Source of the DNA: Pseudocercospora fijiensis CIRAD86 | Lineage: Eukaryota > Ascomycota > Dothideomycetes > Mycosphaerellales > Mycosphaerellaceae | Length of the DNA: 64,000 nt | Assembly: GCF_000340215.1 (NCBI RefSeq) | Contig: NW_006921555.1 | Coordinates: 62,001 to 126,000, forward strand | Reading direction: 5' to 3' | Shown here: one piece after another, positions 1 to 64,000 of the stretch | How the letters are laid out: every line of letters starts with the position of its first letter | Numbering within the stretch: position 1 is the first letter of the stretch | Made by a program: the position numbers and the translations under genes | The notes under the pieces: generated by a model | Told to the model about the DNA's origin: nothing | The model's input: only the letters and a program-made list of their open reading frames with translations | Database searches by the model: none

Positions 1-118
1 GCCGACTATCGGTAATAGGCTACCTATCGATATAGAATACGCTTTTAGTATATCTAATATCCGCGGCTAGATCCGTAATCTACTTATACCTTTTATAGCG
101 TATCGGCTAAATAATAGG
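1..118 (+). pseudogene. Reverse-transcriptase-like gene E, segment 1
   Basis: This is a short open stretch that stops at the ATAGG target duplication of element A. When A and one ATAGG copy are taken out, the frame runs without a shift into 19,200 and onward (…AYRLNNRYPPTS…), so this segment and the one after A are one interrupted gene. The upstream part lies outside the window. RIP stops are present. The assignment to a reverse-transcriptase-like gene comes from the later segments. Confidence 0.55.
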
Positions 119-825
119 TATTATAGTAGCTACCTAGAAAGTACCGACAAGTCCTATAAGCTAGCCGCTATACTATAAAGTAATATCGGATTTAAGTTGC
201 CTTAGTAGTAGGGGCCTCTAGCGAAGCAGGTCGCCTAGTTAGCCGCCTATTTAGCCGTATAACGTAATATCTTAGGGACTCTCGCGGAGGCCGTATATAG
301 TAGAATAGTACGTTATATATTAATATACGAACGACGGGACTATACTAAACTACGCGTACGCGGATACGGACGATAGCAAGCGAGATATATAGAGTCGTAG
401 GATAGATCCGAGTAGTAGGAAGGAACCGGAAGATAGGGAAGAGCTAGGAGAAATATATTTGCTAAAGAGCGGTTAAACGAGTTCGTATACGCGCGCCGCG
501 TAAGTTAGCTAGGTAATAAAGTCGCTACGAGATAGCGGATAAGCGGGATACGCGCGCGCGAGCTTAGCGCGTAGGAAAAGACCTAAAAGTAGAGGTTTAC
601 TAAGAAGTAAGTAAGTAAGATATATATACCTACGCTTACGCCTCGGACGCGCTAGACGCCCGTAGGGTAGGATACTAAGAAAGGGGCTCTCCCTCTTCTA
701 AGGTACCCTTCTTTCTTGCTTCGTAGTTCGTCTTATATAGATAGTAGCTATATTAATTTAGTGCTCCCTTTAGTTTAGTTTAAAGTTTAGTATATATTCT
801 TACTACTTAGCCTCTAACCCTTATA
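119..825 (+). repeat. 5' LTR of element A
   Basis: This 707-bp LTR starts TATTATAGTAGC and ends CCCTTATA. It matches 18,505-19,194 and 52,723-53,426 along its whole length, with transitions in the RIP direction and a few small indels (for example at the CGCGCG run near 540-565 and at CCTCTTCTAAGG near 691). It contains an alternating CG tract and a GTAAGTAAGTAAG run near 608-622. Confidence 0.93.
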
Positions 826-826
826 T

Positions 827-2221
827 TACGAACTACGCGCCTAAACTTATACAAACTTAAGTAAGCAAACAAGACCTACTAAGAATACTACGCCGCCTTG
901 TAATACGAGATTAGGTACGCTAAATACTCCCCGGACGTCGCTAAGTAGATCTTAGTACGCGGTCTTAGCGAATAAATAATATTATAAGTCCGCGATAAAG
1001 ATACGAAGACTCTAGACATTACCGAACTATACGCCTTACTTATATATATCGATAATACGACTCGAAACTTCGCGAAAACTATCGCTAACCATAGAGGCGC
1101 CTATACGAATACCGGCCGCTTTATATTACCGTTCGCTATACTACCGTCGAAGTTATAGATACCTTAGACGCCGGCTTTAGTACTAGCTCCTACTATAGCC
1201 CTAATACCGCTAGGCGCCTAGCCTACCGCCGAACCGATAGATTTAAGCGCTACCTCGCTCGGCGCCTATCTACGCGCGCCTCTAGTAAACGGCAAGCTTT
1301 CGGAAGAAAAGAAGTAGCGTTGCTATACGGTAGGAGAATATATCTACTACGGAGTAAAAGGATATATTACTCGCCTCTACCTATCTCTCGTCGGCTAGCT
1401 AAATACGCTAACGATATAGCGAGTTGCCACCGCGAATATTACGACTCTAGATACGCCTTTACTAGCTAGCGCTACTTAAAGCGGCTAGGGAAAAGCTTAA
1501 ACCTTATATATAGTTGTTTATAAGGTTTATTCGTTCTAAAATTAAAAGTATCTACTACTACCTTCCCTTTCTCTAGCTTAGCTATAGAGAAAGAGTTAGT
1601 TTACTAGCCTTTCGTAGTAGAAACGTTAATAGGAAATTAAAAGACATTATTAAAAACTATAGCTCTTATTAATAATAGCGTAACCGGCTACTCTTTTATA
1701 GATTACGACTATACGAGAGAGCTCGGCTTAACGTTCTAAGACCTTATATACGCTCGGGAGTTAGAAATATTTAACGGTACGACCGCGGCCACTAGTAAGG
1801 TAACCTAGATCTACTACTTGTCTCTTACTATCGGCCCGTATACCGAATATATTATGTTTTTTCTTACGAAACTCCCGAAGACTTACCCTATTATTCTTAG
1901 TCTTTCTTAGCTTTAAAAGTATAACCCGGTTATCGACTAGGCCTTCGAATCTCTATCCTTTACGAGTAAGTATTACGTAGAGCACTACTTTAGCGAATTT
2001 AGTTCTACCCCTGATACTCCCTAAGATCGTAACGTATTCGCTATTAGCGCGGCTACCTTCTCGCGTCTTGCCTACGATAAACGTACTTAGATCTTCGCTA
2101 TAATAATATAGGATATCGAGAAAGCTATCTAAAAGCTCGATAAAGCACCGACGGATCTAAGAACGAAACTACTAAAAGAGTATTAGGACCGAGTCTACTA
2201 GTTTTCGAAGAAGGACGCTAC
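827..2221 (+). pseudogene. Element A gag and retropepsin (degenerate)
   Basis: The stretch encodes the C-terminal part of a Retrotrans_gag-type capsid, then a zinc knuckle at about 1,336-1,380. All four metal ligands of that knuckle now read Tyr (Y-x2-Y-x4-Y-x4-Y), as expected when RIP hits TGY and CAY codons. A retropepsin follows; its active-site region near 1,660-1,695 reads ALINNSVTGYSF, where the family has an ALIDSGATG-type motif. The flap-end motif that precedes RT (…YNPVIDWAFES…-like) is near 1,915-1,960. Compared with the copy at 53,430, about 620 bp of N-terminal gag is deleted at about position 834. The frame breaks at 2,221, where Tc1 element B was inserted. Confidence 0.85.
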
Positions 2222-2223
2222 TA

Positions 2224-2245
2224 TATAATTCTTCTAACTTATTAG
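2224..2245 (+). repeat. Left terminal inverted repeat of B
   Basis: The repeat reads TATAATTCTTCTAAC then TTATTAG. The right end in reverse complement reads TAGAACCCTTCTAAC then TTGTTAG. It is preceded by TA at 2,222. Confidence 0.85.
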
Positions 2246-2319
2246 TGCCGGTACGGGGAGAACCCTATACCTCCGAGAGAGGAACTATACCGCTATTTTA
2301 GTAGTTTTTAAATTATTTG

Positions 2320-2339
2320 TAGACCCCGTAGTAGTTCGG
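2320..2339 (+). repeat. Left terminal inverted repeat of hAT C
   Basis: It reads TAGACCCCGTAGTAGTTCGG, probably CAGACCCC... before RIP, as hAT ends often begin CA. After it the two ends remain loosely similar for some tens of bases (TTTAGTTT, GGTTTGG stretches). The direct ATTATTTG duplication lies just outside. Confidence 0.9.
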
Positions 2340-2455
2340 TTTCCGAACTACTAAACGTATATAGTTTAGTTTCTTAGCGGCGAACTAGCTCCCTAGTTCC
2401 GGTTTGGTTTTTTCGAACTATATAGATTCCTAGTTTAAACTAGAGACTATATTAG

Positions 2456-2745
2456 TTTTACTATAAGGACACTCTTATTCGACTGCCGGCTACGATTGCC
2501 GGCTATAATAGTAACTATATTATATTTGCTGTGCTCTTTTGCCGTTACTAGGGCGTAGTTATCGTTACTAGGGCGTAGTTTTACTATAAGGACACTCTTA
2601 TTCGACTGCCGGCTACGATTACTAGCTATAATAGTTACTAGGTTATATTTACTACGCTCTATTACCGTTGCTATAGCGTAGTTGCTATTACTAGGGCGTA
2701 GTTGCTATTACCGGGGCGTAGTTGCCGTAGTTGCGAAAGCTTACT
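2456..2745 (+). repeat. Subterminal tandem repeats of hAT C
   Basis: Two units with a period of about 123 bp begin TTTTACTATAAGGACACTC at 2,456 and 2,579. Each contains the motif GCCGGCTACGATT followed by a second GCCGGCTATAATAG-like motif (altered in unit two). They end in shorter repeats of GTTACTAGGGCGTAGTT. This is the first and densest cluster of the GCCGGCTA motif family that recurs through the element. Subterminal repeats of this kind are typical transposase-binding regions in hAT elements; that role is inferred. Confidence 0.8.
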
Positions 2746-2879
2746 TATATAACGTTACGTAGGCGGCAACAATTAGGGCTTCGCGATATTCTTATACCTT
2801 TTAACTTCTTCCTCTATACCTATACCGATAATAACTACTATCCGCTACGCCCTGCCCCTTTTCCTTATAATAGTAAGAG

Positions 2880-3235
2880 AGAAGCGCGCTACGCGCTAAA
2901 TAGAAGATAGAACTAAAGACCGCGAGTTTATTTTGCCTAGGTATCTAACTAAAAAGCGTAAGACTAAAGAGGAGTACTCCTCGAAGAAGAATTCCGTACG
3001 AGACCGCGAGAGAAAGGAGAAGATAGATAAGGATAAAAGAGCTAAGGATAAGAGAAGAAAGGCGCGGAATAAGGCATTCTATCGATAGCTAGCGCCTATA
3101 GAAAAAAGTAAAGGTTAGAATAAGAAGACAACCTAAGAGAAGGCTAAGAGAAGGAAAGAATTACGGCTAGTTTTCGAGCGTAAAGTTCTAGTAGCGTAAG
3201 TTAATCTAGCTAGCGGCCGTAGCTAGTAGCTATAG
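2880..3235 (+). pseudogene. Lys/Arg-rich protein in hAT C
   Basis: A reading frame dense in Lys, Arg and Glu (…RKEKIDKDKRAKDKRRKA…) with RIP stops runs from near 2,880 to 3,235. The composition suggests a nuclear or nucleic-acid-binding protein or a disordered linker. No domain was recognised. It may be an exon of the next ORF, since the intervening stretch also holds a GCCGGTA motif near 3,249. Both ends are uncertain. Confidence 0.4.
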
Positions 3236-3299
3236 TCGGCAGATATAGCCGGTATATTGTTCTTTAAGACGTTAACTAATAGTATTTAGACCTATAGCC

Positions 3300-4400
3300 G
3301 CTATCTCTATCGATACGACCGATAGTAACGGAGATATTTAGATAGCCGAGAACAATAATACTAGAGTTTAGGATGCCGCGATAGAGCTTAATACTACGAA
3401 TAAAGGAACTAAAAAAAGCGAGGATATACTATACGTCGATCTAGTAATAGGTGTAGTCTTAGGGCCTAACGCTATAAACGATAAGCGCTAGGAGTAGATC
3501 GAGTATAGTTAAAGAGACGAGATACTAGTAAAGGGCTAAGGTATAAGTCCTATTAATCTAGAAAATTATAGTTAAAGCTACTACGAAAAGCTAGCAAGGA
3601 TTGGAATCGAGACTAGTTATCTTTATATCCTCGATATAGAGTAGAAGTTTCTTTATTAGTATTAGAGCGAAGCCTTTACGTCTATAAAGGCAAAGTAGCT
3701 TGCGATTAATACGATCGGGGCTAGGTATCTAGGGACGGTAGAAGTATTACTAAAGAAGGAAGGGATATAGGTAATTATTCTATACTCGGTATATATAGCC
3801 GGCGTTTGTAGCCGGTAGATACTAATAGTTAAATAGAAAGCGTTTCTCGAGGGTAGAGTACTACTACTATATAAAATCTTTACTAAGGTAGAGAGGGCTT
3901 ATATCCGGTATCTAAGCTACTAGTAGGATAGGTTAGTGTTAGAATTTTCTAAATCTCTATATAAGCCTCCGAAGGATTACCTATTTTAGCGATACGGCTT
4001 TATCTTAACTACTCTATAGGTACCCGACGAAGCTCGAGCGCTCTTTAAGGTCTTTACTAAGAAGCGGAAGGAGTTCGAGGATTAGGATTAGTTAATAGAG
4101 CTATTAGTTAGTCTTAGGTTTCGTAGTTAGACTCGGCCTAAGTATTTGCTTATCGAGTATCTTATACCGAAAGAGGATAGATTAAGACTAAAAACGAGCT
4201 TAGATTCGTTAGGTATAGTAGCTCGGTTCCGTTAGTAGGAGAGAGCCGCCGTATAGAAGGCAAAATTTAGGTAGTTAGGGTAGCTAGGAAAGAAATTCTA
4301 GTAGTTAGGCTAGCTAGGGTAGCTAGGAAAAAAAATCTAGTAGTTAAGTAGCTAGGAAACAAAAAAAAAGGTAGCTAGCTATTTACTACCTAGCTATTCC
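3300..4400 (+). pseudogene. Unrecognised gene in hAT C (plus strand)
   Basis: A long plus-strand frame, clearest from about 3,528 to 4,350, has stops only at likely Gln/Trp codons. It includes stretches such as GIETSYLYILDIE and FKVFTKKRKEFED. It ends in a Gln-Leu-Gly repeat encoded by the GTAGTTAGGGTAGCTAGG-type repeats at 4,268-4,370. The protein would be charged and mostly soluble. I do not recognise a family. It could be an accessory protein of the transposon. A GCCGG motif pair at 3,797-3,825 lies within or between exons. Confidence 0.45.
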
Positions 4401-4539
4401 TAACGATACGATACTATAAAAGAAAGGGTGTTTCCCTATAGCTACTAGTATACATCTACTACTCCTAAGTCCTTACCTTACTGTTCGAAACTTTAAAATA
4501 TACCGACTAATATTATATATATACTAGGCGCTATACTAG

Positions 4540-5175
4540 GAAGGGTAATAACGAGACAATAGTCGAAATAGTCTAGTATACGAGCGAGATTGCGACAACG
4601 TCGAGAGGAGGTCGTATACTTACCTTCGAGCCTATCGAGTCCTAGACGACGATTAGGACTAGATTTATCCTCTCCGAATCCTAGTAGTAGGAATTTATTA
4701 TAGGGTACTACTACCTAGTCCTTACCTTTACGGAGTCTAAGTAGACGGTTGTTCGGAGATATAAGAATATCGAGCATTAACCCGGAAATCTTCGAAAAGG
4801 CTAGCTAGGCGTATCTTTAGAGACCCGAGTATATAGAGTAGTTTAATTAATAGGTCTATAAGATATAGTTCCCTTTATACTTACGTTCGAAGGAGTATAA
4901 ACTCCGGAAGTACTCGATACGATAGGGTAGTAAGGAGCGAACGGATATATTCTAGAAGTTCTTTATAGAGGGGGCATTATACCGTTATACGACTTCTCGA
5001 CTTAAAGGTTAACTAGTAATTGTCTATAACTTCTACGGTTTAATCTTAAAATACCCGATACTAGGGGATAGGAACTTATCGCCTACGAACTGTCTCTATT
5101 CTAAACGGTATCGGGAATCTTAAGGAGCGAGGAGAGTTAATATAGATATAGCGTTCTAGAAAGAGGTACGTCTTC
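4540..5175 (+). pseudogene. Charged ORF upstream of hAT transposase
   Basis: A plus-strand frame covers about 200 codons (for example NPEIFEKAS then FNFYGLILKYPILGDRNLSP-like text around 5,025-5,085) and ends at the GCCGGCTATAGCT repeat cluster. It may be the N-terminal exon of the hAT transposase or a separate gene. No zinc-finger ligands can be made out, but RIP would have turned them to Tyr. Confidence 0.4.
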
Positions 5176-5181
5176 TAAAAT

Positions 5182-5229
5182 GCCGGCTATAGCTGCCGGC
5201 TATAGCTACCGGCTATAGCTACCGGCTAC
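5182..5229 (+). repeat. GCCGGCTATAGCT x4 cluster
   Basis: Four tandem 13-bp units (GCCGGCTATAGCT, the last two starting ACCGG) lie just before the transposase frame. It is one of the recurrent motif clusters of element C, also seen near 2,480, 3,797, 7,586, 9,300, 9,491, 9,547, 10,111, 10,730 and 11,521. Confidence 0.8.
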
Positions 5230-7525
5230 TTTAATTAACCGTAGAGATCTAGCTAATTATTATAGGCTACGCTTAGGGAAGCTCTAGGATTAAAGGCTAC
5301 CGATTTCTTACCCGAAGACTTTAAGTAACTAGTAAACGAAATGCTAGCTATAAACGGTCTTCCGGAAGACTTCTACGAAAGGGAGTCTATATAGAAGATA
5401 TACCTATATCTTATAAACTACCCTCCCCTATTTCTCGGCGCGACAATATAGCGTATTATATTTAAAAAGAATAAAGAGGCTACGTTAGACAATATTCGGG
5501 AGATCCTCCGTAATACTCGCTAAGTAGCTATTGCTATCGATAGCTAGTTAAGCCGGACTATAAGTCCCTCCTTCCTCTCGATTATACTATATTTATTAAT
5601 TCGGATTAGAAACTCTAGGAACTTATAATCGGATTCCCTAAAATTCTAGGTTCCTATACTAGTAAGGATATAGCGAAGCTTGTCTATACGGTAATAGATA
5701 GGGTTAGCGTAATAACGAAACTAATCTCGATTACTACGGACAACGCTAGTAATAATCGAACATTATATAAGGCGTTATATATACAATTTACTCGTATATG
5801 TCTTTAAAATTACTAATCGTATCGATAGGGTCGAGTACGTAGAGGAGATTATAAGGTCTATAATCTAGCTTAATCTTCCGAATATTAAGCTCGCTCCGAT
5901 TCCGGATACGTACGATAATACGTACGATAATAACGATAAAGAGGAGCCTATTAATAGCCCTAGCCCTATTAAATCGGAGCTAACGTCGATACTAGTTATA
6001 TCCTTATAGAAGTTTCCCTACCTAGCTTATATAGTTTAAATCGCGATCTAAGCCCTCTTTAAGACGCTTAAAATTGCACTATTAAACGACGACTAATAGA
6101 AGATCCTAGATAAGGATAAAGCAAAGTCGAAAGTCGAGAAACTCGTTATAGTAATAAGACAGGATAAGGTAGATAGCCTCGCTCTCGTTTTATATAAGGT
6201 ATAACTTTTATCCGTAGCTAGTACCCGTAGCCGGCTACCTAGTATAGTTCTAACTCTTTTTCTCTAGCTTCGTCGTCTAGTAATATATACGAACTCGAGC
6301 TTATAGAGATATAACCGATTCGAGGCTATTTAAAAGAACCTAATCGAGCGCCCTAAAACCGATACCTAGAATATCGTATAGAATAAGCGATAGCAAAAGC
6401 GGCCTCCTTAGCGCCTACTCCGTTTTACCTAAGACGTTAAAACCCCGTTCGATTCGAGATTCTATATAGTTATAAGGGGATATACTTTACGTACCGCTCT
6501 CGAGATCTATTAGAGTTCCGAGGGTATTAAGTAGCTCGGGCTTACCCCTACCGAATAGCGCTAAGTAGAGTATCTCGTCGATATTAGCAAGTATTACGCG
6601 AAGGTTACTACTACGATTAGAAGAACCCGAGAACCGACGATCTACCTTATTTTTACGTACTATAACTAGCTCTTTAACGAGCTCGACGAAACCGTAGCTA
6701 AGCTAGCTAAGAAGAGCGTTCCCTAGAAAGTAGCTATAACGAAAGCTATAGATACCTCCTATACTAAGTTATATAAATATTATAGTACTACCTTTTAGTC
6801 GTTCGGGGATATCTATAGCGTTACGTACTTGCTTACCCCGGTAGAAAAGGATATATACTAGTAGAAGCTAGAGAAAAAGGGGGACGAGGAATAGCGTAAG
6901 TATTACTAGACTATTCTAGTCTAAATGCAGCTCCTATAAAGAAAAAGAAGGTTTAGAAGGCTCCGATATTATACCTGTTTCGTAGGTAGGAAGTAGAGGT
7001 AGAAGAGGAAGTAACTACTAAAGTAAATTAAGAAGAGTTCGATCTCTATCGGCGCGTAGGTAAGTACTAAACCCGTAGGCTTAGAAAGAGGGCTAATAAT
7101 CTCTAGATCTTACCGGTCTTCTAGACGAATTCGGAGACGATATTCTCGCTATATAGTAGTAGTTAGAGCCTAAGTTTCTAACGATAGCGTCGGTCGCTCG
7201 GGACGTCCTCGCTATACCGAGCGTAGATATAGGCTATAAGAGGTCTTTTAGTATCGCTTATTACTAGGGCCGCTTTAATCGAATATACTCGCCTACTATC
7301 TTCGAATCTATTATAGTATTCCGATACTATCTCCTCTACTAGAGTCGCTAAGGCAGGATACTTAAGATTATACTAAAGGAGTTAATCGAGGAATTAGAAA
7401 ACCTTAAGATCGAGGAAACCTAGGAGCGTAAAGAGAATACGAAATTTAGTCTAAGCGAAACCTTAATTAGCGATAACGAAGAGGAGGAGGGCGGAGGTAG
7501 AAGGCGATACTAGGTCGAGAAGCGA
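5230..7525 (+). pseudogene. hAT-family transposase (degenerate)
   Basis: This is the cut-and-paste transposase of element C. The RNase H-like part is recognised by a GFPKILGSYTSKDIA stretch followed by SITTDNASNN (about 5,630-5,760), matching the hAT pattern of a GxHTGxNI-like region then the second catalytic Asp in TDNASNN. LPYLAYIV near 6,020 matches the hAT CLAHxxNL motif with Cys and His now Tyr. Further on, YLIFTYYNQLFNEL and the GDIYSVTYLLTP stretch (6,640-6,840) match the hAT mid-region. The C-terminal dimerisation domain at about 7,140-7,335 reads TIASVARDVLAIPS, then a RSFSIA motif, like the family's LSIPATS...ERVFS. RIP stops are frequent. Start and introns are unresolved. Confidence 0.85.
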
Positions 7526-7583
7526 AAACGTATATAGGCTTAGAGTAGCTTTAAGGAAACGAAGCGTTTACGTAGAAGGTAAT

Positions 7584-7612
7584 ATAGCCGGCGTATATAG
7601 CCGGTATATATC
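7584..7612 (+). repeat. GCCGGC motif pair between transposase and histone gene
   Basis: ATAGCCGGCGTATATAGCCGGTATAT is a short paired form of the element's recurrent motif. It lies in the gap between the end of the transposase and the start of the first histone-fold gene. It could be promoter-proximal. Confidence 0.6.
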
Positions 7613-7893
7613 TTTAATATATTTCGAATTCCTAGGACCTAAACAGACTAGTTGCTATAGCAACCTACCCCGCTTATATACAGACTATTTCTAATTCTCT
7701 ATTCGCTCTTCCTCTCCTTCTTCCCTTTCCCTATATTCTTAAAGATAAATATACCTTAAGTATTCCGCTCTTCGGGCCTTCCTAAGCCGGCTACCTACCC
7801 TTCCTTAGGCTACTACCCTTTATACGAATCTAACGATAACCTACTAAGGCGGTTTAATAGAAGACTATTTGTTCTAGAAGGCAAGAAGTATAA

Positions 7894-9295
7894 ATGTCTC
7901 CTTACGATTATATACTTATTAATTTTCTAGGTCCTACCGATATACCCTCGTCGCCTAAACGCGTAGATAAATATCTTTAGAGGCTAAAGGGTAAGGGTAA
8001 AGTAAGCTAAGTATAGGGAGACCGTAGCGAGAACGAGATATCGGAAGAGTAAGACTCTCCGTAGTATATACGAAGGAAAGGGGTTCCTCGGAAAATAGTA
8101 CCGAAAAACAAGAAGGCCTTAGGTAGATAGGAGAAGGCTAAAAAGAGTAGGCGGACGAAGGCTATCGCGAAGAAAAGTTATCTTTCTATTAAAAAAAAGG
8201 GAATAAGGTAGGACTCGACGATAAAGAAGCGGCGCTTTAAACTAGGTACTATTAGCCTTCGCTAGATCCGGCTTTTCTAAAATAAAAGAGGGACCGAGCT
8301 TTTAATCCCTAAGACTCTCTTCTAGCGACTCGTTCGAGAAATTATATTAGATTTTCGGTCTAGTATACGATTTACGGCTAAAGCGATTAGTACTCTTTAG
8401 GAAGCTACGGAGGCATTTCTCGTAACCGAGCTTAAGCTTTTAAACCTCCTTACTATCTATACGAAGCGGGTTACTCTTCGAAATAAAGATATATAGCTTC
8501 TAGCTAAAATTCGGCGTCGGTTTATAGCGGATTAGTTAGAAATTGTATTTAGTCGTTAGATTAACCTAGGAGGAGGCCTATTTTCGCATCCTTTTACCGG
8601 ATATAGGTACCGGCTATATTTCTAATTTTATCTCCGCGCCGTCCCTAAATCTAAGGTACGAAGTAGAAACCTAGCGCTCTATATTTATCCGGCTATTACA
8701 GAGACGAGCTATATTTAGATTAGTTTCTTCGCATATCGCGACCTAGCGGGTAGTAAGCGAAAGGGCGATAGAACGTTTATAATACGTCTCTATTTAGACC
8801 TAAAATACAAAGGTCCTAAGGAGCCCTAGCATCCTAACTATAAGGAGATTCTTTAGCATTAGCACTTTGATCCTCTATACTACGAGGCAGATAGTAAGCC
8901 TACGAGAGAGAAACTTTAACGAGAAATTCTCTATAATGCGTAGCGCTATTATATAGCTATAGATACGCACTAAGTCCGGCAACTCGAAGAAGAATTAAGA
9001 TAGCGTATTAGCGACCGAGGAAGAGATCGATAGTATACTAGTAGAGTCGAGGTTATATAAGCGAAGCATAAGATAATATAGGCTCTTAGTCGTATAGAGT
9101 AACGTACTATATAAATAACTAGGCGTACTACTCTTATTTACTTACGACCTATATCCTAGGATACTCTTCTCGTACTTTTTATACTCTTTTCTAATACCTT
9201 ACCTATAAGCGCTCCGCGACAACCGAGTAAATATAAGCTATAGGGTTTCCGCTCGGTACCTTAGCCTCCGAGATAGGGCGGAGTTGAATTTAGAG
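7894..9295 (+). pseudogene. Histone H3-fold protein with long basic tail and C-terminal extension
   Basis: A rare surviving ATG at 7,894 opens a frame with a 113-residue Lys/Arg-rich N-tail, then a complete H3 histone fold from 8,233 to about 8,530. Landmarks in order are RFKLGTISLR (H3 RYRPGTVALRE), IRLF-N, TELLIPK (family ELLIRK), RLVREI, a DFRSSIRF stretch (family DFKTDLRF), STL-EATEAFLV (AALQEASEAYLV), TIYTKRVTL (AIHAKRVTI) and NKDI-LLAKIRRR. The frame continues in phase for a further 220 codons or so past the fold (FFAYRDLAGSKRKGDRTFII, then a coiled-coil-like Gln/Glu/Arg-rich part near 8,970-9,100). Every stop is TAG or TAA. The long divergent tail and the extra residues before ELL are more like centromeric H3 variants than canonical H3. 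Whether the extension is a fusion or a separate gene is unresolved. Confidence 0.82.
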
Positions 9296-9299
9296 CGAT

Positions 9300-9565
9300 A
9301 GCCGGCACTCGTAGCCGGCATATAGAGACGGTAGTAGGCCTTTTCCTACTAAATAACTAGCTTGTTTAGTATAGCCTACCTAATATTTCTTATATTTACT
9401 AGCAATAGGCCTAGGTTACTTATAAGATTACTATAGCTAGTAAAGGCATTACTAAAGAATATCTATACTATAGTAAGATACTATTATTACGCCGGCTATT
9501 TATTAAAAGGAGGCTTTCGCCTATTACTATGCCAGCTATATATGCCGGCTATATTTCAAAGTCTC
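9300..9565 (+). other. Intergenic region with GCCGGC motifs
   Basis: No coding frame was recognised. Copies of GCCGGC/GCCGGCTAT occur at 9,301, 9,317, 9,492 and 9,543. This is the spacer between the two histone-fold genes. Confidence 0.55.
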
Positions 9566-9622
9566 CCGTACCTGCCTTTTTTAGCCGTACCTGCCTTTTT
9601 TAGCCGTGCCTGCCTTCTTTCC
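9566..9622 (+). repeat. 19-bp tandem repeat upstream of H3-like gene
   Basis: Three units of CCGTACCTGCCTTTTTTAG (third diverged, CCGTGCCTGCCTTCTTT) lie about 250 bp before the H3-like reading frame. They keep CTGCC intact, so RIP was light here. They could be promoter elements of the H3-like gene; the function is inferred only from position. Confidence 0.7.
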
Positions 9623-9851
9623 TTGCTCTAACGTTACTATAATATAGGCTTACGCGAAGCTTACTCTATTGCCTAGCGATACCGCGACACTACCGCTATA
9701 TTTAACCTTCGCATCGATACCTATATCTCTACGCTCTATATCTACTACCTCTATAATACCCTCGCTCCGCGCGCGCCTTCGTACACCTTCGTAACGCACT
9801 TTTTTCCTTAATTCGACGACTTTTATAATACCGAGTCTACTTAACTAAGTT

Positions 9852-10640
9852 ACGACGCCTCGTAAGAAGGGACCTACTGCTTCTACGGGTCGTAATAAGA
9901 CCGGATATAGTAGAACGAGTATAGTATATTAACGTAAGAAGGCTACTACTACTACCGCTAGCTCCGGTACTAGAAAGGGCGTCGCGAGCAAGGCTCCGCG
10001 TAAGATAACGGCGGGTAAGGCTCTACGTAAGACGACGACTAGCGCTTCTACTACTAGTAGTAATAATCGTACGAAGCGTCGATAGCGCCTAGGAAGTAAG
10101 TCCTATTTATAGCCGGTAGCGTAGCTAGTAGCGTAGCCGGTAGCGTAGCCGGTATTCTTATTGTCTTTTTACTAACCCTTCTTTAGCCGTAGCCCTCCGT
10201 AAGATTCGGAAGTATTAGAAGAGTTCTAATCTCCTAATCCGTAAAGCTCCTTTCTAACGACTTGTTCGCGAAATTGCCTAGGTTTATAGAGTAGACCTTA
10301 GCTTCTAAGCCTCCGCGATAGGCGCCCTTTAAGAGGCTATAGAAGCCTACCTAGTTCGTATCTTCGAATGTGTGTTTCTCGTCTACCTCTTTTTAGACTA
10401 TACTAATACTATTTTAGCGGTTAGCCTTATAGCTATCTACGCGAAGCGTATAACGATTATAGACAACGATTTTAAAGCACTCGATTAGATTCTAAAAGGC
10501 TAGAATGTCTACATTCGAGATAGTGCTAGGTAGTATAGATATTCTAGTAGGAAGGGTATTCGTAGTGTCGTTTATAAGCTTTTCTATATATAAATTAAGC
10601 CGCTATTATACGGCGCTATATACCGCGCTCTAAATACTCT
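9852..10640 (+). pseudogene. Histone H3-like gene with two introns, in hAT C
   Basis: Exon 1 (to 10,095) encodes a Lys-rich H3-type tail, including ASKAPRKITAGKALRKTT, close in style to the H3 tail. A GT-AG intron at 10,096-10,196 (GTAAGT … ACTAACCCTTCTTTAG) interrupts the Thr codon of the R-P-G-T-V-A-L motif. Exon 2 then reads VALRKIRKY-KSSNLLIRKAPF, RLVREIA and SAIGAL-EAIEAYLVRIFE. A 47-bp intron at 10,370-10,416 (GTGTGT … TACTAATACTATTTTAG) follows. Exon 3 reads SVSLIAIYAKRITI then NDFKALD. With both introns out, the alignment to canonical H3 is gap-free through this core. Dashes are RIP stops at Gln positions. A C-terminal extension may run to about 10,640. The start codon is not visible. 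Confidence 0.88.
10096..10196 (+). other. H3-like gene intron 1 carrying GCCGGTAGC repeats
   Basis: The donor GTAAGT, branch-like CTAAC and acceptor TTTAG are all intact, and splicing restores the Thr codon of the PGTVAL motif. Its interior (10,110-10,155) is made of about three GCCGGTAGCGTA repeats plus a CTAGTAGCGTA variant, the same motif family found between the genes of element C. Confidence 0.85.
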
Positions 10641-10719
10641 CTAAGTATATATATATAGTATAGTATGCTTTATTAGCCGTACGGAATAGAAGTCTTCGAA
10701 AATCCCGTTAGTACTAAGG

Positions 10720-10765
10720 AGTTAAAAGGCCGGCTACGCTACTAGCTACGCTGCTAGGTTTTTTA
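10720..10765 (+). repeat. GGCCGGCTACGCTACTAGCTACG motif copy
   Basis: GCCGGCTACGCTACTAGCTA at 10,730 recurs almost exactly at 11,521 (GCCGGCTACGCTACTAGCTA). The two bracket the minus-strand gene of element C. Confidence 0.65.
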
Positions 10766-10825
10766 TAGAACTAAAAGAAGATAGACATTCCGGTTAATTT
10801 GTATTAGTTTAGATTTTTATAAAAA

Positions 10826-10894
10826 GAAAACAGGGAAAAATAAGGAAGGTTAAAGAGCCTAATGCTTATAGTTATAGGCATTGTCCCTGTTTTC
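10826..10894. repeat. Imperfect hairpin with GAAAACAGGGA arms
   Basis: GAAAACAGGGA (10,826-10,836) and TCCCTGTTTTC (10,884-10,894) are perfect inverted arms. Between them lies a second near-palindrome, AATGCTTATA/TATAGGCATT. CA and TG are preserved. It may be a 3'-end processing or termination structure of the adjacent minus-strand gene, or a small foldback insertion. Confidence 0.6.
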
Positions 10895-11420
10895 TAGACT
10901 ATATTATATACCTGCCTTCGCAACTCTACCTAATACTCCCTCTAAATATCCTTATACTCTACCTACTAGAAATTCAACTAGGTACCTAGACCTATAGCTG
11001 CCTCTATATCTTTTACTATCTTCTATAGGTTAAAGGACTCCTCTATAGCAGCCTCTACCTCCTTATATAATACGAAGTTACTGCCTGCCCTACCCTTAAT
11101 ATCTCCTAAATAACTAAGAGTTCTAAGGAACGAACTAGTATTCGGCCTTAGTATAGCGAGTAACTAGTAGAACGTTGTATAGAGCTGCCTTATAGCTCTT
11201 TTATATACTATACCGATACCGAGGCAGGAGCTATCCTAGTACTTAATATTAGAGAATAGTTTAGTTAGAAAGTATTAGAACTTTTTAAGGAGGGCTTCTA
11301 GGGAAATCGATACGTTCTACCTAGATCTAGATAATAATATTCTACCGAGTAGTTAGGGGATTAAATAGCGAGCGAGAGGATAAAATTCATACCTAATAAG
11401 TGTAGTTTCTAAACTAAACT
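10850..11420 (-). pseudogene. Unrecognised minus-strand gene at right end of hAT C
   Basis: The minus-strand frame is unusually clean: long open stretches such as KRAIRQLYTTFYQLL, SYLGDIKGRAGSNF and YKEVEAAIEESFNL, with only a few TAG codons. It reads towards the H3-like gene. CA/TG content is higher than in the rest of the element, so RIP was weaker. The protein appears soluble and helical. I do not recognise the family. An ATG in another frame at about 11,390 is not clearly its start. Confidence 0.5.
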
Positions 11421-11704
11421 ATAATAGCTTGTATATGTATATACTTTTAATTAGTTAGTGCCCTTAGCTAATTGTCTATAGATTTAGGGTTATATAAGTA
11501 CCTTCCTATAACTAAAAAATGCCGGCTACGCTACTAGCTATACTCTCGTATCTTATAAAGGGCTTGCTTCGAGTTACGTAGACATTCTTATACTTCTTAG
11601 AAACCGATAAATTCTATAGTTCGAACTAGCTAATCCTGTAGTTGCTTAGCAAACTAACCTAAACCAAACTAGATCTTCGGCTTAGCAAACTAAACTAAAC
11701 CATC

Positions 11705-11724
11705 CCGAACTACTACGGGGTCTA
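11705..11724 (-). repeat. Right terminal inverted repeat of hAT C
   Basis: It is the exact reverse complement of 2,320-2,339, followed by the 8-bp duplication ATTATTTG (11,725-11,732). Confidence 0.9.
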
Positions 11725-11739
11725 ATTATTTGTTCTCCC

Positions 11740-13090
11740 TCTAATGCCTCTAGTCCTCTAATATATCGTAGATATCGTATCGACGGTTATCTAGTAGTAT
11801 AGACCCTTCTAAGGTATTACTAAGCGTTATTGCCGCGATAGTTAAGAAGGTACGTATTAATCTCGACTAGCAAGGCTAATTAGTTAATCTCTTTAGTAAA
11901 GGCATAACTCCTAAGTAGGTCCTAGTATTCTCGAATTTACTATTGTCCGTACGGATAGTCTATCGTTATTAAGTTAAGTAGCGACTGTTTAGCGAGTTAT
12001 ATATGCCTTAAACTAGCACTTCTCGTAACGTATACTATGCGATAATACTAGCTAAAGAAATAGACTTCCTACGTAGCTTTCTTATAGACTATCTGAACGT
12101 ATACTTCTTAGAATTAATCTAAGCTCTTTAAGACGAGTTTGTATAATTAAGGCCTATCTCGGAGGATAGCGATAGTATAGTAATTAAGCTACGGTTGCTA
12201 ACGAGGGTATTAAAGAAGAAGTTAGGTTTAACTCGTAAAGAGGCAAGGCGCGAAGCGAAGGAACGTAACCCGTTCTTAAGGGCTTTATAGACGATTAGGT
12301 ACGTAAAATAGCTAGTAGATCGATTAGTATTTATCGACGAGACTACTAGTAATTAGAAGACAGGTTAGCGCAAGTATAGATAGTCTCCGAGGGGGCTAAA
12401 CTATATAGATATATAGTATACAAAGCGAGAAGTTAGATAGTTAGTATTACCGGCCTTTACGCTATACGGCTACTTGCCCTATACTCGTGTTTACTAAGGA
12501 TCGATTAATAGTAATCGTTTCTACCTCTAGCTAACTAAACAAGTCTTACCTTGCCTTAAGGATAGTTTGCTGATAATCTTTATTATAGATAATGCTAGTA
12601 TCTACTATAGAGCGAGGGTTAAATAGGCGATACTAGATACCGGCTATTACCTCGAATTTCTACTACTATATTCGCCGGATCTAAACCCGATCGAGGGTAG
12701 CTTTAATCTACTAAAGAAGGTTATTAAACAATATAGAGATTAGCTGCCGAAGTTTATAGGCTTTTAGGATTACTTACTATAGTATTTATATAAGTATAGA
12801 GGCAATAGGGCGCGTAGATTGTTCGCTTATACTAGATATAATATCGATAGAGTCGATATTCCGTACGATCTAGCCGAATTCGAATATAGCGCTAGAGCGG
12901 CTTAGAATATAATAGCGCTCGACCCTTAAGAGTCCTAATAGATAGAAAAGGCTTAGAATATCTTACCGTCGATAATTAACGACTCGTCGATAGTATATTA
13001 TAATAGTAAGGGCGTATTTAAGGAAGATAACGAGGAAGATAGCGAATAAGAGGTAGACTTCGAAGATTTCGAGTAATATAACTAATCGTA
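11740..13090 (+). pseudogene. Tc1-type DD34E transposase of element B
   Basis: This is the cut-and-paste transposase (DDE_3 type). The catalytic region is clear: first Asp in VFIDETTS (codon 12,336), second Asp in IIIDNASI (12,588), and Glu in SPDLNPIEG (12,693). The three codons share one frame; the last two are separated by 34 residues, giving a DD34E signature. After the Glu come SFNLLKKVIK and a tail rich in Glu/Asp up to about 13,075. Helix-turn-helix N-terminal sequence should lie near 11,760-12,150. Stops are TAG/TAA only. Its 5' flank was displaced by the hAT insertion, which left only about 90 bp of B to the left of C. Confidence 0.87.
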
Positions 13091-13319
13091 CTAGCGCGCG
13101 GCAAGCGTCGCTCGGAGAGATTAAAATAAATATATTCGAACGCTAGCTTTGCCTATCGCGCCTAGTATTCTATAACTAACGCATTATATTAATTAATTAT
13201 ATATAGGCTAAAATAAGTGCTATTACCGTAAGAATCTCCCGCTTATTATAAGTTTATATATACTATAGGTATATAGCGATTATAGCCTAAACGAAGCTTA
13301 GAATTCTTAAAAATTCTCT

Positions 13320-15100
13320 CCCTTCTTAGTAGCGGCTACTTCCGCCGCTATAATCTTATCCTATTTCTTCCTTATAAACTCGACGATAACTTTCTTTAAC
13401 CTTAACCTTATTCTATCTACTATATTAAGTGCCGTCGGCTAGTCGTCCTTTATTAAATTATAGATAGTCTCTAGCGTCTATCCGGAAGATACGAAATAAG
13501 CGATATATAGGCGTAATTCGTCGTAATCCGAAAATCCGCGCTATAAGCCGACCTACTAGAGGAATTCGATAGTTAGCTTCGAGGACTATATAATATTACG
13601 AGGTATCGCCGGAGGGTTACGTAAACTAGTTCTAGTAAGAGCGCGAGTAGGTGTCTTATAAGGAGTACTAGGAATTATACTAGATCTACGTAGCTTACTA
13701 TCTAAGAAGTGCCTTATCTCGTCGCCGAAGGAATTAAGGATAATAGGTTAAGAGCCGATACTAATAGCTAGTTAACGAGGCGAGTCGCTCTTACTACTAC
13801 GCCGAGCCCTTATTTTCTTAACCTCGCCTTTCTAGAACTATAACTTAATCTTTCTCTTAATTACTATTACCTCGATCCTTACTAGTATCCTATTGTCTAG
13901 CTTATTAGTTACCTCGTTAGGCTTCTACTCGCCGGAAGAGATAGCTTTATAAACCTTAATTATAGCGGCTTCGTAAAACGGAAAGTAGTTCTTACTATAG
14001 TCCTTTAAGGCCTTATCGCGGAAGTAGGCATACTTACTAGAGTCTAGCCTTATAATAATTTAGACAGTCTTTATAACTATATAAGAAGTCTCTAATAATA
14101 TAATAGTCCTACCGCTTCTAAGCCTCTAATTTAGCTATTATAACGCCGGCGTTAGTAAGCTAAATTAAGGTTAGATTAGAAGCCGGTTTAACTAACTTCT
14201 TAGCGCCTAAAGGTATAGCTACTACTATCGCTTTAGGCTTCGATAAGAAGTCGATATTAATAAAGACATTCTTCCGCGAGGCAAGCGCTAATTCTTTGCT
14301 AGTCTCTATAGCTTCCCTATAGACCTTATCGCTATTAATATTATCTCTAGCTTAATGCTAATCGCTAGTAAAAACCGTCTTCTAACCGTCCGCTCTAGTA
14401 CGGATAATAATACGATTAATTGCCGCTAAGCCGTTTAACTTCGCTATCTTCGCTACCTACGAATATGCGTTCTAAGCCTCTTATTTGTTCGCCGATAAGA
14501 AGTTTACTAGCTTCGTTACTATCGTCCGTACCGCGCCCTTCTTCGTTATATTAGGTAGCGTCTACTATCCTTAATAATAGAAGGTCTCGTCTAAGAAAGA
14601 GCTAGGTTAAGTAATAGGAACGTTGCCTATAGCGAGAGCGGCTTAGCTACTAGTAGTAGTAGCCGCCTTCTATATAGTATTAAAAGAGGAGGATATAGAG
14701 ATTAAAGCGGAGGAAGAAACAGCCGATTTTAGTAGTTCTATACTACTAGTCTCCTCTACCGGCGCCGCTACGGTCTCCTTACTTAGTAGATTAACGATTA
14801 GGTCGGTAGTCGCTTTGCTCTTCTTACCGGCGGAAGACCTACTCTTCGAGCTACCCTTTGCCTACTAAGCCGTATTAGTAGTCCTTCTTATTAGCGGCGG
14901 ACTAATAGTCTTCTCGAGAGTACGGATTACCTTCTTTTTTAGCGTAGAGTTATTATTTATCTCGTCGTCTAATTGTACTAGCGGCTTGCTAGTAGTCGTA
15001 AGTGTCTCTCTTAGCGGTATTATTATAGTATAGTACTCGGAAACGGTTAGAATACGCGTACGGGGCTCGAATATACGATTATCCTCTATTCGACGATAAT
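13320..15100 (-). pseudogene. Second, convergent gene of Tc1 element B (unrecognised)
   Basis: A minus-strand frame runs towards the transposase and ends about 230 bp from it. Its 5' part (14,640-15,000) is Ser/Thr/Ala-rich and low-complexity. The central part (about 14,050-14,530) is better ordered, with AKIAKLNGLAAINRIIIRT, ALASRKNVFINIDFLSKP and KAIVVAIPLGAKKLV. Tc1 elements normally encode only a transposase, so this would be an accessory or captured gene. It is inside the B inverted repeats. No domain was recognised. Confidence 0.5.
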
Positions 15101-15192
15101 AGATAGGAAGAAATACGATAAAAACTACGTAAAAGTGCCCCTATAACCTACCCCTATATAGCTTAAGAGAGAAGGCGGCTCTATAGACTATA

Positions 15193-15214
15193 CTAACAAG
15201 TTAGAAGGGTTCTA
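15193..15214 (-). repeat. Right terminal inverted repeat of B
   Basis: It pairs with 2,224-2,245 and is followed by the TA duplication at 15,215-15,216, after which the RT leader of element A resumes. Confidence 0.85.
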
Positions 15215-15216
15215 TA

Positions 15217-18200
15217 GTAATATTCTACCGCCGTACTAGCTAGATATCGACTAAAAAATCGAGTTTATCGACGGTAAACGGCCGCTATACGGCCCTCTCT
15301 ACTCTATATCTCGAGATAAGCTCCTCGTACTAAGAGAATATCTAGAAGATAACTTATAAAAGGGCTTTATCCGCCCTAGTTCCTCCGAAGCTACCGTACT
15401 AGTTATATTTACCTAAAAACTAGGCGGATATCTCCGCTTCTATATAGACTACTAGGGCCTTAACGCCTTAACGAAAAAGAACCGCTACCTAATTCCTCTT
15501 ATAAACGAAACGCTCGAACGTCTTTCGAAAGCCCGCTAGTTTACGAAGCTCGACGTAATCGCTACCTTTAACGCGATCTATAATACCGAGGGAGACGAAT
15601 AGCTAATAGCCTTCCGAACCTATTATAGCCTTTTTAAATACCTAGTCTTACCGTTTAGGCTCTATAACGGACCTAGTACGTTCTAATTATATATTAACGA
15701 TACGCTTAAGAAATTCTTTAACGCCTTCGTCTTAATATATATAGACGATATCTTAATCTATAGTAAAACGAAAGTAGAATACTACGAATATATCGAAAAG
15801 GTACTTTAGAAACTCGAAGAAGCTAGACTATATATCGATATCGATAAGTACGAATTCTATAAGTAAGAGGTAAAATTCCTCGGCCTTATTATCTCTTTAG
15901 AAGGTATCCGAATAGATCCCGGTAAAATCGAAGCTATTCTAAACTAGGGAGTACTACGAAACGTAAAAGAAGTCTAAGGCTTTTTCGGTTTCGCTAACTT
16001 CTACCGGAGATTTATATAGAATTTTAGCGGAACCGCCCGTCCTCTTATAATACTTACGCGGAAAGACGTTAAATTCGAATAGTCTCCGGCCTATTAAGAA
16101 GCCTTCGACTAGCTACGATAAAGTTTTATAACCGTACTAATCCTATAGTACTTTAACTTCGATAAGGAAACGCGTCTAGAAACCGATACTTCCGACGGTA
16201 CGACTAGCGCTGTTCTCCTTTAGCGAGCGACCCTAGAAGTTACGTAGCTACCTATAGCCTACCTCTCTAATAAAATGTCCTCTACGGAATATAATTACGA
16301 TATCTACGATAAAGGACTCCTCGTAATCGTAAAAGCCTTTAAAGAATAGCGCCCGGAGCTCGAAGATTCTAAATCGCTAATCTAGGTTAGCTCGGATTAT
16401 AAGAATCTCGTCTACTTTCTTAAAAGCAAAACCCTTAGCTATAGGCAGGTACGCTAGAGTAAGTTCCTTTCCTAGTTTAACTTCGTTATTTAGTATACGC
16501 CCGGTAAAGCAAACTTATAGGCCGACGTACTTACGAGGCGTAACGAAGACTCGCCTTTAGATCGAGGCCCGTAGCGTAAAGAATAGTCTATCCTTAAAGA
16601 GTATAACCTTAGCTAGGAACTATACGAGCTCTTCGGAGACGACTTTACCGGCCCGGAGCCTCTCGTAGTATCCTTCGTACTAATAGCCGCTCCCGCCTTT
16701 CTCGGAGATAACGATAGCTCGGACGACGAAGATACGAGCTTAGAAAGCTCGGATAGCGACTAGGAAAGCGAAGAAGAAGCGTAGAAACTCCTCGAACCTA
16801 CCTAACTCGAGTAGTAGCTTACGACGGCTTATACCGAAGACGCTTTTACTAGGGGCCTAATTTACGCTTTATAGAACGAAGAACAGTTATACGAGAATGT
16901 TTCTCTCTTAGAGTACGAGCTCCGTAGAACTCTACCCCGAGCGCCCTATATAACGTTTAGGAATATCCTCTACGTCCTAGATTTCGAAGATTTACGCGAT
17001 TAGATTATACGTTCCGCTTACGACCCTCTCGGAATAGCTTATCCTAGCCGAGCTAAGATGCTATCTTAGCTCCGGAAGTAGTACTACTAGCCTAATCTAT
17101 ACCGAGATATCGACCGATTCGTTAAGAACTATATAGTATACTATAGAGCAAAAGCAGATACGCGTAAGCCGTAAGGACTACTAAACCCTCTTAAAATTCC
17201 TCTACGACCGTAGTAGCATATTTTAATAGATTTTATTATAGGCCTACCGAAAGGATCCGACTTTAACGGCCTCTAGTTTTAAAATATACTAGTCGTAGTC
17301 TGCCGCCTTACTAAACGTAAGAAGGTATTAACCCGTAGCCTAATAGCTAAGAATATAGCCTAGGTCTTCTACCGAGATATATAGAAAGATACGGGCCTAC
17401 CTAAATTAATTGTATCTAATCGCGGCCCGAATTTTGTTCCCCGTTTCTAGAAGCGCCTCTACGAGCGACTAAAAATTTAAGCGCGCCTTTTAACGGCTTA
17501 CTACCCGTAGACCGACGGGCAAACTAAACGGGCTAACGCTTAAATCGAATAAATTATTAGGTACTCTTATAATTATTATTAAAATAACTAGCTAAGATTG
17601 ACGCTATCTATTAAATTTGCTATTAATAATTAGGAATTAGCTACGACTTAGACTTTGCCCTTCTACGCTTTAACTAGTTTTTACCCCTAAACCGGTATAG
17701 AACTAGTAGAAATCGAACTAGAGCCTCTAGTAAACGATCCGGAAAGAGAAGCCTATACCTTCGCTCTTTAGATAGCCTAGACCTACTAAGAGCTCTAGGA
17801 CGAGATAAGATATACCTAAGAAGTATACGAGTACTACGCTAATTAGCGTAGACGCGCCGCGCTAGATTACTAAGTCGAAGATTACGTTTACCTTAACTTA
17901 GGGTATATTAGAACTAACCGACCTTTAAAAAAGCTCGACTAGAAAAATCTTAGACCCTTCCGAATTATAAAGAAAATCGGTACGTACGTATACGAACTAG
18001 ACCTCCCCGAGAATCTTAATATTTACCCGGTTAAATACGTAGTTAATCTAAGAATCGCCGGAGAAATTGTAGACCCCGAAGACATTCTACCGATTCCGGA
18101 AGCTACTAAGGCTACCGATTAGACCGAAGACAAGCCGGAGTCTACCTTAGGTATAGTAAGGGCAATTATCGGGTAGAGCTTTAGTAATATAAACTTCGGT

Positions 18201-18480
18201 AATCTTAACCCTTCTAGACCGTAGGGAGAGGTATAGTAGGACGGGTATTTAGACGAAGATACGACCTAGGAACCTCTACGCTATATTATCTTCGCCCGCG
18301 AAGTAATCGAAGAATTCCTACGAGATTATATAGACTATACTACTATAGAAGGAGCTATCCCGGAATACTTCCTTCGAGAAGTATACGAATAGAATTTAGA
18401 ATAAGATCTCCGACCCGAACTAGGGCAAGAATACTAGTACCTATTATATACGGACCTCCTTTAGCGTCGTAGGAACTTTT
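15217..18480 (+). pseudogene. Element A pol: RT, RNase H, integrase, chromodomain
   Basis: RT begins with ILPPY and IEFIDGKRPLYGPLYSIS, then LREYLEDNL-KGFIRPS, GLNALTKKNRY and the catalytic YIDDILIYS at 15,738-15,764. RNase H follows with ETDTSDGTTSAVL near 16,177 and a YTPGKANL end. The integrase has an RSAYDPLGIAYPSRAKML zinc region (His now Tyr) near 17,008, then LIDFIIGLPKGSDF, SNRGPNFVPRF (the catalytic Asp now reads Asn) and QTKRANA-IE for the third acidic residue. A chromodomain-like tail reads DGYLDEDTTWEPLRYI near 18,240-18,290. The sequence ends in a polypurine tract before the 3' LTR. Confidence 0.92.
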
Positions 18481-18486
18481 CGTAAA

Positions 18487-18500
18487 ACGAGGGGAAGGGG
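18487..18500 (+). other. Polypurine tract of element A
   Basis: ACGAGGGGAAGGGG sits four bases before the 3' LTR. It would prime plus-strand DNA synthesis in the active element. Confidence 0.75.
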
Positions 18501-18504
18501 CTAC

Positions 18505-19194
18505 TATTATAGTAGCTGCCTAGAAAGTACCGATAAGTCCTATAAGCTAGCCGCTATACAAAAAGTAATATCGGATTTAAGTTTCCTTAGTAGTAGAGGC
18601 CCCTAGCGAAGTAGGTCGCCTAGTTCGCCGCCTATTAAGCCGTATAACGTAATATCTTAGGGAGTCCCGCGGAAGCTATATATAGTAGAAAAATACGTTA
18701 TATATTAATATATAAACGACGGGACTATACTAAACTACGCGTACGCGTATACGGACGATAGCAAGCGAGAGATATAGAGTCGTAGGATAGATCCGAGTAG
18801 TAGGAAGGAACCGGAAGATAGGGAAGAGCTAGGAGAAATATATTTGCTTAGGAGCGATTAAATAAGTTCGTATACGCGCGCTACGTAAGTTAGCTAGGAA
18901 ACAAAGTCGCTACGAGATAATATACGCGCGCGCGCTTAGCGCGTAGGAAAGGACCTAAAAGCAGAGGTTTACTAAGAAGTAAGCAAGTAAGATATATATA
19001 CCTACGCTTACGCGTCGGACGCGCTAGACGCCTATAGGGCGGGATACTAAGGAAGGGGCTCTCCCTCTAAGATACCCTTCTTCCTTTCTTCGCAGTTCGT
19101 CTTATATAGATAGTAGCTATATTAATTTAGTACTTCCTTTAGTTAAGTTGAAAGTTTAGTATATATTCTTACTACTTAGCCTCTAACCCTTATA
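18505..19194 (+). repeat. 3' LTR of element A
   Basis: This 690-bp copy of the LTR is followed directly by ATAGG (19,195-19,199), matching the duplication at 114-118. It lacks a short stretch around the CG run (near 18,917) that the 5' copy has. Confidence 0.93.
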
Positions 19195-19199
19195 ATAGG

Positions 19200-19619
19200 T
19201 ATCCGCCTACTAGCTTTTTCCTATAAATAGAAGAGTTATAAGGCGGGGTATCTCTAAGCTACTAAGCTATAGAAACCTACGTATCTAGGCTAAATAGGAA
19301 GGATTCTAACTTAGAGATATAATACTAGATAAGTATTAGGAACTAGAGGTTCTTAAGGTACTCTAGGGATATATAATTATTTTTATAACTAAACTAAAAT
19401 AGATTCCTCCTATACGCCTTATCGAGTATTATATTCGCCTAAAGGGGGGTTCTATTATTTTATCTTCTATAAAGTAGGGATAACTCTAAGAGTATAAGGA
19501 GTAATAGCTCCGCCGAGTTATCTAGAAAGGGATTAATACTAGTATATACGAACGTACTATAAGTACGAACGGACGGATATTACTATAGAAGGCCGCCCCC
19601 GTTTTAGTACCTAAGAAAG
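19200..19619 (+). pseudogene. Reverse-transcriptase-like gene E, segment 2
   Basis: The plus-strand frame continues from 1-118 and ends at the duplication of element D. Readable text includes EYYIRLKGGSIILSS, then KAALVLVPKKV just before the break. VLVPKK plus the continuation PRLTFNYYYI after D match the RT leader of the Gypsy/retrovirus-like class (…FVKKKDGSLRFCVDYRxLN…). One TATAA copy keeps the frame across D. Confidence 0.6.
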
Positions 19620-19624
19620 TATAA

Positions 19625-19788
19625 TAATAAAGGGCGGAAGTATATAGGTACGTTTAATATCGAGTACTTGCTACGAAGAGCCTAAGTCTAGAAAGCAACG
19701 CGAGTTAAAGTACGCGAAGCCGATAACTAAGCTATAGCTAAGTATACTAAGCCTTATATATCGAGGGTCTAGAGGCTACCCCGTAATA
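19625..19788 (-). repeat. 3' LTR of element D
   Basis: 164 bp, TAATAAAGGG … CCCCGTAATA. It is the left copy and hence the 3' LTR of a minus-strand element. It differs from the right copy mainly by transitions in the RIP direction. Confidence 0.9.
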
Positions 19789-20349
19789 TTAATTCCCTAT
19801 TAAACTAGCGCTTAGCCTTCTAAGACGCTTATCTATCGTATAATATCGCTTAAAGTAAACAATTTATTAACTAATCGCTATAGGGTATATCCTTATAAAT
19901 TCTATCGTAAATCGTAAATCGTAATATATATAAAAGCGGTTAACGTAGCGACTAAACTATACCTAATAGGTTAAAGGGACCTCTATTCTATAGTAATAAG
20001 CTAAATATATCTCTAACCCGCGATAGGGACCGTTTATCGTAACTAAGCGGTATGTCTTATATCCCTAGATAGCTATTTATTGTATCTAAGCGGTATGTCT
20101 TAAGCTACGTCGTAGGCTAGTATTAATAGCGCCGCTAGCGGGCCGGTCTATAGTAGTGCCTATTATAATAGATATAGGTATCGTATTATTCTTAAGCGTT
20201 AGATTAACTTTATCCGCGGTAGTAGAAGTCTTAGCGATAGTGTCCTTTTCTTTAGTACCGCTATTAGCCCCAGTCGGATCCTAATTAACGGGTAGCTTCT
20301 AACTCTTTAGCTTAGGTGCTTACGGGTTCTTATAATAATAGTTAGCGAT

Positions 20350-23300
20350 TAGATCGGCTACGGTATCCTTTAAGTTAATATAAGGTTTAGTTATAATAGC
20401 GCCGCCTTTCTAGCGAACGGTATACTTAACTCCCTTATATACTAGTCTAGTCTACGCGCTATCTAGTACCTCCTCGACCTCCTAATACTCTTTAATAGTA
20501 CCCTTATCGGCCTCGACTAGATCTAGTTCGGGTTTATACTACTAGTTCGGAAAGGCGTCGGTAGCGGTTATATCGGAGGGTCGTAAGAGATTAGTATAGA
20601 AGACGTCGTAGATACGTATACTACTCGGTAGCTTAAGGCGATATATATCGGTTACGATAACCTTAGCAATCTTATAATGTCCTATAAACGTATAGTTAAG
20701 TTTCTTGCTAGGGTATTTAGTCTTAATATTTCGTATATCTAGCTAAACCTTATTACCGACTTTATATTATCGAGCCGGCTTACTACCTTACCTCTCGCAT
20801 ATAGCCTAAATATAGGTAATCTAATTCGTATAATAGTCGTAAATCTTCTTTATATACGCGGCGGAGTCGTTAGTAAGTCGCTTATTAAACTTCTATATAG
20901 AGGGTACGTACTCCTTAGTACTCGCTTATATACCTATATTTAGATATCTACCGATAGTAGTATAGAAGGGTAAAATGCTAGTCGTAGCTAACTTATAGTT
21001 GTTTAAAGCAAACTCGTATAGGTAGATATAATTAACCTAGTCGTCTTATACGTAGTTAATAAAGGTATAGAGTAACTATTCTATCTCCTTATTCGTTTCT
21101 TCTAACTAACTATCGGTCTATAGATAGAAGGAAGTAGATATCGCGCGCTTAGCTCCTAATCGTTTATATAGGGTCTTCTAGAAGCGACTACTCTACTAAG
21201 TGCCTCTATCTAAAAAGATATACTTAGGGAGGCTAGTGTCTTTAAATACTCGCTATACTAGTATCTAAGTAGATATATTAGGTTCTAGGTCTACGACTAG
21301 AAGAAGATATTTACGCTTCGTTAAGCGGCAAGTTAGGGTAGCGATGTTCTTATATAGTTTACCCTTAAAGCTATAGCTCTTAGGGAGCTAAATAACAAAG
21401 TTAATTATAATAATACTATATACTCTATTAGGAGGTAGCGGCTGTTTTAGTAGTCTTTAGTATCCTTCTCGGGAAGATTTAATCCTCTTATAGATATAAT
21501 AGACCTTTATATATTTAGTGACGTCTATATATATACCTAGCTAGTAGTACGAGCGGGCTATTATATTATAGGTAATCTCTCTATCTAGGTAACCGGCAAG
21601 TATAGAGTCGTATATATCCGAAATTACTTCTCCTCGTAGGTTATCGATATCTAGTATATACGTATATCCTTAGATATAGATTATATTGTCCTTAAGTTTA
21701 TACTCGCTTAGGTTAAATCTTAAGTTCCTAATATAGTTAATATATTATAGAAGGCGTTTTACCCCTACCTTTAAAGCGGCTTTAATAACCTTAGTAAGCT
21801 TATTCTTCGCGTATACCGCGGAGATTATTTCCTCGATAGAGGCCTTATTTGCCTCTAGAATAGCTAGAGCGTAGCAATATTGCTTCTATACCGTAGTAGC
21901 GGGTTCGACCGAGACCGTAGCGATAGTAAGAGAGGCCCGCACGTCTAGTAAAAGGTTATATAGCTTTAGTAATACCTGCTATCGGTGTTTTATATCTTCG
22001 AATACGTCTATATCCTAGTCTCGATAAGAAAGGGCATTCGCCCGGTTACTAAGCCTACTAGGGCGGTATTTAATTTAAAAGTTAAATAATAATAAAAACT
22101 CGGACTAGCGCCTCTATCGGCTATTAAGCTACTTAGTCGTTATAAAGTATTAGAGACCCCGATAATTAGTAATTACTCGAGAAGGGTTACTTATTAATTC
22201 GGAACGCTATTCCTTAAAGGTATAGATAATAGCTATAAGCTCCTTATCGTAAATCTCGTAAGTGTATTTAGTAGGGTTTATCTTATTAGAGTAGAAGGCA
22301 ACTAGGTATATCTGCCCGTCCTTGCCTACTTATAAAAGTATACTCCTAGTATAAGTATCGGATAAATTAGCCTTAACGACGTAGGCTGTTATAGGATTAT
22401 AGTATATTAGTACTAGCGCCGAAGTAAATGCCTTCTTTAGAGTATTAGAAGCCTTCTAGCACGCCTTAGTCTAAATAAAAGGCCTAGGAGGGATCTTTTT
22501 TCCTTCCTAGTTCTTCTACTTCTAGCCCTTAGTAAGCTTAATTAGCGGGTATACGATTATTAAAAAGTTATAGATAAATCGTCTATAGAAGTTAGCGAGA
22601 CTAAGGAACGAGAGTACGGCTTTTATATTCCGTAGAGGTTGCTAGTTAGTAATAGCTTTAACCTTATAGGGATCTATTTCTAGGCCCTAACCTACGACGA
22701 TAGTAATACCGAGGTCTTTAACGTAGGTAACGAAGAACTTAGACTTATTAATATCTAGTAGCAAACGTGCCTTTTAGAAGCACTCGAGAATCTTTTAAAT
22801 ATATACTACGTATATAACGTAGCTAGAGGTATATTCCTCGCTAAAGACAATAGTATTATTAAGGTAGGCCGTAACGATATCGTCTAAGTACTATTTAAGT
22901 ACCTTATTAATATAGACTTAGAAGACGCTTAGTACGTTATATAGACTAAAGAGTACGACTAGATATTCGTAAGTACCGAAGCGGGTTATAAAGGCCGTCT
23001 TCTACTCGTCTCTAGCGCGAATACGGAGTTCGTTAAAAGCAGTAATAATATCTAGGATAGTAAAGTTCGTAGCCCTACTTATATTAGATATAATCTCTCG
23101 TATCTAGGGAATCGGATACTAGTTCTTAATAGTAATAGCGTTAACCGCGCGGTAATTAATATATACTCGTAGGCTACTACTAGGTTTCTTAATAATAAGT
23201 ATAGGCGAAGCGATATATAAGGTTAATAGCCTAACTATACCCTTCTTCTCCTAGTCGCGGACGTATTTGTACGTTACTTCTAACTCTTATCGTCCTTTTA

Positions 23301-24150
23301 TATAGAGTCGTATATAAGGTAGTTTAGCACTAGGCTTAAACTTAATAGCTATATCTATATCGGGCCTATATAGCGGTAGGGTATTAGCAACTTTCGGGTC
23401 GAAATAGTCCTTATAGTCCTTAAACTATTCGCGTAAGAGTAAGTCGAGATCTAGGTCTAGCTTCTTCTTTATAAACTTCTTAAAGTCTATTATAGTAATA
23501 GCATTTAATTTAATATCTACTATATTAATTGCTACTAACTTATCTATACTAGTAGGAAATTCCTAAACTAGGTATCCTTTAGCTAGCTCTTCTTTAGTAA
23601 GGCTAGCGGCTTCTTCTATACCTATCGATACTATACTAAGGGGAGAATCCTTATTACCCTTTTTATAAGTTTCGTATCGTAGGATTATAGGAGTGCTAGG
23701 ATAGTAGTCGTCGTACTCGGATTAGAACGTTAATATTATATTTCTCTAACGGATCTCTAGATCGTATATCTATATCTAGTCTATTCTAAGCTTTAGGTCG
23801 CGATTGCCTATATTAGTAATATAGAGGTTATAGTTCTTAATATAGCCGTTTAGATCTAGACGTATAGTACTATATTCGGTAGCGAGGCCTATAGTATTAT
23901 TTGCTATAGTAAGGCGCTAAGCGTTAGGAAGGACTTTACGATTTAGTACCTTCTTTACGAAGTCTATACTATAGAAACTAGACTTAGCGCCCGGGTTAAT
24001 AAGAATATATACTATAATATAGCTACCGTCTACTATTAAAATATACCTATAAATAATAAAGTTCTTAGTACGTACGGGGACGTTACTAGCTTCTATACCC
24101 GAGATTACGTTTATAGCAACTACCGAGCATTTGCGTATAATAAGTAGTAA
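20350..24150 (-). pseudogene. Element D pol: protease, RT, RNase H, integrase
   Basis: On the minus strand the RT catalytic motif YLDDIVTAYLNN is at 22,876-22,890 and below. It is followed by the RT/RNase H connection (SLANFYRRFIYNF, about 22,600) and RNase H with YEIYDKELIAII (about 22,240). The integrase region includes FLDRGT, QTDSQLEETNKEIEQLLYT and then NYKLATTSILPFYTT around 21,000-21,250. A C-terminal EVEEVLDSAQTRLVYKGVKY stretch near 20,420-20,490 resembles a chromodomain start, less clearly than in elements A and G. Every domain carries RIP stops. Confidence 0.88.
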
Positions 24151-24159
24151 ATTACCTTT

Positions 24160-26650
24160 TTTAGTAAGTTCCTAGAATATAGAGGTAGAGGGTCGTAATC
24201 GGTAGTAATTAGTTATAGGAAAGTTATTTAGAGAAATAGGACGCTATAGTAGGTCTTTACTAGACGTAAAAGATAATAAAGACCTCTTAACGCTACGTCG
24301 TACGTTAGAGGTTACTCGTTTTCCGGACCCTAAGTAAGCTACTTTATATCGTTATCGTTTTCTTTAATAGTAATAGAACTTACGTTAGTCTTACGGAAGG
24401 GCTTTATCGGGTAGGAAGAGTGCTACTTACTATAACCTATCTGCTTATAGGTAAAGCAAATCTTAACCTCCTTCTCTTTAGCGTTAGCTAAGTTATCCTT
24501 AGTTAAAGCACGGTATATAATACTAGCCTTCTTAGCCGCGGCAATATTATATTCCTCCTTAATCTTCTCTTCTAAGCGCTACTTACGCGGCTTACTAGGG
24601 TCCTTATTACTAGTAGCGGTATTCTTCTACCTAGCCGGCGTAGCTAGATTCTTTAGTATAGTAGGCTTCTTAGCTATAGGGTCTTAAGTATAGTTAGGGA
24701 TGTTATCTAAATTAACCTTAATCTACTAAAGGGTATCCTTTATATCGGTAAGACTACTAAAGGATCGACCTATAATCTACCTATATAGGTTAAACTTAAC
24801 CTTCTCGCGTAGGAGAGCTATTACCTCTTTATAGAGGTCTTCGGTATTTATATAACTAAGGTAGATAACGTATCTATAGAACATCGTATAGAAGTCGTCG
24901 AAGGTCTAATTAGTAGACTAAGTTAGATTAGGTAGAGCCTATCGTCGCTAGCGCTTCTTATAATAAGTGCCGTAACTACCGTTCTCTAAAGTATTAATTA
25001 GATAGCGCTAAGTCTTAAAGTTAGCTATATTCTTATATAGAAGAAGAAGCAAGCGAGTATTACCGGTAGTACGGTTATATACGATAGTACGTAGTTCGTC
25101 CGTATTACGGACCTTAGATCCGAAGAGTATATACTATTTAACGAGGTCCTTCTATTCCTTAAAGTCTACCTTATCTCCCTTCTTATTACTAGAATACTTT
25201 AGTAGAAGGTTATAAGGGTTCTTCCGGTTAGTATAGGTTAATAGCGTATTTAAAGCGCTCGTAGAACGAGTCCTATCTAGAGTAACGGGTCCTATAGGAC
25301 TAGCGGTACTAGGCTCCTTAAGAGGTATACGCTAAGTACGCCTATTAAGCAAAATAGAGTCCGTAACTCCGCTAAAGGCTACTATCGGAGAGCCTAGTTA
25401 GGAAGCGGGTAGCGTCGGCTACGTCTTTACGTAAAGTAGCTAGCGTAATCGTAATAGCTTAGATATCGAGGCTTCCTTAGCTAGGTAGGTAGCGTTAAGT
25501 TTACTAAGACGCGCTCTAGTTAGCCTACCGCTACTAGGTATCTTCGGTATACTAGTTTTAAACTAGGCGTCGTAGTAGTTTAGAGTATACTTCCTAGTAA
25601 AGACTACTAACTCGTATACCTACGCCTCTAAGTCTTTACGCTTATTGCCTAGGTCCTATATATAGTTCTATAGAGACTAAATTTCCTCTACTACCTCCTC
25701 GCCCTCTATTTCGAGTTCGGCGATATAAGTAGCCTAGTTAAGGTTCGTACCTCTAGTTTTAAGGGCCTCTATAGCCTTATTAGTCTTAAGTTCTAGACGC
25801 TCGTTCTCTTTCTCAAACTCTATAATACGTGCCTTAGTAGCTTTTAGGCTACTTTTAGTAGTCTTACGCTTATCGCGCTAATCTATAGCGAGCGACCTAT
25901 TATATTCGTAGAGTAACTTTATCTAATCGAGGGTATCTATCTACTTATCCTTATATTACGTAACTTACGAAATAAGTTCCTTTATATCCTTAACCTTAAA
26001 GTAGTTAAAAGGATATACGCGCTTATAGTTATATATACCGTCTTCCTCCTACTTACGGAATATTAGTAAGAATTAGATAAAAGAGAATATATCTCCGATT
26101 CGAGCTATAGTACCTTATCTACTATCCTTAGAGATACGTCGCTTATATTCTAACTTTATCTCCTTCTATACCTTATCGATCTAAGCTATTTACTCTATAT
26201 TACGCCGCTACTATCGGTCCTATTCTTCTTAGGTATTTTGCCTAAATATACGTTACGAGAAGCTACGGCCTAAATCGCCGCTACCGCCGATTTCGCTAAG
26301 GAGGCCTACGTCTATTTCGTTAAACGTCGGTTCGAGGTTACTATCTACTTCGTATAGGGCGCGTCCTCCGGTAGGTATAGGAATAATTAGTCTTCCTCGC
26401 TTACTACCTACCTATAGCTACCTAATAAAGTAGCCGGGCTTCTATACTAGAAAGGGGATCCGACTATCTTTAGTCGGATAGCTCGTTATACGCTTTCTCT
26501 AGAGTACGATAAGCGAAAAGGTAAGTCGAGAGTAGTATCGGCTCGTTATATACTACTACGAAGGTACTAGTTATCGTAAACAAAGACTAATCTAGTCGAG
26601 TCGAGTATTCTAGCGGCTACTTAGCGCTTATATCTTCTATACCGCGGTCG
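24160..26650 (-). pseudogene. Element D gag (degenerate)
   Basis: The minus-strand frame lies between the 5' LTR and the protease. A CCHC zinc knuckle is recognisable at about 24,420-24,460 as CFTYKQIGYSK, where the first Cys survives and other ligands read Tyr. Upstream of it are the charged linker and coiled-coil-like capsid regions. Boundaries are approximate. Confidence 0.75.
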
Positions 26651-26686
26651 CTAAATAGTTTCTAAGCTTCTAAGGGTAGTAAGTAA

Positions 26687-26850
26687 TAATAAGGGGTAGA
26701 AGTATATAGGTACGCTTAATATCGAGTACTTACTACGAAGAGCCTAAGTCTAGAAAGTAACGCGAGTTAAAGTACGCGAAGCCGATAGCTAAGCTATAGC
26801 TTAGTATACTAAGTCTTATATAAATAGGGCCTAGAGGCTACCCCGTAATA
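26687..26850 (-). repeat. 5' LTR of element D
   Basis: 164 bp, right copy; 5' LTR of the minus-strand element. It is followed by TATAA at 26,851. Confidence 0.9.
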
Positions 26851-26855
26851 TATAA

Positions 26856-27850
26856 TTATAGCCTCGACTTACCTTTAATTACTATTATATTTTCGAAGAA
26901 GGCTATAGGAACTATATAGAGCTTATTAATAGGGTCTACGAATTCCTATCTAACCTATTATATAAGGTATTTTACTATTTTAATATTAAGTGTATATACT
27001 AGTAAGTTCCGGTCTATCTGGATAACCGATATATACTAGTATTTACTATATCTAGACTAGGATAGTTCTAACCTACTCGAATGCTGTAGGGATATAGATC
27101 TTCCTTATTTATTATAGCGGAGCTTATAAGTATTATACTAGGGCCTATTCTAGAACTGTATCCTGAGCCGGCTTTACGCTAGAGGTTTAGTAAATTCGAC
27201 TAGGAGAAGGCTATTACCTATATAGATAATTGCTTTATAGCGTACTAAGAACCGAATAATATAGAAGCTTTTATAGCCTCGTTTAGCTATCTCCGTAATT
27301 ATATTCTACTACGCCTACTCTAAGTAGCGGATAGCCTATCGCGTACAGTATTTAAACATAGTTGCCCGGAGACCCTACTAGTAAAAAAGCTAGCGAAGAA
27401 GGTAGAAGAGTACGCCTAGGGCGACGAATAGTTCTAGAAGTCGGGAAAAGGCGGCTATTAGAACGTACTTAAGCGGCTAAGCTCGAAGATGGCAAAGTTA
27501 TACGCGGCCTACAGTATACGCTCTACATATAACAGGCTAGACTCAGATAAAGGTCTAGTAGCCTAGACCTCTTTCTTAGCCTAGGTAGAAGATTAGGTAA
27601 TACTAAACTCCTCTATCTATAGCTACGTCTAGTATAAAGATATCTACTGCTATTACCGTATCTTCGAATTACTATTCCTAGACTCACTAAAGAGGGTAGT
27701 ATTTAAGAGGAAAGCAATATACTACCGATATAACGAGAAATATAGTAGGTTACTTTATCGGAGTTCTAAAAGGGCGCTATAGACTATTTACCTTCTACCC
27801 TCTAGGATAGGTATACTTTTAAAAAGTATCTAATATAAGGGAATTTAACG
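26856..27850 (+). pseudogene. Reverse-transcriptase-like gene E, segment 3
   Basis: The frame continues from segment 2 with PRLTFNYYYIFEEGYRNYIE, then YEFLSNLLYKVFYYFNIK, QGYRSSLFIIAELISII, ITYIDNCFIAYQEPN and a long, fairly clean C-terminal part (KKLAKKVEEYAQGDEQF-like near 27,390, VVFKRKAIYYRY near 27,700). The order (leader, palm, QGxxNSP-like, then a YMDD-position YIDN) fits a reverse transcriptase. CA/TG is more frequent here than in the LTR elements, so this older host sequence had less RIP. No integrase or RNase H was recognised. It could be a low-copy retroelement. Confidence 0.55.
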
Positions 27851-28046
27851 AAAAAAAAGTCGTAGGATTCGCCTAATCGGACGGACGTACAGCTTACGTA
27901 AGAAACTTTAAAATTCGCGGGTACTCCCGCCTTACTAAATATAGACTATTAATAAACTATAAATAGACACGTAAGGTAGAAACATTAAAACGGTAGTTTA
28001 GTAAGTTTAATTCGGGTAGAGGCTACGTATATTTAGTAGCCGGCGG

Positions 28047-28186
28047 TACCGCTCTCGACGCTCGTAACGTTATCTCGACGCTTGTAATTAAATAGTCCTT
28101 TATAACTAATAATACGTATATACCGCTCTCGACGCTCGCAACCTTAAAAATCTTAAATAGTCCTTCTATACCTAATTATATATATA
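28047..28186 (+). repeat. 72-bp tandem duplication
   Basis: Two units starting ACCGCTCTCGACGCTCG (28,047 and about 28,119) each include TTAAATAGTCCTT and an AT-rich end. They are diverged by point changes and a small indel. No function is apparent. The unit lies between gene E and the minus-strand gene at 28.2 kb. Confidence 0.65.
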
Positions 28187-28189
28187 GGT

Positions 28190-28950
28190 CCGATAGCTAC
28201 GACTACTACGCGTCGCCTATATACGTAGTACTATCTATATTTAGGAGTACGCGTAGCTAGCGAGAGACGGCGTCGTAGACTATCCGGATATAGTCGGCGT
28301 AGTTCTTAATTTAGGCTATAGTAGGTAGCGTCGTATAGTACGTAACCCTAGGGTACTCGGTCTTAACGGTATTATAGATACTCTTAAAGAAGTCTACCTC
28401 GCGCTAGTCGTATATCTCGAATAAGAAGTCGCGCGGCTTATTAGGGTCGCCTAGCTTAGTTAGAGCGATATATATAAGCAAGTCGGCTTTATCGAGGGGA
28501 ATTTAGGTTTAAGGGTTACTATCGTACTAGGTAATAAAGAGGCGGACGTAAGAGTAGCGAATAGTATTTAAGACGAGAGCCTTAGTCTCGACGGCCTATA
28601 TACCGCGCCTAATACTATATAGCTAGCGGACGCCGTTTACGATAGGATATTTTATATACCCTACCTACTTACTATAGGCCGGGTTAGCGTTAGGAAGTAG
28701 TCTATAGGATAGGTTACGACTTACGCGACGCCGCGCGCGGCGATACTACCTTAGCTATCGTCTATAATACAAAAGTCGCGGAGTAGGTCGCTTAAGAGGG
28801 CGTTCTATAGCTAATCGAAGCTACTACGGATAGTACTATAACCGAAGTTAAAGAATTCCGTAATATTCTAATTAGCTAGAATAGAGCGGAGGATAGGTCG
28901 GCGCGTAAGTTCGGCTAGATATAGCGTACTATACTTAGTACGGTCGATAA
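28190..28950 (-). pseudogene. Unrecognised minus-strand gene
   Basis: The minus-strand frame has TAG/TAA only at likely Gln/Trp codons. Clear stretches include KALVLNTIRYSYVRLFIT, LIYIALTKLGDPNKPRDFLF, VDFFKSIYNTVKTEYPRVTY and NYADYIRIVYDAVSR. It reads away from the Helitron gene that starts near 29.5 kb, so it could be a divergent passenger of the Helitron or an independent gene. No domain was recognised. Confidence 0.5.
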
Positions 28951-28959
28951 TAGTCTAGG

Positions 28960-29540
28960 TAGCTAGATATTAGGGAGGCGCTATCTAAGAAATTATTAGA
29001 GGGTATATATCGCGCGCGGCGCGCGCTACCGGGGCGAACTTACTACTAGTATAATAGAATAGGAATAGATATAGTAGTAGTATAGTATCGTAGTTGCTAT
29101 TAGTATAGTATTATTAGTTAGAGGATAGTAGAAGTCCGTAGAAGTCGGTAAATATCGTATATAGTATAGCTTAACCGCGGTACGGGCTTAGCGCGCGATT
29201 AGTATATAAAGCGGTATATATATAAGAGGCGGTCGAAGGTAACTGCTTAGCTCTAAGCCGTAGCTATAAGCCGTATACGTATAGCGCCTCTTACTATTTA
29301 GAGTACGATAGGGAATATTTCTAAGGATATTAGTTACGACGTATACGAGGTTAAGGATATAATTAGATATAAGGCGCAGTTACTAATCGTAAGGCGATAG
29401 AAATCGGGTAATATTTATAGGATATCTATATATTGTAGCGATATTCTTAGGGTAAGGCATATAAGATAAAGGGTATAATTAGACGTAAAGCGGTAAAATC
29501 GGGTAATATCTATACGATTTTTATATACTAGAGCGAAAGG
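28960..29540. other. Intergenic region with GC-rich core
   Basis: No coding frame was recognised. It contains a CGCGCGCGGCGCGCGC run at about 29,009-29,024 and several ATATAGTATAG-type simple stretches. It separates two divergent genes and could hold the Helitron 5' end, which I could not place. Confidence 0.4.
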
Positions 29541-29549
29541 GAGCCCTCC

Positions 29550-32500
29550 TATAGACTATTTAGTAGATAGGACTCCTACTTAGGTATCGTCGGACTTACT
29601 TAAGGCGCGTATTACTAGATATTAGGCGATATCTCTAGTACGCTTATCTATCGGGATTTAGCTAACGCCTAGGTTAAACTAATTTTTACCGCTTCTACCT
29701 TCTAGGTATATCCTTCTATAGTAGTTACCGTAGAATATACCGCCCTCTCCTAGAACGCTACGAGCGACGAGGAAGCGGTTACTACTAATACCGCTAATAA
29801 CGGTCGAGCGTCGAGGGAAGCGTACCCGAATCGGCTCGCTAGATAGCCTATCTCGAGTATCGTTTAGTAGGAGCGACGTAGGTAAGTAGGAGTATACGTA
29901 ATATCGCTAGTAGCTTCCTTATAGCGCGTTTTATAATCTGCTTATAAAGCGTTAGCGCGCGCGATATAATAATTATTATAGAAGTATAGTTAAGCTAGTA
30001 TAGGAAGACCGGTCGGCTATATCTAGCGAAACGGCGTCTAGTAATAGTACTACTTTAGATATATATAAAGTAGAACTATCCGAGGCTAGTAATATAGATA
30101 GGGGCGAGGATTAGGGTATAGAAGACGCGGATTAGGATATTATAGCGTTAGAGGCCGATTATTTACTAGCGCTATACCTAGTAGACAAGCTTCCTTTAGA
30201 GCTTTCGACGAGTCCTAGCGTCGAGGCGTTACTAGTAGCGGCGTCTATAGGTTAGGAAATATACGTCGATTTTAATATAGTATAGGACGTTAATCTAGTA
30301 TATAAGTAGGTCGAGGGCGGCTCTTTCGGTATATACTAGCTAAGACCCGGCCTTGCTATAACGGCGTCGCTGCCCTCCGAGAACTATAAAGAGTATTAAG
30401 AGATTATAGAGTCCGCGTAGGAGGCCGCTAGCTATCCGACTAGGGTAGTATTAGGTCTAGAGGCGATAATAGGATTGCGGCGGAGAGGAAAGAAGTAAGC
30501 TAGTACTCGAGCTAGTATAGAGAAAGCTATAAGCAATATCCGTCTACTATATATCTCCGACGTATACGTCGGCTAACTCTAAAAGGTAAAGATCTACTCG
30601 ATCGGTAAGATAATCCTTATATATCTAAAGTATAATACTAGCTACTTTCTTAATAAGAGGATATACGATTCGTCGAAGAAGTCGCCCTAATTTTCGATAT
30701 ATTATAGGAATAGCGGCGTACTATCGTTTAATACGCCGATCCCTTTAGAAGAGTTAAAGTAGTTACTAACTAGTATAGATTTAGCTATAAAGGACTTTTA
30801 GACGAAGATTCGTATGTATAATAGCGCGATAGCGTTTACGTCGTTTATAGCTAGTATAGATTCTCGTATACGTAGTAAAGCTCTAGTATCTATCTATAGC
30901 GAGGCCTATTACCTCGGAGGCAACTTTTTTAGAAAGGACGAGGTTCCTCGCTATACTTAGCTATACTTCTATAATACCGATTTCGTAGCAAAGATAGTAT
31001 AGATATAGTATCTAGAACTACCTATAGATACGATTCGGAAACTAGTTAAAGTAATCTAGCGCGAGAATGCGTTTTATAAGTAGCTAAAGCCTATATATAA
31101 GATATAGTAGTCGAGCGACGAAGATTACGCTATTATACTCTAGGCGGCGATATTAGATATAGTATATAATAGATCGAAGTAGAAGAGGACGTTCTACCGT
31201 CTATCGTACTTAGAGGTAGCTACGCTATATTCTAACGGCGACCTCGACGATATCGCTACTACGTCTACTTTCTAGATAGTAGAACGCGAGCGGCGTAAAG
31301 CCCGCGACTTAGTACTCGTAGAGCGCAACTAGAAGGGTAGTTAGTCTCCTTTTAGGAAAGTATATCGCTTTTATCTAGCGTACTTCCCGCTCTATTACGA
31401 ACTACTATAGGCTAAAGATATACCTAGTTACTCTTAGGAGCTATCTAAGCGTAGGGGCTAGTAGCGGAATATATCGCTCCGCGACTATTAGAAGTATATA
31501 CTCTATACGCGGCCTAACGTATTCCTAACGATCTTTTAGGGTCGACGGCTCTTCTAGTAGCTCTTAGTTAATACCTAGGCGACGATCGACCTTAATAATA
31601 TCCTATAGTACGAGAATAACTAGAGTAAGATTAGGGCGGCGAGCTATAACGATATCTATAACTTCTTCGTAGAGACTAGTAGCGTAGAAGAGCGCCTCTA
31701 TAGTACTATCGGCGAGTAGCTTAACGCCCGCTACTATATCTACTAGTAGTAGTAGGATAGCGTCGATATATAGTTACTAGAGGCATACGTACTAAGCGAG
31801 CCTAATACTCTTCGTAAACTAGGCGTCCTCTATATTTTCCTATCTACGACCTTTATTAGTAGTAACTACTAGATATATAACCTATAAGAGGACTTAATAG
31901 CGTTAGTATATTATTTCGTTATACCGACGTACTTTATTACTATAACTATAAATCCCGACTAGCCGGAGGTACGCTAATACCTATTTACGAATTAGCTTCC
32001 TTAGGATCGGCCTAATATTATAGCGTACGTATTCGCGAAAAGGTCGGCGGACTTAATCGAGACGCTATTAGAGAAGAACGTCTTTAGAAGGTATACCGCT
32101 AGGTATTAGCGTATCGAGTACTAGAAGCGCGGCCTCCCTTACGTATATATTCTACTATAGGTCGATATAACGTATATCCCGTCTAATACCGAGGTCGTAG
32201 ACAATTTCGTCCTAGCGGAACTATCTTCGAAGGAGCTCGATCTAGATAGGAGCCTTATAGCGTTAGTAAAGAAGTATATAACGTATAGGCTATATAAGGG
32301 CCGAGAATACGATATAAGGAAGTAAGGACCGGATAGACAGTCCTCGCGAGGTTATCCTATACCTTAGTAGAGTAAGATAGATCTCCTAGCTAACCTATTT
32401 ATACTATACCGTCGACGCGACGATAGTCGAATATATAAAAAGTCGACAAAGGGCGCAAAGTACGTCTATAATAACCGCTAGGTAGTACTATATAATCTAT

Positions 32501-35040
32501 ATCTCCTAAAGCGGTATAGGTACTATATTAACGTCGAGTAGATACGATCGGTAAGCCTAGTTAAGTATATCGATAAGTATATCTTTAAGGGCGTCGAGCG
32601 GGCCTTAGCCTATATTAAGTACCCTAATAACGAGACGGAAGGGTATATTAATATAAGGTATATCGGGCCTAGCTAGGCGGTATATCGTATTCTATCTTAG
32701 AAGGAGGCCGATAATTTTCTAAGCGTAATCCGGTTGCCTTTCTACCTATCTAGCGATAATATAATATACTTTAACGTAGAGGAACTATTTAACTAAGTCC
32801 GTAATCGCATAATAGGTCCGAAAAAGAGGACGAAACTCGAGGCCTTCTTCGAATTATATAGCGATCTAGCGTAGCGTAAGAAGATAGCTAACCTACTATA
32901 CGCCGAGGTTCCCCGGGCCTTTACGTAAAACGCTCGTATATAGAGATAAGCGCCTCGTAGTAGGTAGAAACCTATCGGGCGGTTAGTAAAATCTACGCGG
33001 CCGAGTAGTAAACTACTATACCTACTTAAGCTCCTATAGTTAACTCTCTACCCTAAATCGTACGAAGATTTAAAGACCTAGTAGAGAGTAGTATATAATA
33101 CGTTTCGGGAGGCAGCCGAGGCGTCTAGGAAGGTCTATTTAGACGCGTATTAGGAGACTATATTCTAGGAGGCAGCTAAGATAGGCACTACCGCTATACT
33201 AAGGTAGATATTCGTTATTATAGTCTCGACCTAGTAGGTCTAGTCGTATAAGTACCGCGCGTTCTAGGACAAGTACTACGATATACTATATAAGGACCTT
33301 CGCCCTAAGTTATAAAGGCTTAGGGAGCTCGGTACTAGTAAGAACGACTCCGCTAAGAGATATAGCTATAGCCTATAGAAGATTGTCGACGCGCTATAGA
33401 GCGCTAGTATATAACCGTAGAGTATCGAATTACTGTATCCTAACGCGTATTAGGACTAAAAGTTCGCCGCGAGCGCGATAGTATAGTATAATATAGAGTA
33501 TAACTATAAAGAGTAGGTAGCGGTCTAAAAGTCTTAGATAGAGTAGATAAACGTCGGCTAGAAAGCCACGTACGCGAATATAGTATATCGTATTTAGAGG
33601 TATAATCCCGCTATAGGTAGCGCGCTCTTCTTTCTAAATAGGGCCGGTAGTATAGGGAAGACGTTCGTATATAAGGCGCTAGTAGCGACGTTTTACGCCG
33701 AGGGTAAGGTTATATTATATATAGCGTCTATAAGGATCGTAGCGCTCCTCCCTCTAGAGAGAACGATAGCGTACTATTTATTCCGGATCGGGGTTAATAG
33801 TAGCGAGACGAGTTAGAGCGGTATCTAATTAGGTACTTCTAAGGGAGATATAGTAAAACGGGCTAGTTTAATTATTTAGGACAAAGCCCCTATATAACGG
33901 CAGTACGACTTTATAGTCGTATAATATCTCTTTTACGAGCTTTAGAAAGTATCGCCTAGTATAGGCGCGCTATAGTTTATAGAATATCGAGTAGTTTTCG
34001 GAGGCGACTTCGTATAGTATCTTCCTTTCGAGTCGGCGGTTAAGGCCGACGATATAGGAAAGATCGTATCGTCCGCGTTACTATATATTACGTTAGCGTT
34101 GNNNNNNNNNNNNNNNNNNNNNNNNNNNNNNNNNNNNNNNNNNNNNNNNNNNNNNNNNNNNNNNNNNNNNNNNNNNNNNNNNNNNNNNNNNNNNNNNNNN
34201 NTATACGCCTTTATAGTAGCGCCGACGACTCTAATATACGACGATATACTAACTAGCTCTTACGATTAGCGTATAACCTAGAGTACGCGAATCGCCTAGT
34301 ACGACTCCTATAGTACCTATATCGAGTACTAAACGTAAACTAACTAGTAGAGGCCGTAGGTCCTCCGGATATCTAGACTATTTAGTACTAAGAAGGAAAG
34401 CCGTACTTACGGTATAAAACGAAGACGTCGAGGCTACTAATACGTTCTATATAGACGTATATAGCGACGGCGTAGCGCGTAACTATTTCTCGGCCGATAA
34501 GGTAGAATAGATCGCTAAGGAGGCCCTAGCTCGGTCCGGGATCGAGGTAGATCTATCTAATATACTCGACTTACTTTAACTACTATCCTTATAACCGAAG
34601 GTCCTTCGCCTATAGATTAGGACTCTAGTAATAGTTATACGTAACCTACTCCCGTATCGAGGGATATATAACGGTACTCGTATAGTCGTAACTAGACTAC
34701 TTATATATAATGTATATATAAAGAAGCTTAATAACGAATTCGATAGCAAGGAGTATCTAATCCCTTATATTAAGCTTATCGATATAGAGACGTATCCTTA
34801 GGCGATCTTACGGCGCTAGTTCCCTCTACGAGTCTATTACGCTATAACTATTAATAAAGCTTAGGGATAGACGCTAGACTACGTTAGAATCGACCTTAGG
34901 TTCGTACTGTTTTCGTATAGGTAGCTAAATATCGCGATATCCTAGTACTAGGAAGTCGAGAAGCTTTCCGTCCTAGTAGACTAAGAGAAGTATCGGTATA
35001 ACGAGAGTAGGCCGATTAGGAACCTATAACGTACGAGGTA
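29550..35040 (+). pseudogene. Helitron 1 replicase-helicase (Rep + PIF1)
   Basis: A single plus-strand frame encodes the rolling-circle transposase of a Helitron. The N-terminal Helitron-like region has KIRMYNSAIAFTSF (near 30,805) and LGGNFFRKDEVPRYTQLYFYN (near 30,915). The Rep region has FITITINPD (31,930), then YQRIEYQKRGLP and YVYILL at 32,140. The HUH nuclease motif would be HVH there, and both His codons now read Tyr. The YIDKYIFKGVERAL stretch (32,569) fits the Rep Tyr region. The PIF1 helicase begins with the Walker A motif AGSIGKT at 33,643-33,663 (family GxGGTGKT), then IRIVALLPL and VVFGGDF. After the N gap come RGIYNGTRIVVTRLL and FPLRVYYAITINKA. It is full length apart from the gap, but full of RIP stops. 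Confidence 0.9.
34102..34201. other. Assembly gap (100 N)
   Basis: Exactly 100 N characters, the usual placeholder for a scaffold gap of unknown size. It lies inside the PIF1 helicase part of Helitron 1, between the Walker B-type region and the C-terminal helicase motifs. Confidence 0.98.
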
Positions 35041-35049
35041 ACTATAATA

Positions 35050-35365
35050 CTATTCTAGGGACGGGGCGTACTAGGATAACTTTTTATTTAGTTAGTAAAT
35101 AAGGGTTCCTATAGGTTTTCTAGTAGAGTCTCTATATTTTCGGAGGTATAATTTTTTTCTATTCTAAGAGAATCCCTTAGTTTCGGTCGGAGAGCCGATA
35201 CTTACTTATAAATACCTAAATAAAATCCTTTTCTACTCTAAATAGATATCTTTCTTTTTTAAATTTTTAAATATATAACTCCCTAAAATAAAACTAGTAA
35301 GTTAGTAAAACTAATAAACTACTAACTCCGCGGAAACCCCTAGGTTCCTATCCTATTTTCCCTAT
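35050..35365. other. AT-rich non-coding stretch after Helitron 1
   Basis: No coding frame was seen. It is T-rich at 35,100-35,180 and has a TCCGCGGA palindrome at 35,326-35,333 followed by AAACCCCTAG. A palindrome followed by CTAG resembles a Helitron 3' end, but the stem is short and has no loop, so this is only a suggestion. Confidence 0.3.
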
Positions 35366-35369
35366 TTCC

Positions 35370-36600
35370 CTTTCTTTTCCTAGTCTTATAATAGTCTATC
35401 GTTTCTTTTAATTTCTCTATATCTCGCCTCGAAATCGTCTAGCGCTACGGTATCTAGGATTTTTTCTAGGATTTCCTAGGTAGGTTTATAGTAACTAGTC
35501 TATTTTATAAGTACTTCTCGCCCTCTACTTAGTTTCTTTTTCCGTATATATAGGATTTCTTCGACCTACTATTCTTCGTACGTTTCGAATAATACGGAGT
35601 CCGGCTATTCGTTATCGATTTCCTACCCTAGTAGGGGGTCCTTACTAGCGAGTCGTAGAAGGTCGGTATAAAATACTAGGTAAATATTACTTAGAATCCT
35701 AGATAGTCGTACTAATACTAGTAATAATACTTCCTCGACCGTATACTTAGTATATTTCAAGTCGAGGCTCTTCTTAGGTCTATTAGTCTAGTAATTCCTT
35801 AGGTCGAGCTAGATCTTATTTCCGACTCGGTATATTAGAGCTAGGATCCTAGTTTTATTTACGTTATCCTCCTATTTCTATACTAACTCGGCTATCTATA
35901 CTTAATATAGGGTTAAGATCTTCTTAATTCTTTCTAAAAATTCCTCTACTCGCTTTACTACGTTTAACCGTCTATTAATAGCGGGTTCCTCGTCTAGCGG
36001 TACGAGAGACGTAGACTCGTATCTATAAATCGCGAAAAAGGAGCTTATTCCTAACCCCGCTTAGTACCTTCCGTTAAACGCTAGTTCTACCCTAGATAGT
36101 TACGGTAACTATTAGTTCTAGTCGGACTATATTTAGTTAATATAGCTCTAAAGATATACCTATATATCCTAGTTCGCGCGTTCCGGGCCTCTAAGTATTT
36201 ATAGATAGTAAGCGGAGCTTAGTCTCTATTTTACGCTATAGAGCCTATATATTTCTCTCTAGAACGTACTCGTCTAATTCGTACCTCTATCGCTAGTAAT
36301 CGCCTATAGTAGCCTATAATATCGAATATAGTATTTTAGGAAGAAAACCGCGTATTCCTCTACTTTTATAGAGGGGGTACTAATTAGGGCGATCTATTTA
36401 CTAAGGCGGTCCTTAATTACCTAGAGGTAACAATTTACGTTAGGTTTAGGAAGGGTAGTTATAAAGTCTACCGAGATTTCCTAGAAGAAACGGTCGGGAA
36501 CTAGGAGTAGCTTTAGGAGACCGTATTTATTAGTAGCGTAGCTACTAATCTAGATACCGCGGCTACCGCCCGCGAAAATCTAAGTTGTCCGCTAAGACCG
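35370..36600 (-). pseudogene. Ty3/Gypsy integrase fragment
   Basis: On the minus strand, integrase motifs read ISVDFITTLPKPNVNCYL (near 36,480-36,430), then DRLSKQIALIS, DRGTNQTS, EIYRLYSVK-RLSSAYYLQ and ERAN-DI-VYLQSYIN. The order Asp, Asp, Glu of the integrase catalytic core is present. Downstream, towards 35,370, the frame is charged and ends in RRDIEKLKETIDYYKTRKRK. RT and gag are absent, and no LTR was found, so it is a truncated element. It is not an obvious copy of A, D or G. Confidence 0.8.
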
Positions 36601-36619
36601 AAATAATTAGCTAAGAAAT

Positions 36620-36765
36620 TTCGTAGAAGTAATATTTAATTAAAGATTAAAGGGAAATTTAACTTACCCCGGATTTTAGCGTAGAACGTTAATCGAAATA
36701 AAGATTAAAGGGGAATTTAACTTACCCTAGATTTCTTAGCTTATTAGCTAGGGTATTAGCTTAAT
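36620..36765 (+). repeat. Direct repeat AAAGATTAAAGGG(G)AATTTAACTTACCC
   Basis: Two copies start near 36,641 and 36,700, in an AT-rich setting with the shared words AGTAATATTTAATTAAAGAT at 36,628 and 36,766. They lie at the truncated end of the integrase fragment. The structure looks like remnants of a small element or LTR end. Confidence 0.5.
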
Positions 36766-36779
36766 AGTAGTAATATTTA

Positions 36780-37745
36780 ATTAAAGATCTATAGAATAAG
36801 AGATCCTTTGCCGGCAATGCTACTAATATAGGCCTAGATTATTTAATAAGGTAGGCGTTAGAAGCGTAGCCTTAAATATATGTCTTAATTGCGTTTACTA
36901 ATTAGTCGAGTAATAAACAGCTGTTTATATAATCTATTTAGTATAGTATACTCGTTAGACTATAGAACGTTAGCCTAGTTATTAATTGTCTAGTATCTAT
37001 ATAATATAGCCTATTCTAGTCTCTTAAGTTGTATTAGGTTGCTATAGAAGGGGCGAGCGCGTACTATATACCGTCGCTAGCCTATTCGGTAGCAAATTCG
37101 AGAGATTATCTATAGACAATACTAGAGGTTTAAAGCGTCCCGAATTTAACGATATATTAACCGACGAGTAGTAGAGTTTTATATAACGAAGCTAATAATA
37201 TCCCGTTGCTACTAGGAGGTAAAAACCGTACGTCGTCGTCGTAGTAGGTAGATAACAAATAGCCCTCGAGCGAAGCTATTATCGACTTTAATAGAGTCGG
37301 AATTTAGGTCTTCTTACGGTCGATAGCGATATACCCTTAGAGTCTAGTCTTCTCGATATATATTATAGATAGTCTTATAAGCTCTCTTTAACTATTTAGC
37401 AATACGAGAAACTAACTATCCTACCGCTCGGTAGAGGTATTTAATAGCGTAGCGAAGTTCGTATAGTAGAATAGCTCTTCGCTAAACCTAGGTTTCCTAT
37501 ATAGCGATTTCGTATAATAGAAGCTTAGGAGGTATCCTAAATAGTAGCGTATATAGTAACGGTAGTAATATCTATCTAGTAGGTCGATTGCAAAGCGGTA
37601 GAAACCTCTAAATAGTTTGTTATATCGAGAGAGAGAGAGAGAGATTAGAAGGAAGAATTAGAAGTTTAAGATTCCTAAGAAGCCTAAGGTATCGACGCTA
37701 TTGCCTCTTCTATCCGGGGTTGCGTTAGCTACTCTATCCCTCGCC
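36780..37745. other. No recognised gene
   Basis: No convincing coding frame was seen on either strand. The stretch holds a perfect GA dinucleotide run at 37,627-37,644. It forms the left flank of the pogo-like element. Confidence 0.45.
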
Positions 37746-37748
37746 CTA

Positions 37749-37812
37749 GGCTCGGGGATTTAAGCTATACGTAAAATCGCTTTTTCTTAGTAGGCTATAC
37801 GTAAAACTCGAC
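37749..37812 (+). repeat. Left terminal inverted repeat of F
   Basis: It holds AGCTATACG, AAAATCGCTTTTTCTTAGTA and GGCTATACG in order. The right end in reverse complement has the same words, with differences at the outer edge and one near 37,803. Confidence 0.85.
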
Positions 37813-38399
37813 CCTATAGTATATTATAGAGTATATAGACCGGGAAATTAAATAGGGGTACGATTAGGGTTAAGAAGTAGTAGATTTCCGTTTTAATAGC
37901 GACTAAATTGCGACCGTAGATAGTTAAAATAGACCTATAGTCGGCCTCCGCGTATACCTCGCGTTAACTATATAATTAATTACTTTATAAGTCGGTCTAT
38001 AGGTCTATTATATTATCTCTACCTCTTATTGCTATTAAGTAAGTAGTTAACTGCTTACTCTACTATCCTAAGACTCTTCTAGCTTAATAGGGTTGTCCTT
38101 ATTGCTACTAGCGACCTCGCCTCGATAGCGGCTAGTTTTCTTTAGAGGCTCGTAGAAATAGCGCTTTCGCTATACTAACTCGTAGCGGCGGCGGGGATAT
38201 ACTAAGTAAGGCTAAATATTAGTGTATATAGTATCTTCGTTAAGTAGCGCCTCGTTTTATTATAACTAGTCGAGTCGAGTATTAGGCTCTTACGCGAATA
38301 GGCTATTTAACCGCCGCTTAGTCTTAACGTTAGTCTATATTAGAAGGTCGCCGTTCCCTTCTTCGTAATCGTAGGTACAAGTCGGTAAACGTAGTATTA

Positions 38400-40708
38400 T
38401 TGTTGGGCTCTATATGTATATAATTTCGCCGTTCTCGGACGTATAAGTATATCGCTTATAATTGCTAAGAATATCGGCGTATAGATTACTAGTCTTCTTT
38501 AAGGTAGAGGTATTGTCGGTAGTAAGAAGGCGCTTATCGAAGACGTATCGTAGTAGCTTATCGTTAGACTATAACTTAACGTCTATCTACTTAGTCTTAC
38601 TATTATTATTAAATATAATACGGAAGGCCTTACTATACTTTAATCGATAGTAGCGCGCCCTATTACAAGCACCCGTCGCCTCGTAGAGTATCTTCTAGTA
38701 CCTATTATTAGCTATGTCCTTATCTTGCTAAGTAAGTTATAAGCGTAATTTATTTACCTCGATAGTACCTACTCGAATAAGCCGATTAGGCTATTCCTTC
38801 TACCGCTTCTTTACTCGCTTAATAATGCTCGTAGATTAGTATTTACGCTTATATTCTTTACCCTTATAGATAGCCGCGTTAACTAATATATTATAGGCCT
38901 CTTCTACTCGCTTTATAGGTAACGAAGAAAATAGGTTAAACGATAGTAATATAGGATCGATACTATATAGGGCTAGTTTTAGATAAGACCGTCGGAAGTC
39001 CTTACGAGCTTATATAGCACTACGAGATACCTTAATCGTACGAGGGCTAGTAGTAGTACCTAGGAGCTATTGCGGCAATTCGGGGGTCGGCGTTCGCTAA
39101 GGTAGTAGAGGTAGTAATAATAGTATACCCTAAGAAATTAAGTTTTCGAGATCCCTAAGGCAGTAGCGCCTATTAGCGTACGACTAGCCTTCTAGATCGA
39201 TAATAGTAGGCTCCGCGGAACGTTGTTACTTAACCGATACGATATACTCCTACTAAGCTATATCGGCTATTACTAGCGATTTATTATACTAGGCTTCTTC
39301 CTATACTAACTCGCTCTTAATTGCTTACTAGTTCTAATTATAGTTAGTAGCCCTATACTAATCTTAAATATACTTATAAGGGACCTCCCTATTAATTAGG
39401 AATATGCCTATCTTCCGGAATGCCGCCCTTATATTATATAAAGTAAATGTCTTAGCCCGAATAGCTAAGAGTGCCTTAATAAACTTAGGTATTCCGAATT
39501 TACTAATACTACGGTATATAGCCTCTAGTGCCGCTTGCCTATACCTTAGCTTATATACCTAAAATAGGACTATATCTAAAGGCTATATAAAGTATAAAGT
39601 ATATAGTTATAGGCCCTATAATTGAATCCTATACCGCTTTATAAAGGCTGCAAAGTCCTTAAAGTAGTAGGAGCCGTAGTTGTCGTATAATAATACCCTC
39701 TACTCGTTTAGATCTTCGGGCCTCGCTTTTCGCTTAAACTAGCGGATATAATGTATTTTAGTATCGTCGGTTATATATCTAGACTCGTTAACAGTAATTA
39801 AGAAGTTGTCCTTGCCTAAGAACGAGGATATAGTTAATAGATATCGTTGCCTCGGAAGCGGACTCGGACTCGGAAGTAGTAATAGTAGTAGTAGTAGTAA
39901 TAGACTTACCTTCCTTCGGTACCTACTGTTCTTAGACTATTACACCTTTAACGATTAACTAATAGTTAACTACCTTACTAAACGCGTTTACGGTCTCGAC
40001 GACAGTTATATACGTACGGTTGCTATTACACTTAGTCTAGGCGCGCCGCTTCGTATCTATTATAACGATATACTCGTTGCTACTAATTCTAACCTAGAAG
40101 CTAGTTTTATCGAAATTCTATACATTCTACGGCTTTATATCTAGCCGCTTTATTATCGCCTTAAACTAGTTAAACTAGCTCCTTATCGTAGAAGGGTCGT
40201 AAGCTTCCTTCCGCTATACCTTAATCGGTTTAGACTTAACCTTGCTAAGTCTATAGCGCTTTAGAAAGCGGTCCGCCTAGTCTATACTAAATAGCGGTAT
40301 TATATCCTTCGATATACCTTCTAGTAGTAGGCTTACTAGTATATCTATCGCTATAACGGTAATTAGCGGCACTAGCAAGAATATACCTATTTCGTCCCTT
40401 TCTCTATAATAATCCGCTAGCGCTATCTCTTAAGACTCGTCTAATTTAGTGTTAGTTAATAGACGGCTAAATAGCGACCTACGGCCTTTTAACCGCTAGT
40501 AGATGCGAGAATATAGGCGAGTTGCTTTCTTACTCTTATAGAGCGCTCGTATACTAACCTTCTTATCTAATTTAGCTACTAATTCGTAGTACCTCGAAAC
40601 GACGCGCTCTACTACCCTTTCTGCCCTCTCCGCCTCGGTTAACTGCTTAGCTCGTACCCTCTTTACGTTTTTGCCCTTATTACGCCCTATACTGAGTTTT
40701 ATATACAA
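38400..40708 (-). pseudogene. pogo/Fot1-like transposase of F
   Basis: A surviving ATG at 40,706-40,708 starts a frame that is open for 70 codons (MYIKLSIGRNKGKNVKRVRA…). It then continues through RIP stops. An N-terminal CENP-B-type DNA-binding region is suggested by ALADYYREREELGIFL near 40,400. The DDE domain has NFDKTSF (first Asp codon 40,109-40,111), VRISSNEYIVIIDTKRRAQ and LLYDNYGSYYF (second Asp codon 39,682-39,684). It also has LYTLYFI-PLDIVLF-VYK, matching the pogo HTSH-QPLDVxxFxxLK signature. The distance between the two Asp codons is not a multiple of three, so there is a frameshift, perhaps at the AGT repeat near 39,875-39,900. A further minus-strand coding stretch (38,440-38,980, with IKRVKKR and AFRIIFNNNSKTK) may be its C-terminus or a second ORF. 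Confidence 0.85.
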
Positions 40709-40912
40709 TCCGTATAGTAGAATATAAGAAATAGGAGGAATATACGCTTTAGAATAAAGTAGACGCGCCTACTAAGGATTATATAAGAAATAGCGATAGT
40801 AAGGTCCTATAGCTACTATATACTCGGATAAACTAGCTAATATAACAACTAGACTCGCGGTTTAATACTGTATATACCTAGATATCTGTATAGGACTAGA
40901 GCCTACTACTGT

Positions 40913-40976
40913 ATCGAGTTTGACGTATAGCCTACTAAGAAAAAGCGATTTTACGTATAGCTAGAATCCCCGCGAA
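40913..40976 (-). repeat. Right terminal inverted repeat of F
   Basis: It pairs with 37,749-37,812 and is followed by TA at 40,977-40,978. Confidence 0.85.
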
Positions 40977-40979
40977 TAG

Positions 40980-42400
40980 CGGTAAGGAGTGTATAACGGA
41001 ACCCTAGATAGATTAGCGAGAGCGCTAAGCTCGGCCTACGTACTTAGAATAGCTCTAGTACGCGGGTTTGTCGTTATAACTAGAGTCGGACTAGAAGGTA
41101 CTAAATTGTCTAAATCGCTAGTATTTAGGTCTATAACTTCTACTAGAGGGTTATAGTATTATAAAGCGGCTTATTGTTTAATCTGTATTTGTTACGACTC
41201 GTTATAGTCTAGCGGACGGTCGTAGACTAGCGGTAGAAGTAATAGAGTATAGTCTCTATAGTAGAAGTATAGTAAACCGGCGTAACGTAATCTAGCGGGC
41301 CTATCCGTAGTAGTACTTATTCTTATCGCCCTTACTACTACGGCGTATTCTTCTTATTCGATATTACTTAACTACGGTAAACGACGTATAGGGGCATCGA
41401 TAGCGCGAGTAGTACGAGCGATAGCTTTAGTAAGATTGCTACGGCTAAAAGCGGGTAGAGTTTGCTAAACTAGCGAGTTATAGCGGCGAGGGCGAGTTAT
41501 AGCGGTAGTAAGGTTAGGTAGGTTATTAGGGATCTAAGGAGGCTAATTACGCTTAACTCTTAGTTAAAGTAGACTAAGGGGTATTAGCTAACGTTAGAAG
41601 GCAGGCGATAAGCTAATATAGCGAATAGTTAGTAAGTCTACTATCGATCTACTATACTAGCTAGTAAGGTCTCTTAGCGAAGCTATTCTCGTACTAGCTA
41701 CTATCGAGTCGATTAAGTAAGAACGGCCTCTCGAGAGTACTAATACCCTCCTATTTAGCTAGAGGTCTAAATACCTCCGGAAGATTAGTATATCGTTAAT
41801 CTCGAAGAGGCCTAGCGCTACAACCGCGAATATAGCCTAAGTAACCCCTTCTACGTCTATACTAAGCGTACTACGCGTTAGAGTAAGTATATAGTATTAG
41901 AGAGGAACGAGAGAGTAACTAACTATTCTATAGGTATAGAAACGCTAATAAAACTATCTATTTATCGACTCTCGGTCCTCCGCGCCCTCTCTATAATTAT
42001 ACTCGAGTCCTCGCTATCGATATTAATCTAGTATAGACCTACTTCTAATTAATTAATAAAAACCTCTCTTATAGCTTAGAAGTACTTCTTCTTACTTTCT
42101 TCTATCTATAGATACTACGTATTATATAATATATTATAAACACATAGAAAGATAGTTGTCTTAAAGCCTATTTAGGTAGTTCTATTAATATACGTAATAC
42201 TAATCGGCCTCTTCCGGCACTCGGGTATACCTCTAAATTAGGAATACGATAACTAGGGTTATACTCGGTCCGTATTTAGAGCCTCGCTACGCCTACTTTA
42301 TATAGCAAAGTGCTCCTCGTATAAAGGAGCCGTAGCGCTAAAAATCGCGCTATAGAAGAGTATATAGCCTTCCGAGGTATTTAGACGCTATAAATTCGAA
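40980..42400. other. No recognised gene
   Basis: RIP-affected sequence without a coding frame I can assign. There are scattered GCGAGTTATAGCGG repeats near 41,476-41,505. It could be 5' flank of Helitron 2 or remnants of older repeats. Confidence 0.4.
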
Positions 42401-42417
42401 AGTCGTTAATTTATATA

Positions 42418-42660
42418 AAAATTTTATATTCTATAAAACCTGCCCGCGCGGTTCTAATAGTATAATTTTCGTTAAAATCGAATTAATATTTATTAAGATA
42501 TTAACTATCGAAATTAGAGCTAATACTAGCTAATTCCTACTAATACTAAATTTAAAGGTTATCGATTTTTTTTAAAATTTTTATATTCTATAGAACCGAC
42601 CTACGTAGTTTAAACGCTACGACTTTTATTAAAATCGGATTAGTATTTATTAAGATATAT
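42418..42660 (+). repeat. Two diverged copies of an ~86-bp AT-rich unit
   Basis: The copies start near 42,418 and 42,573. Each holds TTTATATTCTATA(A/G)AACC, then a C/G-rich middle, then TTAAAATCG(A/G)ATTA and TATTTATTAAGATAT. The 155-bp period suggests a satellite-like or subterminal repeat. Their position before Helitron 2 is the only context. Confidence 0.6.
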
Positions 42661-43719
42661 ATAGGATACTCCGTATTCTATAGCTATCTAGTCTAGGGGC
42701 GCCCTAATATAATAGCCTATAGTATACTAAGTATTAGCCTAATTAGGGGGAGGGGGCGATAGTAAGGCTCTAGGGCGTATAGTAGATATATCAACTTTTT
42801 TTTATACTAGATATATAATTTCCGCTAAGTCTACGAGTTAAGCGCGTTTTAAGAGCGCTCGCGAGGTAGGATCGCTCCCGATATAAAGGATTGCTATATA
42901 AAAGTAGCCGGCTAGCGGATCTACTTTAGGAGTAGAACCGCCTTATATAGAAATCGTATTCTAGTAGGTTCGGAGGATATATATATAGAAGTAGTATTTT
43001 AGATTCTTCGAAGGAACTATTTTACTATCTTATATAGGTTAAGGAGTATACTTTTAAAACCCCCTTTCGCCGAGGGAAACTAGGTATATTTACTATAGTC
43101 CTAGATCGAAATTTACCTAGGATCTATATAATATAGATTCTAACTTAGATACTACTTAGGATCGAGTATAATAACTATATTCGAGGTATAAAATATAACG
43201 ACCTCTAAGCGATTTTAATCGAGAGGGTAGGTAGTCCTATAATACTAACTTATATATCGCGAGAACTAGGTACGTAAAAGGCGGCTATAAAGGCGTTCGC
43301 GTAGCCCTACTATTAACGTAGAAGCCTCTAATATTTATAGAAGAGGTCGGAATAAAAGCTCTATTAAAAGGTAGTAAAGACGGGCTATCGCGAAAGAGGA
43401 CCGCGCAAATCGGGCGTTACGATCTACTAGGGCCCCCTTACTTGCCCGCGATATAAATTTATTTACCTATAGCGGCTATAATATACCTCGGCCCTATAGA
43501 GAATATCGGGTAGTTTTATCTACCCTCTACTCGTATTATTCGAATCCCGGTATTTCGGATAATACTACTAAGCTAAAGTAGTACGAAACGGGTAGCTACT
43601 TTACTACCCGATCGGAATTTTAGGCCGGTAGTCTCGAGTATAGTTACTACCGGCAATATAGTATCTTTCCCTCTATAATTCCTAGCTCTAGTAGGGCTTC
43701 CGAGTCGTCGAGGTCTTAA

Positions 43720-45304
43720 ATAAATAGGCGTTCTCTTAATTAAATTCGCGAGGTAGCCTAGGCTACTCGCGAACTAGATAAGGGTAATCTTAGCCTTAAA
43801 AACGCCGAAACACTCGAATAACGTCGTACTCGACTAGCTCTATCTAATACCGACTTCGACTAGTATATACGATTTAGCCGATAGGGAGATACTATATCTT
43901 AGATACGGTATTAAATATACCCCCGCCGGTAGTTAGATCTTAAGCTAGATCCTACTACCGGCGCTTATAGCTCTTATCTAAAGGCTATTAAGTAGAACCC
44001 CCCTCTAATTTAGCTATTCTCTAGGGCAAATAATATAGACCTAGGCGAGCTACTAGTAGATTTGCCTAAACTTAGCGATATAGAATAGCTCCTAATCGCT
44101 AGGGTCTATACTACCGTTAACGTACTTACGGTCTAGAGCTAGTAGTATAAGTACCGTAGATATATCGCTTATTTTCTTCGCGATATATTATCTATTTATA
44201 ATAAACTACCGCGGCTACCTAATAAGGTAGATACACTATTACTTAGGCCTCGGAACCTAAATACTAATAAGGGTACGTCCTTTAATCGCGAATTCCGCGT
44301 TCGTAGGTAGGCTATTAAGTTATAGTTAGAGTATTTAAAGGATAATTATCCCGGATATTCTAATATCGGAATAGATCCTACTCTATTATCTTAGCTTCCG
44401 TAAGATAATAGCGTATTAGGTTAAATTTAAGCCGAGTTAGTAGAGTCCGACGAAACTACTACTAGCGATCGGCTATAATATTTAGATACTACTAGTAAGG
44501 ACGAGGAATCTCCTATTAAAACCGCCGCTATCGCGCAATTAGGGTATACCTAGGATCCTAATTAAACCCTGCTAGATAGCCTACGGTCTATAGAGAGTAT
44601 AGTAGGGGGGGATAATCCCGAAGTTAGCTAGATAGGCCCCTAGAATCCGACTAAAGTTAGCCGGGGACCCCCCGGGACGAGTCTATATAGATTAGCCTAG
44701 CCTCGTAGTCTACCCTACTTAACGTAGCCCTATTTATAGGTACGACCTATTAACGAGTAGGATACTAATAGTAGCCTTCTATTACTTGTCTTTCTATACC
44801 TATATCCTATAGGGTAGGGCGATTTTTATAGCTCTCGCGAAAGAATAGTTAGTTTTAAGGACTATATTTAAGCCCTACTATACTATTACAACGGTCGATT
44901 TAGTTCCTATACTAGCTAGCGGTATACGGTATTTAATATCTATTACCGAAGCTTAACTCGTAGCTAGTCTACGTACCTTGCCTATAGTCTCGAAGTTGCT
45001 AATAGCCTTATAAAGGAGTAACTACGGGAGGCCTTAATAAACCCGGAGTCCCTAGATTCTAAGTCTATTTTAGATATAATTATAAGGTATAGGCGGTCCC
45101 TAATTAGTACGAGGCCGTATATAGGCGCCCGCCGAATAGAACTAGAAGCGATAGTCTAGTCTCTAGGATATCTAGCGCTTTTTAGAACCTATAGTCCCGC
45201 TAATCTATAGTAGGACTATTTAAGTTTCTTAAGGACTATCCGTATATTATAGTAGATCTATTTAAGCGTCGGATAAAGCTCTTATTTAAGAATATCCTAG
45301 GGCC
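43720..45304 (+). pseudogene. Helitron 2 replicase, N-terminal part
   Basis: The plus-strand frame begins near 43,720. It reads DLPKLSDIEQLLIARVYTTV and SNKGTSFNREF-style text (about 44,055-44,290), the pattern seen before the Helitron-like domain in large fungal Helitron proteins (PxLxxIEEMLIARVHPxMxV). It continues to the Helitron-like region with RERIVSFKDYISALLYYYNG (44,835), VFNIYYRSLT (44,930) and RYRRSLISTRPYIGARRIEL (45,090). It breaks at 45,304, where element G inserted. With one TAAAT copy the frame continues at 52,006. Confidence 0.78.
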
Positions 45305-45309
45305 TAAAT

Positions 45310-45470
45310 TGTTACGATCTTAGCGACTTATATATACAATTCGAGATTACGTAACTCGATGCCTAAGGCATCCGCCGAGTAGATAAAAGCCTCTTCCGCG
45401 AGAGAGCCTCTCTCTCTTTCTTCTTTAACTCGTTATTAATTTAGATAGCTATTTAATTAATATCTTAATA
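45310..45470 (+). repeat. 5' LTR of element G
   Basis: 161 bp from TGTTACGATC to TATCTTAATA, with a GAGAGAGCCTCTCTCTCTTT stretch. It matches 51,839-52,000. Confidence 0.92.
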
Positions 45471-45529
45471 GAATAACGAGTTCCTTTATTACTTACGACA
45501 ACGTCGTAGGTACTATCGCGTACGCCTAT

Positions 45530-47460
45530 ACGAGGAATTATACCGCCGGCGATCGCTATTATCCTTCTACGCTTTCTATTATACGATAGCGCTAATAGAC
45601 CTACGTACTAATCTATATTAGGTATAGTAAGCTACCCGACCGTAGTAATACCGCTAATTCGCTATAGATCCTTTAAGACCGCCTACTAATCGTAGTAGTA
45701 GCTCGGAATATACGAATACGCCTAACCGCGTAGAAATAGCTAGGGCCCCGTTAAATAGTATACTAGAACTACTATAACTACCGTAAGGTCTACGACCTAG
45801 TCTCGCCGATATCGATAGCGTACTACGATAGCCGCTACCTAGTAGCCTCTAAGACTTCTATTAGTTCTTTAATAGAGTAAACAAGTAGGAGGCCGCTAAA
45901 TATATCTTCTAGCGTATAACTAAGCTATATTAGTTAGTAGCTACACTTTGTTAGTAATACTAGTAAGAGGTAGAGATATTAGAATAGGTATAATAAGCTT
46001 ATTATAAGACTAATACTTATCTTAATAGCGAGCTAGTATAGGCTCGGACTAAAGTAGAATACTAGCGTCGAGCCGCCGATTTAGTATATAACTCCTTAGT
46101 TATTACGTAATAGTAGCGTAATAACCTAGCTTAGTAGGTCGCTTACCTATAATAGTAATAGTCTTCTATAGAAGATATCGCCCGATAAGCTAGTAAATAA
46201 GCCGCTCGCGCTCGTCGCGATACCGAAGCGTTTTTATTATATAATCTAATCGGTCGAGAACCTATATTAGATAATAGCCGACCTCTATTCCGTCGACCTC
46301 TCGACCCCTTTATCTTTTATAACTAATCTAAGCCTCTCCGACGTTCTCGATTTAACCGTAGTATCGACGATAATAATAACTATACTAGATATAGTAAGAG
46401 CGAGAAGTATCTAGACTCCGAGAAATACGATAGAGACTATAAGAAGCTAAAACCCTTCCTTACTAAGCTTACGATTAAGTTAATAATTAATAATAATCGC
46501 TTTCTAACGCTATAGGACCGACTAATATATACGTATAGTCGTACTACCGGTAAGGCCCGTTTTATAGTCTAACTATACGTCCGTTACGACGAATACGGCG
46601 TAATTATAGACTTTAACGACCTTAACGACTTCTATAACCTATTAGTTAACGCCTTCGGTAACCCTAACGAGGTCGCTACTACTAGCTATAAGATAGATAA
46701 CTTAAAGTAGAAGAATAAGTAATTTACTTACTATCTCGTAGAGTTTAATTAACTTAACGCCTTACTTAGTTATAAAGGCCGAGCCTAAGTTAATACCCTT
46801 AAGCGTAGCTTGTTTTCTAAATTAAAGGTAGCGCTTAGTAATATATATAATAAGTCTACTAACTTTTCGTTACTCTATCGCTAACTAACTATTATCGATA
46901 ACCGGCTCTATTAGTACTATATAGAAAGCAATCGTAATAATACTAGGCTAGGATCTAGTAGTACTACTAACTAAGGCCCTAATACTAGCCGTAGCTATAG
47001 TAATAACGCTAGCGGCTCTAGTAATAGATACTCTCTATAAGGATATACCGTTCTACGTAATAACTAAGAATAGTTTACCTTAGCGAATAGTAACGGTACT
47101 ACTACTACTACGACTACGACTATCTATAACCTAGACGCTATAGACCTCTCCGCTACTTAGGGTTAGAGTTAGGGTTAGGATTAGGGTTAGGGTTAGGGTT
47201 AGGGTTAGGGTTAGGGTAATCGTCGCTATATAATACTTAAAGAGAGAGATCGTCGCTACCGCGAAGGACTATATCGCTTCTATAGTAGTAATTACGTCTA
47301 CTCCGATACTATCTATCTAGAGCTTATCCGCTATACTTAAGGCCGTAGTAATCGCCTAAATACTAATATCTCTACCTTTAGTACCGCCGCTACCGCTCTA
47401 GCCGATCTACCTTCTACCGATAATAAAGACACTTATAATAGCAATAAGAAGAGAAAAGTA
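45530..47460 (+). pseudogene. Element G gag with TTAGGG-like QG tract
   Basis: The capsid part includes DFNDLNDFYNLLVNAFGN (46,610) and SYKIDNLK-KNK-FTYYLVEF (46,690), typical of Retrotrans_gag. NLDAIDLSAT near 47,130 is followed by a (TAG GGT) hexamer array at 47,157-47,217, then RRYREGLYRFYGSSNYVYSD-like text at about 47,255-47,310. This last is a CCHC zinc knuckle whose ligands now read Tyr. The array is a multiple of three and keeps the frame, with TAG at every first codon, i.e. a Gln-Gly (CAG GGT) repeat before RIP. Confidence 0.82.
47157..47217 (+). repeat. TTAGGG-like array in gag of G
   Basis: Ten hexamer steps with two variants (TAGAGT, TAGGAT) among TAGGGT units. It contains no CA or TG, so RIP has nothing left to change. 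It is in frame with gag and lies where a Gln/Gly-rich linker can stand. It may be a RIP product of (CAGGGT)n rather than a telomere remnant. Confidence 0.8.
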
Positions 47461-49970
47461 TAGCTCTTAGATAAAGTCGCGTTTAAAAGCCTATACTAAT
47501 AGAGTTACCTATATCGTTATTACCGAAGAACCTAGGCTATAATTATAGAAAGAAATATCGATAGTAGAAAGATTTACGGATTAGTTTATTAGTATTGTTA
47601 GGAAGTATTATACCTAAGGGCGATAATTAATATCTCGTTTTATATTATACTTTAATAGCTTATAATAAACCTTAGTCTAGTATATTAGACGTAGGATAGG
47701 ATATCGAATATTAATTATTAGTAATAGTTAATTACAGTTATACCGGTTTATCTTTTATTAACTTATATTGCGTATACTAATACTAGCTCCCTATCTATAA
47801 CCTAGAGGAGCTATATAGATTAACTACTTTCGACGGTAGTTTCGTAGTAGACGTTACTTAGTATACTAGAGCGACTATTAATATTAATAGCTATATCGAA
47901 TATAGGGCCTTCTACCTTACTATATTAGGATATTATCCTATTATCCTCGGCCGTCCGTAGCTTAATAAATATAACCCTCGTATCGACTAGAAGCTTAACT
48001 AAGTATAGTTTAACTCCGATTACTATAAGGAATATTATAACGACTTATATACTATCGTTCGCGCTTACGGCTTATCTAATCGCGAAGATACCGATACGCT
48101 AGCTTACGCCGAGCCTATAGTAACGTAGTACTATTAATAATAACTAGCTTATAACTTATCGGACGATACTAATATAGTAAAGCTTATCGACTCGATATAG
48201 AAGTACTATATATAGCGCGATTATCCTACGCGCCGATCGGTATTAACTTAGTTCTTATCTCCGCTCTTACTTCTATTAGTTCTATTATCTCGACTAGTAC
48301 GGAAACGCTTATTACTACCGCTTATCTATATTACTAGTATAACTATAGCTTTAGTAAGTATATAGGTCTTCGACTAGTAAATAAAAAAGAAGGAGTTATT
48401 CGTATTCGCTATATTATTATAGGATATAGAAAGAGAGATAGCTAAGAAGAAGTATATTAACCCGGCCGATAAAGTCCCTTAGTACTATTATAGTAGGCTA
48501 ATATTATTCTCGTAGGAAGATACGAAGAAGTTAGTACTATACTAACTTAGATAGAATTACTATATTAATATTATTAAAGGTAAGGAAACGACGTATAGCC
48601 TACTCTATAGTATATTATACGAGGAATTAGAAGTCCTATATAACTATTTAAAGGATAACCTCGATAAGAGCTTTATTTAAGTATTAACCTTATAGTACTC
48701 TTCGCTAGTACTATTTATTAAGAAATCCGGTAGAGGTTTACGGTTCTATATAGACTACCGTAAGCTAAACGAGATTATAGTAAAGAATAGATACCCTATC
48801 CCTCTTATTTAGGAGACCCTTAATCGATTAAGTAAAGTAGTTATATATACTAAACTCGATATTATCTCGGCCTTTAATTAACTTCGTATCGAACTAGGTT
48901 ACGAGTAGAAAATAGCCTTTCGTACCCGTTATAGTCTCTTCGAATATAAGGTTATACTATTCGGGCTCTATAACGCGCTATTAACTTTTTAGTAATATAT
49001 TAATAACGCTCTCCGACCCTTCCTCGATATATTCTATACTACGTATTTAGATAATATACTTATCTATTCTAATTTAATCGAAGAATATCGCTATTACGTT
49101 CGCTAAGTAATAGACGTACTCTTTAAAGCCGGCCTACGAGCTAATATATTAAAATTAGAGTTTAGGGTAATAATAGTTAAGTACTTAGGCCTCGTTATTA
49201 GTACTAATAGTATCTATATAGACGATAAGAAGATCGAAGCCGTATACGACTAGCCTATTCCTACTAATATTTAAGATATATAGTCCTTCCTCGGCTTCGT
49301 AAACTTCTATTAACGCTTTATCCGTAACTTTATATATATCGTTAAGCCTATAGTCCTACTAATATATAAAGATACGCCCTTTATATAAATAATAGCCTAC
49401 TAAAACTCCTTCGAACGACTTAAAGCTATATTTATCTCTATACCGGTACTAGCTTATTATAACCTAAATCTATCTATAATAATCGAAACCGATACTTCCG
49501 ACTATATTACTACCGGTATTATATTTTAACTATATACCGATAGCGTATAGAAACCTATTACTTACTTCTCGAAGAAGATAACGCCCGCTAAATATAACTA
49601 TAAGATCTATAATAAAGAGCTTCTCGCTATTATTAAGGCCTTTAAATTATAGAGATCCGAATTAGAGGATTACTACTCTAATAAAGAGCCTATTCGAGTT
49701 ATTACCGATTACTATAACCTATAGTTCTATATATCTACTAAGTAACTTAATCGTCGCTAAGCTCGCTAGAGTAAATTCCTTAGTAGGTTTAATTTCGAGA
49801 TTATATACCGTTCTAGTAGATAAAAAGCTAAGCTAAACTTACTTATATACTACTCTACCGACCTACTTTTATTAGCTAAGGACCTATATATTAAATATAA
49901 CTATTAGCTTATATTAAAGCTATATAACCTAGCTATAGGCCTCCGATCCGCCGTATATAAAATCTTCTCC

Positions 49971-50022
49971 TTAGGGTTAGGGTTAGGGTTAGGGTTAGGG
50001 TTAGGGTTGCGCAACCCTAAGG
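49971..50022 (+). repeat. Telomere-like array ending in a perfect palindrome
   Basis: Six TTAGGG units (49,971-50,006) are followed by TTGCGCAACCCTAAGG. Bases 50,001-50,020 (TTAGGGTTGC/GCAACCCTAA) form a perfect 20-bp palindrome, i.e. a head-to-head telomere-repeat junction. CA is retained at GCAACCC and just after, so this patch had little RIP. Confidence 0.85.
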
Positions 50023-50085
50023 TAAATAATTACAATTCTCGAAGAAACGGACAATTTTACGACTTTTACGTTTTTTATAATAATA

Positions 50086-50116
50086 ACCCTTAGGGTTAGG
50101 GTTAGGGTAAGGGTTA
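50086..50116 (+). repeat. Second TTAGGG patch before the integrase
   Basis: AACCCTTAGGGTTAGGGTTA followed by GGGTAAGGGTTA. It again begins with an inverted AACCC and closes a spacer of about 65 bp between two telomere-like patches. Confidence 0.75.
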
Positions 50117-51838
50117 CGACGAACCTTAATTTGCGAAAGCCCGTATTAATACTATAAGTAATAGTATAGTTATATTTACTATAGAAACCCTTAGTACCGA
50201 GACTTTTATCGATACTAGGAATATTACTAAGCGAATTCGTAATACCTCGATTAAGGATACTCTCTTTTAGTAAGTAAAAGAATACTTCTATAGTAGAATA
50301 GACCCTTCTAATAATCTCCTATTATCTCTTTTAGACTACAAGATTAAAAATAATAACCTCCGATTCTACTATAACTACCTTTATATACTAGAAGCTAAGG
50401 AAACGAATAAGTCGCTCTATACTAATATTATCCGTATATACTACGACTATTCCGCCGCTAGCTATCCTAGTATTATAAAGACGTTCTATCTTATTAGCTA
50501 TAGCTACTACTAGCTATAAATATACGAGGATATCGAATAATATATCGGTATCTACTATACCTATCTCTAGACTAAATCCTTAAAATAAGCTAAATAGGGA
50601 CTTCTTCGGCCTCTATTTATACCGACTACTCGATAGAAGAGTATAACGATAGACTTTATTACTAGTCTTCCTAATAGTTCTAGTTATAACTTAATCCTTA
50701 TCGTTATCGATTAACTAACTAAGATACGATATCTTATTCTATTTATATATAAAGAAAGATACTCGAACGCTTAAGTAGTAGTAGATACCTACCTTACCTA
50801 TATTTAGAAGCTTTATAGTCTTCTAGATACTATTACTTCTAACCGAGATATATAGTTTATCTCTAAATTCTAGAACTACTTATATAAGCGCCTATATATT
50901 AAGCGTAACCTATCGACTACTTATTATCTATAGACTAATAGATAAACTAAACGCTTAAATAAAGTTATCGAAGGATATCTCTAATTATATATAAACTATA
51001 AGTAAGACGACTAGAGCCTCTAGCTCCCTATCGCCGAGTTTATAATAAATAACGTATCTTTTAAAACTATCGGATTGTTACCGTTCTAAGCTAGCTATAG
51101 TTATAATCCTCGTTTCGGAAGTAAATCTTTAACTATACTAGAGGAAGATCTACTATTAGATAATAATACTTAAGCCTAGATCGATTATCTATAAAGCCTT
51201 AAAATATATCTTATTAAATAGATATAGTATTAGTAATCTCGTATAGAAGACTTAACTAACTAATACCGCCGACCCGCTCCTATCTATCGTATTAGTAATA
51301 AAGTCTTCCTATTACTTAAAGATATAAGTACGGATCGACCTAATATTAAACTCGACGTTAAGAACTTAGGACTATATAAGATTACTAAGATAATATCGCC
51401 CTACGCGTATTAACTAAAGCTGCCTAATTTAATATATATCTATAACGTCTTTTATACTTCGTTACTTATACTAGTATCTAAAATAGGTATATCTAGTTAA
51501 GGATATAAGCTACCGCTACTACTAGTTATCGACGGTAATAAGGAATAGGAGGTAGAAAGAATACTAGATATAAAAGGCAAAGGAGATAATATATAGTATA
51601 AAGTAAAATAGATTAGATATAATAAGCCGATATAGGAAGCCGCCGGGAACGTTACTAATACGTAAGAAGTAGTAAAAGACTATTATAAGCGCTACCTACG
51701 TAAGCCGTAACTACGTATTATTAACTTAGTAATATTAATACGACCGAGCGTACTATTATTAGTCGCTATAATCGTAATACTATATATATAACGAGTAGAT
51801 AAAGCGCCGTAGACGTCGCCTACGAAGAGGGAGAGTAC

Positions 51839-52000
51839 TATTACGATCTTAGCGACTTGTATATATAATTCGAGATTACGAAACTCGATACCTAAGGTAT
51901 CCGCCGAGTAGATAAAAGCCTCTTCCGCGAGAGAGCCTCTCTCTCTTTCTTCTTTAACTCGTTATTTATTTAGATAGCTATTTAATTAATATCTTAATAT
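51839..52000 (+). repeat. 3' LTR of element G
   Basis: 162 bp, followed by TAAAT (52,001-52,005). It differs from the 5' LTR by RIP-type changes such as TG to TA at its first two bases. Confidence 0.92.
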
Positions 52001-52005
52001 AAATT

Positions 52006-52722
52006 TAAGGTATCTAACTTATAGATTTAGTTTAAGCTTTAAGGGAGAAGTAGTATTTACGCGTACTTTTTTCTTTAGATAGACGAGCTACTATCGATTA
52101 GTATTACTACTAATAAGGGGCGTTCGGCACTTGCTATACGTTAGGATAGATATATCGTTACCTTAAATCCGGATACTAGTCGGTAGGGTACCCCTATTAG
52201 CCGTAGTACTATAAATTTAGATACCTCGGAAATAGAAAATAATCTCGAGTTTCTCTTAGATCTTATAAACCGAGTTTAGCGGCACTCGTATAATAATTAT
52301 TGCCTACGCCGTAAGAAGGGATAAGATACGGCTAATACTACGAAATATTACCGGTTTTACTTTCCGCGTACTATCCTAGAGAGGGCCGAGGTTTCTAATC
52401 GCTATAACGATAAGTTTATTATATATATTGCCGAGTATAACGATTAGAACCTTAATAACTTTAATCCCCTTCTAACGATAGCCTAGAGAGCGAATACCGA
52501 TCTTACTCTGTATACCGCTATTAAGGTAGTACTATAATATATTATTAAGTACTATTCGAAAGCCGAGGTTGCTATAAAGCCCTATTTAGAACTTATACGG
52601 GATATCCTACCCCGTATATCTAATAGAAGGCCCTTAGGCTCGCTTGCCGCTAAGCTACTTAATAAGCTAGTTTCTAAAAGAGATTACTCTATATAAGAGG
52701 TTTCGTTTATTCTACTAGGTTA
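52006..52722 (+). pseudogene. Helitron 2 replicase, Rep part (truncated)
   Basis: The frame resumes after element G. GRSSIYAYFFL at 52,046-52,078 corresponds to the Rep HUH motif region (family GxGSxHxHxxxW-like), with both His codons now Tyr (52,058-52,066). Then come NNYCLRRKKG, KYYRFYFPRTILERAEVSNR (near 52,340), FNPLLTIA-RANTDLTLYTAI and SKAEVAIKPYLELIRDILPR. It ends LLNKLVSKRDYSI-EVSFILL, matching the Helitron stretch before the PIF1 helicase. It is cut off at 52,722 by the LTR of the second A copy. No PIF1 domain is present. Confidence 0.85.
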
Positions 52723-53426
52723 TATTATAGTAGCTGCCTAGAAAGTACCGACAAGTCCTATAAGCTAGCCGCTATACTATAAAGGAATATCGGATTTAAG
52801 TTACGTTAGTAGTAGAGGCCTCTAGCGAAGTAGGTCGCCTAGTTCGCCGCCTATTAAGCCGTATAACGTAATATCTTAGGGAGTCCCGCGGAAGCTATAT
52901 ATAGTAGAACGATACGTTATATATTAATATATAAACGACGGGACTATACTAAACTACGCGTACGCGTATAGGGACGATAGTAAGCGAGATATATAGAGTT
53001 ATAGGATAGATCCGAGTAGTAGGAAGGAACTAGAAGATAGGGAAGAGCTAGGAGAAATATATTTACTTAAGAGTAGTTAAACGAGTTCGTATACGCGCGC
53101 CGCGTAAGTTAGCTAGGAAATAAAGGCGCTACGAGATAGTAGATAAGCGGGATACGCGCGCGCGCGCTTAGCGCGTAGGGAAGGACCTAAAGGTAGAGGT
53201 TTACTAAGAAGTTAGTAAGTAGGATATATATAGTTACGCTTACGCGTCGGACGCGCTAGACGCCCGTAGGGTAGGATACTAAGGAAGGGGCTCTCCCTCT
53301 AAGGTATCCTTCTTCCTTTCTTCGTAGTTTGTCTTATATAGATAGTAGCTATATTAATTTAGTGCTCCCTTTAGTTTAGTTTAAAGTCTAGTATATATTC
53401 TTACTACTTAACCTCTAACCCTTATA
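52723..53426 (+). repeat. 5' LTR of second A copy (A3)
   Basis: 704 bp, a full match to the element A LTRs (119-825, 18,505-19,194). It is inserted in Helitron 2. The partner 3' LTR is not in the window. Confidence 0.92.
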
Positions 53427-55045
53427 TTACGAACTGCCTTAAAAAACGCCTCTAATACGATAGACACTCCCGACGAGTAGATTTAAAATAGAAATCTAAC
53501 TAAGTACCCGATTTTTTAAGCTTAGTATAGAAGGAGATCCCCGCTACGCGCGAGTAGTTAGATTACGCCTATACTACCGATCCGGAACTACTCGCTAACC
53601 TACTTAAGGCTTATAAAGATACTACTCGTTTCCTCTCGGTCTCTCGTATAAGCCTTAGTACTACTCTTAACGATACTAATACTTCTATCGTAGAAAAAGA
53701 CAACAAGGTAGGCCGCCTCTAGTCGTAGCTCGCCTCTACTCGCCTAGGTACCGCGGTACCCGCTTCTTATCTATTTACGCCTACTTCGAATAAAAGTAAG
53801 AAACTTAGCGATCCCGAACGCTTTACCGGTAAGCGTAAAGTATACGAAGAATTTAAGATACTAGTTAAAATCCGCTTTCTCGCGAACGCCGACTACTATC
53901 TAACTAACGCTTTAAAGACCGGATTTATACTCTCTCTACTCGGCGGCTCTACCCTCGATTCCTACCGTAGCCTTTTAGAAAACGTAGAAACTACTATAAC
54001 GACTAGTATCTATAAGGCTCTCGACGCTAGCTTCGGCGACCTAGACTATAAGTAAACCGCGCGCCTAAACTTAGACAAAGTTAAGTAAGTAAATAAGATC
54101 TACTAAGAATGCTACGCCGCCTTCTAATATAAGATTAGGTACGCTAAATACCCCCCGGACGTCGCTAAGTAGATCTTAGTACGCGGTCTTAGCGAAGAAA
54201 TAATATTGTAAGTCCGCGATAAAGATACGGAGACTTTAGATATTACCGAACTATACGCCTTACTTATATATATCGATAATTCGACTCGAAACTTCGCGAA
54301 AATTATCGCTAACCGTAGAGGCGCCTATATAAAGACTAGCCGCTTTACGTCGCTATTCGCTATACTACTATTAAAGTTATAGATACCTTAGACGCTAGCT
54401 TTAGTACTAGCTCCTACTATAGCCCTAATACCGCTAGGCGCCTAGCCTACCGCCGAACCGATAGATTTAAGCGCTACCTCGCTCGGCGCCCGTCTATACG
54501 TACCCCTAGTAAACGGTAAGCTTTCGGAAGAAGAGAAGTAGCGTCGCCGTACGGTAAGAGAATATATCTACTACGGAGTAAAAGGATATATTACTTACCT
54601 TTACTCGTCTCTCGTCGGCTAGCTAAATACGCTAACGATATAACGAGTTACCGCCGCGAATATTACGACTCTAGATACACCTTTACTAGCTAGCGCTACT
54701 CTAAGCGGCTAGGGAAAAGCTTAAACCTTATATATAGTCGCTTATAAGGTTTCTTCGTTCCGAAATTAAGAGTATCTACTACTTACTTCCCTTTCTCCAG
54801 CTTAGCTATAGAGAAAGAGTTAGTTTACTAGCCTTTCGTAGTAGAAACGTTAATAGGAAATTAAAAGAAATTATTAAAAACTATAGCTTCTATTAATAAC
54901 GGCGTAACTAGCTACTCGTTTACAGATTACGACTATATAAGAGAGCTCGGCTTAACGTTCTAAGACCTTACGTACGCTTAGGAGTTAGAAATATTTAACG
55001 GTACGACCGCGACCGCCGGTAAGGTAACCTAGATCTACTACTTAT
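53427..55045 (+). pseudogene. Second A copy: gag and start of protease
   Basis: It supplies the N-terminal gag missing from copy A: LSDPERFTGKRKVYEEFK near 53,810 and GFILSLLGGSTLDSYRSLL near 53,930. From 54,059 it matches 836-1,817 of A, including the zinc knuckle (IYYGVKGYITYLY near 54,570) and the retropepsin. Similarity ends at about 55,045, where unrelated sequence starts, so the element is 3'-truncated. Confidence 0.88.
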
Positions 55046-55057
55046 CTATTACCTACC

Positions 55058-55240
55058 TCCTTCTTAGGCTCTTCTTATAGACTTTATCCTACCTTCTACC
55101 TTCTACCTTCTACCTTCTACCTTCTACCTTCTACCTTCTACCTTCCTTTACCTAACCTACGTACAATTAGCGTCGATCGGTTCTCGGCTCTTCTATATAT
55201 AGTCTAGTATATAGGAGAAGTCTTCGTAGAAGAGCCTAAG
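55058..55240. repeat. Inverted repeat CTTAGGCTCTTCT flanking a 7-bp microsatellite
   Basis: CTTAGGCTCTTCT near 55,061 and its reverse complement AGAAGAGCCTAAG near 55,227 face each other. Between them is an ACCTTCT array (about eight units, 55,089-55,144). A small foldback element or the junction of the truncated A copy with older sequence is possible. Confidence 0.6.
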
Positions 55241-55244
55241 GACA

Positions 55245-55610
55245 AATGTCGCAAAGCTATAGTATTAACCTTATATATATATAAAACAGGTAGAATAGTA
55301 TAACAACTATACATTTTAAGTAAAAGTTATATTAGAATTAATTATAGGCATTAAGTAGACGAAAATTAATGTCTATATAATAATCTATATATTTCTAAAG
55401 ATATAGGAATAAAAATTACAAAATACTACTTTAAGGTAAACGCTATACGAATAGCGTCCGGATTGCCTCTACTACGATATAACTACTACCGTTTATAATA
55501 AACGAGATGTACGCGGACTCTTAGAATTAGCCGCTCTCTAACCTCTAAGTGTTTGCTAGGCGTAAGTATATCGCGTTATTAAGTCCTAAGGCCGACCGGG
55601 TAGAAAAGGT
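55245..55610. other. AT-rich stretch with little RIP
   Basis: CA and TG occur freely (ACAAATGTCGCAAAGC, ACAACTATACATTTT), unlike the flanks. No gene was recognised. It may be single-copy sequence upstream of the RecQ gene. Confidence 0.5.
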
Positions 55611-55614
55611 TGAA

Positions 55615-55806
55615 ACGCGGCTTTACTAAGGTCTATACGCTTTACTAAACGCGGCGCTTTACTAAACGCGGCTTTACTAAGGTCTATACGCTTTACTAAG
55701 GTCTATACGCTTTACTAAGGTCTATACGCTTTACTAAGGTCTATACGCTTTACTAAGGTCTATACGCTTTACTAAGGTCTATACGCTTTACTAAACGCGG
55801 CGCCTT
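55615..55806 (+). repeat. 19-bp minisatellite TAAGGTCTATACGCTTTAC
   Basis: About seven near-identical units, bounded by TAAACGCGGCGC variants at both ends. It lies about 150-350 bp before the likely RecQ coding start. Uniform units suggest recent expansion or gene conversion. Confidence 0.85.
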
Positions 55807-55959
55807 ACTACTAGTTCTAATAACTTCTACGCCCGAAGTACGACTTCTATAGTACGGTAGTAGACTACCTAGGTTCTAGCTATTGTCTGCTCTAGAGGGC
55901 TCTAATCGCTTATCGCATTTGAGACTCGAGTCCGCATTCCGCCGCCGCCGCCGCTATCG

Positions 55960-58900
55960 CTATCGCTATCGCTATATATTATAAACGATACTAAAGAAGC
56001 TATCGAGGTTCTAAAGTAGGAGGAAGTTAGTGCTAAAGGCGCTAAATATAAAGACGTTATTATCGGTAGTAGATCTAGTAATAAGGACGCCGGATAAGAT
56101 ATAGAATATAGCTATACTTATACTAATCTTGCGCCTCTATATATAGCGCCTCTAGATCCGATCTATTACGCTAGTAGTAGCTTTCTCTAGTTAGCTAGGA
56201 ATCCTAACCTTACTAAGAACTAACGTAGGCAACGGCGCTAGTAGTAGCAAAACTAGGGCTAGAGACCGGGCTAGTCGAGTGCGAATCTAGTAGGCCGTCT
56301 AGTAAAGATATACGACTAGCGCTGCTAGTAGTAATAGTAAGGCACGTAGAACACTTAGCTATAAGCTATACTAATCCTTCTATCTCGTAAGGCTTATACT
56401 CGCTAGCGGCTAAACTAGTCTACTAAGAAGCTAGAGCTTCTTTAAGATCTATAATAGAAGACCGCCTTCTTTTAGGCTACGACTAATTATATACTCGATA
56501 AGCTATTTAATCTAGAGGAAATCTAGATATTAATATAGGATACCGGTTTTAAGCGAGAGGCTATCCCCTTCTAGCGGGACATTGTTAAGAATAGCCTATA
56601 GTAGGTACTAAATGCATTCTATCCTAATAAGGGCTATATACCTTCGGACCTTTAGCGCGAGGTACTATATAACCTAGTTTTCGCGGGTACCGATATAGTA
56701 ATAATCGAGAAGACCGGTAGCGGTAAGAGCTTAGTCTACTAGGTATATACTATACTAACTAGTCGTATTAATATCTAGATTATCCCTCTAAACCGCCTTA
56801 GTAAAGAGTAGAAGGCTAATATCGACTAAACGATACGTACGCTTACTTAGAAGTCTATAGTTACTATAGGAAACGTCGAGTTAGTACGTTACTATATAAT
56901 CTCCGCTAAGACTAAGCGTAAGGATCCAAAGATATACGATAATATCGTTGCTAGTAGGTATTACTATATCTTTTGCAGTCTAGAATAGGCGTCTACTCCG
57001 GAACTACGAGAGGTATTTAAGAAGATTAGCGATCGTATTAGCCTCGTTACTATCGATAAGCTATACTTAGTATATAAGTAGAAGGACTTTCGTAAGGAAT
57101 TTGCCTAGATCTATACCCTTCGTAGTCTATTCCGTAATAATACCCTATAGCTAGGTGCCTCTACGATAATATCCTAGGAGACACTCGAGTTTGTCTTAAA
57201 GTATAGAGGCTTCCGTAATAATAGCCGCGAGGTATTTAAGACTAAGGTTATCCGTACGAGTATCGATCGGATCGATACTATATATATCTTTAAGACTATT
57301 CCGTAGAAGTATAGTAGCGACTTCGATTTGCTATACCTATTACTAAAGAAGGCCGTTACTAATAGACAAGCTATACCTACGAATATCGATAAGGCGATCG
57401 TATTTATTAATAGCCGGGGAAAGGTTAATAAGCTAACCTATATTCTACGTTAGTAGCTTGTCTAGCTAATAGAGGGCTAACAAGATCTAACTAAGAAGTA
57501 TACCTAGAACAATACCGGCTACAATATGTATAAAGTCGTTGCTTTCTATACCGTATATATCGCTAATTACGATAAGGATCTCCGATATAACGAATTTAAA
57601 AAGCCTAGCGCTCGTTTATTAACTCGTATTATAGTTAGTACGCTAGCGATCGCTATAGGTACTAATATTAGCGATATTAAGTTCGTTATTATATAGTAGC
57701 TACCTATTACGAAGGATATCGACGATACTATATAGCGAGCTAGTCGTACTAGTCGGAAGCTTAGTATAGGATAGCGGTTATATACTATCTTCTTCTTCCC
57801 TTAGTATATCGACGATATAGCTAAGCGTATTCTAGATAGTATTAACTATGCCTCTATTATTAATCGAGAAGGTCGACCGGCTAACGTAGATTAATACTAG
57901 AATCTCGTATAGGGTACTATTATATACTAGCCGATCCGACTAAGCGGTCTACGTAATACCGAGACCCCTAGCGAAGATATTAATAGAGACCTAGATTAGG
58001 ATTAGGATAACGAGGATACTATTATCGTTCCGAGAGGTACGGGTATAGATATAGCTACTATACTAGAAACCTAGGAAGTAGGTAATGCTAATACTAATAC
58101 TAATACTAATACGCCTAGGCGCAAGAATTAGTCTAAGAATAATATAGAAAAGCGTAATAAGATCCCCGATATCTTCCGCTTGTTATTTAATAGCTAGTAT
58201 ATAGCGACGCTACGATGCCTATATACTATCCTTAATAAGCGATACTAGGAAGAGCTCCGACTATAGGATCCTAAGGAGAGTCTAGATTCGAAGGACTACT
58301 ATAATATTATATACAATCGCGATCTAGATTCGGTATTCTAGTAGGATAAACAGGTACTACGCCTACCGAAAGCCCTAGTTATACCGTATAAGCGCTCTAA
58401 GCAGTACTTCTTACTACTGTACCTATAGAAGTTCTTCGACCGGAAGGCTAATAAAGCTAGCGGCCGGTTTAATACGTACTTCTTTACTCTTCTATCGAAT
58501 ACCCTTATCGAGGACCGATATATCTAGGACCTCTATAATATAATGCGGCATCTAGTACTCGGCGATAGTAAAGAGTAGTCTACTAGTATAAATAGGGAGG
58601 AAATGCTTAAAAGTGCGCTAAAGTTCGACAACTAGTACTAGGCTAGCGGTAACAATCTTTACGATAAGCTACGCCTCGGTAAAGTCCTTAGATATATTAA
58701 CTACGACTTTCCTAAGGCATTTAAGGACTAGTAGAAGTACTATAAGGAGCGGAAGCGTAAGTAGGCCGAGCGAAAAACGGCCGTAGAGGTAGTAAATAGC
58801 GATAATAGCGACGACTAGCCTCCGTATCCGCCTCCGCCTATAGCCTAGGATCGTCTTCGCTAGTTATAGTAGGATTCGGATAAGTCTCGCGATACTAATA

Positions 58901-59445
58901 TATCGCTAGTAAAGAAAGCTATCGTAGGTAATCGGAAGGCAAAGGGGAAGTAGTCTTAATCGCAACTAAAGGCGAAAGGTAAGCGTATAGGAGATCTAAT
59001 CTAGGATAATAGTGCTGCGGCCTTATCTGCTTATATACTAATATAGCGGACACTACGCCGCCGGCGCTAACGAGAGGACGAGGATAGTAATTATAGCACT
59101 CTAATATCGGTCGCTAAGTCTACTCTTCGTAAGGCTATAAGCAGTAATCGCCCGCGTCGTATACTATCGCTTACTCTAAAGGCACGAGAGAACCTTGCTC
59201 TTATTAGCGTAGATATCCTACCGGAGAACCTACTCGAGGAGAGCCTAACTCGTTATAAGAAGAGATAGATACCTAAGCTAGAATTAGCGCTAGAATTGGC
59301 GCTAGAATTAGCACTAGAGATAGCACTAGAATAGCACTAGAATAGCGCTAGAAATAGCACTAGAATAGCGCTAGAAATAGCGCTAGAAATAGCGCTAGAA
59401 ATGGCGCTAGAAATAGCGCTAGAATTAGTAGTAGAATAGTAGTCG
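55960..59445 (+). pseudogene. RecQ-type DNA helicase (telomere-linked helicase-like)
   Basis: This is an ATP-dependent 3'-5' DNA helicase family member. Motif I reads EKTGSGKSLVYQ (56,707-56,742). Motif II reads DKLYLV at 57,055, i.e. DELHLV before RIP changed GATGAG and CAC. SRGKVNKLTYILR (57,412) and STLAIAIGTNISDIKFVI (57,640) are motifs IV-V, and QRAGRTSRK-like text with TAG for the Gln is motif VI at 57,733. All share one frame. The long C-terminal part is charged, with PPYPPPPIA near 58,820. It ends in an acidic/hydrophobic Leu-Glu-Leu-Ala repeat encoded by the minisatellite at 59,274. RecQ proteins of this size occur as telomere-linked helicases near fungal chromosome ends; that placement here is inferred. 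Confidence 0.85.
59274..59445 (+). repeat. 12-13-bp minisatellite CTAGAAATAGCG
   Basis: About 14 units alternate between AGCGCTAGAATT and AGCACTAGAAAT. The first units are in frame with RecQ and encode Leu-Glu-Leu-Ala; later units change phase by 13-bp steps. Confidence 0.85.
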
Positions 59446-59639
59446 AGTTAGCATTAATAAGATCCGTTATAGCTACCCTTCTATTATATCCTTATAAGCT
59501 AGCTAAGTCCTTATCCTATCCCCGGAAAAGTAAGCCGTAATACTACGCTCGATCGTAGGTTATATACTATACTATCTTCTAGATCGGATAGGTTATATAC
59601 TATAATATCTTCTAGATTAGATATCGGTAGCAGTATTAA

Positions 59640-60010
59640 GTTACTTCTACGAGAGCTAGCGTATAATACAGGATGCCTAGTTAAGCTACTCCTACGAGAG
59701 CTAGCGTAAGCTACTCCTACGAGAGCTAGCGTATAATATAGGATGCCTAGTTAAGTTGCTTCTACGAGAGCTAGCGTATAATGCCTAGTTAAGTTGCTTC
59801 TGCGAGAGCTAGCGTATAATGCCTAGTTAAGTTGCTTCTACGAGTATAGGTCTAGTTAAGTTGCCTCTACGAGAGCTAGTTAAGTTGCCTCTACGAGAGC
59901 TAGTTAAGTTGCCTCTACGAGAGCTAGTTAAGTTGCCTCTACGAGAGCTAGTTAAGTTGCCTCTACGAGAGTAGGCCTAGTTGAGTTGCTTCTACGAGAG
60001 CTAGCCTAGT
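59640..60010 (+). repeat. 24-bp and longer minisatellite GTTAAGTTGCCTCTACGAGAGCTA
   Basis: Multiple units lie between 59,640 and 60,010. The first ones are longer, with AGCGTATAATGCC or AGCGTATAATACAGGATGCC inserts; the last five are pure 24-bp units. TG is retained (GTTGCC), so RIP is weak here. Confidence 0.85.
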
Positions 60011-60019
60011 ACTAGTACT

Positions 60020-61410
60020 AGTACTAGAATTAGTATATAATAAGGTCCTTCCTCGCTACCCTTCTATCGTATCCTTATAAGCTCGCTAAGCAGGCTCTTC
60101 TATCGTGTCCTTATAAGCTCGCTAAGTAGGCTCTTCTATCGTATCCTTATAGGCTTGCCCTCGTAGTTAAGCATATTAAATTAGCTATTAACGCGCTTAC
60201 CGAGAAGGGCTTGTAAATAGTCGTAGATATCGTAGTCGTAGGGATCGTAATCGTAGGTATCGTAAAAATCGTATATAAGAGCTAGTTAAGAAGCGTAAAT
60301 TCGAGGAAGCGATAAGGATACCGAGTCCCGCTAAGACCCCGGATTTAGTATAGTAGAGCGCTTAATTAGTAGGATTAAATATTATAGCTACTTCCTTCCG
60401 CGTATTTATAATACCGACTTTTACGACTTTTATAATAGCATATTACTAATATAGCGAGATACGTCGATTTAGCGCGTTTCTAGCAAATAGCGCTAATAAA
60501 AGTGTCTAATACGATAACGACGGCCGCCTTAGGTACTAAGAACCGCCTCCGAAACCCGAGAAGTTACTAATACTAGCGAGACTAGCGAGACTAGCGAGAC
60601 TAGCGAGACTAGTACTATACTTATTACACCGTATACTCTTACAGGCACTATAATATATATAGCAAGGATAGATACGTAGGGCGATAATATATATCGAGCG
60701 TAAGCACTCTTCGAGAAGCTACGATAGCCCTCTTACGTTAACGCCCTCTATTGCTTAGACTCTCCTAGAACGATTATTCCGATAACTAGTTACTATACGA
60801 GGCAGAGAAGAACGAGTAGTAGCGTCCGGGGATCTAATTAACTAGCGGCACTAAGCGGCTATAGAAGTATACACTCCGAAGTATACTAGCATTATATATA
60901 GCCTATATACTACGCGTAATACGCAACAATTAACGTATTCTATTACTAACTATAGTACGTATAGCCAAAGACAAGGTATATAGGACGGGACTTATTAAGC
61001 AAAATAATAATAGCTTATTCGCTAAAGCGACACTTATTAGTACCTAGACAATAATAGAGTGTAACCGCGCCCTTAGTGTTAGAGACACCGTAGAAAAGGG
61101 TTGTCGAGCGCGTTATAGTCGTATAGCAATATTAATACGCTTGCTAGAAGAGGAGGCGTACTATAGTCGGATAATAGTCTTAATACGCTCGGTTCGGATC
61201 GGTACGTACTATAGTCGAATAGCAGTCTTAATACGTAAAGGGCTATAGTCGTATAGTAGTAAAGACTAGGACTAGGACTAATCGCCTTCGGGCTTAAGTA
61301 TACTAGAGGCCCTTACGTACTAAGGTTATTATAACTAATAGTCCTAACGAAGGCGTTACGCCGACTTAACTAGATGCGCGTATATTATCCTATAAAGAAT
61401 CCGAACGTAG
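60020..61410. other. Repeat-rich stretch downstream of RecQ
   Basis: No domain was recognised. It includes a duplicated TATCGTRTCCTTATAAGCTCGCTAAG block (60,065-60,150), a 9-bp ACTAGCGAG array (60,573-60,611) and repeats of ACTATAGTCGnATAnnAGTCTTAATACG (61,100-61,230). Plus-strand text such as a Val/Ile-rich repeat near 60,220-60,270 could be coding but is not identifiable. Confidence 0.4.
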
Positions 61411-61414
61411 GAAG

Positions 61415-61620
61415 CCTATAGCCGCTACTTAAGGTATATCTTACTAAAGAGTTTTTACCGAGTTAGGCCTATAGCAATGCTACGAACTAACCTACTTAGT
61501 AGGAGAGTCGCTATCGAGCCGCTACTTAAGGTATACCTTACTAAAGAGTTTTTACCGAGTTAGACCGTTAGCCGCATTATAGGTATACCTTACTAAAGAG
61601 TTTTTACCTCCGCTAATCTA
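61415..61620 (+). repeat. Three copies of GGTATACCTTACTAAAGAGTTTTTACC
   Basis: Copies lie at about 61,433, 61,529 and 61,581; the first two also share CGCTACTTAA before and GAGTTAG after. Periods are unequal, about 97 and 52 bp. Function is unknown. Confidence 0.75.
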
Positions 61621-61689
61621 CCCGAGACCCGTAGTTTATTGCACTAAGATAAGACTACGATGTTCTAATAATAGCTATACTCTTTCGGT

Positions 61690-62160
61690 TAAATACGTAG
61701 TCGACGCCCGCTAAAGCTATAGAAACAACCTACTCGCTAGGAGAGTCGCCTTCGTAACGTCTTACGTCGACAAAGCCTATCGGAGACTAAAAGGACTAAA
61801 CAAACTACCTACCGAGGAACCTTAACTATTAGATAAGCGGCTCTATCGGTAGCAAGCCGCAGAACTAGCAAGGAATAGTGTTAATCGCTATAGAGCTACC
61901 TATATACGATAAAGAGGTATCGATACTGTTACTAAGAAGCCGATAGCTAGTATATTACTAGGGGTATTAGTATGTTAGTATATATAGAAGAAGAAGAAGA
62001 AGTTAAACTAGGAAGCGTAGGTCTATATTAGCGTATTGTAGGTAAGGTTTGCCTCTACTAATAGGATTGCGCCATTTACGCTATAATAGTTAGGCAACAA
62101 TAACGGCTATATATTATCGCACTTTTAACGCTATAGCCGCCGACTACTGCTAGTTAAATG
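61690..62160 (+). pseudogene. Possible coding fragment, unrecognised
   Basis: A plus-strand frame with few stops near 61,735-61,960 reads RVAFVTSYVDKAYRRLKG, LNKLPTEEP and QAAELARNSVNRYRATY-like text, a charged helical composition. It may be an exon downstream of RecQ or part of an unrelated gene. It contains an (AAG)n run at 61,988-62,001. Confidence 0.3.
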
Positions 62161-62379
62161 CCTAAGGCTAGAATTGCTAGCAGTTATCGAAATTACCGGA
62201 GGCCTCCTTTAGTATTAGGCGCTCTAAATTTATATAGGAACTAAGTCTAAAGCGAAGCTAATAGTAGAGACCTCTACTCTAACTAAGACTCTAACTGCCG
62301 CTAGTTAGAGTAACGCTAGTTATTAAGCTATTATCGTACGCCTAGCTAAACCCTTCGACTTTATAAACACTCCCGACGA

Positions 62380-62760
62380 GGTACGTACTCTAGTCTACCG
62401 CTAGGTACGCACTCTAGTCTACTACTAGGTACGTACTCTAGTCTACCGCTAGACACGCACTCTAGTCTACCGCTACTACTTCGCTACTAGGTATGCACTC
62501 TAGTTTACCGCTAGGTACGCACTCTAGTCTACCGCTAGGTACGTACTCTAGTCTACCGCTAGATACGTACTCTAGTCTACCGCTACTACTTCGCTACTAA
62601 CCGCTAGTTAGAGTAACGCTAGTTATTAAGCTATTATCGTACGCCTAGCCTCGCTAGCTATTAAGCTATTATCGTACGCCTAGCACGTACTCTAGTCTAC
62701 CGCTACTACTTCGCCGCTAGGTACGTACTCTAGTCTACCGCTACTACTTCGCCGCTAACC
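62380..62760 (+). repeat. 24-bp minisatellite GGTACGCACTCTAGTCTACCGCTA
   Basis: About ten units, several separated by CTACTTCGCTACTA or CTACTTCGCCGCTA spacers. A duplicated AGAGTAACGCTAGTTATTAA block occurs on both sides (about 62,308 and 62,612). Variants differ mainly by GCAC versus GTAC, i.e. partial RIP within the array. Confidence 0.85.
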
Positions 62761-62929
62761 GCACTTTTAACGCAATAGCCGCCCGCTACTAGTTTAGTGC
62801 CGAGGCTATATATTAGGCTAGTAACTAGAAGGTAACTAGAAGCTATTAACGAGAGCTAGATAATAAATATATTAGATTAGATTGCTATATACCTAGACTT
62901 CGAATGTGCCGAATATAAAAGCTATTTTA

Positions 62930-64000
62930 ATTCAATCCTTAATCGCTATAATACCCTAGTCTATAGCTATAGCTGTTATAACAGCCTTATTATTATCTTA
63001 GTCTAGATCCTAATACTCGGTATAATCGAAGTAGCTAGTAGTAGTAGCGGTCTCTTAGATAGCACTATATATAAGTATTAGGTCGTCGCTATCGTCTATT
63101 CTACTACTAGTTCTACTAGTTCTACTAGTCCTACTAGTTCTACTAGTTCTACTAGTTCTACTAGTTCTACTAGTTCTACTAGCTCTACTAGTATCGTAAA
63201 CTAGGTTACGATTAGCATCGTTAGACTATAGTATGTCTAGGTCTACGAGTGCTACGCTATATAGTATACCGCTAGCTATAGTATAGAAGCCGAGATTGCT
63301 ACTACTACTACTACTACTATCGTCTGCGCCTAATGCCTAGATATATCCTACTAGTAGTAGACCGTCGCCTAACTAAGCAAAGCTATTAGTATCTATATAT
63401 AGCTTATCTGCCTTATTAATAGCCCTAGTACCGAGTAGACTACGATCTCCGCTATATCCGTTAAGTCCGTAGCTACGAGTATCGGTACTATTAATACTAT
63501 CGACGCTATTATTACCTACCTCGTTCGTACTTATAGTTATATACCGAGAACGAGCGCTATAAGCTTTATTTAACGCCTTAATCGCTAGTACTAGCTTACT
63601 AATACTAATCTACTAAATATCGTCCGATAGGGTACGATTATCCTCGGAAGAATCCTTACTAACTAGCTATCGCTCTATAAGGCTATCTCGGAACAGCTTG
63701 TCGGCTATACTTAGTATATCGGTTACGGCGTTCTTATTAGTATAGTAATTAGTACCTTCGATACCGATCGCGGATATAAATATCTTCTTTAATACTCGAG
63801 CTACGCGGCGATTACCGGCCTTCTTACGAGCGATAGCGGCTATATTATAGGTCGAGTTACTAAAGTAGTTTAGGTCTAGAGTTAGGTCGTTATTAATAAG
63901 CTCGATTTCCTTATCTATAGCGATACCTTTACCTTCCTTACCCGAGGGATTTACGATAGAGATAGCTATTAATACTCGACGTAACGGCTAATCCTATTCT
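62930..64000 (-). pseudogene. Unrecognised minus-strand gene, runs off window edge
   Basis: The minus-strand frame is open over most of 1 kb, with only scattered TAG/TAA. It reads IAIDKEIELINNDLTLDLNY and NIAAIARKKAGNRRVARVLK near the window end, then DSLIER, a Ser/Thr/Asn-rich part, a Ser homopolymer (63,299-63,321) and an Arg-Thr-Ser repeat encoded by the 9-bp array at 63,104-63,192. The 5' end is beyond 64,000. No family was recognised. Confidence 0.45.
63104..63192 (+). repeat. 9-bp array CTACTAGTT
   Basis: About ten units of TTCTACTAG. On the minus strand it encodes Arg-Thr-Ser repeats, in frame with the surrounding gene. Confidence 0.85.

What the first reader, a model, noticed from the sequence alone, without database searches (positions are those of the whole stretch)
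7894..10640. A hAT transposon carries two histone H3-fold genes
Seen: between perfect hAT terminal repeats with an 8-bp duplication there are two plus-strand genes with complete H3 landmarks (PGTVALR/PGTISLR-like, LLIRKAPF/LLIPK, RLVREI, EAxEAxLV, AIxAKRxTI). One has two GT-AG introns and an H3-like tail; the other has a 113-residue basic tail, extra residues before ELL, and a long C-terminal extension. Known: eukaryotic H3 and CenH3 share this fold. Inference: the element mobilises its own histone variants, perhaps to alter chromatin at its copies, resist silencing or mark excision sites. I know of no named transposon group defined by such cargo.
Basis: partly seen in the sequence, partly recalled or inferred. 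Interest (0 to 1): 0.95.

Follow-up and report, generated by a model that had tools for sequence, protein, structure and literature searches.

The report
Dead hAT transposon carrying two histones
A large, mutation-killed jumping gene in a fungal genome carries two histone H3-like genes; this has been published, but one of the two keeps introns, which does not fit the published account of how the histones got there.

Summary
The window carries one complete hAT element (2320-11724, 9,405 bp) with perfect 20-bp terminal repeats, an 8-bp target duplication (ATTATTTG) and two plus-strand histone H3-like genes, A and B, riddled with RIP-type mutation. It is not new: Dhillon et al. 2019 (PMC6710886) described this family in Pseudocercospora fijiensis, which this genome matches by inference (784 H3-like copies, two per full-length element). 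Manning et al. 2013 described a hAT with an H3-like gene in Pyrenophora tritici-repentis. The published reading is capture of a host H3 transcript as a passenger. My results argue against that for gene B, which has two spliceosomal introns; the second, 48 bp, equals the reported '16-residue insertion'. Gene A is a different, longer-tailed H3; the tree places it beside two intact variants outside canonical H3 and CenH3, without excluding a shared origin with B. Both genes occur in the three subfamilies sampled. Between subfamilies 1 and 2, transversions in the transposase and B's histone fold favour third codon positions; A's fold has too few changes to tell. I favour resident element genes over a dead-on-arrival retrocopy. 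What the histones did for the element is unknown; acting on its own chromatin is a hypothesis.

The parts
2312..2319 (.). left 8-bp target-site duplication ATTATTTG
   Evidence: identical to 11725-11732
2320..2339 (+). left terminal inverted repeat, 20 bp
   Evidence: exact reverse complement of 11705-11724; 552 genome matches to the degenerate repeat, 0 in the reversed control
3200..4490 (+). possible further ORF in frame 2322, broken; limits by eye
   Evidence: protein-like stretches by eye; no Pfam family; transversions by codon position 16/14/21 over 3604-4490, not significant
4830..5100 (+). possible N-terminal part of the transposase, frame 2322, broken
   Evidence: transversions by codon position 1/2/9, but the frame was picked after seeing the phase; no Pfam family
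5290..7470 (+). hAT transposase, broken, in several frames; TTDNASNN block within 5619-5807 (hAT motif recalled); dimerisation region near 7160-7260
   Evidence: PF05699 14.3 bits, below its 21.4 cut-off; transversions by codon position 23/18/47, or 18/18/36 in the single frame 2320 over 5290-6950
7894..8567 (+). H3-like gene A, no intron seen, basic tail of 117 residues then H3 fold 8245-8517, broken by stops
   Evidence: PF00125 69.6 bits; same gene in subfamilies 2 and 3
9838..10095 (+). H3-like gene B, exon 1 (tail); start codon not determined
   Evidence: frame 9642 reading joins exon 2 at intron 1
10096..10186 (+). gene B intron 1, 91 bp, GTAAGT...CTAAC...TTTAG
   Evidence: GTAAGT, CTAAC/T and TTTAG or CTTAG in 5 of 5 copies, 69-103 bp
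10187..10369 (+). gene B exon 2 (GTVALR to FE of the H3 fold)
10370..10417 (+). gene B intron 2, 48 bp, GTGTGT...CTAAT...TTTTAG; equals the '16-residue insertion' of the literature
   Evidence: 48 bp in 24 of the 25 instances found, one not measurable; donor GT in 9 of 25, AT in 16
10418..10536 (+). gene B exon 3 (rest of H3 fold to about 10498, then extension)
11705..11724 (-). right terminal inverted repeat, 20 bp
11725..11732 (.). right 8-bp target-site duplication ATTATTTG

Best explanation
This is a RIP-inactivated copy of an old, once autonomous hAT family that carried, besides its transposase, two structurally different histone H3-like genes as regular residents. SHOWN: the element, both H3 folds, B's introns (by sequence signals), the presence of both genes in three subfamilies (the third sampled at one place), and a third-codon-position excess of transversions in B's fold and in the transposase between subfamilies 1 and 2. 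INFERRED: B came in as a genomic, intron-bearing H3 gene and not as a transcript; A came from a different, variant-type H3; both were expressed while the element was active; complete units spread by cut-and-paste transposition and were then mutated by RIP together with the rest of the element. Most likely role, weakly supported: the H3 variants entered nucleosomes of the host nucleus, and the element gained from altered chromatin or histone supply on its own copies.
For: Repeats and duplication. 40 places scored, the window's own among them, at 95-100% identity over the histone part. Pfam histone in both. B's introns: intron 1 with GTAAGT, CTAAC/T and T/CTTAG in 5 of 5 copies; intron 2 of 48 bp in 24 of 25 instances, donor GT in 9 and AT in 16, the change expected of RIP; leaving it out restores exact H3 spacing. 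B intron 1 lies one codon from a host H3 intron (my reading). A and B in subfamilies 2 (L036, L038, L040) and 3 (L041, L042, one place). Transversions by codon position, window against L036: B fold 7/7/19, one-sided p 0.004; transposase 23/18/47, p 8e-5, frames partly picked; two noncoding stretches 11/10/11 and 8/5/8. In the window's two folds 9 of 10 in-frame stops sit where host H3 has glutamine. Of 16 repeat pairs of full-length size, 13 hold a listed H3. A groups with P0002 and Clarireedia P0308, support 94/85 and 90/91 (97/86 and 91/89).
Against: A's fold shows no significant codon bias (4/2/5), nor do the tails of A (6/9/9) and B (7/13/4, third position lowest). B's bias against subfamily 3 (L042) is not significant: 6/5/9, p 0.19. 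Against host H3 the third-position excess is small (window A 14/14/18, B 12/9/21 in 80 codons). Several segments were tested, so p near 0.004 is modest, and the transposase p is optimistic. B's introns show fewer transversions than its exons (Fisher 6e-5 against L036; 0.17 against L042), which a simple selection picture does not predict. Joint origin of A and B is not rejected, p-AU 0.144. No intact element copy and no expression data were available. Dhillon et al. report a near full-length H3 with both exon-exon junctions and no intron after editing their de-RIPped consensus.
Confidence: 0.55

Rival explanations
1. Published reading: a host H3 transcript was captured once by a hAT element and amplified as a functionless passenger (transduplication), then mutated by RIP.
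For: PMC6710886: most copies match only exon 3, exon-exon junctions recovered after de-RIPping, no intron seen. A shows no intron here either. A's fold and both tails show no significant codon bias.
Against: B has two introns with donor, branch and acceptor signals. A and B are 44% identical in the fold in the window copy (39 of 88) and differ in tail and spacing. Third-position excess in B's fold.
Confidence: 0.3
2. Gene A descends from a centromeric H3 (CenH3), so the element carried an H3 and a CenH3.
For: A's neighbours in the tree, P0002 and P0308, have a longer or CenH3-like loop 1 (ITWAETRDKEHHRF; TRWQ).
Against: A itself has canonical loop 1 length; A held with three CenH3 rows is rejected at p-AU 0.033; only three CenH3 rows were used.
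Confidence: 0.08
3. The third-position excess in B reflects recombination or gene conversion with another H3-bearing element, not selection on this element's genes (not exclusive of the other readings).
For: B exons 2-3 are more diverged than B introns and than the transposase.
Against: Conversion of exons alone, between little-changed introns, is an odd requirement; donors would themselves have been selected H3 genes. Transversions within subfamily 2 showed no clear hot spot.
Confidence: 0.15

Closest known systems
H3-carrying hAT family of Pseudocercospora fijiensis and relatives (Dhillon et al. 2019, PMC6710886)
   Same: About 9.5 kb, 20-bp repeats, 8-bp duplication, two H3-like sequences per full element, strong RIP, intact host H3 on scaffold 6 (here contig C6); this window is a member by these marks
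   Different: They describe both copies as a captured intronless transcript with a 16-residue insertion in the second; here that insertion is an intron, a further intron is present, and A and B look like different H3 types. They could not identify a dimerisation domain; a sub-threshold match is seen here
hAT with H3L of Pyrenophora tritici-repentis (Manning et al. 2013, PMC3538342)
   Same: hAT transposase and divergent H3-like gene with tail insertions between terminal repeats; ESTs reported there
   Different: 5.6-kb and 2.3-kb forms, one H3L each, nearly identical copies; the 2019 paper reports little RIP and no similarity of element sequences. I had no sequence of it to compare
Pack-type transduplication (plant examples cited in the two papers)
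   Same: host-type genes between transposon ends
   Different: Recalled: those are usually non-autonomous and carry fragments; here whole genes sit beside the transposase in the full-length element

Membership tests
hAT superfamily | 8-bp target-site duplication and short terminal inverted repeats | tested here: met
hAT superfamily | hAT transposase with C-terminal dimerisation region (PF05699) | tested here: inconclusive
   14.3 bits against cut-off 21.4; other transposase pieces gave no hAT family; the published annotation reports DUF659 in the family
P. fijiensis H3-hAT family (PMC6710886) | about 9.5-9.9 kb, 20-bp repeat, 8-bp duplication, two H3-like sequences, RIP | tested here: met
   the window copy is 9,405 bp, slightly short; repeat letters not compared, as the paper's figure is not held
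Histone H3 family | core histone fold by profile (PF00125) | tested here: met
   A 69.6 and B 94.7 bits
Canonical H3 | ARTKQTARKS tail | tested here: not met
   ARKS and TKQT absent in 4 of 4 A rows and 4 of 4 B rows, but AKKS stands in 3 of 4 A rows and KAPRK in 3 of 4 B rows; B rows lack the first residues and RIP may have altered letters
CenH3 | longer loop 1 and grouping with CenH3 | tested here: not met
   A's loop 1 is of canonical length; A+CenH3 p-AU 0.033 with three CenH3 rows
Intronless retrocopy of host H3 | no introns | tested here: not met
   B has two; A shows none

The most novel reading that the evidence does not exclude
A lineage of fungal hAT transposons keeps its own histone H3 variants as working parts, one H3-type with introns and one of a variant type, both lacking the canonical ARKS tail motif. 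Their deposition on element copies would weaken H3K9-based silencing; the H3-bearing hAT of Pyrenophora would be another branch of this lineage or a parallel case.
Probability: 0.2. Interest if true: 0.85.

Novelty: already known. Interest (0 to 1): 0.42.

Why it matters
The presence of H3 genes in this hAT family is published. If the genes are resident and selected, and not passengers, then transposons have recruited histones to act on chromatin, and the published origin (transcript capture) needs correcting. The intron result is simple to check in public genomes and transcriptomes.

Tried and rejected
Sampling by histone hits cannot test whether full elements lack histones, so repeat pairs were used instead (100 of 552 repeat matches were listed). 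Overlap of 40 transposase hits with listed histone places gave 17 of 40, uninformative because the histone lists are cut (150 of 772 candidates, 40 of 500). A polymorphism count over ten main-family copies (part) mixed strands and was discarded; transversions within subfamily 2 (22, 20 and 26 in the three pairs) showed no clear hot spot. Intron borders used were off for intron 1 by 3 bases at the start and 19 at the end; one search repeats the counts with the right ones, and those are cited for A and B. Transposase frames were chosen by eye after the phase table, so their p values are optimistic; the frames of A and B were fixed by H3 landmarks. Further Pfam pieces gave nothing of use. Three protein searches were swamped by ordinary H3: at most 7,998 candidates were scored in each and 120 listed; I read 14 of 120 sequences. 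The trees use 15 and 12 of 318 listed proteins, picked by hand; P0073 (long branch), P0187 and P0225 were dropped between them.

Full report
WHAT IS THERE. The window lies in a 73.9-Mb genome of 30 contigs and is strongly biased to TpA and poor in CpA/TpG in all 16 of its 4-kb stretches, as RIP leaves it. The finding's coordinates cover the histone part of a larger element. Comparison with copies elsewhere showed shared sequence ending near 11,724. The terminal repeat TAGACCCCGTAGTAGTTCGG stands at 2320-2339 and, inverted and without mismatch, at 11705-11724, with ATTATTTG on both outer sides. The 16-base core has no third match in the window at up to 2 mismatches. In the genome the degenerate 20-base repeat has 552 matches, its reversed control none. 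Among the 100 places listed, 27 adjacent plus/minus pairs lie within 30 kb: 16 span 9.39-9.96 kb, 4 span 373 bp, 1 spans 5.2 kb and 6 span 15 kb or more; 13 of the 16 hold a histone place from the (cut) lists.

THE HISTONE GENES. With X at stops, A and B match the Pfam histone family at 69.6 and 94.7 bits against a cut-off of 26.4. A shows no intron; it has a basic tail of 117 residues, two extra residues before ELL, LLIPK (window and L041; LLILK in L036 and L038) instead of LLIRK, and an end in KIRRRF. B is split: exon 1 in one frame, exons 2 and 3 in another. Intron 1 is 91 bp in the window (69-103 bp in 5 copies) with GTAAGT, CTAAC or CTAAT, and TTTAG (CTTAG in L042). Intron 2 is 48 bp in 24 of 25 instances found in the window and 22 loci, one not measurable; its donor is GT in 9 of 25 and AT in 16, the change RIP makes of TpG. 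Without it, FE-SVSLIAIYAKR lines up residue for residue with host FE-DTNLCAIHAKR. Intron 1 lies one codon downstream of the position of a host H3 intron (my reading). In the window's two folds 9 of 10 in-frame stops stand at glutamines of host H3, the tenth at a glutamate. Of the 150 histone places scored, 2 are free of stops: host H3, and an exon that reads as host CenH3.

SUBFAMILIES AND SELECTION. Three subfamilies were sampled: the window's own, subfamily 2 (L036, L038, L040; 77-87% identical by segment, L036) and subfamily 3 (L041, L042, one place; 89% over A, 80% over B). A and B are in all three. RIP makes transitions only, so transversions were counted by codon position, window against L036. 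B's fold gives 7/7/19 (one-sided p 0.004), similar against L038 (p 0.004) and L040 (p 0.007), which are near relatives of L036 and not independent; against L042 it gives 6/5/9 (p 0.19). A's fold gives 4/2/5; the tails of A and B give 6/9/9 and 7/13/4. The transposase gives 23/18/47 (p 8e-5), with frames partly picked after the phase table, while two noncoding stretches give 11/10/11 and 8/5/8; a single transposase frame gives 18/18/36. So constraint is supported for the transposase, supported for B's fold in one of two independent comparisons, and untestable for A. Against host H3 the excess is small: A 14/14/18, B 12/9/21 over 80 codons. Unexplained: B's introns carry 2 transversions in 138 sites while exons 2-3 carry 33 in 264 (Fisher 6e-5; against L042 p 0.17).

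RELATIVES. Profile searches of about 5.8 billion proteins, with only the candidates sharing most words scored, rank two non-standard entries first for A: P0001 (a tandem H3-like protein) and P0002 (164 aa, metagenomic). P0002 shares with A the two extra residues, LLIPK, the NLL block and RRRF. P0308, named 'histone H3 h3.3' of Clarireedia jacksonii, shares LLIPK and has LVAEF where A has LVTEL or LVTEF. In a tree of 23 rows A joins P0002 (94/85) and P0308 (90/91), and B lies among canonical H3. A plus B as one clade is not rejected (p-AU 0.144); A with CenH3 is weakly rejected (p-AU 0.033). Long branches and RIP-altered residues make this tree a lead only.

LITERATURE. Dhillon et al. 2019, PMC6710886 (parts 1-3 of 7, Discussion and Methods read) describe 784 H3-like copies in 471 hAT elements of P. 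fijiensis, 99 complete ones with 20-bp repeats and 8-bp duplications, one or two H3-like copies per element and two in each full-length one, a 16-residue insertion in the second, and conclude that a transcript or retrocopy was captured. Manning et al. 2013, PMC3538342 (passages and part 1 of section 20) report a 5.6-kb hAT with transposase, a central ORF and an H3-like gene that fits neither H3 nor CenH3, with ESTs. PMC13041039 (three passages) repeats the 784 copies. Six answered library searches turned up, in the listings, no other title on H3-carrying hAT elements and none on introns in them; the other papers were not opened (reviews listed there may cite these two), and most subscription journals are missing from the library.

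JUDGEMENT. The system is already known, so novelty is low. What is added is a correction: one of the two genes has introns and the two genes look like different types, so capture of a single host transcript does not explain both. Together with presence in all subfamilies sampled and codon-position bias in B's fold and the transposase, resident and at least partly selected genes are the better account, at about 0.55. A chromatin role for the element remains a hypothesis.

Noticed in passing
genome G000, e.g. C1:8853279-8853651, C1:8896685-8897057, C1:10656734-10657106, C2:581713-582085: 373-bp pairs of the same terminal repeats: short non-autonomous relatives of the element, four among 27 adjacent pairs examined.
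   Followed up: partly
L002 375-728 and 728-1089, also L004, L006, L007, L008: A tandem duplication of about 360 bp between genes A and B in some copies, which may explain the two length classes near 9.55 and 9.9 kb.
   Followed up: partly
window 2320-11724: A CCGGCTA/TAGCCGG-type motif occurs 34 times in the element (3.6 per kb) against 0.31 per kb in the rest of the window; several stand in B's intron 1.
   Followed up: no
window 10096-10186 and 10370-10417: B's introns carry far fewer transversions between subfamilies 1 and 2 than B's exons 2-3.
   Followed up: partly
window 7160-7260: Sub-threshold hAT dimerisation match in a family where the 2019 paper could not identify that domain.
   Followed up: partly
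proteins P0308 and P0002: Intact, unusual H3 variants with LLIPK and an acidic LVAEF; P0308 is annotated as H3.3 in Clarireedia jacksonii. Their genomic context could not be read here.
   Followed up: partly
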